Origin: Bacteroidales bacterium | Lineage (GTDB): Bacteria; Bacteroidota; Bacteroidia; Bacteroidales; UBA932 | Assembly: GCA_017429205.1 (NCBI GenBank) | Contig: JAFRPH010000039.1 | Span: 1-34,812 of the forward strand | Reading direction: 5' to 3' | Length of the DNA stretch: 34,812 nucleotides | Part shown: positions 1 to 34,812 of the stretch, piece after piece | Layout of the letters: each line of letters opens with the position of its first letter | Numbering within the stretch: the first letter of the stretch is position 1 | Position numbers and translations under genes: made by a program | Notes under the pieces: model-generated | Told to the model about the DNA's origin: nothing | The model's input: the letters and a program-made list of their open reading frames with translations, nothing else | The model's database searches: none

Positions 1-1
1 A

Positions 2-1744
2 ATGAAAACTACAGGTATTGTTACGGGTATCGTCTCGAACCTTGTGACCGTACTGGTGGACGGACCGGTGGCGGAGAATGAAATCTGCTACATCGACCTT
101 GCCGGCGTCAAGATGATGGCCGAAGTCATCAAGGTCAACGGCAAGTACGCCTCCGTACAGGTGTTCGAGAGCACCCGCGGCCTCCGGGGCGGCGACAAGG
201 TCGAGTTCGAAGGACGGATGCTCCAGGTCACCCTGGGTCCGGGCCTGCTGTCCAGCGTCTACGACGGCCTGCAGAACGACCTCACCACGATGGAGAGCGT
301 CTTCCTCAAGCGCGGCGAATACACCGACCCGCTGGACCACGAGAAACTCTGGGACTTCACCCCCATCGCCAAGCCCGGTGACAAAGTCGTCGCGGCCGAC
401 TGGCTGGGCGAGGTCAAGGAAGGCTGGCTTCCCCACAAGATCATGGTCCCGTTCTCCTTCCAGGGCACGTACACCGTCAAGTCCGTCGTTCCCGCCGGAC
501 AGTACAACATCGACGCCGTCATCGCGGTCCTGACCGGGGCCGACGGCGAGGATGTCAACGTGACGATGACCCAGAAATGGCCCGTCAAGGTGGCCATCAA
601 GGGCTACAAGGAGAAGCCGCGCCCCAACCGCATCATGGAGACGGGCGTCCGCGTAATCGACACGCTGAACCCCATCGCCGAGGGCGGCACGGGCTTCATC
701 CCGGGCCCGTTCGGCTGCGGCAAGACGGTCCTCCAGCACGCCATCGCCAAGCAGGGCGACGCCGACGTCATCGTGATGGCGGCCTGCGGCGAGCGCGCGA
801 ACGAGGTCGTGGAAATCTTCACTGAGTTCCCGGAACTGATCGACCCGCACACCGGACGCCACCTGATGGAGCGCACCACCATCATCTGCAATACCTCCAA
901 CATGCCGGTGGCCGCCCGAGAGGCGTCCGTCTACACCGCCATGACCCTGTGCGAATACTACCGCGCGATGGGCCTCAAGTGCCTCCTCCTCGCGGACTCC
1001 ACCTCCCGTTGGGCCCAGGCCCTCCGTGAGATGTCCAACCGTATGGAAGAGCTCCCGGGCGCCGATGCGTTCCCGGTGGACCTGTCCGCCATCATCTCCA
1101 ACTTCTACGCCCGTGCGGGCATGGTCGTGCTGAACAACGGCCAGACCGGCGCCGTCACCTTCATCGGCACGGTGTCCCCGGCCGGCGGCAACCTCAAGGA
1201 GCCCGTCACCGAGTCCACCAAGAAGGCCGCCCGCTGCTTCTACGCCCTCGAGCAGAGCCGCGCCGACCAGAAGCGCTACCCGGCCGTCTCCCCGCTGGAT
1301 TCCTACTCCAAGTACCTGGAGTATCCGGAAATCGAGGCGTACCTGGACGAGACCGTCGAACCCGGCTGGGTCGGCAAGGTCAAGACCGCCAAGAACATCA
1401 TCCGCCGCGGCAAGGAAGCCAGCGAGCAGATCAACATCCTCGGCGACGACGGCGTGCCGATGAGCTACCACGTGAACTTCTGGAAATCCGAGCTCGTGGA
1501 CTTCGTCATCCTCCAGCAGGACGCCTTCGACGCGATCGACGCCCTCTGCCCGATCGAGCGCCAGCGCTATATGCTGGACCTCGTGCTGGGCATCTGCGAC
1601 AAGGACTATGACTTCGAGGACTTCGAGAAGTGCCGGTCCTTCTTCAAGGACCTGATCAACGTGCTCCGCCAGATGAACTACTCCGAGTTCCAGGGCGAGG
1701 CCTTCCAGGGCTACCAGGATACCGTCAACCAAATGATTGCATAA
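2..1744 (+). CDS. atpA: V-type ATP synthase/ATPase catalytic subunit A
   Basis: This is the nucleotide-hydrolysing subunit of the cytoplasmic V1 head. ATP turnover here drives, or is driven by, ion movement through the membrane sector. The 580-residue length is normal for bacterial V-type A subunits and includes the non-homologous insert absent from F-type beta. The Walker A motif GPFGCGKT is at residues 235-242, with Cys where many relatives have Ser. The GERANEV segment and the LLADSTSRWAQALREMSNR stretch are also typical. The ATG begins at the second base of the window and the reading frame looks complete, but its upstream region is out of view. The stop lies 4 bases before the B subunit start, so A and B belong to one operon. 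E-type stalk and other small V1 genes are not in the window and are presumably to the left. Confidence 0.97.
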   Translation: MKTTGIVTGIVSNLVTVLVDGPVAENEICYIDLAGVKMMAEVIKVNGKYASVQVFESTRGLRGGDKVEFEGRMLQVTLGPGLLSSVYDGLQNDLTTMESVFLKRGEYTDPLDHEKLWDFTPIAKPGDKVVAADWLGEVKEGWLPHKIMVPFSFQGTYTVKSVVPAGQYNIDAVIAVLTGADGEDVNVTMTQKWPVKVAIKGYKEKPRPNRIMETGVRVIDTLNPIAEGGTGFIPGPFGCGKTVLQHAIAKQGDADVIVMAACGERANEVVEIFTEFPELIDPHTGRHLMERTTIICNTSNMPVAAREASVYTAMTLCEYYRAMGLKCLLLADSTSRWAQALREMSNRMEELPGADAFPVDLSAIISNFYARAGMVVLNNGQTGAVTFIGTVSPAGGNLKEPVTESTKKAARCFYALEQSRADQKRYPAVSPLDSYSKYLEYPEIEAYLDETVEPGWVGKVKTAKNIIRRGKEASEQINILGDDGVPMSYHVNFWKSELVDFVILQQDAFDAIDALCPIERQRYMLDLVLGICDKDYDFEDFEKCRSFFKDLINVLRQMNYSEFQGEAFQGYQDTVNQMIA

Positions 1745-1748
1745 GACC

Positions 1749-3062
1749 ATGAAAGCATACCAAAGAGTCTACACCCAGCTGGAAGGCATCACCAAGGCGA
1801 CGGTTTCGCTCCGCGCGAAGGGCGTGTCCAATGACGAACTGGCCGTCGTGGCCGGCAAGCTTGCCCAGGTCGTGCGCATCAAGGGCGACGTCGTGACCCT
1901 GCAGATCTTCTCCGGCACCGAGGGCATCCCCACCAATGCCGAAGTCACCTTCCTCGGCGAGCCGCCCGTGCTCAAGGTCTCCGACCAGCTCGCCGGCCGC
2001 TTCTTCGACGCCTACGGCCATCCGCTGGACGGCGGCCCCGAGATCGAGGGCGAGGAGCGCCAGATCGGCGGTCCGTCCGTGAACCCGTACAAGCGCCGCC
2101 AGCCGTCCCAGCTCATCCCGACCGGCATCGCCGGCATCGACCTGAACAACACCCTCGTGTCCGGCCAGAAGATTCCCTTCTTCGCCGACCCGGACCAGCC
2201 CTACAACCAGGTGATGGCCGATGTGGCCCTCCGCGCCGACGTGGACAAGATCATCCTCGGCGGCATGGGCCTTTCCAACGACGACTACCTGTTCTTCAAG
2301 AATTCTTTCGAGGCCGCGGGCGCCCTGGACAAGATCATCTGCTTCATCAACACGACCGAGAATCCCCCGGTGGAGCGCCTCCTGGTGCCGGACATGGCCC
2401 TGACCGCCGCCGAGTACTTCGCCGTGGACAAGAATGAGAAGGTCCTGGTGCTGCTGACCGACATGACCCTCTACGCGGACGCCCTGTCCATCGTGTCCAA
2501 CCGTATGGACCAGATCCCGTCCAAGGACTCCATGCCGGGCTCCCTGTACTCCGACCTCGCGAAGATCTACGAGAAGGCCGTGCAGCTCCCGACCGAGGGT
2601 TCCATCACCATCATCGCGGTGACCACCCTGAACGACGGCGACATCACGCACGCCATCCCGGACAACACCGGTTACATCACCGAGGGCCAGCTGTTCCTCC
2701 GCGCGGACACCGACACCGGCAAGGTCATCATCGACCCGTTCCGCTCCCTGTCCCGTCTGAAGCAGCTCGTCCAGAACAAGAAGACGCGCGAAGACCACTC
2801 CCAGGTGATGAACGCCTCCGTCCGCCTGTACGCCGACGCCCAGAACGCGAAGACCAAGCTGGAGAACGGTTTCGACCTCTCCGACTACGACGTCCGCTGC
2901 CTGGACTACGCGAAGGACTACGCCCGCGAACTGCTCGCCATCGACGTGAACATCTCCATCACCGAGATGCTGGACACCGCCTGGAAGCTGTTCGCGAAGT
3001 ACTTCACCCCGGCCGAAACCGGCATCAAGCAGGCCCTCGTGGACAAATACTGGAAGAACTAG
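1749..3062 (+). CDS. atpB: V-type ATP synthase/ATPase subunit B
   Basis: This is the non-catalytic nucleotide-binding partner that alternates with subunit A in the V1 hexamer. The 437-residue length is close to the family norm. The recognisable B-subunit segments include the FFDAYGHPLDGGP region, the LIPTGIAGIDLNNTLVSGQKIPFF region and an SNRMDQIPSKDSMPGSLYSDL stretch typical of the C-terminal ATPase fold. As expected for B, the place of Walker A lacks a GxxxxGKT signature. The ATG at 1749 was chosen over an upstream TTG because it gives the usual MKAYQRVY-type N-terminus and clears the A stop. The gene is followed after 6 bases by subunit D. Confidence 0.97.
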   Translation: MKAYQRVYTQLEGITKATVSLRAKGVSNDELAVVAGKLAQVVRIKGDVVTLQIFSGTEGIPTNAEVTFLGEPPVLKVSDQLAGRFFDAYGHPLDGGPEIEGEERQIGGPSVNPYKRRQPSQLIPTGIAGIDLNNTLVSGQKIPFFADPDQPYNQVMADVALRADVDKIILGGMGLSNDDYLFFKNSFEAAGALDKIICFINTTENPPVERLLVPDMALTAAEYFAVDKNEKVLVLLTDMTLYADALSIVSNRMDQIPSKDSMPGSLYSDLAKIYEKAVQLPTEGSITIIAVTTLNDGDITHAIPDNTGYITEGQLFLRADTDTGKVIIDPFRSLSRLKQLVQNKKTREDHSQVMNASVRLYADAQNAKTKLENGFDLSDYDVRCLDYAKDYARELLAIDVNISITEMLDTAWKLFAKYFTPAETGIKQALVDKYWKN

Positions 3063-3068
3063 ACCCCT

Positions 3069-3680
3069 ATGGCTGTTAAATTCCAATACAATAAAACGTC
3101 GCTGAACGAGATCGGCAAGCAGCTGAAGGTTCGGCAGAAGGCGCTCCCCACGCTGCAGAACAAGGAGAGCGCCCTGCGGCTGGAAGTGCGCAAGGCCAAA
3201 AGCGAGAGCGACCGTCTTATTGCCGACCTGGAAGCCGCCATGGACCGCTACGACTATCTCGCCTCCCTCTGGAACGAGTTCGATCCGGGGCTCGTGGCCA
3301 TCACGGACGTGGACCTGCACACCGTGAAGGTCGCGGGCGTGAAGACCCCGGCCCTCGGGGAAATCCACTACGAGATCCGCCCGTTCAACGCCTTCGCCAA
3401 ACCGGCCTGGTACGCCGACGGCGTGGCCATCCTCAAGGAACTCTCCCGGCTCGGCATCGAGTCGGAAGTGTACCGGGAGAAGGCCCGCATCCTGGACTAC
3501 CAGCGGAAGAAGACGACCCAGAAGGTGAACCTGTACGAGAAGGTCCAGATTCCGGGATTCCAGGAGGCGATCCGCAAGATCAAGCGGTACATGGAGGATG
3601 AGGAGAACCTCTCCAAGGCCTCCCAGAAGATCGTCAAGCAACGCCACGCGGCAGAGGAGGAGGAGGCCTCGGAGGTATGA
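3069..3680 (+). CDS. atpD: V-type ATP synthase/ATPase subunit D (central rotor stalk)
   Basis: Subunit D is the long coiled-coil shaft that turns inside the A3B3 head and couples it to the rotor ring. At 203 residues it has the usual size. Its N-terminal part (QYNKTSLNEIGKQLKVRQKALPTL, roughly residues 5-28) and its C-terminal part (YQRKKTTQKVNLYEKVQIPGFQEAI, roughly 144-168) match the two helical ends of the family, the latter being the conserved VN-ALE/LY-ip region. The stop codon overlaps the next start in an ATGA arrangement at 3677-3680, which indicates translational coupling to subunit I. Confidence 0.93.
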   Translation: MAVKFQYNKTSLNEIGKQLKVRQKALPTLQNKESALRLEVRKAKSESDRLIADLEAAMDRYDYLASLWNEFDPGLVAITDVDLHTVKVAGVKTPALGEIHYEIRPFNAFAKPAWYADGVAILKELSRLGIESEVYREKARILDYQRKKTTQKVNLYEKVQIPGFQEAIRKIKRYMEDEENLSKASQKIVKQRHAAEEEEASEV

Positions 3681-5455
3681 TCAGTCCGATGACCAAATAC
3701 TCCTTCATCCTGCTGAACGGTGAACAGGAAGGCCTGCTGGAGAAACTCCAGGAGATCGGCCTGGTCGATATCACCCGCAGCGTGAAGCCCGTGGACGGGC
3801 CGTCCGGCGAACTGCTCCGCGCCGTGGAGCAGCGGAAGGAACTCGTCCAGTCCCTCGGGAAGATCGTCTTCCCGGAAACGCTCCAGCCCGCCCCGGTCGA
3901 AGGTGACCTCACCTACGCCACCGCCGCGGCGCTGGATACCCTGGAGCAGCTCGGCGAGCAGATGAAGGCCCTCGAGAAAGAGGCCGCCGCCGCTGAGCCG
4001 TGGGGCGCGTTCGACCCGGAACTGCTCAAAAAGCTCTCCGACGCCGGCGTCCCGGTCCAGTTCCATATCAGTTCCGCCAAGTCCTTCAATCCCGAATGGG
4101 CCCGGCAGAACGCTGTCGACATCGTGAAGGAGGCCGACGGCAAGGTGTGGTTCGTCGTGGCCGGTCCGGACACCCTGCCCGACCGCGTCCGCGGCCCGCA
4201 CCGCAGCTTCGAGGCCGTCCAACAGGAAATCGCGGAAGTCCAGGCCGGAATCGACCAGGAAAAGGCGATCCTCCTGACCGCGAAGAAGCGCCAGGACGAG
4301 TTCGAGGCCGAAAGCCGCGAGAGGCTCACCAAGCTGGACCTCTACCTCGCCAAGCAGGCCGCCGTCCCCGCCGCGGAGAACACCATCGTCACCCTTGTGG
4401 GCTACGCCCCCACGGAGAACGAGGAGGCTGTCACCAAGGCCATCGAGGAAACCGGCGTGTACTATCTCAAGGACGAAGCGCAGGTGGACGACAACCCGCC
4501 CATCAGCTTCCGCAACAACAAGTTCGTGAAGATGTTCGAGGTCCTCACCGACATGTACGGCCGCCCGGCCTACAACGGCTTCGACCCGACGCCCTTCATC
4601 GCCGTCTTCTTCCTGCTGTTCTTCGCCTTCTGCATGGGCGACGCCGGCTATGGGTTGCTGCTCATCGTCATCGGCCTGCTGCTCAAGAAGGTGGACAGTT
4701 TCAAGGGCTTCGCCCCGCTCGTGGTCACCCTGGGCATCGGCACCACCGTCATCGGCTTCCTGTTCCATACGTTCTTCTCGATGGACATTGCCGAATGGTC
4801 CATCTTCCAGGGCTTCCCCTTCCTGCCTTCCAAGATCGCAGGCTACGACGGGACGATGGTCCTCGCCCTCATCATCGGTATCGTGCACCTGTGCCTCGCC
4901 ATGATTGTGAAGACCTACAACGCGACGAAAGTCAAGGGCTTCGCGAACTCGCTCGGCACCTGGGGCTGGACACTCCTGATCGTCGGCGGCACCATCGTCG
5001 GCGCCCTCGCTCTCGTGGGCGTGCTGGACAAGGCGGCGACCAAGTGGATCGTCATCGTGATCGGCGTGCTGTCCGCCATCGGCATCTTCCTGCTGAACGA
5101 CCTGCACCGCAACCCGCTCATCAACATCGGCTCCGGCCTCTGGGAGAGCTACAACACGGTCACCGGTCTGCTCGGCGACGTCCTCAGTTACCTCCGCCTG
5201 TATGCGCTCGGCCTCGCCGGCGCGATGCTGGGCAAGGCTTTCAACGACATCGGCCTGATGATCCTCGGCGACGGGAAGTCCATCCCCCTGTGGATCCCGT
5301 TCCTCCTGGTGGTCATCATCGGACATGCCCTCAACATTGCGATGTGCGCCCTCGGCGCCTTCGTGCACCCGCTGCGACTGAACTTCCTGGAGTTCTTCAA
5401 GAATTCCGGCTACGAAGCCGCAGGACGTACCTACAACCCGTTAAAGAAACAATAA
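3677..5455 (+). CDS. atpI: V-type ATP synthase/ATPase subunit I (membrane stator)
   Basis: This is the stator subunit (V-type a/I family) that holds the ion half-channels against the rotor ring in the cytoplasmic membrane. The protein has 592 residues. About the first 280 are a hydrophilic, partly coiled-coil cytoplasmic arm. From about residue 305 there are seven or so hydrophobic segments, beginning with PTPFIAVFFLLFFAFCMGDAGYG, a family hallmark. The essential arginine region lies in the late segment LSYLRLYALGLAGAMLG, followed by the HPLRLNFLEFF motif near the C-terminus. The first ATG (3677) overlaps the D stop. A second in-frame ATG at 3689 is an alternative start that would remove four residues. 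Confidence 0.95.
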   Translation: MISPMTKYSFILLNGEQEGLLEKLQEIGLVDITRSVKPVDGPSGELLRAVEQRKELVQSLGKIVFPETLQPAPVEGDLTYATAAALDTLEQLGEQMKALEKEAAAAEPWGAFDPELLKKLSDAGVPVQFHISSAKSFNPEWARQNAVDIVKEADGKVWFVVAGPDTLPDRVRGPHRSFEAVQQEIAEVQAGIDQEKAILLTAKKRQDEFEAESRERLTKLDLYLAKQAAVPAAENTIVTLVGYAPTENEEAVTKAIEETGVYYLKDEAQVDDNPPISFRNNKFVKMFEVLTDMYGRPAYNGFDPTPFIAVFFLLFFAFCMGDAGYGLLLIVIGLLLKKVDSFKGFAPLVVTLGIGTTVIGFLFHTFFSMDIAEWSIFQGFPFLPSKIAGYDGTMVLALIIGIVHLCLAMIVKTYNATKVKGFANSLGTWGWTLLIVGGTIVGALALVGVLDKAATKWIVIVIGVLSAIGIFLLNDLHRNPLINIGSGLWESYNTVTGLLGDVLSYLRLYALGLAGAMLGKAFNDIGLMILGDGKSIPLWIPFLLVVIIGHALNIAMCALGAFVHPLRLNFLEFFKNSGYEAAGRTYNPLKKQ

Positions 5456-5887
<432 letters not shown>

Positions 5888-5906
5888 GCTCCCAAAACGC
5901 CTTTTC

Positions 5907-5937
5907 AAGCCGGTCTGCCCAGACTGGCTTGTTTTTT
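5907..5937 (+). terminator. Rho-independent terminator of the V-ATPase operon
   Basis: A 10-bp stem AAGCCGGTCT / AGACTGGCTT with one G-T pair and a GCCC loop is followed by G and six T residues. It starts 19 bases after the atpK stop. Confidence 0.85.
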
Positions 5938-5938
5938 G

Positions 5939-5945
5939 TATTTTG
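5939..5945 (+). promoter_or_regulatory. Probable -7 promoter element for the beta-barrel gene
   Basis: TATTTTG sits just after the T-run of the terminator and 20 bases before the start at 5966. It is one base short of the Bacteroidota TAnnTTTG consensus. Overlap with the terminator tail suggests a compact promoter directly after the operon end. Confidence 0.45.
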
Positions 5946-5965
5946 CGGGGAAAACGCATGATGCC

Positions 5966-6622
5966 ATGAGAAAAGTTCTGATCACCCTTGTCGCATTGGC
6001 CGTCGGGATGACCGCCTTTGCCCAGTATGGACCCGGACGCCCCGGCGGCGGACGCGGCGGCTACGGCTACGGACATAACTACGGAGGCGGCGGATACCGC
6101 CCCTCCCGGTACTATATGGACGGTGCCTTCGAAGTGGGTATCATGTTCAACCACTTCAACAGGAACGGGAACACTTACCGGCCCGACCGGCTGGGCTATT
6201 TCGGAGAATATCGGGTGAAGATCAACCCGGTCGTGGACATGGGCCTGCAACTGTCCACCACGTTCGGGAAAGGGTCGTATACCACCTCCGGCGAGCCCTA
6301 TGGCCCGGACGCCCGGTTCTGGCAGGGCACGCCCCTGGTGGTCACGGACTTCAACCTGTTCCCGTACAGCGGCTTCAATCCCTACTTCGGCCTGGGCGTC
6401 GGCCCGGGATTCGGCTACGAGAAGAGCGAGTTCGCGGACACGGGCGAATGGACCCAGGCGCTCGTGCTCAGCCCCCGCGCCGGCGTCGAACTGTTCGAAT
6501 GCCTGCGCATCAGCGTCCACTACCAGTGGTACCTGAGCAAAGCGTCCACGTTCTCTCACATCGGCTTCGGCATCAGCTGGGCGTTCAATACGGGCGGCGG
6601 CGGAAGGCCGATGAGAAGGTAA
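5966..6622 (+). CDS. Secreted outer-membrane beta-barrel protein with Gly/Tyr-rich N-terminal linker
   Basis: The 218-residue product begins with a clear signal peptide (MRKVLITLVALAVGMTAFAQ, cleavage after AFA-Q at about 19). A short Gly/Tyr/Arg-rich stretch follows at residues 21-47. The rest alternates aromatic and polar residues in the manner of a small (about 8-strand) outer-membrane barrel of the porin-family/OmpA-like type common in Bacteroidota. It ends in an amphipathic strand (IGFGISWAF) followed by a basic GGGGRPMRR tail. The specific function is unknown. ATG 5966 was chosen because it starts the signal peptide directly. The stop TAA shares its last base with the ATG of the next gene (TAATG), implying translational coupling to the AlkZ-related gene even though no functional link is evident. 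Confidence 0.75.
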   Translation: MRKVLITLVALAVGMTAFAQYGPGRPGGGRGGYGYGHNYGGGGYRPSRYYMDGAFEVGIMFNHFNRNGNTYRPDRLGYFGEYRVKINPVVDMGLQLSTTFGKGSYTTSGEPYGPDARFWQGTPLVVTDFNLFPYSGFNPYFGLGVGPGFGYEKSEFADTGEWTQALVLSPRAGVELFECLRISVHYQWYLSKASTFSHIGFGISWAFNTGGGGRPMRR

Positions 6623-7344
6623 TGTCGTTCGACCGGAAAAAGGAGGCCGGACTCCCGGCAACCGTCGTATCTGCGGAGACGATGCTCGGCGTCATCGAGA
6701 CGCTGGGCATCGTCCCGTTTTTCGAAAATCCCATCCCGGGCTACTCCATCGAGGAAATGACCGCCCGGGAGAACTGGTTCGACGGCCAGGAGGACCTGCG
6801 CAAGACGCCCTGGGACTGGAAGATTCCGGTCGTCCAGAGCGGGGACGTCGCCTACGGCAAGTTCCTCTGGGGCGGCAAGGCCGCCTTCGCGACGGTGGAA
6901 TGGTATGCCGAGCTGATGAACTGGCGGCGGAGCATGGAGAAGTACCAGCCGACGGCCGAGCAGCGGCAGGTGATGGAGTATCTGGCTGAGCACGGCAGCA
7001 TCGGCATCAAGGAAATCCGGGCGCTGCTGGGCGTGAAGAAAAGTGCGGCCGACGCCCTGATGACGCGCCTGCAGATGCAGTGCCGCGTCGTCACCGGCGA
7101 CATCACGCGCGTCTACCGCGGTCCCGACCTCCACTACAACGGCTGGCAGGTTTCCTCCTTCTGCACGCCGGAATCCCTCTTCTGTGTCGATGCCATCCCC
7201 GGCCCCGGCGGCTTCCCCTTCGGCGAAGCCCGCACCCTCGACGTGGACCACTCCCCCGCCGAATCCCTGGCCCGCCTCACCCGCCACATCCGCACCATCG
7301 CCCCCACCGCCACCGAAAAGCAAATCCTGAAAATGCTCCAATAA
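6622..7344 (+). CDS. AlkZ-related winged-helix protein
   Basis: This 240-residue cytoplasmic protein resembles the Bacteroidales AlkZ-related family, which is itself related to the HTH_42/AlkZ-type DNA glycosylases that unhook crosslinks. Segments that support this include GIVPFFENPIPGYSIEEM (about 29-46), PWDWKIPVVQSGDVAYGKF (about 61-79), a winged-helix-like part IGIKEIRALLGVKKSAADALMTRLQMQ (about 128-154), and the ITRVYRGPDLHYNGWQ segment (about 160-175). I recall the family from such conserved motifs; no glycosylase activity is established for it to my knowledge. The start overlaps the stop of the barrel gene by one base. It has no signal peptide or membrane segment. Confidence 0.72.
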   Translation: MSFDRKKEAGLPATVVSAETMLGVIETLGIVPFFENPIPGYSIEEMTARENWFDGQEDLRKTPWDWKIPVVQSGDVAYGKFLWGGKAAFATVEWYAELMNWRRSMEKYQPTAEQRQVMEYLAEHGSIGIKEIRALLGVKKSAADALMTRLQMQCRVVTGDITRVYRGPDLHYNGWQVSSFCTPESLFCVDAIPGPGGFPFGEARTLDVDHSPAESLARLTRHIRTIAPTATEKQILKMLQ

Positions 7345-7353
7345 AGGTTTGTT

Positions 7354-7545
7354 GGGTCCGGGGGTTTCCCCTAGCATATTGCAAAAGAAAAAAGTATAGA
7401 GGATTCGTAACCCTGGAGCGGAGCGACGGAGGGGGTCCGGGGGTCTTCCCTAGCTAATGTAAAAGAAAAAAGTTTAGAAGACCCGTAACCTTGGAGGCGA
7501 AGCCGACGGAGGGGGTCCGGGGGTCTTCCCCCGGCTTATATAAAC
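7354..7545. repeat. Tandem 79-80 bp intergenic repeat, about 2.4 copies
   Basis: Three units start at 7354, 7433 and 7513 with the core GGGTCCGGGGGTYTTCCC. The first two continue through an A-rich AAAAGAAAAAAGT stretch, a GTAACCYTGGAG stretch and a GACGGAGGG stretch. The third stops after its first third and runs into the terminator. Copies differ by scattered substitutions and a one-base indel. There is no long ORF across the unit. It lies between the AlkZ-related stop and the minus-strand tRNA terminator. Confidence 0.85.
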
Positions 7546-7584
7546 AAAAAAGAGACAGTTTCTTGAGGAAACTGTCTCTTTTTT
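7546..7584. terminator. Bidirectional terminator between AlkZ-related gene and tRNA-Glu
   Basis: A perfect 12-bp stem AGAGACAGTTTC (7551-7562) / GAAACTGTCTCT (7568-7579) with a 5-base loop is flanked by an A-run on the left and a T-run on the right. It can therefore end transcripts from both directions: the plus-strand AlkZ-related gene and the minus-strand tRNA. Confidence 0.88.
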
Positions 7585-7586
7585 AG

Positions 7587-7658
7587 TACTGGGTAGGAGA
7601 ATCGAACTCCTATTGCGAGATTGAGAATCTCGAGTACTAACCGTTATACGAACCCAGC
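7587..7658 (-). tRNA. tRNA-Glu(CUC)
   Basis: On the minus strand the sequence folds into a full cloverleaf: acceptor GCTGGGT/ACCCAGT (closing G-T pair), 4-bp D stem GTAT/GTAC, anticodon stem CGAGA/TCTCG with loop TTCTCAA (anticodon CTC, reading GAG), 4-base variable loop and T arm AGGAG-TTCGATT-CTCCT. The CCA end is not encoded. A terminator follows directly and a strong promoter precedes it. Confidence 0.93.
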
Positions 7659-7670
7659 AGATTGGGAATA

Positions 7671-7701
7671 CAAAGGTACGGCTTTTTTTCGAATTTCCAA
7701 A
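7671..7701 (-). promoter_or_regulatory. Promoter of tRNA-Glu
   Basis: On the minus strand TTTG (7698-7701), a 19-base spacer and TACCTTTG (7671-7678) match the Bacteroidota -33/-7 consensus. The -7 element ends 12 bases before the mature tRNA 5' end. The -33 box begins only a few bases after the DUF486 gene stop. Confidence 0.8.
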
Positions 7702-7704
7702 TTT

Positions 7705-8082
7705 TTATTTCAGAAATACGAAAAAAACAGCCAGGATGAGGCAGAAGAAGGCGGCGACGTGGTTCCATTGCACGGGTTGGCCTTTGAAAAGAAAGGTGAC
7801 GATGATGGTGAAGACGGTTAGGGAGATCACCTCCTGGATCACCTTGAGCTGCATCAGGTTGAAGGGACCGCCGTTGCCGTTGAAGCCGATCCGGTTCGCC
7901 GGGACGGTGAGGCAGTACTCGAAGAAGGCGATGCCCCACGAGAAGAGGATGATGAGGATGAGCGGCCAGCCGGTGGAGATCTTCATCTCCTGGAGTTTGA
8001 GATGACCGTACCACGCGAATGTCATGAAGACGTTCGAGAACACGAGCATGATGACGGTCCAGATGCCTTGCTGCATAATCAT
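7705..8082 (-). CDS. DUF486 (DMT-like) small membrane protein
   Basis: The 125-residue protein has four hydrophobic segments at about 6-26, 39-58, 84-101 and 107-124. The pattern FMTFAWYGHLK, the SWGIAFFEYCLTVPANRIG segment and FNLMQLKVIQEVISL are characteristic of DUF486, a family in the drug/metabolite transporter superfamily. Substrate and role are unknown; it is an inner-membrane protein. The start may be the first Met (8082) or the third residue Met (8076). It is transcribed divergently from the phosphohexomutase gene, with both promoters inside a 53-base gap. Confidence 0.85.
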   Translation of the reverse strand: MIMQQGIWTVIMLVFSNVFMTFAWYGHLKLQEMKISTGWPLILIILFSWGIAFFEYCLTVPANRIGFNGNGGPFNLMQLKVIQEVISLTVFTIIVTFLFKGQPVQWNHVAAFFCLILAVFFVFLK

Positions 8083-8083
8083 T

Positions 8084-8115
8084 TTTGGATTTGGGGCGCA
8101 AATTTAATACTTTTG
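8084..8115 (+). promoter_or_regulatory. Promoter of the phosphohexomutase-DUF1343 operon
   Basis: TTTG (8084-8087), a 20-base spacer and TACTTTTG (8108-8115) match the Bacteroidota promoter consensus. Expected initiation near 8121 leaves a leader of about 15 bases before the chosen start at 8136. Confidence 0.75.
8099..8106 (-). promoter_or_regulatory. -7 element for the DUF486 gene
   Basis: On the minus strand TAAATTTG fits TAnnTTTG exactly and ends 16 bases before the ATG. It lies between the -33 and -7 boxes of the opposing promoter. Confidence 0.55.
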
Positions 8116-8135
8116 TAAGATAAATGAAAGAGACA

Positions 8136-9548
8136 ATGACCCTCATCAAATCCATTTCCGGCATCCGCGGCACCATCGGTGGCGCTCCGGGCAACGCCCT
8201 CACCCCTGTCGATATCGTCAAATTTACCGCGGCGTACGCCGCCACCCTCCCCCAGCGGAAGCCGCAGCCGAACGGCGAGCGGTATAAAGTCGTCGTAGGC
8301 AAGGACGCCCGGTTGTCGGGCGACATGGTGGAACAGCTCGTCGTGGGCACCCTGATGGGCTGCGGCATCGACGTCGTCAAGTGCGGCTTCGCCTCCACCC
8401 CGACCACCGAGATGGCCGTCCTGTTCGCGAAGGCCGACGGCGGCATCATCCTGACCGCCAGCCACAATCCGCGCCAGTGGAACGCCCTCAAGCTCCTGAA
8501 CGACAAGGGCGAGTTCCTTACCGCGATGGAAGGCCAGGCCGTCCTGGACCTCGCCGCCTCCGAGGAGTTCTCCTTCGCGGAGGTCGACAACCTGGGCACG
8601 GTCGAGGAAGAGGATTTCACCGACAAGCACCTGGACGCCGTCCTGGCCCTGCCGGCCGTGGACGTGGAGGCCGTGAAGGCCGCGAACTTCACCGTCGTGG
8701 TGGACGCGGTCAATTCAGTGGGCGGCATCATCATGCCGCGCCTGCTGGAACGCCTCGGCGTCAAGTGCGTGGAACTCAACTGCAATCCCACGGGCGACTT
8801 CGCCCACAACCCGGAGCCGCTGCCCGCGAACCTCGTGGACCTGTCCCGCACCGTCGTCCGCGAGCAGGCGGACCTCGGCGTGAGCGTGGACCCGGACGTG
8901 GACCGGCTCGCCTTCATTTGCGAGAACGGGGACCCGTTCGTGGAGGAATACACCCTCGTGAGCGTCGCCGACTACCTGTGCGAGCTCGCCCAGAAGGCCG
9001 GAAAGCCCATCGCCACCGTCTCCAACCTGTCCTCGACCCGCGCCCTCCGCGACGTGACCGAGGCCCACGGCGGCATCTACTACGCCTCCGCGGTGGGCGA
9101 GGTCAACGTGACCACCCAGATGCACCGGGTGAACGCCCTCATCGGCGGCGAAGGCAACGGCGGCGTCATCTACCCGGCCATCCACGCCGGCCGCGACGCG
9201 ATGGTGGGCGTGGCCCTCTTCCTGTCGAACCTGGCCCACAAGAAGATGAAGGTCAGCGAACTCAAGAAGACCTACCCGCAGTACTTCATCGCCAAGAACA
9301 AGATCCAGCTCAGCGACGCCGCCCTCATCGACCGCATCCTCTCCGAGCTCAAGAAGATCTACGCCAACGAGGACATCAACGACATCGACGGTGTCAAGAT
9401 CATCTTCGAGGCCAAGAAGGAATGGGTCCATCTGCGCAAGTCCAACACGGAGCCCATCATCCGCATCTACGCGGAGGCCGGCACGATGGAGCGCGCCGAA
9501 GCCCTCGCTAACGAGGTCATCGCCGTCGCGAACAAGATCATCGGCTGA
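8136..9548 (+). CDS. glmM: Phosphoglucosamine mutase-type alpha-D-phosphohexomutase
   Basis: The enzyme interconverts sugar 6- and 1-phosphates, here most likely glucosamine-6-P to glucosamine-1-P for UDP-GlcNAc and peptidoglycan synthesis. All superfamily signatures are present: the phosphoserine loop TASHNP with catalytic Ser109, the metal site DPDVDR (Asp252, 254, 256), the sugar-recognition GGEGNGG loop, and the phosphate-binding RKSNTEPIIR segment near the C-terminus. Length is 470 residues. I chose the second ATG (8136) because the product then starts MTLIKSISGIRGTIGG, as I recall for Bacteroides homologues; the ATG at 8124 would lie almost on the predicted transcription start. Phosphomannomutase or phosphoglucomutase activity cannot be excluded from sequence. 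Its stop overlaps the next ATG (TGATG). Confidence 0.88.
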   Translation: MTLIKSISGIRGTIGGAPGNALTPVDIVKFTAAYAATLPQRKPQPNGERYKVVVGKDARLSGDMVEQLVVGTLMGCGIDVVKCGFASTPTTEMAVLFAKADGGIILTASHNPRQWNALKLLNDKGEFLTAMEGQAVLDLAASEEFSFAEVDNLGTVEEEDFTDKHLDAVLALPAVDVEAVKAANFTVVVDAVNSVGGIIMPRLLERLGVKCVELNCNPTGDFAHNPEPLPANLVDLSRTVVREQADLGVSVDPDVDRLAFICENGDPFVEEYTLVSVADYLCELAQKAGKPIATVSNLSSTRALRDVTEAHGGIYYASAVGEVNVTTQMHRVNALIGGEGNGGVIYPAIHAGRDAMVGVALFLSNLAHKKMKVSELKKTYPQYFIAKNKIQLSDAALIDRILSELKKIYANEDINDIDGVKIIFEAKKEWVHLRKSNTEPIIRIYAEAGTMERAEALANEVIAVANKIIG

Positions 9549-10615
9549 TGTTCTCCTTCCGTACCACCCCCCTCGAGGACCAGCTGGACCGGACCCTTCA
9601 AGAGGGCCGGATCGGCTGCTTCTGCACGCAGAACTGCTGGGACACCGGCCGCAGCCGCTGGATGTACGACATCTTCCGGCAGCGGGGCAACCTGCAGGTC
9701 GTCTTCACGCCCCGCGACGCGGAGCTCACCCCAGGCACGAACCACATCGACTTCGACCTGGAACGGCTGCAGGGCCTGAACGCCGTCGTGGTGGAAATCC
9801 AGGACGTGGGCGTCCGCTACTTCAACTACACGAAGGACGTGATGCGGCTGATGGAGATGCTGCAGCTCCTCGGCGAAGACGCCCCCTCGCTCTATGTCGT
9901 GGACCATATCAACCCCTCCGGCCGCGTGGTCGAGGGCACGATCCCGGCCGTCGTGGGCGAGATGTTCGTCCCGAAGGTCGCCCATCGGCACGGGCTCACC
10001 CTCGGAGAGCTCGTGAACCTGTACGCCGGCGAGATTGGCGCAAAGTTCCCGATCCACATCATCTCGGCGCGTGCGACGGATTCCAACCGGCAGCTGCTGC
10101 CTTGGACCATCGCGCCCGCCTCCGACATCCCGGGCCTGTTCAGCTCCTACCTGTACAGCGGCGGCGGCCTGTGGAACAACACGACCGTGACGCCCGGCAT
10201 CGGCACGGCGCGCCCGTACGAGTACATCGGTGCCCCCTTCGTGCGTCCCGGCCTGCCCGTGGACCTGCCCGTGGTCGAAGGCGCGATCCTGCGGCCCTGC
10301 TCCTTCACGCCGGCCGCGGGCCGCTACGCCGGCGAGCGCTGCCAGGGTTTCCAGATCATGCTCCTCCCCGGCGAGGACTACCACAGCCTGATGCACACCC
10401 TCCGCCTGATGCGCTGGTTCACCGAGCACTACTCCGCCTTCGAGTTCGAGGAAGCCTTCTGGACCAAGCTGGCGGACCCCGTGCTGGAAGAATACCTCAA
10501 GGGTTCCATCCCCTTCGACGTCGCCCGCGAGCACATCAAACTGGAAGAGCAGAAATGGATTCGCAAGGCCAAACGCTATCTCCTGTACGACGATCAGCCG
10601 TATCGGATGAAATAG
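9548..10615 (+). CDS. DUF1343 (NamZ-like) protein, divergent and without signal peptide
   Basis: DUF1343 proteins include NamZ, an exo-beta-N-acetylmuramidase that removes terminal MurNAc from peptidoglycan fragments. Family features seen here are EIQDVGVRYFNYTKD (about residues 81-95), DHINPSGRVVEGT (about 120-132), the RHGLTLGELVN segment (about 148-158), the LWNNTTVTPGIGTARPYEYIGAPFV region (about 211-235), and a C-terminal QGFQIMLL region. Two things are odd. There is no signal peptide, unlike many Bacteroidota members. Also, where the family usually has an SPEHG-like motif, this protein reads TPRDAEL at about residue 56. The start overlaps the mutase stop, so the two are translationally coupled, linking amino-sugar phosphate metabolism with muropeptide turnover. 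Activity on MurNAc is inference. Confidence 0.75.
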   Translation: MFSFRTTPLEDQLDRTLQEGRIGCFCTQNCWDTGRSRWMYDIFRQRGNLQVVFTPRDAELTPGTNHIDFDLERLQGLNAVVVEIQDVGVRYFNYTKDVMRLMEMLQLLGEDAPSLYVVDHINPSGRVVEGTIPAVVGEMFVPKVAHRHGLTLGELVNLYAGEIGAKFPIHIISARATDSNRQLLPWTIAPASDIPGLFSSYLYSGGGLWNNTTVTPGIGTARPYEYIGAPFVRPGLPVDLPVVEGAILRPCSFTPAAGRYAGERCQGFQIMLLPGEDYHSLMHTLRLMRWFTEHYSAFEFEEAFWTKLADPVLEEYLKGSIPFDVAREHIKLEEQKWIRKAKRYLLYDDQPYRMK

Positions 10616-10620
10616 CCCCT

Positions 10621-10670
10621 GTCATTCCGGGCTTGACCTTCCTGTCATTCCGAGCGAAGTCGAGGAATCT
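10621..10670. repeat. Two GTCATTCC palindromic intergenic elements
   Basis: GTCATTCCGGGCTTGACC (10621-10638) is followed by a second element at 10644-10670 that starts GTCATTCCGAGCGAAG and ends CGAGGAATCT. Inverted relatives occur at 12330-12355 and 12857-12883. The second element has arms ATTCC/GGAAT around a GAGCGAAGTCGA centre, so RNA or DNA could form a short hairpin. Confidence 0.8.
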
Positions 10671-10679
10671 CAAAAAAGA

Positions 10680-10711
10680 TTTGGAGGTGTCCCTGAAAAA
10701 CACTATCTTTG
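10680..10711 (+). promoter_or_regulatory. Promoter of rpmE2
   Basis: TTTG (10680-10683), a 20-base spacer and TATCTTTG (10704-10711) match the consensus. The AT-rich leader of about 30 bases ends at the ATG at 10750. Confidence 0.8.
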
Positions 10712-10749
10712 CGGTCCCAAATTGTTAACAATTAGTTTTTTTACGTAAA

Positions 10750-11001
10750 ATGAAGAAAGGAATCCATCCCGAAACCTACCGTCTTGTAGCTTTCAAGGAT
10801 ATGTCGAATGACACCATCTTCGTCACCCGGTCCTGCGCCCCGTCCAAGGAGACCATCGAGGTCGAAGGCGTCGAGTACCCGCTGGTGAAGCTGGAGATTT
10901 CCAACACTTCCCACCCGTTCTACACGGGCAAGGTGAAGCTCGTTGACACCGCCGGTCGCGTCGATATGTTCTACCAGAGATACAAGAACCGCAAGAAGTA
11001 A
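10750..11001 (+). CDS. rpmE2: 50S ribosomal protein L31, type B
   Basis: L31 bridges the large and small ribosomal subunits. The 83-residue product starts MKKGIHPETYRLVAFKDMS and contains SHPFYTGKVKLVDTAGRVDMFYQRY, characteristic of type B L31. It lacks the CxxC zinc ligands of type A, having a single Cys at about residue 29, so it is the zinc-independent form that is common as the only L31 in Bacteroidota. It has its own strong promoter and is followed by an inverted repeat. Confidence 0.97.
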   Translation: MKKGIHPETYRLVAFKDMSNDTIFVTRSCAPSKETIEVEGVEYPLVKLEISNTSHPFYTGKVKLVDTAGRVDMFYQRYKNRKK

Positions 11002-11024
11002 GTTCTTCCGGATCTACAGGTTAC

Positions 11025-11056
11025 AAGAAGTCCCGCTCGAGAGAACGGGACTTCTT
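11025..11056 (+). terminator. Hairpin after rpmE2
   Basis: An 11-bp perfect inverted repeat AAGAAGTCCCG / CGGGACTTCTT encloses a 10-base loop that itself contains CTCGAG. The T-run after it is weak (CGTTTA), so termination may be partial. It also lies just upstream of the next promoter. Confidence 0.6.
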
Positions 11057-11077
11057 CGTTTATGCCGGGCTTTTTCG

Positions 11078-11085
11078 TATCTTTG
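11078..11085 (+). promoter_or_regulatory. -7 element almost touching the sulfatase-maturase start
   Basis: TATCTTTG fits the consensus exactly, with a TTCG -33-like box at 11055-11058 and a 19-base spacer. The ATG at 11090 begins only 4 bases after it. Confidence 0.6.
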
Positions 11086-11089
11086 TCCC

Positions 11090-12331
11090 ATGGCGCATCC
11101 TTTCCAAAACCAGCTGTTGTTCGAGGACGCGGTCCGGATCACCGGACCGGCGGCGTTCAACATCATGCTCAAGCCGGCCGGGTCGCTGTGCAACCTGGGG
11201 TGCGCGTACTGCTATTACCTGGACAAGGCCGACATCTACGGCGGCAAGGAGCCCCGGATGAGCCTGGAGATGCTGGAGACCGTGATCCGGGAGTACATCG
11301 CCGCCAACGACGTCCCCGAGGTCACCTTCAACTGGCACGGCGGCGAACCGCTGGTGCTCGGGCTGGACTTCTACCGGAAGGCGATGGAGATGGAAAGGAA
11401 GTATGCCGACGGGAAGACGGTCTTCAACACCCTGCAGACGAACGGCACCCTCCTCACCCCCGAATGGGCCGATTTCCTGCGGGAGAACCGCTTCCTGGTG
11501 GGCATTTCCATCGACGGCCCCCGCGACATCCACGACAAGTACCGGAAGGACAGGGGCGGCGCGGGCACCTTCGACAAGGTCGTCCGCGGCATCGGGCTCC
11601 TGCGGGCCCATGGGGTCGAATTCAACACGATGTCCACGGTGAACAAGGTCTCCGAGGGCCGCGGGCTGGAGGTATACCGCTTCCTGCAGTCGCTCGGCAG
11701 CCGGTATATGCAGTTCATGCCGGTGGTCGAACACGTGAAACAGCGTCGCATCGTCTCCCCCACGACCGAAGGCGCGCGCCTCGCCCCCTGGTCGGTCTCC
11801 TCCCTGGGCTTCGGCCAGTTCATGTGCGACATCTTCGACTACTGGGTGCGGAACGACGTGGGACGGACCTTCGTGGGCCTGTTCGACGCCACCTTGGCGA
11901 ACTGGTGCGGCGTGATGCCCGGCACCTGCGCCTACGACCGCACCTGCGGCGGGAACGCCGTCATCGAGCACAACGGGGACCTCTACCCCTGCGACCATTT
12001 CGTCTATCCGCAATACCGGCTCGGAAACATCGCCGAAACCCCCATCCGGTCGATGATGGAGTCGTCCCGGCAGGTGAAGTTCGGCATCGACAAGCGCAAT
12101 TCCCTGCCGGCGAAATGCTTCCGCTGCCAGTACCTGCACCTGTGCAACGGCGAGTGCCCGAAGCACCGCTTCAACCGCACCGAGTCCGGAGAAACCGGCC
12201 TCAGCGCCCTCTGCGAGGGCTATTTCCGGTTCTACGGGCACACGGCTCCCTATATGGAAAAAATGAGGGAGCTCCTGCAGCAGGAACTCCCTCCGGCGTA
12301 TGTCATGCCCTGGGCCAGGACGAGGAAGTAG
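11090..12331 (+). CDS. Anaerobic sulfatase-maturating enzyme-like radical SAM/SPASM protein
   Basis: Family members oxidise an active-site Cys or Ser of sulfatases to formylglycine using S-adenosylmethionine and iron-sulfur clusters. The radical SAM motif CNLGCAYC gives C34, C38 and C41. The GGEPLVLG segment follows, and the C-terminal half carries the SPASM cysteines: CGVMPGTC, the CGGN stretch, the YPCDHFVYPQYRLGNI segment with the conserved Asp, and CFRCQYLHLCNGECPKH. Length 413 is normal. The ATG at 11090 is the first credible start and would give an almost leaderless mRNA. No sulfatase gene is in the window, so its client must be elsewhere or it may act on another peptide. A GTCATTCC-type repeat follows directly. 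Confidence 0.9.
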   Translation: MAHPFQNQLLFEDAVRITGPAAFNIMLKPAGSLCNLGCAYCYYLDKADIYGGKEPRMSLEMLETVIREYIAANDVPEVTFNWHGGEPLVLGLDFYRKAMEMERKYADGKTVFNTLQTNGTLLTPEWADFLRENRFLVGISIDGPRDIHDKYRKDRGGAGTFDKVVRGIGLLRAHGVEFNTMSTVNKVSEGRGLEVYRFLQSLGSRYMQFMPVVEHVKQRRIVSPTTEGARLAPWSVSSLGFGQFMCDIFDYWVRNDVGRTFVGLFDATLANWCGVMPGTCAYDRTCGGNAVIEHNGDLYPCDHFVYPQYRLGNIAETPIRSMMESSRQVKFGIDKRNSLPAKCFRCQYLHLCNGECPKHRFNRTESGETGLSALCEGYFRFYGHTAPYMEKMRELLQQELPPAYVMPWARTRK

Positions 12332-12355
12332 ATTTCTCGACTTCGCTCGAAATGA
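12330..12355. repeat. GTCATTCC element, inverted orientation
   Basis: The segment reads AGATTTCTCGACTTCGCTCG then AAATGAC, which is the reverse complement of the element at 10644-10670 with two substitutions. It overlaps the end of the radical SAM gene. Confidence 0.75.
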
Positions 12356-12375
12356 CAAAAAAAACTCGATGACAA

Positions 12376-12795
12376 TCAATCGTGCTTCTCGAAGAATAGG
12401 TCGAGCAGATGCTCGTCGAAGTCGCCGAACCACTCGTGCAGCTTCGCGGCGGCATTGGCCTTCACTTCCGGGGTGATGCTCTTGATGACACAGTAGACGC
12501 CCCAGGTGAGGGCGGCCAGGTCGTCGGTGTAGCCGGCGATCGGAATGAAGTCCGGGATGATGTCGATGGGCAGGAGGAAATAGCCCAGGGCGCCGATGAT
12601 CTTCGCCCGGTCCTTCCCCGAGGTGAGCGGGCTTTTCAGGACATAGTACAGCAGCAGGGCGGCATAGCACACCTTGATGCCCGCCTTCCGGCCGAACTTC
12701 TTCAGCTTCTCCCAGAACGCGTTCTCATCGTAATTCTTCGCGTACTTGACGATCTCCCCGTCTTTCCACTCCTTGTTGAATTCCTTTTCGTCCAT
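12376..12795 (-). CDS. YkvA/DUF1232 family protein
   Basis: The 139-residue protein has the DUF1232 signature LLPIDIIPDFIPIAGYTDD near its centre, followed by a second hydrophobic helix, and a hydrophobic segment VCYAALLLYYVL before it. The family is small, membrane-associated and uncharacterised, found widely in bacteria. A longer version starting at 12846 is open, but the ATG at 12795 (MDEKEFNKEW) avoids translating through the inverted repeat at 12808-12847, so I prefer it. It lies downstream of the polysaccharide operon on the same strand, separated by a repeat and a hairpin. Confidence 0.8.
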   Translation of the reverse strand: MDEKEFNKEWKDGEIVKYAKNYDENAFWEKLKKFGRKAGIKVCYAALLLYYVLKSPLTSGKDRAKIIGALGYFLLPIDIIPDFIPIAGYTDDLAALTWGVYCVIKSITPEVKANAAAKLHEWFGDFDEHLLDLFFEKHD

Positions 12796-12807
12796 TCCCA
12801 AAAACAA

Positions 12808-12847
12808 TTTGTCCCTTCGTCCTGCAAAAATCGGGCGAAGGGACAAA
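12808..12847 (-). terminator. 12-bp inverted repeat: probable terminator of the SusCD operon
   Basis: TTTGTCCCTTCG and CGAAGGGACAAA are perfect arms around a 16-base loop. On the minus strand the right end runs into a T-rich tract (ATTGTTTTTG). The loop holds GATTTTTG on the minus strand, close to a -7 box, so it could instead be a control site for the DUF1232 gene. Confidence 0.55.
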
Positions 12848-12856
12848 AAGTCAGGT

Positions 12857-12883
12857 GAGATTCCGGGTCAAGCCCGGAATGAC
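12857..12883. repeat. GTCATTCC element, long palindromic form
   Basis: The arms ATTCCGGG and CCCGGAAT enclose TCAAG. Read on the minus strand it begins GTCATTCCGGGCTTGACC, identical over 18 bases to the copy at 10621-10638. It ends 4 bases beyond the stop of the BACON lipoprotein gene. Confidence 0.8.
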
Positions 12884-12887
12884 GGGG

Positions 12888-15800
12888 TTATTCCCCGGCG
12901 ACGCGGACGTTGTCCAGGTACCAGCGGTTCTGATTGCGGGCGGGATTGGAGACGCCCGGATCGGCGTTCGTCGGACGGATCGTGATGCGCGTGGAAGGCG
13001 TCGCGCCCAGGATGCGCACCTTGGCGTGCTGCCACTCGAGCTTGGTCTGGTCCCCTTCCGTCGGCTGGGCCGATTCGATGTTGCCGCTCACTTCCGTGCC
13101 GGTGTCGGCCAGTTTGCCGCCGCCGGTCACGGTGACCGTCAGCGTCATGACATCAGGCTTGGCGCCGCCGGTCATGCACCAGCACCAGTCGAAGGTCAGG
13201 TCCACATCGGCCGTCCCGGTGATCTTCGACAGGGCCGGCAGGACGAGGCCGGAGTTGCAGTCCGACTTTCCAAACTTGAGATAGTTGTGCATGAAATACA
13301 GCGTCTGCTTGTTGCCGCTGTCCGGCAGGCCGTCGGACCAGTCCTGGCCCTTCCAGCCCCAGACATAGCCGTAGCCCCGGGTCTGGAGTTCAGCCAGCGC
13401 GCCAGCCACATCGGCCTTCGTGAAAGCGTTCGGGGAGGTGCCCACTTTGTTGTTGGCCACATCGTCCACGGTGAAGGCCGCCCAAGGCTCCAGCCACTCG
13501 AAGTCGTCGGCGAAGTACTGCGTCACCTGCGGCTCCGTGATGGTGATCTTCGGGCCGTTCTCGATGGCGCCGGACCAGCGGTGGGTGCCGCCGTTCGGTG
13601 CCCCCAGCGCGCCGTTGCCGTTGCCCTGCCAGTTGGCCACGCAGGTAAAGCGAATCTGGAGCGTACCGTCGGCGACCGCCTGCGGAAGCTTGAAGGACTC
13701 GCTGATCTCGATGTCGCTCGTCGGAGCAATGTGCGTGTAATGTGCGTTCGTGCCGGTTTCCGTTTCGGTCTCCAGCGGCTTCACGGGCGTCCAGGTGGTC
13801 CCGTCGAGGGACCAGTCCATCCGCCAGTACTTCTGGCCGGTGCCCGAAATGCGGTGGAGGGCCGTGAAGGTCACGACATTCCCCGCGGAAACATTCTTCA
13901 ACGGGACGGAGAACTCCCAGTAGTCGCCCGGCCAGGCGCCCGTGATGTAGGGCTGGCCGGTGCCACCGATGACCTGGCTCTTCTTGGCGTTCTTGTCCAG
14001 CGCGATATTCTCAGGCAGGCTGGTCCAGGACAGGGAGCCCACGCCGGCGATGTTCGCCTTGAAGTTGTTGTCCTTCTCGAAGGAATCCTTGTAGGCGCCC
14101 ATCAGGGTGCCGTCGAAGCCCCACTGGATCAGGTTGTTGTCGAAGATGACTTCCTTCCCTTCCTGCACCACGGTGACCACGGCTTCAAGCTTCTTCGCTT
14201 CGTTGTAGAAGCGGATGGTGCCGGTACGCGGCGCCTCGCTCTCGTTGGCCGTGCGCGTGAGGACATATTCGTCCCAATCGACCAGGGCGCGGGAGCCGGC
14301 GGGCGTCAGGGTGAGCCAGTCCGCATCGACGGCATACTCGTATTCCGTATTGTACTGGACGCGGATGTCGGAAGTTCCCTCTTCGGCGTCGACCTCCAGG
14401 AGGTTGCCCGTGGCCACGCTGATGAACGGATCCAGCATCTGGCCGGCCGCGCTCTGCACCACGTGGACGACCTTCTCGCTGTCCTCGGAGACGATGCGGA
14501 TGGTGCCCTCGCGCAGCTCGGGCAGCTCGCTCTCGTCGCAGGTGACGGTGACCGTCGTCTCCTCGCCGGCCACGCCGCCTTCCACGTCGAGGTGGAGCCA
14601 GTCGTAGGCCGTGGAGATGGTCCAGTCATAGTCGGAGGTGACCTTCAACTCCTTCGGCGCGCCGGGCGTGCCGTTGAAGGTCAACAGGTCGGGATCCACC
14701 TGGATGTCGGCATAGACGGGATCTTTCTCCACGCCGTTGCCTTCCTTCAGGATGATGACGGACGGACGGTAGGTGTCGTCGTCCTCATTCGTGATGGCCA
14801 GACGGGAAGTGGCCGTGGAACGGGCGTCCATGGGACCGCCGCCACCGCGCCAGTTGACGGTGCAGCGCAGGCGGATCTGCAGGTGCTCGTTGTTGCGGCG
14901 GAAGCGGATGGTTTCCATCACGGGGCAGTTGGTGGAGCCGTCGATGTTGGTGGCGACGGTGTACAGCACTTCGGTACCGGGTTCGGTGGATGTCTGCGGC
15001 GTACCGGCCGCATGCCATTCGTCACCGTCCAGATACTCCAGCAGCCAGAATTTCTGCCCCCACTTGGAGGAGCGCATCTCGAAGGCGATCTGAACCTCCG
15101 TACCGGCCAGGATGGCGCCGTTGCCAAAGAACAGCCAATAGTCGTTCTCACGAGGTCCCTGGACACGCGGATTGCCCGATTCGACATCCAATCGGTAGTT
15201 GCCGGTGGAATTGGTATTCTCCAGGTCGTACGGGACATACTCGATGTAGCCGATGCCCTGGATCGGGTCGATACGCGGGTGGTCGACATTGAAAGTGGCG
15301 CTGGAGTAGTTCAGCGTCTGGTTCTTGCCGATGGCCCACTTCAGCGGGTACGGCACGAGGGTTTCGTCCGCGCCTTCATCCTTGACGGAAGTCGCCACCA
15401 GGTAGCCGGTCGCCCCGTTGATGCCCACGGCGTAGCCCTTGATGACAACCTTGTGCAGGTCGACGGCGGCCAGGCCCAGTTCATCGACGGGATCCACCAC
15501 CACGACGGAGGCGGGGCCCACCTTCAGGGCGCCGTTCACCAGCGAACCCCGGAGGGTGATGTACGGAATGCTGCCGCCCGTGAAGGAGGCGATGTTCTCC
15601 GTCATGTCCGGCGCCTCGGGATAGGTCACCGACCCGGAGGAGGTGACTTCAAGTTCGTCCACGATGAAGGACGGGCACCTGTTGAAGGTCGTCTTGGAAC
15701 CGTTCAGGGAGACCATGTCCCCCACTTTCACGTCGCGGGCGCCCTGCACGTACAGGTTCTCGTTGTCCTGCGTGAGGACGAAACCGCCCGTGGTGACGGC

Positions 15801-16268
15801 GGCCACCTGCGCGGCCGGGATCTTCGCCACGGCGTCATCGTCCAGGACGGTGACTTCCTTGACCGTCAGTTCCTGGACACCCTTGTAGGTGTCGCCTTTC
15901 TGCTGGACGGTGATGCTGCCGCGGCGTTCCACGGTCCCGCCCTGGATCAGGATGGAACCGGCGCGGGGCGTGTCCACGACGCCGCCCGCCACGTTGTCGG
16001 ACACGGTGATGGTCACTTCGCCCATCCCCTTCCCCGACATCGGGGACACGTGGATCCACTCGTTGGGCGTATCCACCGCCCAGGTGCCGTCCGCGTAGAC
16101 CTTGACGGTCTGCGGCGCGGCGCCCTGCGCGTCGAAGACGAGCAGGTTCTCGCTGGTCGCGACGGCCCGGGCCTCGACGTCCTGCTCCTTCGGCTGGCAG
16201 CCGACGAGGGTCGCGAGGGCCGCAAAGGCCGCTATCAGATATCGTAACTGTTTCATAGCCATACTCAT
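12888..16268 (-). CDS. Surface lipoprotein with three BACON domains and repeated beta-sandwich modules
   Basis: The protein has 1126 residues with a lipobox (LATLVGC, Cys24) and is likely displayed on the outer membrane next to SusD. BACON domains, thought to bind carbohydrate or act as spacers, appear at about 35-128, 525-615 and 617-710, each ending in a VxQxG/A-type strand. An OB-fold-like region (about 130-305, VKEVTVLDDDAVAKIP to VATSVKDEG) follows the first. Two beta-sandwich modules at about 325-515 and 715-925 are related to each other (GQKFWLLEYLDGDEW versus GQKYWRMDWSLDGTTW). A final module runs to the C-terminus. No catalytic motif is evident, so a glycan-binding role is inferred. 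The start could be residue 1, 3 or 5, all Met. It is the last gene of the operon, 7 bases after SusD. Confidence 0.85.
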   Translation of the reverse strand: MSMAMKQLRYLIAAFAALATLVGCQPKEQDVEARAVATSENLLVFDAQGAAPQTVKVYADGTWAVDTPNEWIHVSPMSGKGMGEVTITVSDNVAGGVVDTPRAGSILIQGGTVERRGSITVQQKGDTYKGVQELTVKEVTVLDDDAVAKIPAAQVAAVTTGGFVLTQDNENLYVQGARDVKVGDMVSLNGSKTTFNRCPSFIVDELEVTSSGSVTYPEAPDMTENIASFTGGSIPYITLRGSLVNGALKVGPASVVVVDPVDELGLAAVDLHKVVIKGYAVGINGATGYLVATSVKDEGADETLVPYPLKWAIGKNQTLNYSSATFNVDHPRIDPIQGIGYIEYVPYDLENTNSTGNYRLDVESGNPRVQGPRENDYWLFFGNGAILAGTEVQIAFEMRSSKWGQKFWLLEYLDGDEWHAAGTPQTSTEPGTEVLYTVATNIDGSTNCPVMETIRFRRNNEHLQIRLRCTVNWRGGGGPMDARSTATSRLAITNEDDDTYRPSVIILKEGNGVEKDPVYADIQVDPDLLTFNGTPGAPKELKVTSDYDWTISTAYDWLHLDVEGGVAGEETTVTVTCDESELPELREGTIRIVSEDSEKVVHVVQSAAGQMLDPFISVATGNLLEVDAEEGTSDIRVQYNTEYEYAVDADWLTLTPAGSRALVDWDEYVLTRTANESEAPRTGTIRFYNEAKKLEAVVTVVQEGKEVIFDNNLIQWGFDGTLMGAYKDSFEKDNNFKANIAGVGSLSWTSLPENIALDKNAKKSQVIGGTGQPYITGAWPGDYWEFSVPLKNVSAGNVVTFTALHRISGTGQKYWRMDWSLDGTTWTPVKPLETETETGTNAHYTHIAPTSDIEISESFKLPQAVADGTLQIRFTCVANWQGNGNGALGAPNGGTHRWSGAIENGPKITITEPQVTQYFADDFEWLEPWAAFTVDDVANNKVGTSPNAFTKADVAGALAELQTRGYGYVWGWKGQDWSDGLPDSGNKQTLYFMHNYLKFGKSDCNSGLVLPALSKITGTADVDLTFDWCWCMTGGAKPDVMTLTVTVTGGGKLADTGTEVSGNIESAQPTEGDQTKLEWQHAKVRILGATPSTRITIRPTNADPGVSNPARNQNRWYLDNVRVAGE

Positions 16269-16275
16269 TTAGCGG

Positions 16276-18084
16276 TTAAAAGGACAGACCGTCGTTCCAG
16301 CCCGGGTTCTGCTTCAGCTGCGGGTTCAGCTGGCGTTCCTTGGTCGGAATCGGATAGTAGTAGTCGCGGTTCTCGTCGAACACGTGGGCGACGTTCTGAT
16401 GGTGGTCCAGGCAGCCCTTGTCGCCGCCGGAGAGGATGACGCCCGTATCGGCGCCGATCTCCTTGTCCACCATATCCTTGTGCTTGGGGTCGGAGCCGGA
16501 CCACAGGCAGAGGTCCGGTTTCCCGTCGCCGGTCAGGTCATACTCGCCCGCGCCCGGGAAGTACATGCCCACGAGGGTCTGCTCCAGGCACTTGCCCTCG
16601 CGCCAGCGGATGAGGTCGGCGAGGCGGAAGCCTTCGTCGGCCAGCTCGATGGCGCGCTCGCGGCGGATCTCCAGGATCACGCCCTGGTTGGGGCCGGAGA
16701 CGTTGCGGTAGCCGTATTCCTCTGAGAGGAGGAACGGATCCGGATCGGCGTTGGCGGCGGAGAGGTCCAGACGGGCCTGCATCCCCACGCGCTCGCGGAG
16801 CTTGTTCACAGTGATGTCCAGGTCGTCCTGCGTGAGGGTGCCGAGCTCGGCCTTCGCCTCCGCGTAGTTCAGGAGGACTTCACCCAGGCGGAAGACCGGC
16901 ATGTCGTTGAAGGACATGTCCACGCGGCCGACGCCCGGCAGCGTGCTGTCCATCACGAACTTCACGAGCTGGTAGCCGGTGACGCTGGAGCCCAGGTCGG
17001 GCGCGGAGACCTCGGTGTCACCCAACCGGATGTAGCCCGGGGTGACGGTGATCGCGGCGAGACGCGGGTCGCGGCCCACCATCTCGTCCTTGAACTGCAT
17101 CGTCTCCCAGCCCGGTTGGTCGGTGAAGCGGGAGCCGTCGGCCATCAGGAAGGAGGCGACGAACTTCCGGGTGAGGCCCGGGCAGCCCTGGGTGGGCATC
17201 GTCGCGAAGGCGGTGCTGTTGTTGAAGATGGTGAGGCTCTGGTCGTTCCGGATCGCGAGGATGTACTCGCCCCGGTCCGCGTCGGGTTCGGCGAAGAGGA
17301 GGCGGTAGTCCGATGCCAGCTTGTACGGGCCGTTGTCGATGATTTCGCGGGCGGCCTGCACGGCGAGATCCAGATAGTAATTGGCGTCGTGCGCGCCGGA
17401 CGGGAGCGGTTCCACGTACATATAGGCGTGCTGCGCCGGGTCGTGGTACTTCCGGAAGGTTCCCTCGAACAGGCAGAAGCGGGCCTTCAGCGCGAGCGCG
17501 CTCCAGCGGTTCACGCGGTACGGGCTCACGGCGGCCGGGAGGTTCTGGATGGCGTAGTCGATATCCTCGATCATGTGGCCCATGATCACCTCGCGGCTGT
17601 CGCGCGCCTTGTACAGCTCGTCGCTGTCGGTTTCCAGCTGGGCGTCGATCCACGGCACGTCGCCGAAGCGCTTGACCATGTTGAAGTACAGGTATGCGCG
17701 GAAGAACCGGGTGACGGCCGTGTATTTCACGACGGCGTCCTTGTCTTCGCACTTGTCGATGTATTCGAGCAGGGTGTTCATCTTCCGGAGGTCGCCCCAG
17801 GCGCCGGAGCCGTTGCCCCAGCCGCCGCCGGAGTTCGGCACGGTGCGGTTGGTGCCACCGCGCAGGACCGCGGAGAGATTCAGGTATACGTAATGGTCGC
17901 TCTGCTCGTCGAACGGCTCCTTGGGAAGGAGATTGTTGTAGAAGCTATTGGAGAACAGCTGCAGGTCCGTCTCGTCGCGGAAGTAGTTCTCCGGGGCGAG
18001 GGTCGCCTTGGGATTGCGTTCCAGCCAGTTGCAGGAAGTCAGTCCGAGAAGGAGGGCGAGGGCAGGTATGATGATTCGTTTCAT
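16276..18084 (-). CDS. SusD/RagB family nutrient-binding outer-membrane lipoprotein
   Basis: SusD-like proteins form the lid of the SusC transporter and bind the oligosaccharide at the cell surface. The 602-residue product starts with a lipoprotein signal (MKRIIIPALALLLGLTSC, Cys18). Typical features are NPKATLAPENYFRDETDLQLFSNSFYN near the N-terminus, the TPR-like helices in the RFFRAYLYFNMVKRFGDVPWID region, the FRLGEVLLNYAEAKAELG segment, EIRRERAIELADEGFRLADLIRW, and the C-terminal YPIPTKERQLNPQLKQNPGW. I chose the Met at 18084 because it starts the signal peptide directly; ATG 18099 would add five residues. It follows SusC by 18 bases. The identity of the glycan cannot be read from it. 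Confidence 0.96.
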   Translation of the reverse strand: MKRIIIPALALLLGLTSCNWLERNPKATLAPENYFRDETDLQLFSNSFYNNLLPKEPFDEQSDHYVYLNLSAVLRGGTNRTVPNSGGGWGNGSGAWGDLRKMNTLLEYIDKCEDKDAVVKYTAVTRFFRAYLYFNMVKRFGDVPWIDAQLETDSDELYKARDSREVIMGHMIEDIDYAIQNLPAAVSPYRVNRWSALALKARFCLFEGTFRKYHDPAQHAYMYVEPLPSGAHDANYYLDLAVQAAREIIDNGPYKLASDYRLLFAEPDADRGEYILAIRNDQSLTIFNNSTAFATMPTQGCPGLTRKFVASFLMADGSRFTDQPGWETMQFKDEMVGRDPRLAAITVTPGYIRLGDTEVSAPDLGSSVTGYQLVKFVMDSTLPGVGRVDMSFNDMPVFRLGEVLLNYAEAKAELGTLTQDDLDITVNKLRERVGMQARLDLSAANADPDPFLLSEEYGYRNVSGPNQGVILEIRRERAIELADEGFRLADLIRWREGKCLEQTLVGMYFPGAGEYDLTGDGKPDLCLWSGSDPKHKDMVDKEIGADTGVILSGGDKGCLDHHQNVAHVFDENRDYYYPIPTKERQLNPQLKQNPGWNDGLSF

Positions 18085-18102
18085 TGTCTTATCCTCCATG
18101 CG

Positions 18103-21100
18103 TTAGAAAGTGATGTCGAGGCCGAACATGAGGGTGCGCTGCCAAGGATAGCTCATGTGGTCCTGGGCGGCGGACTCGCTCGTGTTGCGCCGGTAGGCGG
18201 ATTCGGGATCGAGGTACTTGGTGTACTTCGCGAGCGGGGACCAGTAGCACAGGTTCTCGCCGGAGAAATAGAGGCGCACCTTGTCCAGAGCGATCTTGCG
18301 GGTGAGCTTCGTGGGCAGCGTGTAGCCCACGGTGAGGTTCTTGAAGCGCAGGTAGCGGATGTTCTGGAGGTAGCGGCTGTTCACCTTGGAGAGTTCGCCG
18401 CCGGTGGAAGAATAGGCGCGGGGACGCGGGAAATAGGTGTCCGGATTCTCATAGGACCACACCCGGTCGATGAAGTCGCGCTGCAGGAAGGACACGTACG
18501 GATAGCTGTACGGGCCCCAGAACATGTAGTTCATGCCGGCCGGATACCAGTAGTGGTTGCCGGTGCCCTGGAAGAAGGCGGAGAAGTCGAAGCCCATCCA
18601 GTCGGCCGAAAGGGTGAATCCGTACTGCAAGCTGGGCAGGGAGTTGCCCAGGATCTTGCGGTCGCCCGGGTCCGCGACGGTGTTGGAGCCGATGCCCAGC
18701 ACCTTGTCGCCGTCCAGGTCCACGAAGCGGAGGTCGCCCGCGAGGAAGCCGCCGGTCATACGGCCGTTGATGTAGCCGCAGTCGAGCACCTCCGAGGTGT
18801 ACTGCTTCGCCTCCTCGTCGCTCTTGAACAGGCCGTCCACCTCGAAGCCCCAGATCTCGCCGATGCGCATCCCTTCATAGTAGCTCATCGCCAGGGACTT
18901 GGTCGGGTTGTTGAAGCGGGTGATGATGGAGCGGAAGTCGCTCAGGGAGCCGCGGATGGAATAGCCCAGCGGATGGCCCAGGAAGGTCACCTGGTTCCGC
19001 CAGCCGAGGGAAAGTTCATAACCCTCGGTCTTCAGGTCCGCCGCGTTGGTCCGGGGAGTTCCCGCGCCGAAGACGGCGGGCAGGTCCGGACCGGCCGTGA
19101 GCATGTTCAGGGTGTTGCGGCGATAGACTTCCGCCGTGAAGGTCAGGCGATTCTTGAAGGCCGCGAAGTCCAGGCCCAGGTTGTACTGCTCGGCCGTCTC
19201 CCAGGTGAGGTTCGCGTCGACCGGGCCGCCCAGAGTGGAGTACTTGCTCATCGTGGTGCCCTCGCCGAAGGAATAGCCGGCGAAGTCGTTGACGGAGATC
19301 TGGCGGAGGTACGCGTAGTAGTTGCCGCCCAGGTTCTGGTTGCCCAGGTTGCCGTAGGAGAAGCGGAGCTTCAGGTTGTCCAGCCAGCGGGCGTTGTCCT
19401 TGAGGAAAGGCTCCTCGGAGATTCTCCAGCCCACGGAAGCGGACGGGAAGAAGCCCCACTGGTGTCCCTTCTTGAAGCGGGAGGTGCCGTCGTAGCGGCC
19501 GGAAACCTCGAACAGGTAGCGCTCCTTGAAGTCATAGTTGATACGGCCGAAGAAACCCATGATCGCATAGGCGTTCTGGCCGCCGGAGACCTCGGTGATG
19601 ACGTTTCCGGTCTCGTCCGGACCCACGAGGTTGAGGTCGTTCAGCGTCTCGGAAAGGAGGTTCTTGCCCAGGGCGCCCACCGACTTGTTGGACCAGTCTT
19701 CCATGTTCATACCGCCGGTGACCGTCAGGTGGTGCTTCTCGGCGAACGTGTTGTCATAGGTGCCGAACACGTTGACGGAGTGGCGCTGGCTGGTGGAAGT
19801 GGTTTCCTGCAGGGAATCCTCGCCCGCGCCGGTGGTGTAATACTCATAGTCGGCATCCGGATAGCGGCGGAACTGGAAGTTCACCGAGCGGTACTGGTTG
19901 CGGCTCTGGTAGATCCGGTAGGTGTAGTTCGCCGTCAGGGTGAAGTGGCGGGTGGGGGTGATCTTCAGCTCCGTCGTGTTCGAGAAGTCGGTGCGGAGCT
20001 GCTGGTTGCGGTGCTTGTTCTCGCCGAACACCAGGTGACGGCCGTTCGCGACGTTGTAGTTGCCGCTGATGAGCGGGTTCGCGTAGAGCCAGCTGCCGTC
20101 CGGGTTCTTGAGCGGGAAGGAGGCCAGGGCGTGGCGGGCGGCGTAGGCGAAGGAGTCCTGGACGCTGCTGCCGCCGGGATAGTCGTAGGCCGAGCTGAAG
20201 AAGGAGGTGTTGTTGGACAGGCGCATCACCTTGTTCAGGCGGGCGTCGATCTTCGCGCGGAGGTTGTACTTCTGGAACACGTCCGGATTGAGCTTGATGA
20301 CACCGCTCTGGCGGTCATACGCACCGGACAGGAAGTACTTGACGTCCTTGTTGCCGCCCGTGATGGACACACTGTGCTGCTGGACCGGGTGCCGGTCGTT
20401 GTACAGCTCGTGGTACCAGTCCGTGTTGGCATAATAGACCCACTGCTTGCGGCCGTTGCGGATCTCCTCCACGACCCAGGGACGCTCCGGATTCTCCGTC
20501 ACGTCGTTCACGCGGGCCAGGAGTTCGGCCATGTCGTGCTCGGTGTAGGTCGTGTAGTTCTTGCCGGCGTCGGTCGCCCAGAACTTGTCCACGGTGTACA
20601 CGGACCAGTAGCCGCGGGTCTCGAAGTCGGTGGAGACCGTCGGTTCCTCCCAGCCCATGCGGCCGCTGTAGCGGACGGTGGCCTTGCCGCCCTTTTCCGA
20701 ACCGGACTTGGTGGTGATGAGGATGACGCCGTAGGCGGCGCGGGCGCCGTAGATGGCGGCGGCCGAGGCGTCCTTGATCACGGAGATGTTCTCCACGTCG
20801 TTGGCGTTCACCCGGCTCATGTCGGCCTCCACGCCGTCCACGAGGACGAGCGGGTCCGCCGCGTTGATGGAGGTGATACCGCGGATGTTCAGGGAACCGG
20901 AGGAACCCGGGTTACCGGAGGAGGTGGTGATGTTCAGGCCCGGAACCGCACCCTGGAGCATATCCGTAAGGTTGTGCGTGGTACGGTCTTCCAGGTCCTT
21001 GGTGTCCACGGCGGTGACGGCGCCGGTGAGGTTCACCTTCTTCTGGACGCCATAGCCCACGACCACGGTCTCTTCCAGAAGCATGGTGTCTTCCTCCAGG

Positions 21101-21390
21101 GTGACGATCACCGTCCGCTGCCCGGCGGGGACGCGGACGGTCTGGGTCACGTAACCCAGGCAGGATACTTCCAGCGTCACCTCTTCCGAGGGGACGCGGA
21201 GGGAGAAGGTTCCGTCGGGCGTGGTCACGTCGCCGGTCGTTGTTCCGGCGACGAGCACGGCCGCTCCGACGAGGGGCTGCTGCCCCGTGTCCAGGACTGT
21301 TCCGGACACGACCCGCGTCTGCGCCCAGGCGGCCGTGAAGGCCCCGAGCGCGAGCAGCAGGGTGGCGGCAATGTGTCGAATCCGTCTCAT
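18103..21390 (-). CDS. SusC/RagA TonB-dependent outer-membrane transporter
   Basis: The 1095-residue protein imports oligosaccharides across the outer membrane using TonB energy. A signal peptide (about 1-23, ending AAWAQ) is followed by a carboxypeptidase-D regulatory-like domain (about 26-105), then the TonB-box-like EETVVVGYG. The plug domain (about 115-230) has VPGLNITTSSGNPGSSGSLNIRG and IKDASAAAIYGARAAYGVILITTK, hallmarks of the family. A long beta-barrel ends in LMFGLDITF. It sits 24 bases after the metallophosphoesterase stop and before SusD, in one minus-strand operon. It lacks an extra N-terminal STN anti-sigma-interacting domain, so regulation through an ECF sigma/anti-sigma pair is not indicated, and none is encoded nearby. 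Confidence 0.97.
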   Translation of the reverse strand: MRRIRHIAATLLLALGAFTAAWAQTRVVSGTVLDTGQQPLVGAAVLVAGTTTGDVTTPDGTFSLRVPSEEVTLEVSCLGYVTQTVRVPAGQRTVIVTLEEDTMLLEETVVVGYGVQKKVNLTGAVTAVDTKDLEDRTTHNLTDMLQGAVPGLNITTSSGNPGSSGSLNIRGITSINAADPLVLVDGVEADMSRVNANDVENISVIKDASAAAIYGARAAYGVILITTKSGSEKGGKATVRYSGRMGWEEPTVSTDFETRGYWSVYTVDKFWATDAGKNYTTYTEHDMAELLARVNDVTENPERPWVVEEIRNGRKQWVYYANTDWYHELYNDRHPVQQHSVSITGGNKDVKYFLSGAYDRQSGVIKLNPDVFQKYNLRAKIDARLNKVMRLSNNTSFFSSAYDYPGGSSVQDSFAYAARHALASFPLKNPDGSWLYANPLISGNYNVANGRHLVFGENKHRNQQLRTDFSNTTELKITPTRHFTLTANYTYRIYQSRNQYRSVNFQFRRYPDADYEYYTTGAGEDSLQETTSTSQRHSVNVFGTYDNTFAEKHHLTVTGGMNMEDWSNKSVGALGKNLLSETLNDLNLVGPDETGNVITEVSGGQNAYAIMGFFGRINYDFKERYLFEVSGRYDGTSRFKKGHQWGFFPSASVGWRISEEPFLKDNARWLDNLKLRFSYGNLGNQNLGGNYYAYLRQISVNDFAGYSFGEGTTMSKYSTLGGPVDANLTWETAEQYNLGLDFAAFKNRLTFTAEVYRRNTLNMLTAGPDLPAVFGAGTPRTNAADLKTEGYELSLGWRNQVTFLGHPLGYSIRGSLSDFRSIITRFNNPTKSLAMSYYEGMRIGEIWGFEVDGLFKSDEEAKQYTSEVLDCGYINGRMTGGFLAGDLRFVDLDGDKVLGIGSNTVADPGDRKILGNSLPSLQYGFTLSADWMGFDFSAFFQGTGNHYWYPAGMNYMFWGPYSYPYVSFLQRDFIDRVWSYENPDTYFPRPRAYSSTGGELSKVNSRYLQNIRYLRFKNLTVGYTLPTKLTRKIALDKVRLYFSGENLCYWSPLAKYTKYLDPESAYRRNTSESAAQDHMSYPWQRTLMFGLDITF

Positions 21391-21414
21391 AGATGTTTAG
21401 TTGTTGGTTGGTAT

Positions 21415-23355
21415 TTAGAATTTGTATCGGTCGGTGGTAAAGGCCTTCGGACGGGTCATCGTCTCCGTATAGACGTTGCCGAAGCGGTCCGTGACCTTGA
21501 TGTCCAGGGTGGACGTCGCGCTGGAGGCCGTAACCTTGAACATATGGTTGTTCGTGTTGGTGTCGAAGGTGGGCTTGCTGTTCTTGTTGATGCGCTTGGC
21601 AGTGTAGGCGACCAGGTGCAGCGGGTCCTTCTCGTTGAGGACCCGGGAGACCGCCAGTTGGGTGCCGCCTTCGCTCACCTCGACCGTCCAGGAAGGATCC
21701 CAGTTCCAGACATTGATATAGACTTCGTTCGCGGAGTTGGCGGTGGCCCACCGGGAGGCGTCGAACGCATAGGTGCCGTTGGAGTTCGGGACGTACTTGT
21801 CCTTGGTGAGGTGGATCTCGTTGCGGTCGTAGGTGCGGAACTGGTAGTCCACCCCGGCCCCGGTGGCCTTGTACTGCCACTTGAAGCTCGTGCCCGTGAT
21901 ATCCAGGATGGTGTACCCGCCGGGAGAGCCGTCCTGACCGATGTGCACGCCCGGCGTCTCCTTGCCGCTCCACCACCAAGTACCGCAGATGGAACCGGCG
22001 TTGTGTTCATAAAGGTGGTCGGTCCCGAGCTGGTCCGTGTTGTAGACGGTATGGGTATGGGCCGTGTAAAGGTGGACTTCCGGATAGGGCTTGAGAATGC
22101 TTGCCAGGGTCGACGCTTCCTTCAGGGAATACTTGCCGCCGTTGTTGTACAACGGAATATGCATCGTCACGACGAGCGGCGTTCCGTTCGGGACGGAGGC
22201 GAGATCCTTCCGCAGCCAGGCCAGCTCGTCGGTGACGACATGGCCGCTGTAGGTGCGCTCGTAGCACGCATTGCCCTTATCGTCCTTGGCGGGCGTGCTG
22301 TTCGTGCATTCCACGTCGTCCAGGACCACGTAATGGACTTTGCCGATGTTGAAGGAATAGTAGGTGGGTCCGATGAGCTCCTTGTACTCTTTCACCGTGT
22401 CGAAGTCGCCCATGTAGTACATGCTGTGGTCGTGATTGCCGATGGTGTGGTACAGCATCACGCCCTTGATGCCGGTGGCGTCTGCCAGATACTCCTTGAA
22501 GGAATAGTTGTTCACGATCCAGTAAAGGTCCCAGGTCATGTCGCCGAGGGTGAGGGCGTACACCTTGCCGGAGGTTCCGGCGATGGTGCCGTTGACATCC
22601 TTCACGAAGTCGGCGAACTGCTTCTGGTCGTCGGTGCGCTTCGCGAGGTGGATGTCGCCCAGCAGCAGCATCCGGTGGTTGTCCTGTCCTTCCACTTTCT
22701 TCAACTGGAAGTCGACGCGTTCCGCGGTCGCGGCATTGGCCTTGAGCTGCGCGTGGAACTTGGGCAGGATGCCGCTGACGAGGGGTTCGTAGCCGCTCGG
22801 GGTGGAGACGAAAACGTAGCCGTGGTATTTCTTGGACTTCATCTGGTACACGCCCTTGGAGTCCGTCTTCACGACTTCCACGCCGTCGGAGACCACCACG
22901 CCGGCGAGGCCGGTTCCTTCGCAGGAGACCCTGCCATAGACGGTGCTGCCGGAGGCGGGTTCGACTTCCTCGTCGCCCGCGTACTTGACGATGACGTCCA
23001 TCGTCCCCTTCCGGGTCTTCGTGGCGCCGCGCTGGTGAGAGACCGTGTAGGTCCCGGGGCCGAAGCCCTTGGACCAGACGCCGGAGATGGACGCGGAGAA
23101 ACGCGTATCGGAAACGGAGGTGACCGGGCAGGCGTACTCGGAGGTCCCGCTGCCCAGGATGATCTGGTCGCCGGACACCGGCGGCTTCGCGAACTGGACG
23201 CGGAAACTGATCTCGGAGGCGCCGTCGTCGATGGTCATCTGCGCGGGAACTTCGAACTGGACATCGATCTTTTCCTGCTCGGGATTGTTTTTCTTGCAGG
23301 TCGGAACCAGGAGAAGGACGGCCAGGAAGGTCAGGACAAAATATACTTTTTTCAT
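21415..23355 (-). CDS. Calcineurin-like metallophosphoesterase lipoprotein
   Basis: The 646-residue protein begins with a probable lipoprotein signal (MKKVYFVLTFLAVLLLVPTC, Cys20). An uncharacterised beta domain (about 30-130) precedes a MetallophosN-like domain (about 138-220, starting TVYGRVSCEG). The catalytic dimetal phosphoesterase core has D234-x-H236 (GDIHLAK), GD at 271-272, GNHD at 306-309, H399 in MHIP, and H433/H435 in TAHTH. A C-terminal domain resembling MetallophosC follows from about residue 490. It is the first gene of the operon with SusC, SusD and the BACON protein, which suggests that it removes phosphate from the imported glycan at the cell surface or in the periplasm. The substrate is inferred, not shown. 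Confidence 0.88.
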   Translation of the reverse strand: MKKVYFVLTFLAVLLLVPTCKKNNPEQEKIDVQFEVPAQMTIDDGASEISFRVQFAKPPVSGDQIILGSGTSEYACPVTSVSDTRFSASISGVWSKGFGPGTYTVSHQRGATKTRKGTMDVIVKYAGDEEVEPASGSTVYGRVSCEGTGLAGVVVSDGVEVVKTDSKGVYQMKSKKYHGYVFVSTPSGYEPLVSGILPKFHAQLKANAATAERVDFQLKKVEGQDNHRMLLLGDIHLAKRTDDQKQFADFVKDVNGTIAGTSGKVYALTLGDMTWDLYWIVNNYSFKEYLADATGIKGVMLYHTIGNHDHSMYYMGDFDTVKEYKELIGPTYYSFNIGKVHYVVLDDVECTNSTPAKDDKGNACYERTYSGHVVTDELAWLRKDLASVPNGTPLVVTMHIPLYNNGGKYSLKEASTLASILKPYPEVHLYTAHTHTVYNTDQLGTDHLYEHNAGSICGTWWWSGKETPGVHIGQDGSPGGYTILDITGTSFKWQYKATGAGVDYQFRTYDRNEIHLTKDKYVPNSNGTYAFDASRWATANSANEVYINVWNWDPSWTVEVSEGGTQLAVSRVLNEKDPLHLVAYTAKRINKNSKPTFDTNTNNHMFKVTASSATSTLDIKVTDRFGNVYTETMTRPKAFTTDRYKF

Positions 23356-23383
23356 TATTTAAGCAAAGTCCTTTGATTATTAA

Positions 23384-23396
23384 TGGCAACATGCCA
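23384..23396. promoter_or_regulatory. Dyad TGGCA-ACA-TGCCA in the divergent control region
   Basis: A perfect 5-bp dyad with a 3-base spacer lies between the metallophosphoesterase and alpha-mannosidase genes, close to the predicted start of the minus-strand transcript. It could be an operator. No regulator gene is in the window. Confidence 0.35.
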
Positions 23397-23405
23397 AAAT
23401 CATTT

Positions 23406-23413
23406 CAAAGTTA
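23406..23413 (-). promoter_or_regulatory. -7 element for the metallophosphoesterase-SusCD operon
   Basis: On the minus strand TAACTTTG matches TAnnTTTG and would give a leader of about 45 bases. No good -33 box was seen. Confidence 0.5.
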
Positions 23414-23454
23414 ACTTTTTTAATCGGAATCTCATACTTTTTCAGAAGATTTAT

Positions 23455-23462
23455 TATATTTG
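23455..23462 (+). promoter_or_regulatory. -7 element for the alpha-mannosidase gene
   Basis: TATATTTG matches TAnnTTTG exactly, 22 bases before the chosen ATG. The -33 region is poor, which would fit an activated promoter. Confidence 0.55.
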
Positions 23463-23484
23463 ATTGTCAATAAAAGATTTACCC

Positions 23485-26400
23485 ATGTCCAAGCTGCTCA
23501 AAACCGGCCTCGCTCTGCTTCTGTCCTTGGCCGCCCTCGGCGCCCGAGCCCAGAACGACGGAGCGAAAGCCTACCTCGTTTCCAACGCCCACCTGGATTC
23601 CCAGTGGAACTGGGACGTGCAGACCACCATCTCGCAGTACATCCCCAAGACGCTCTTCCGCAACCTCACGCTGATCGACAAGTATCCCGACTACGTGTTC
23701 AACTGCGAGGCGGGCATCAAGTACGCCTGGATGAAGGAGTACTATCCGGAAGACTTCGAGCGCCTGCGCGAAGCCGTCGCGGCGGGCCGCTGGCACATCT
23801 CCGGCAGCAGCTGGGAGGCGTCCGACGCGAACGTTCCCTCCCCGGAATCGCTCACGCGCAACATCCTGATGGGGCAGCACTTCTACCAGGAAGAGTTCGG
23901 CACCGTCAGCACGGACATCTTCCTCCCCGACTGCTTCGGGTTCGGCCTCCATCTGCCCGCCATCGCCGCCCACTGCGGTCTGATCGGCTTCTCCACGCAG
24001 AAACTCCAGTGGCGGGGCGCCAACCTGCCCGGCACGGACAGCAAGGTTCCCTTCCAGTTCGGCCTCTGGCGCGCGCTGGACGGCAACCGCATCATGGTGG
24101 CCGCCAACGCCCTGAGCTACGGCACTCGCTTCCATTCCGAGGACCTGACGAACTACGAAGAGTTGACGGAGCACGCGGCCCTCAACCCCTACCACATCTC
24201 CTACCACTATTACGGCACCGGGGACACGGGCGGCTCCCCCACCCTCGAATCGGTCGCGACGGTCCAGGCCGCCATCGACCGGCAGCGGGCCGGGAAAGAA
24301 GGCGCCATCCACGTGGTCAGCGCCACCTCCGACCAACTGTTCAAGGACTTCCTGCCGTACGACAGCCATCCGGAACTCCCGGTCTGGGACCGGGAACTGA
24401 CGATGGATGTCCACGGCACCGGCTGCTATACCTCGCAGGCCGCGATGAAGCGCTTCAACCGGCTGAACGAACAGCTCGCGGATGCGGCCGAGCGCAGCGC
24501 CGCGGCCGCCGACTGGCTGGGCCGGGTCCCCTACCCGCAGGCCCGCCTGAACGAGGCCTGGCGCCGTTTCCTCTGGCACCAGTTCCACGACGACCTCACC
24601 GGCACGAGCATCCCGCGGGCCTACGAGTTCTCCTGGAACGACGAGATGATCTCGCTGCGGCAGTTCGCGGACGTGGTGGAAACCTCCGTGGGTGCGGTGG
24701 CCTCCCGCCTGGACACCCGGGTCGTGGGCACGCCGCTCGTCCTCTACAACCCTTCCGGAACCCCGCGCCGGGAAGTCGTGACCGTCGATGCCGCCGAGGG
24801 CCGGGTCTTTGACGCCCGGGGCCAGATCGTCCGCGCGCAGCGCCTGTCGGACGGCAAACTCGCCTTCGTGGCCGAAGTCCCGTCCGTCGGATACGCGGTG
24901 TACGACCTCCGCAAGGGTAACTCTTCCACCGCCAGAACGAGCCTGAAAGCGGGCGCTTCCTCCCTCGAGAACGCCGTCTACAGCCTGCGCCTGGACGCCC
25001 ACGGTGACATCTGCTCCCTGGTCGACAAGCGGAACGGCCGGCAGCTCGTCGCCGAAGGAAAGGCCATCCGGCTCGCGCTGTTCACGGAGAACGAATCCTT
25101 CCAGTGGCCGGCCTGGGAAATCCTGAAAAAGACCGTGGACGGCACCCCGGTGGCCGTGGACGGCGACGTGCGGATCTCCGTGGCCGAGAACGGCCCGGTC
25201 GTGGCCGCGCTGAAGGTGGAAAGAAGCTTCGGAGAATCGCATTTCACGCAGTACATCCGCCTCTATGCCGGCGCGGACGAAGAGCGCATCGACATCGTCA
25301 ACGAGGTCGACTGGCACGGCACCAACCAGCTGCTCAAGGCCGAGTTCCCGCTCACCGTCTCCAACCCGGTGGCCCGCTACGACATCGGCACCGGCTCTCT
25401 CGAGCGTCCGAACAACACCCCCGAACAGTATGAGGTCTATGCCCAGCAGTGGGCGGACCTGGCCGAACCGGACGGCTCCTACGGCGTCGCCATCCTCAAC
25501 GACTGCAAATACGGCTGGGACAAGCCCGCCGACAACGTCCTTCGCCTGACGCTGCTCCATACGCCCAAGACGCGCCGCAGCTACGCCTACCAGAACCGCC
25601 AGGACCACGGGCAGCACCGGTTCACCTATTCGATAGTCGCGCACGCGGGCGACTGGTGGCAGGGCGGCGTCGTCCGGCAGGCCGAGGCCCTGAACCAGCC
25701 CGTGAAGGCCTTCACCGTCCCGCGCCACGCGGGTGGCCTGGGCAGGACCTTCAGCTTCGCCGAAGTGCGCGGCGAAGGCGTGGCGCTCCGCGCCCTCAAG
25801 AAGGCCGAGGACGGCAGCGGCTATGTCGTCCGCTTCTACGAACTCCAGGGCCGAGAGGCCCGGAACGTGTCCGTCCGCTTCCCCGCCGCAGTGGTCGCCG
25901 CGAAGGAACTGAACGGCAACGAAGCGCCCGTCGGTCCGGCGACGGCCGCCGGGGACGAACTCCGCTTCGACGTCGCCCCCTGGGGCATCAAGACCTTCCT
26001 GGTGCGCCTCGCGCCCAAGGCCGATGACCCTGTGAAGCAGGCGCCCCTGGCGCTCCCCTACGGCCTTTACGCCGCCACCTTCAACGCCTTCCGCGCCGAC
26101 GGCAACATCGACGGAACCGGCCACTCCTACGCGGCCGAGCTGCTGCCCGCCAGCCTGGTCCAGAAAGGCGTCCGCTTCGACCTGCAAGACCCGTCCGGAC
26201 CGGTCGCGGTCCGCGCCGGCGGGCAGGAGATCGCGCTTCCCGAAGGGAATTGGAACAAGGTCTACGTCCTCGCCGCCTCGGCCCGGGGCGACACCCGTAC
26301 GCGCTTCCTCGTCGGCGGAAAGGCCGTCGACGTGACCATTCCCGACTATAGCGGCTTCGTCGCCCAGTGGGGGCACACGGGCCACACCGAAGGATTTGTG

Positions 26401-27078
26401 AAGGAGGCCGAATACGCGTACGTGGGCACGCATAGGCACGGCGCACGGGAGAATAAGGACCTCCCTTACGAGTTCACCTATCTGTTCAACATCGCGCTGG
26501 ACATCCCGGCCGGAGCGCGCAGCATCTCCCTGCCGGTCAACCGGAAGGTGATGGTCTTCGCGGCCACTGCCGTCCAGGACGACGTCAATACGGCCGCGCC
26601 GGTCTCCGACCTGCTCCGGTTCCCGCTGCCGGCGAGCCCCGAGCCCGAACTGGAGATCGGGCAGGCGAGCCTGCTCGCAGCCGCGACCCTTTCGGCCTCC
26701 AGCGGCCGCACGAACAACAACGAGGCGCCGGCCTTCGCCGTGGACGACAATCCCGAGACCAAGTGGTGCGACAACTCCGCCAAACCGGAGAAGTTCATCG
26801 CCTTCGACCTGGGCGGCGTCAAGACGCTGACGCGCTGGACGGTCCTGCACGCCGCCTCCGAATCGCAGTCCTATGTCACCAAGGCCTTCGCGATGCAGGT
26901 GCGCAATGCGGAGGACGAGCCGTGGCGGACCGTCGACGAGGTCGCGGGGAACCGCGACAACGAGACGGACCGCAAGCTGTCCGAGCCCGTCCGGGCCCGC
27001 TTCGTCCGCCTGAACATCACCCAGGGGGACCAGGTGGACACGAACATCTCCCGCATCTATGAATTTGGGGTGTATTGA
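23485..27078 (+). CDS. Secreted GH38 alpha-mannosidase with C-terminal F5/8-type (CBM32-like) domain
   Basis: GH38 enzymes are retaining zinc-dependent alpha-mannosidases. The 1197-residue protein starts with a signal peptide (about 1-22, ending GARAQ). The zinc-binding HLDSQWNW gives H36 and D38. The nucleophile is Asp149 in FLPDCFGFG, the local counterpart of the family's DPFG. A second histidine pair lies in HQFHDDLTGT (H365, H368). The middle and C-terminal beta-sandwich domains of GH38 follow. Residues about 1070-1197 form an F5/8 type C domain (AVDDNPETKWCDNSAKPEKFIAFDLGG to RFVRLNI), which should bind sugar. The ATG at 23485 was chosen over an upstream TTG because it starts the signal peptide. 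Its divergent position to the SusCD operon suggests that mannose-containing glycan is the target. Exact linkage preference is unknown. Confidence 0.93.
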   Translation: MSKLLKTGLALLLSLAALGARAQNDGAKAYLVSNAHLDSQWNWDVQTTISQYIPKTLFRNLTLIDKYPDYVFNCEAGIKYAWMKEYYPEDFERLREAVAAGRWHISGSSWEASDANVPSPESLTRNILMGQHFYQEEFGTVSTDIFLPDCFGFGLHLPAIAAHCGLIGFSTQKLQWRGANLPGTDSKVPFQFGLWRALDGNRIMVAANALSYGTRFHSEDLTNYEELTEHAALNPYHISYHYYGTGDTGGSPTLESVATVQAAIDRQRAGKEGAIHVVSATSDQLFKDFLPYDSHPELPVWDRELTMDVHGTGCYTSQAAMKRFNRLNEQLADAAERSAAAADWLGRVPYPQARLNEAWRRFLWHQFHDDLTGTSIPRAYEFSWNDEMISLRQFADVVETSVGAVASRLDTRVVGTPLVLYNPSGTPRREVVTVDAAEGRVFDARGQIVRAQRLSDGKLAFVAEVPSVGYAVYDLRKGNSSTARTSLKAGASSLENAVYSLRLDAHGDICSLVDKRNGRQLVAEGKAIRLALFTENESFQWPAWEILKKTVDGTPVAVDGDVRISVAENGPVVAALKVERSFGESHFTQYIRLYAGADEERIDIVNEVDWHGTNQLLKAEFPLTVSNPVARYDIGTGSLERPNNTPEQYEVYAQQWADLAEPDGSYGVAILNDCKYGWDKPADNVLRLTLLHTPKTRRSYAYQNRQDHGQHRFTYSIVAHAGDWWQGGVVRQAEALNQPVKAFTVPRHAGGLGRTFSFAEVRGEGVALRALKKAEDGSGYVVRFYELQGREARNVSVRFPAAVVAAKELNGNEAPVGPATAAGDELRFDVAPWGIKTFLVRLAPKADDPVKQAPLALPYGLYAATFNAFRADGNIDGTGHSYAAELLPASLVQKGVRFDLQDPSGPVAVRAGGQEIALPEGNWNKVYVLAASARGDTRTRFLVGGKAVDVTIPDYSGFVAQWGHTGHTEGFVKEAEYAYVGTHRHGARENKDLPYEFTYLFNIALDIPAGARSISLPVNRKVMVFAATAVQDDVNTAAPVSDLLRFPLPASPEPELEIGQASLLAAATLSASSGRTNNNEAPAFAVDDNPETKWCDNSAKPEKFIAFDLGGVKTLTRWTVLHAASESQSYVTKAFAMQVRNAEDEPWRTVDEVAGNRDNETDRKLSEPVRARFVRLNITQGDQVDTNISRIYEFGVY

Positions 27079-27101
27079 GGACAACGCGTCCATTTTATTC
27101 G

Positions 27102-27109
27102 TATCTTTG
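27102..27109 (+). promoter_or_regulatory. -7 element for the GlpT-type transporter
   Basis: TATCTTTG matches the consensus and lies 32 bases before the ATG at 27142, so the transporter can be transcribed separately from the alpha-mannosidase. Confidence 0.6.
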
Positions 27110-27141
27110 AGGACAACATTGGAACCTGAACTAGATTTGAT

Positions 27142-28536
27142 ATGCTGAAATTCCTGCAACAACCCGCCCATCTCCCGGAAGAGACCGGACCCGAGGCGGA
27201 TCAGAAGTACAAGAAACTCCGACTGCAAGTGTTCATCGGCGCCTTCATCGGCTACGCCGGCTTCTACCTCGTGCGGAAGAACCTGTCGATGGCCATCCCG
27301 GCGATGGCCCCGCTGGGCTTCGCCAAGACCGAGCTCGGCTTCGTGCTGGGCCTGAACGCGGCCGCCTACGCCCTCTCGAAGTTCCTGATGGGCAGCGTGT
27401 CGGACCGCTCCAACGCCCGCGTGTTCCTGCCCCTGGGCCTGGTCCTCACGGCCATCTCGATGTGCTTCATGATCGTCCCGATCCAGTTCATCGGCGCGGA
27501 GCACAAGGCCCTGGCCATCCTGGTGATGGGCATCCTGAACGCCCTCGTGGGCTGGTTCAACGGCATGGGCTGGCCCCCTTGCGGCCGCGTGATGACGCAC
27601 TGGTTCTCCGTGAGCGAACGGGGCACGATGATGTCCATCTGGAACTGCGCCCACAATGTAGGTGGCGCCCTCGTCGGCCCGATGGCCACCTACGGCGCGG
27701 CCTGGTTCGGCAGCTGGTTCTACGGCGCCCACACGGAGCTGTACTTCCTCATCGGCACCTTCGCGTTCCCGGCGGCCGTCGCCCTGTTCATCGCCCTCCT
27801 GGCCTATGTCCTGCTGCGCGACACGCCGCAGTCCTGCGGCCTCCCGTCCGTGGAGAAGTGGCGCAACGACTATCCCAAGAACTACTCCGAGAAGCAGGAG
27901 AAGGCCATCTCCACCAAGGAGATCTTCTTCAACCACGTCCTGAACAACAAGTTTCTGTGGTTCATCGCCCTGGCAAACGCCTTCGTCTATATGGTCCGCT
28001 ACGGGTGCCTGGACTGGGCGCCTACCATCCTCACGGAGAAGGGCATCGACCTCAAGAGCGCCGGCTGGGCCTACTTCGCCTACGAGTTTGCCGCCATCCC
28101 GGGCACCCTCCTGTGCGGCTGGCTGTCGGACAAGCTCTTCCAGGGCCGCCGCGCGCTGCCGACGATGATCTTCATGGCCCTCGTCGCGGTGTTCATCGGC
28201 CTGTACTGGGCCTTCATCGACAACCTCACCATCGTCATCATCGCCCTGATCGGCATCGGCTTCTTCATCTACGGGCCGGTGATGCTCATCGGCGTGCAGG
28301 CGCTGGACCTCGCCCCGAAGAACGCGGCCGGCACGGCTGCGGGCCTCACGGGCTTCTTCGGCTACTTCTTCGGCACTTTCATCCTGGCGAACTGGATCAT
28401 CGGCCTGGTCGCAGAGAAGGCGGGCTGGGGCGCGACCTTCACCCTGCTGCTCGCGGCCTGCTTCCTCGCCATCTTCTTCATGGGCCTCACCTACAAGGAG
28501 GAGCAGTACCTGGTGAAGAAGGAAAAGAAGGCGTAA
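27142..28536 (+). CDS. glpT: GlpT-type glycerol-3-phosphate (organophosphate):phosphate antiporter
   Basis: This is a 464-residue, twelve-helix inner-membrane protein of the OPA family in the major facilitator superfamily, exchanging organic phosphate for inorganic phosphate. Segments near-identical in pattern to E. coli GlpT include YLVRKNLSMAIPAM with R45, GWFNGMGWPPCGRVMTHWFS, IWNCAHNVGGALVGP, YGCLDWAPTIL next to R286, and ALDLAPKNAAGTAAGLTGFFGYFFG. R45 and R286 correspond to the phosphate-binding arginine pair. These features favour glycerol-3-phosphate over hexose-phosphate. It follows the alpha-mannosidase on the same strand but has its own promoter, so a role in the glycan locus is possible rather than shown. 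Confidence 0.88.
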   Translation: MLKFLQQPAHLPEETGPEADQKYKKLRLQVFIGAFIGYAGFYLVRKNLSMAIPAMAPLGFAKTELGFVLGLNAAAYALSKFLMGSVSDRSNARVFLPLGLVLTAISMCFMIVPIQFIGAEHKALAILVMGILNALVGWFNGMGWPPCGRVMTHWFSVSERGTMMSIWNCAHNVGGALVGPMATYGAAWFGSWFYGAHTELYFLIGTFAFPAAVALFIALLAYVLLRDTPQSCGLPSVEKWRNDYPKNYSEKQEKAISTKEIFFNHVLNNKFLWFIALANAFVYMVRYGCLDWAPTILTEKGIDLKSAGWAYFAYEFAAIPGTLLCGWLSDKLFQGRRALPTMIFMALVAVFIGLYWAFIDNLTIVIIALIGIGFFIYGPVMLIGVQALDLAPKNAAGTAAGLTGFFGYFFGTFILANWIIGLVAEKAGWGATFTLLLAACFLAIFFMGLTYKEEQYLVKKEKKA

Positions 28537-28557
28537 GACTGACACTTTGGCAGAGGA

Positions 28558-28589
28558 CTTGCCTCTGGCAGATAATTTGATTACCTTTG
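28558..28589 (+). promoter_or_regulatory. Promoter of grpE-dnaJ
   Basis: CTTG (28558-28561), a 20-base spacer and TACCTTTG (28582-28589) fit the vegetative consensus. The leader is about 48 bases. No CIRCE repeat or other heat-shock element was seen. Confidence 0.7.
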
Positions 28590-28643
28590 CGCGGCTTTAC
28601 CGGGGTTCCGGCGAGGCCGCGTTTGACATGAATTGACAGCACC

Positions 28644-29231
28644 ATGGCAGAAAAGAAGAAAAAAGATAATGAAAGCAAGGACCTCTCGAAGGTTCTCAAG
28701 GAAGTCGAAGAACTGAAGAAACAGGTCGAAGAGGCCGAGAAGAAGGCCGCGGAAGCCGAGGCCAAGGCGGCCGAGACGGAGGCCAAGATGGCCGAAGCCG
28801 ACGCCAAGGAGGCCGAGCGCAAGAACGAGTACCTCCGTCTGATGGCGGAGTTCGACACGTTCCGCCGCCGCACCGCCGAGGAGAAGCTGGAGCTGGTGAA
28901 ATCGGCCTCGGCCGACACCATCAAGGGCCTCCTCCCCGTGCTGGACGACTGCGAGATCGCCCTCTCCCAGCTGGAGAAGACCGAGGGCAACGAGGCGGCC
29001 ATCGAGGGCGTGCAGCTCATCTTCAACAAGCTGATGGGCTACCTGAAGACGAAAGGGCTGGAGCGGATCGAGGCCAAGGGCGAGGTGTTCGACACCGAGC
29101 TCCACGAGGCCGTCACCCTCTTCCCCGCCCCGTCCGAGGACCTCAAGGGCAAGGTCATCGACGTGGCCCAGACGGGCTACACCCTGGGCGGCAAGGTCCT
29201 TCGCTTCGCTAAAGTGATCGTGGGAGCATAA
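28644..29231 (+). CDS. grpE: GrpE nucleotide-exchange factor
   Basis: GrpE releases ADP from DnaK and so drives the Hsp70 cycle in the cytoplasm. The 195-residue product has a long Lys/Glu/Ala-rich coiled coil (about 10-65). The family core follows: [26 protein letters not shown] (about 69-94), [12 protein letters not shown], and the C-terminal beta domain with [43 protein letters not shown]. The ATG at 28644 is the only plausible start. dnaJ begins 4 bases after its stop. dnaK is not adjacent, as is usual in this phylum. Confidence 0.97.
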
Positions 29232-29235
29232 CGAT

Positions 29236-30420
29236 ATGGCACAGAAAAGAGACTACTACGAGGTATTGGGCGTGACCAAGTCGGCGTCGGCCGACGAGAT
29301 CAAGGCCGCATACCGCAAACTGGCGCTGAAATGGCACCCGGACCGCTGGGTGAACGCCTCCGACGCGGAGAAGAAGACCGCCGAGGAGAACTTCAAGGAG
29401 GCGGCCGAAGCGTATTCGGTGCTCAGCGACCCCGACAAGAAGGCGCGCTACGACCAGTTCGGCTTCGCCGGCGACCAGATGGGCGGCGGCGGTGGCTTCG
29501 ACTTCGGCGGCTTCGACCTGAACGACATCCTCCGGAACGTGTTCGGCGGCAGCTTCAACTTCGGGGGCGGCGGCTTCGACTTCGGCTTCGGCGGCGGCTC
29601 GCAGGGCCAGTCCCAAACCCGCACCTACCGCGGCCGGGACATCCGCACGAGCGTCAAGCTCACCCTGGAGGAGATCGCCACCGGCTGCGAGAAGGAAGTG
29701 ACCATCGAGCGCAACCGCCCCTGCCCCGACTGCGGCGGCAAGGGAACCAAGAACGCTTCCGATGTCAAGACCTGCCCGAACTGCAACGGCCGCGGCCAGA
29801 CCCAGCGCGTGGTGAACAGCCTCTTCGGCCGGACCGTCGCCCTCGAAACCTGCCCGCAGTGCGGCGGTGAAGGCAAGGTCATCACCAATCCCTGCCGGCG
29901 CTGCAACGGCACAGGCCTGGAGCGCCGCCGCGAGACGGTGCGGGTGAAGATCCCCGCCGGCGTCGAGGAAGGCATGCAGGTGACCGTGCGCGGCGAAGGC
30001 CACTCCGCCATGCACGGAGGCACGAACGGCGACCTGCTCGTCGTCATCAAGGAGGAGACGCACTCCAACCTCCGCCGCGATGGGAACAACCTGTTCTACA
30101 CGCGGATCATCTCCGTGATGGACGCGATGCTGGGCTGCGAGCTTTCCGTCCCCTGCCTGGACGGCAGCTACAAAGTGAAACTGGACCCGGGCACCCAGTC
30201 CGGCACGGTCATCAAGCTCCGCGGCAAGGGCCTCCCTTCCGTCCAGGGCTATGGCCGCGGCACGGGCGACCTGTACGTGAAGATCCTGGTCTGGATTCCG
30301 CGCAAACTCTCCCGCTCGGAGAAGGAAATGATGGAGTCCATCCGGAACAATACCACCTTCACCCCCGACCTCAGCCGGGACGACAAGGCGATTTTTGACA
30401 AGGAAAAGAATATTTTCTAA
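29236..30420 (+). CDS. dnaJ: Chaperone DnaJ (Hsp40)
   Basis: DnaJ delivers unfolded clients to DnaK and stimulates its ATPase. All class I domains are present in the 394 residues: J domain (1-75) with the HPD motif at 34-36, a Gly/Phe-rich linker (about 80-125), four zinc-binding repeats ([32 protein letters not shown]; about 155-235), and the substrate-binding C-terminal domains. It is transcribed with grpE. The next gene has its own promoter starting directly after the dnaJ stop. Confidence 0.98.
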
Positions 30421-30426
30421 AAAATA

Positions 30427-30458
30427 TTTGCTGAATCCAAAAAAACTTTCTACATTTG
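30427..30458 (+). promoter_or_regulatory. Promoter of rplS
   Basis: TTTG (30427-30430), a 20-base spacer and TACATTTG (30451-30458) are a perfect match to the Bacteroidota consensus, as expected for a ribosomal protein gene. Confidence 0.85.
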
Positions 30459-30464
30459 CAGTCC

Positions 30465-30529
30465 CAAAACGGAGCAACCTCTTGCCCAGGAGTTGAACGG
30501 CAACGTTGCAAGCAAGGAGAATTGAAAAA
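30465..30529 (+). promoter_or_regulatory. Structured leader of rplS
   Basis: The 65-base leader contains the perfect palindrome GCAACGTTGC (30500-30509) and a CAACCTC / GAGTTG hairpin with one bulge. This could be an autoregulatory ribosomal-protein leader, but no known family is recognised. Confidence 0.3.
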
Positions 30530-30904
30530 ATGGATTTGATTAAAGTAGCAGAGCAGGCTTTTGCTGGTGGCAAGGCCGCTGAATTCCCGGAGTTCAAGGC
30601 TGGTGACACGATCACCGTGACCTACCGGATCAAAGAAGGAGACAAGGAGCGCGACCAGAAATTCCGCGGTGTCGTCATCCAGATGAAGGGCGCGGATCCT
30701 TTCACCAAGACCTTTACCGTCCGCAAAGTTTCCGGCGGTATCGGTGTTGAGAGAATCTTCCCGTTCCAGTCCCCGTTCATTGACAGCATCGAAGTGAACA
30801 AGTACGGTAAAGTGCGTCGCGCACGCATCTTCTACCTCCGCGACCTGACCGGTAAGAAGGCCCGCATCAAGGAAAGAGTCTACAAAGCTACTGAAAACGA
30901 ATAA
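30530..30904 (+). CDS. rplS: 50S ribosomal protein L19
   Basis: L19 sits at the interface between the ribosomal subunits. The 124-residue product contains the family segments [58 protein letters not shown], and [21 protein letters not shown]. The ATG at 30530 gives [11 protein letters not shown]; an upstream TTG at 30506 is rejected because it lies inside the leader. tRNA-Arg begins 14 bases after the stop and is probably co-transcribed. Confidence 0.97.
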
Positions 30905-30918
30905 GCCGCAAGGCATCT

Positions 30919-30992
30919 GGCTCCATAGCTCAATTGAATAGAGCATTTGACTACGGATCAAAAGGTTACAGGTTTGAGTCCTGTTGGAGTCA
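30919..30992 (+). tRNA. tRNA-Arg(ACG)
   Basis: It folds as a full cloverleaf: acceptor GGCTCCA/TGGAGTC, D stem GCTC/GAGC, anticodon stem TTTGA/TCAAA with loop CTACGGA (anticodon ACG, which would be edited to ICG to read CGN codons), variable AGGTT, T arm ACAGG-TTTGAGT-CCTGT, discriminator A. CCA is not encoded. Its 3' side borders the accessory island. Confidence 0.94.
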
Positions 30993-30998
30993 CTGAGA

Positions 30999-31036
30999 AA
31001 CCCCGTTGGAGATATCTCCAGCGGGGTTTTTCTTTT
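30999..31036 (+). terminator. Strong terminator after tRNA-Arg
   Basis: The arms AACCCCGTTGGAGAT and ATCTCCAGCGGGGTT pair over 15 positions with one G-T, followed by TTTCTTTTT. It ends the rplS-tRNA transcript. Confidence 0.92.
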
Positions 31037-31040
31037 TAAA

Positions 31041-31059
31041 TTAACCACAACTTAACCAC
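31041..31059. repeat. TTAACCAC direct repeats, 11-bp period, next to tRNA-Arg
   Basis: TTAACCAC occurs at 31041-31048 and 31052-31059, about one helical turn apart, just after the tRNA terminator. This spacing suits integrase arm-type sites or another DNA-binding protein. An attachment site is inferred only. Confidence 0.35.
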
Positions 31060-31113
31060 CAAATCCGGGAGAGGCTATTGCAAATGGTTGCACAATCCCT
31101 GTTAGGAGACCTA

Positions 31114-32058
31114 TCATCGCAGTGATGTTTTGAACCTGCGGGGCCACATGGCCTCGACCGAGAGCATGGTCCGGGCGACTTCGTGACCTTTGAGAGCCAA
31201 GTCCTTGAGGGGCGTATCCATCGGGAAGCCGGCCTCTCGGAGCATCAGGGCCTGCTCTTGATAGACCAGGACGCCATAGGTATCGCGAAGGATTCGATCG
31301 GCAGTGTTGTTCCCAAGTGAAGGAATCTCGTCCGGATTCAGTTTGCGGCGGAGAATCTCCGGGAAAAGGCCGATGCGGCCGGGATAATAGAGCGCTCTCA
31401 GGAGTGCAAGGTCGGACATCGATTCCGGGCCGAAATCCGTGAGCCATTCACGCATCTTGTCGGACTCGAACCAGATGGAACCGTCCGTGGAGCCCCGGCC
31501 GAATTGACACAGGGCGGCTTCGTCCAGTCTGTGCCAGCCATCCTTGATGGTCTCCTTGAAACGGTCAAGTTCGGCATATTCAATAATACGGAGCCGGAAA
31601 GACCCATTCAGGTGCCCTGCCATGAAAGTGATTTGGAAGTAGCCGGGGCCGATCTCATTGATGATCTCGTCACGATTCTGCAGAACTCTTTCGGCTATTC
31701 CAATTCCACCGATGCCGGTTTCAAGAACCAGGTCGGTGTCGAAGTTGAAAGATTGAAGGAAGCGGGAGAAAGGCAGGTCCCATTCTACGGGATTGACCCG
31801 TGTCACGCCCGCCAGGTAGAGAAGGAAGGAACTGGTGAGGAAGCCATAGCCCGGACTTGTTACGATGCCTGCGGAGCGTACTTTGACCATCACGTCGGAC
31901 AGGAGTTTGATGAAGGCCCAGCGATCCGGGTCAGCATCGGCCCAGTCGAGTTCATCGGAGAGGCGCGCCTGGAGAGCCTCCTTGGTGACCGGAGCCATGC
32001 AGTTGGCCTTAGTCGTTTCCAGGGCGCGTTTGATTTTTGCGAGTAATTGTTTATTCAT
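31114..32058 (-). CDS. Miniature DnaE-like protein (palm/finger segments of DNA polymerase III alpha)
   Basis: The 314-residue frame is intact but covers only part of a DnaE polymerase core. TSPGYGFLTSSFLLYLAGVT then NPVEWDLPFSRFL (residues 67-101) resembles the GPGRGSAAGSLVAYLLGIT...FERFL part of DnaE. FDTD at 106-109 falls where DnaE has its catalytic PDIDIDF. SIWFESDKMREWLTDFGPES then ALLRALYYPG (194-227) resembles the IFQFES..M...L and AL.RPG part, and YGVLVYQEQALML (261-273) the finger motif YGVLVYQEQVM. The PHP, tau-binding and OB parts are absent, and the third catalytic Asp region is not recognisable. It could be a degenerate remnant, but there are no stops across 945 bases. It is transcribed towards tRNA-Arg. 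Function unknown. Confidence 0.7.
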   Translation of the reverse strand: MNKQLLAKIKRALETTKANCMAPVTKEALQARLSDELDWADADPDRWAFIKLLSDVMVKVRSAGIVTSPGYGFLTSSFLLYLAGVTRVNPVEWDLPFSRFLQSFNFDTDLVLETGIGGIGIAERVLQNRDEIINEIGPGYFQITFMAGHLNGSFRLRIIEYAELDRFKETIKDGWHRLDEAALCQFGRGSTDGSIWFESDKMREWLTDFGPESMSDLALLRALYYPGRIGLFPEILRRKLNPDEIPSLGNNTADRILRDTYGVLVYQEQALMLREAGFPMDTPLKDLALKGHEVARTMLSVEAMWPRRFKTSLR

Positions 32059-32094
32059 CTGTGAAACTTTGTTTTATTGGTTTTCGTATATAGT

Positions 32095-32118
32095 GCGGCC
32101 CATGGTACCGGGGGCCGC
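32095..32118 (-). other. GC-rich stem-loop upstream of the DnaE-like gene
   Basis: GCGGCCC and GGGCCGC are perfect 7-bp arms around a 10-base loop, 37 bases upstream of the DnaE-like start. The rest of the 279-base gap (32059-32337) holds a small CTCCT/AGGAG hairpin at 32161-32174, the dyad at 32191, and the promoter of the next gene; I see no gene in it. Confidence 0.45.
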
Positions 32119-32190
32119 AGCTTTCAGGGGTATCAGACTTGTCAAAGACTCTCGGGCAACCTCCTCGTCAGGAGAAGTTACAATTTCTTA

Positions 32191-32202
32191 ATACGAAGTC
32201 GT
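32191..32202. repeat. Dyad TACGA-AG-TCGTA, inverted partner at 33664
   Basis: TACGAAGTCGTA is a 5-bp dyad with a 2-base spacer. TGCGACTTCGTA (33664-33675) is a one-mismatch version in the opposite orientation, and 12 bases (AATACGAAGTCG and its complement) are shared exactly. The pair brackets the DUF1653-fusion and PD-(D/E)XK genes. Confidence 0.4.
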
Positions 32203-32291
32203 AAAGTAGCAAGCCGCTAATTTTGGCTCATAATTGCACTTGGGGAGGAGAATCTTTAACGAAATCCTCATCGTGAGTCATTCTACAGCGC

Positions 32292-32322
32292 TTGCAAAAA
32301 CGCCAACGATTTCATACATTTG
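32292..32322 (+). promoter_or_regulatory. Promoter of the arm-DUF1653 fusion gene
   Basis: TTGC (32292-32295), a 19-base spacer and TACATTTG (32315-32322) match the Bacteroidota pattern. The ATG at 32338 follows after a leader of about 10 bases. Confidence 0.65.
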
Positions 32323-32337
32323 CGAAAACCACTTATT

Positions 32338-32925
32338 ATGCCCCTGAAATTCTACCTGGACAAGCGCAAGAACAAGTACGGCGAATCCCCCATCAGGCTC
32401 GTCTGGTCCTTCAACGGCGACCGGTACCAGACCACCATGGGCTTCAGCGTCCCGCCCAAGGCTTGGGATGACGTCGCCAAGCGTGTAACCCCCGCCGAAT
32501 ACAATCACAAGAACACCCCCTCCACTACCATCAATGCTTTCATCGAAGCAACCGAGAAGGCAGTGAATCGCCTGGAGAACTATGCCCGTGTCCAGAACGC
32601 CACCCTCACCAAACCCATCGTCAAGAAAGTAATTGCCGATGTCCTCTCCGCCGGCGGCACCTACCCCTCCCCCAAGGAATCACTATGGATGAAAATGCTC
32701 AGTGAAAGACGCTTGAATACCGATCGCTACTTTGAGCACTTCAAGGGAGGAAGATACAAACTCATCGGTTTCGGCAAGGATTCCGAGACGCTGGAGGATG
32801 TGGTTATCTATCAGGCGCTGTACGGCGACAACCAGATTTGGGTACGTCCGTATACAATCTTTTTTAGTAAGGTGACTCTGCCAGATGGGACAGAGATGGA
32901 AAGATTTAAAGAAATAACTCTATGA
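32338..32925 (+). CDS. Integrase arm-binding domain fused to DUF1653
   Basis: The 195-residue protein starts like the arm-DNA-binding domain of Bacteroidota tyrosine recombinases (FYLDKRKNKYGESPIRLVW, GFSVPPKAWDD, then a helical SAM-like stretch to about residue 100). It contains no catalytic R-HxxR-Y domain. Residues about 120-195 are instead a DUF1653 domain: FEHFKGGRYKLIGFGKDSETLEDVVIYQALYGDNQIWVRPYTIFF. DUF1653 is a small family of unknown function, usually a stand-alone protein. The ATG at 32338 is preferred to a TTG at 32320 inside the promoter. The stop overlaps the next start (ATGA), so the two are coupled. The base composition of the first two thirds is host-like, whereas the end is more AT-rich. 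Confidence 0.72.
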   Translation: MPLKFYLDKRKNKYGESPIRLVWSFNGDRYQTTMGFSVPPKAWDDVAKRVTPAEYNHKNTPSTTINAFIEATEKAVNRLENYARVQNATLTKPIVKKVIADVLSAGGTYPSPKESLWMKMLSERRLNTDRYFEHFKGGRYKLIGFGKDSETLEDVVIYQALYGDNQIWVRPYTIFFSKVTLPDGTEMERFKEITL

Positions 32926-33557
32926 TTACTAATAAAATGACCACGAAATTCCCCAAACCCGAAAAGTTCAGTACTACGATTGAAGCTACAACAGAGGTCG
33001 CGTTAGAGCGAGCAATGTTTAACAAACTTACTACTAGAGGATCAGAAGCAGATAAGATAGAGTGGCTAGACATGGAACTCCCATTAGACAATAAAGGAAA
33101 AAACAGATTAGATTTAATAGGGCGTCTTCAAATAAAGAAAAAATATGTTATTTGCGAGGTGAAATTTGGAGATATGTTCTCCGCATCAAACAATCCTCGC
33201 GATGCTGCTGATGAAGTTGTAAGATATTTCTCCACAATTCTAAATAACAAGCATAATCTTTCGGATTGTCATCACAAGGAGGAAAACGATGATCATATCG
33301 GTGGAAAACCCTTTAATTGGGAGGATATTAACGACAATAATACCGAACTCATCGTCGTCGCAAATGCAGCCTATTGGGCATATTGGATAGGTCACCGTAA
33401 AATGCCAGTTCCGATATCTGGAGAGCATAAAGGGTTTTGTTTTGACGTAAAATGCTATTCAATAGATATTCCCAAAAACTATTTTGAGATTCAAAAGGGA
33501 GCCTCGCCACAATACAAGCCGTCTATTGCCGACGAGATAAGAATAGATCCGCTATAA
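32922..33557 (+). CDS. PD-(D/E)XK nuclease-like protein of unknown family
   Basis: I do not recognise the family of this 211-residue protein. RLDLIGRLQIKKKYVICEVKFG (residues 62-83) has the pattern D64...E79-V-K81 of the PD-(D/E)XK nuclease fold, with strands placed as expected, and E30 in a preceding helix may complete the site. The rest is strongly hydrophilic with aromatic clusters (AAYWAYWIGHRKMPVP). The gene is AT-rich (near 40% GC) against about 60% for the chromosome, which points to recent transfer. It is translationally coupled to the DUF1653 fusion and followed by a terminator. A DNA-cleaving role, for example in defence, is inferred from fold and context only. Confidence 0.6.
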   Translation: MITNKMTTKFPKPEKFSTTIEATTEVALERAMFNKLTTRGSEADKIEWLDMELPLDNKGKNRLDLIGRLQIKKKYVICEVKFGDMFSASNNPRDAADEVVRYFSTILNNKHNLSDCHHKEENDDHIGGKPFNWEDINDNNTELIVVANAAYWAYWIGHRKMPVPISGEHKGFCFDVKCYSIDIPKNYFEIQKGASPQYKPSIADEIRIDPL

Positions 33558-33573
33558 TTACAAGCATTTTCAC

Positions 33574-33606
33574 AAGCGCCAATTAACTCAAAGTATTGGC
33601 GCTTTT
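33574..33606 (+). terminator. Terminator after the PD-(D/E)XK gene
   Basis: AAGCGCCAAT (33574-33583) and ATTGGCGCTT (33595-33604) are perfect 10-bp arms with an 11-base loop and a T-run. It ends the two-gene unit. Confidence 0.8.
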
Positions 33607-33685
33607 TCGTTTTTTCTATTGGACACAAATGCCGTTTGCCGCCAAAAGGCCGCTTTCTTAGAATGCGACTTCGTATTGATAAAGT

Positions 33686-34510
33686 ATGAAGTACCAAGAT
33701 TACACAGAATTCAAAAAAGGTGTATTGAATCACCTAGGAGACATGAACCCCAAACCGTGGGGAGTCTTTAGCGGTAACGGGAAAGCCTATCCGCATATTG
33801 CTTATATCCCTAGCGACAAAACTCAAGAGGATGTTATCAAAAGCATTCTGATAAAAGACAGAGTCGAGCCTGATCTCTTCTCGAAGCCACACAGATATGC
33901 CCATCACCTCAATTCCTCCCAAGTAGCCTGCTACGAGTTTTTCAGGCCTATGATTGGAAGCGATAGAATAATTCTCCCAAAACTTGTGAATGCGTTGACG
34001 GCAATGGGCATTCCTGGTCAAAAGTATATTGGTGCCCGGGCCGACTTCGAGTGGACACCTTATCCGGAAGAAAACACGAACTTCGATTTTTACATCATTC
34101 AGGAACAATCCGATGCCAAAATATACTTTGAAATCAAGTACACCGAACAGGGGTTCGGATGTTGTCCGAATGATGAACGGCATCAGGCTAAATTTGAGAA
34201 TATCTATCAAGACATGATCAGCAATTGCGCATGTCTCTCTCGAATTCCCGACTTCGATGAGGACTGGAGAAAGAACTACCAACTGTTTCGTAATGTTCTA
34301 CGCGTTACGAAAGACAACTGGGAGAATGAATACATGATATTTCTTTTCCCAAAAGAGAACCATATTGCCAGGCGGCAATTCGAGACATTCAAGGAGAAGT
34401 ATATCAAAGACGTATTCAAGAATCACGTAAAGGGTATTTTCTGGGAGCAGATAACCGACTTCATGTCCAAAGAATTTAGAACAAAATTCTTTTTCTACAC
34501 GCTTGATTGA
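33686..34510 (+). CDS. PGN_0703-type putative restriction endonuclease
   Basis: The 274-residue protein resembles the PGN_0703 family of putative restriction endonucleases in the PD-(D/E)XK superfamily. Supporting segments are HHLNSSQVACYEFFRPM (about 73-89) and the catalytic pattern TNFDFYIIQEQSDAKIYFEIKYTEQGFG (D134, E149-I-K151; about 131-158). The middle and C-terminal parts are helical. The gene is AT-rich and foreign in composition. There is no methyltransferase or specificity subunit beside it, so it is either a solitary, methyl-dependent or otherwise controlled nuclease, or part of a different defence module. No clear promoter was found in the 128 bases before it, which contain the preceding terminator and the second copy of the TACGA dyad. 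Confidence 0.72.
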   Translation: MKYQDYTEFKKGVLNHLGDMNPKPWGVFSGNGKAYPHIAYIPSDKTQEDVIKSILIKDRVEPDLFSKPHRYAHHLNSSQVACYEFFRPMIGSDRIILPKLVNALTAMGIPGQKYIGARADFEWTPYPEENTNFDFYIIQEQSDAKIYFEIKYTEQGFGCCPNDERHQAKFENIYQDMISNCACLSRIPDFDEDWRKNYQLFRNVLRVTKDNWENEYMIFLFPKENHIARRQFETFKEKYIKDVFKNHVKGIFWEQITDFMSKEFRTKFFFYTLD

Positions 34511-34536
34511 GTAGCCTGAGTACTCAAAGAACACAG

Positions 34537-34701
34537 ATGAATAAACTGATATTCCTTGACATAGACGGGGTCCTGGACACCTACAAGTCCCGCTATATGC
34601 TTGATCCTACGCTTATGTGGAAATTCCTACGCAAAGTGACCCGGTCGTTCTCCTTTGAAAGTGATCCACCATGTCTTTCCCTGAAAAAAGTTGACTCGTA
34701 A
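34537..34701 (+). pseudogene. HAD-superfamily gene fragment cut by an insertion sequence
   Basis: MNKLIFLDIDGVLDTYKSRY carries the HAD motif I (DIDGV) and resembles small HAD phosphatases of the Swiss-Army-Knife RNA repair type. Similarity ends after about 33 codons, near 34635, where insertion-sequence end repeats begin. The remaining codons to the stop at 34701 are element sequence. The gene is therefore broken; its 3' part should lie beyond the element outside the window. Confidence 0.6.
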
Positions 34702-34710
34702 AGCACGAGT
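34694..34710 (+). other. Hairpin directly before the transposase start
   Basis: ACTCGT and ACGAGT pair around AAAGC, extendable by three more pairs including one G-T to 34691-34713. It ends 2 bases before the ATG at 34716. Confidence 0.45.
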
Positions 34711-34715
34711 TAACG

Positions 34716-34812
34716 ATGTTTATTTATCAAACGAAGAAGCGGGAACTGTACTATGAGCGGGTCATAGCGCTGTATCAACAGACCGGTTATGGAAAGAAAC
34801 GGCTGGGAAAGC
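34716..34812 (+). CDS. Transposase N-terminus, truncated by the window edge
   Basis: Thirty-two codons are visible, starting MFIYQTKKRELYYERVIALY. The stretch YERVIALYQQTGYGKKRLGK looks like the beginning of a helix-turn-helix DNA-binding domain, as in the N-terminal part of many transposases. The frame is open at the window edge. Position behind the element end repeats and a hairpin supports a transposase. The family (IS21 IstA or another DDE transposase) cannot be settled. Confidence 0.5.
   Translation, partial: MFIYQTKKRELYYERVIALYQQTGYGKKRLGK

Follow-up and report, generated by a model that had tools for sequence, protein, structure and literature searches.

A miniature homologue of the DNA polymerase III alpha subunit DnaE, here called mini-DnaE, was analysed in a Bacteroidales stretch of 34,812 nucleotides (contig JAFRPH010000039.1; the window). 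In all probability it is a component without catalytic function in a defence-like module of gut Bacteroidales that had so far not been described. The explanation put forward, to which we give about even chances, is that the catalytically inactive mini-DnaE is one of two conserved genes in a small mobile Bacteroidales module with a replaceable nuclease-like gene, and that its role lies in recognition and control of the nuclease. Purifying selection, the fold and the loss of the catalytic residues are supported by the computation, as are the linkage of the genes and the exchange of the nuclease-like gene. Sensing, nuclease control and defence are what we infer for the module, the defence from patchiness, mobility, exchange of nuclease-like genes and the association with WYL genes. 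The features of the window are summarized in Table 1.

Table 1. Features of the mini-DnaE module in the window
Feature	Position	Strand	Basis and remarks
tRNA-Arg(acg)	30919-30993	plus	insertion site of the window copy
mini-DnaE, 314 aa	31114..32058	minus	ATG start; C-family polymerase palm and fingers without conserved catalytic Asp
K290-G-H292	31183..31191	minus	alignment counterpart of DnaE KSH, whose H is E. coli H760
finger part, residues 179-273	31240..31524	minus	Pfam; contains TYGVLVYQEQ
E113-T-G-x-G117	31708..31722	minus	at or near the place of DnaE catalytic PDxDxDF; two alignments differ
palm part, residues 21-102	31753..31998	minus	Pfam and alignment; GPGRGS to SPGYG, FERF to FSRF
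conserved leader	32059..32200	minus	optional between loci; possible closing stem, central hairpin, G+C-rich hairpin 32095-32118
TTG-N20-TAnnTTTG promoter of partner operon	32292..32322	plus	regex; Bacteroidetes-type
divergent partner, 195 aa	32338..32925	plus	Arm-DNA-bind_5 and DUF1653
first cargo gene, 211 aa	32922..33557	plus	overlaps partner stop by 4 bases; D..E-V-K by eye
second cargo gene, 274 aa	33686..34510	plus	REase-ARP / PDDEXK_13 nuclease, PF22558 E 3.2e-31
short HAD-like frame, 54 aa	34537..34701	plus	PF18143 (HAD_SAK-like) E 0.023, below cut-off

Fold of mini-DnaE

The uninterrupted 314-codon frame reported in the first-pass annotation was found as described, and the likeness to pieces of the DnaE palm and fingers, which had been recognised there by motif, proved to be far above chance. 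In Pfam the finger family PF17657 (E 2.6e-14) and the palm-containing 'NTPase' domain PF07733 (E 2.5e-8) both scored above gathering. The NCBIfam model TIGR00594 matched in two stretches with E 7.8e-21, far under its full-length cut-off, and the top DnaE chain of the PDB was matched with E 8.3e-13. These matches indicate that the similarity is genuine and, the NCBIfam score lying so far below the full-length cut-off, that mini-DnaE is no ordinary DnaE.

The predicted structure showed a confident fold. When it was overlaid on DnaE, the palm-finger fold covered nearly the whole of mini-DnaE, the alignment beginning at Taq residue 306. The PHP, tau-binding and OB parts, which had earlier been noted as lost, were absent in the profile, multiple and structure alignments, and the thumb was likewise absent. 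Among the features of C-family membership, palm and fingers were therefore present and PHP, thumb, tau-binding and OB parts were not. With the fold retained and the catalytic triad, PHP and thumb missing, mini-DnaE is, to judge from its sequence, a homologue of the C-family polymerases and no functional member of the family.

Catalytic residues and motifs

In E. coli DnaE the active site is formed by D401, D403 and D555, with H760 proposed as steric gate, according to the accessible part of PMC8485763. It had been suggested that FDTD at residues 106-109 of mini-DnaE preserves a metal-binding pair of aspartates. In the profile alignment D107 and D109 of this motif fall on the first two catalytic Asp of DnaE; in the multiple alignment these two positions are taken by hydrophobic residues and not by FDTD. 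Residues 107 and 109 are both D/E in 27 of the 89 members of the family and form DxD in only 20, and with such variability the suggestion was not upheld. Residues 110-112 are mostly hydrophobic across the 89 members, and at the place of the third catalytic Asp no conserved acidic residue was found in their alignment. The positions of the triad (D401, D403, D555) are not conserved in the mini-DnaE family.

The residues E36, E113 and E212 are invariant (89/89) and D165 occurs in 88/89; in the sister group E113 is replaced in five of 23 members (P0205, P0207, P0208, P0211 and P0212). Residues invariant in DnaE, among them the R and S of GRGS and the arginine of RPG, which bind nucleotide there, are replaced in mini-DnaE, and this tells against a simple sensor of dNTPs. 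KGH, the counterpart of KSH in the steric-gate helix, keeps its K in 86/89 and its H in 83/89 members. We infer that mini-DnaE retains the fold without the known chemistry and would be a pseudo-enzyme. As the finger-palm fold is kept and the lost residues are presumably those that bind phosphate and metal, a protein or a DNA structure would be a likelier ligand than a plain dNTP.

Family, selection and phylogeny

Among 5.8 billion proteins searched, 811 were related to mini-DnaE at E <= 0.001, and of the 120 listed of these 811, 117 are 270-350 aa long. Searching from a distant member gave a branch of about 273-302 aa (120 of 133 matches listed), and a second search of this kind gave the sister group, whose 23 proteins measure 294-372 aa save one of 210. 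The 89-member alignment (A4, made without the L062 and L016 proteins) holds 19 invariant columns.

Pairwise dN/dS was calculated for 22 copies, namely the window and 21 of the 22 other loci (L016 was left out). It was 0.085-0.20 among the 25 closest pairs, and the median was 0.21 over the 152 of 231 pairs with dS of 0.05-2. The L015 copy has a stop nine codons ahead of the usual one and the other 21 of the 22 copies are without internal stops. In the genome search of the host's family, stops were counted inside three of 19 matches: G228, which is on the L015 contig, and G197 and G289, on the L018 and L020 contigs. The L018 and L020 frames are stop-free, so that the stops counted in G197 and G289 fall outside the frame.

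A tree of 16 mini-DnaE and 12 DnaE proteins was built from 15 of the 89 aligned members and the L062 mini-DnaE; a 230-aa DnaE-like piece (L069) was left out, and the DnaE set includes four proteins of 770-909 aa from elements or plasmids. The mini proteins form one side of a branch (100/100), and the branch leading from them to DnaE is long, with 1.29 changes per column. A dnaE fragment in decay would explain the short length of mini-DnaE and its missing domains. This is practically ruled out by the relatives of the same length, dN/dS of about 0.1-0.2, the confident fold and the long branch apart from the compared DnaE proteins, and the earlier view of a miniature, DnaE-derived gene under selection was borne out.

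Partner gene and its linkage to mini-DnaE

The clustering of neighbouring genes covered the window, one viral contig and 21 genome loci, 23 loci in all. One neighbour dominates, the partner, which is divergently oriented, encodes about 195 aa and occurs in 17 of the 23 loci; L003 and L006 hold a cut-off partner start at contig ends. The partner has an arm DNA-binding domain (PF17293, E 4.8e-7) and, in place of a recombinase catalytic domain, DUF1653 (E 1.1e-21); a Phage_integrase catalytic domain was not found in it with Pfam. The best model of its structure reached pLDDT 72 and the other four 44-48, and only DUF1653 matched a solved structure (3be3, function unknown).

Partner matches at E <= 1e-15 occurred in 29 of 398 genomes, 15 of which matched in one part only, the arm domain or DUF1653 lying within other proteins. 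The partner proper was present in 14 of the 398 genomes, cut by a contig end in one (G471), and mini-DnaE was also present in 13 of these 14 (Fisher p 4.5e-19, uncorrected for kinship). The contig of the fourteenth, G180, ends about 200 bases upstream of the partner, hence mini-DnaE is not visible there; a REase-ARP-like gene follows the partner (by eye). The distances between mini-DnaE copies and between partners gave a Spearman coefficient of 0.47, which 23 of 2000 permutations equalled or exceeded, and the two genes are only partly co-inherited. The pattern TTG-N20-TAnnTTTG, which we take to be the Bacteroidetes promoter consensus, precedes the partner in the window as well as in 14 of the 15 other loci checked, a regex count made with no shuffled control and without L003, L006 and L018. 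The sole exception is L011, where gene calling placed the partner start at a more upstream position.

Exchange of the nuclease-like gene

In 14 of the 17 loci the next gene after the partner lies on its strand at a spacing of -4 to 20 bases, from which spacing the cargo is probably co-transcribed with the partner; no same-strand gene lies downstream of the partner in L001, L002 and L014. The 14 cargo genes form eight BLAST clusters. The notion of eight wholly unrelated nuclease clusters had to be softened, as a common stretch links clusters 13 and 175 (E 4e-6) and another links 135 with 203 (E 0.002). Within cluster 13 the identity between members is only 25-29%.

The pattern D-x(n)-E-x-K is typical of PD-(D/E)XK nucleases. 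It was found in 12 of the 14 cargo genes, and in three of the 114 other frames used for comparison (180-380 aa; p 1.7e-12), the pattern having been drawn up after the sequences were read and the control being without clusters 0, 1, 4, 5, 13, 14 and 33. The cargo of the window and of L008 shows D..ExK by eye with a Cys that the pattern disallows, and none of the six members of cluster 4, which is counted as nuclease-like, has the pattern. Strong Pfam support among the cargo was confined to the REase-ARP cluster (window, L005). The L001 cluster 4 gene matched REase-ARP below the cut-off, the first cargo gene of the window had no Pfam match, and the remaining cargo genes had no convincing one. 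The HAD-like frame of the window, at 54 aa, is shorter than its 156-aa relatives in L009 and L011 and is for this reason probably a remnant or broken copy. A cluster 3 gene comes next in seven loci; its L010 copy matched RMMBL above the cut-off and Lactamase_B_2 just below it.

In L008, L009, L010 and L015 the mini-DnaE proteins are 5-7% apart and the partners differ by 10-30%, and the cargo belongs to different clusters. Among the 23 pairs with less than 16% mini-DnaE difference, the cargo cluster differs in 20 and is the same in three. The arrangement looks like a fixed core with replaceable effectors. The marks of a defence-type gene set, namely mobility, patchiness and exchange of a nuclease-like gene beside conserved genes, were all observed, with nuclease identity assigned by Pfam in one cluster and by motif in the others.

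Leader in front of mini-DnaE

A leader of ~100-150 bases precedes mini-DnaE or a SLOG gene in 15 of the 23 loci, the L003 copy being degenerate. In L001, L002, L012 and L014 the leader is missing and only about 33 bases are present, and a recognisable leader was not found in L004, L018, L019 and L020. Its 21-base core is identical in 11 of the 23 loci. For 13 of the 15 leaders (L003 and L008 left out), a three-helix structure drawn from one copy gave 91% of cells paired against 39-56% when slid; pairing in the shuffles was 90.3%, and 15 of 500 shuffles reached 91%. The central hairpin showed two two-sided changes, a number reached by 12 of 500 shuffles, and RNAalifold gave no covariation gain. 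At most these data hint at a hairpin, whether in RNA or in DNA.

The leader had no counterpart in Rfam. Of 101 relatives, none known to carry mini-DnaE, two gave leader matches of 21-26 bases (E 0.006-0.007) in a search with no positive control; the viral contigs gave one match, an already known mini-DnaE contig. By eye, one reading frame of the leader looks like the stretches that extend P0059 and P0060 at the N terminus. A conserved peptide as the meaning of the leader was rejected on the one-base insertion in L005 and the identity of the core in 11 loci.

Distribution and genomic setting

Of 398 genomes from the host's family, 19 had a match to mini-DnaE at E <= 1e-25, and these belong to three of 25 genera. 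The same query and threshold gave none in the 393 genomes of the order sample and none in the 395 of the phylum sample; the three samples overlap slightly, and those of order and phylum contained no known positive. A single-sequence search of 101 relatives gave only DnaE-grade matches (95 genomes, best E 9.6e-17), which makes mini-DnaE patchy even inside the genus. The 21 loci from the scan of genome contigs are all titled Bacteroidales, Bacteroidia or Prevotellaceae, several after ruminant samples, and one locus came from the viral scan. Phage or plasmid origin was rejected after tblastn of 35 phage and 130 plasmid records, which gave only partial DnaE-grade matches of <60% identity, none spanning 80% of the query.

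The 3' end of the mini-DnaE frame lies 120 bases from tRNA-Arg(acg), in agreement with the first description of the locus. The nearest compared genome, G001, matches the window at 97.3% over 28929-31000 and has no long match beyond, so the foreign DNA starts just past tRNA-Arg and mini-DnaE is its first gene. The expectation that tRNA adjacency would recur was ruled out by the survey of the 22 other loci, of which only L005 has a tRNA within 2 kb (some flanks are short); the adjacency applies to the window copy. Recombinase-like genes (cluster 2) occur in seven of the 23 loci, and two of the three scanned have the catalytic domain. A search for an empty site in genus g52 gave no clean junction, the flank in G112 being rearranged and repeat-bounded. 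In L017 (6580-6726 and 11004-11807), and likewise in L021, the module is flanked by an intergenic repeat with copies up to 96% identical; it also lies near the urocanase gene in G112, and these repeats are possible recombination sites.

Other arrangements and neighbouring genes

The partner is absent in L004, L012, L019 and L020. A WYL gene adjoins mini-DnaE in L004, L019 and L020 (by Pfam in L004, by clustering in the others), and L004 carries both cluster 5 (REase-ARP) and cluster 4, L020 cluster 5 and L019 cluster 4. In L012 mini-DnaE stands without partner and without an obvious nuclease. The distant mini-DnaE of L062 adjoins a SLOG gene, with WYL-like and nuclease-like genes further away and ArdC-like and primase-like genes in the same locus, all four kinds by eye. 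SLOG (YspA-like) genes also adjoin mini-DnaE in L006, L008 and L013. WYL proteins frequently accompany phage-defence loci (PMC9122601, accessible part).

No system match was found with PADLOC among ten proteins from the window, L004, L009, L010 and L015, the only strong match being the L004 WYL protein. The best match of mini-DnaE was PD-T4-6 at E 0.038, and the partner was likewise without a strong match. Among ten hand-picked flanking proteins, seven had no PADLOC match at E 1e-5; the flanking defence models were a GajB-like helicase in L008 and a PDC-S01 candidate and a WYL protein in L010. The L008 helicase (7703-9829) lies 2 kb from mini-DnaE and matches RTasHel at E 1.6e-106 and GajB at E 1.7e-93 in PADLOC. 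In L006 (1844-2200), L008 (5607-5996), L015 (10723-11259) and L022 (4472-4849) mini-DnaE is followed by a small protein whose two CxxC pairs look like a zinc ribbon by eye; this protein is apparently fused to mini-DnaE in P0068 (442 aa). HigA-like antitoxin genes and an adjoining 106-aa gene were seen by eye near mini-DnaE in L018, L019 and L020, around 5846-7387.

Proposed mechanism and alternatives

In the proposed explanation the divergent partner with its Arm domain and DUF1653 would be the DNA-binding gene of the module, and its operon would carry the replaceable PD-(D/E)XK-type nuclease-like gene, sometimes with a second one. Most likely, mini-DnaE would use the polymerase core fold as a non-catalytic recognition surface, and the target recognised may be primer-template DNA, a replisome part or a nucleotide. 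Mini-DnaE and the partner could together hold back, license or direct the nuclease, and the outcome would be attack on replicating foreign DNA or killing of the cell. Counting against this explanation are the weak PADLOC matches of mini-DnaE and the partner, L012 with its missing partner and nuclease, L001, L002 and L014 with no same-strand gene behind the partner, the limits of the D..ExK count and of the Pfam support for the cargo, and the moderate correlation of mini-DnaE and partner distances. A narrower form, a new kind of immune module in which the dead C-family core recognises active replication and through the arm-type partner releases an interchangeable PD-(D/E)XK nuclease, is less probable. 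The defence device offered in the first-pass annotation is the best supported of its proposals, by the partner linkage and the exchanged nuclease-like genes, and is not proven by them.

Mini-DnaE may instead be a decoy that competes with host or phage DnaE for the primer-template or a replisome partner and slows replication, the nucleases being separate cargo. The entire palm-finger fold, the finger motifs and the KGH counterpart of KSH are kept, which speaks for such a role; however, the tau-binding, OB and PHP parts and the thumb are gone, a free decoy would be expected to harm its own host, and the linkage to the partner and the nuclease-like gene is left unexplained, which makes this reading unlikely. 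It is unlikely, too, that the partner and mini-DnaE serve the upkeep of a mobile element in integration, excision or replication, with the nuclease as an exclusion gene. The arm domain of the partner is of a kind seen in recombinase-like genes (cluster 2, 7/23 loci), the window copy begins at the 3' end of tRNA-Arg and L062 has the ArdC- and primase-like genes, but DUF1653 replaces the recombinase catalytic domain, the tRNA adjacency is not recurrent, and the nuclease slot varies where mini-DnaE is nearly constant.

A regulator that mainly binds the shared intergenic DNA or its own leader RNA and so sets expression of the partner-nuclease operon would account for the conserved leader between the two genes, its core identical in 11/23 loci and the two two-sided changes in its hairpin. 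This role is also unlikely given the four loci with the leader missing and the four where it was not found, the lack of covariation gain and the 12/500 shuffles that match the two-sided changes. The tiny element-encoded polymerase of the earlier annotation is disfavoured by the catalytic Asp positions, which are not conserved, and by the lost thumb. That mini-DnaE is a small enzyme still active in polymerisation or other nucleotidyl transfer, its site rebuilt from E113 and other invariant acidic residues, is very improbable for the same two reasons and because the sister group replaces E113 in 5/23, even though E113, E36 and E212 (89/89) and D165 (88/89) are retained and the palm fold is intact.

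Comparison with known systems

With DnaE1-type polymerases (Pol III alpha) mini-DnaE shares the palm-finger fold, PF17657, PF07733, YGxxVYQEQ and the KSH-like motif. It differs in having no PHP, thumb, tau-binding or OB part and no conserved Asp triad, in the altered GRGS, and in size (314 aa, where the G001 DnaE has 1,257 aa). The Bacteroidales DnaE proteins borne on elements or plasmids (L062, L067, L068 and L071; 770-909 aa), which keep PHP and thumb by eye, are C-family as well; the L062 one lies in the same stretch as the distant mini-DnaE and the L071 one on a Prevotella plasmid. Unlike mini-DnaE, they group with full-length DnaE on the tree. The L062 frame (1531-4053, about 834 aa) has PHP and DxD by eye with the third Asp changed to N (KLNLLSL), and L067 (770 aa) seems likewise to be without the third Asp, two of the four by eye; such element-borne genes may be on the way to inactivity.

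We know of no polymerase-like gene in WYL-regulated defence systems of the BrxR type. The WYL gene beside mini-DnaE in L004, L019, L020 and L062 (by eye) resembles such loci (PMC9122601, accessible part), whereas the mini-DnaE loci have no PADLOC system match. The second cargo gene of the window is of the REase-ARP / PDDEXK_13 type, which is just one among several cargo types. In ImuB and the inactive Y-family polymerases (iPolY) a polymerase fold without catalytic residues serves as a partner protein (PMC12926913, accessible part). If the module is read rightly, mini-DnaE would be a similar case of a dead polymerase retained as a component, but from another polymerase family.

No description of a miniature or inactive DnaE was found in the titles and abstract openings searched, which covered few subscription papers. 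Were mini-DnaE a sensor of replication that governs a nuclease, it would reveal a way for cells to detect the replication of foreign DNA as such, and in the exchanged nuclease-like genes a set for testing this is already at hand. A survey of bacterial polymerases, which by its abstract used complete genomes of over 3,000 species, names only four C-family groups, PolC and DnaE1-3, and states PHP to be universal in the family (PMC12926913, accessible part). The mini-DnaE clade, being without PHP and catalytic residues, adds an inactive branch to this replicative family. Should the sensor reading be true, mini-DnaE would be, within the reach of our searches, the first pseudo-enzyme known from the replicative polymerase family, and also the first to serve as a sensor.
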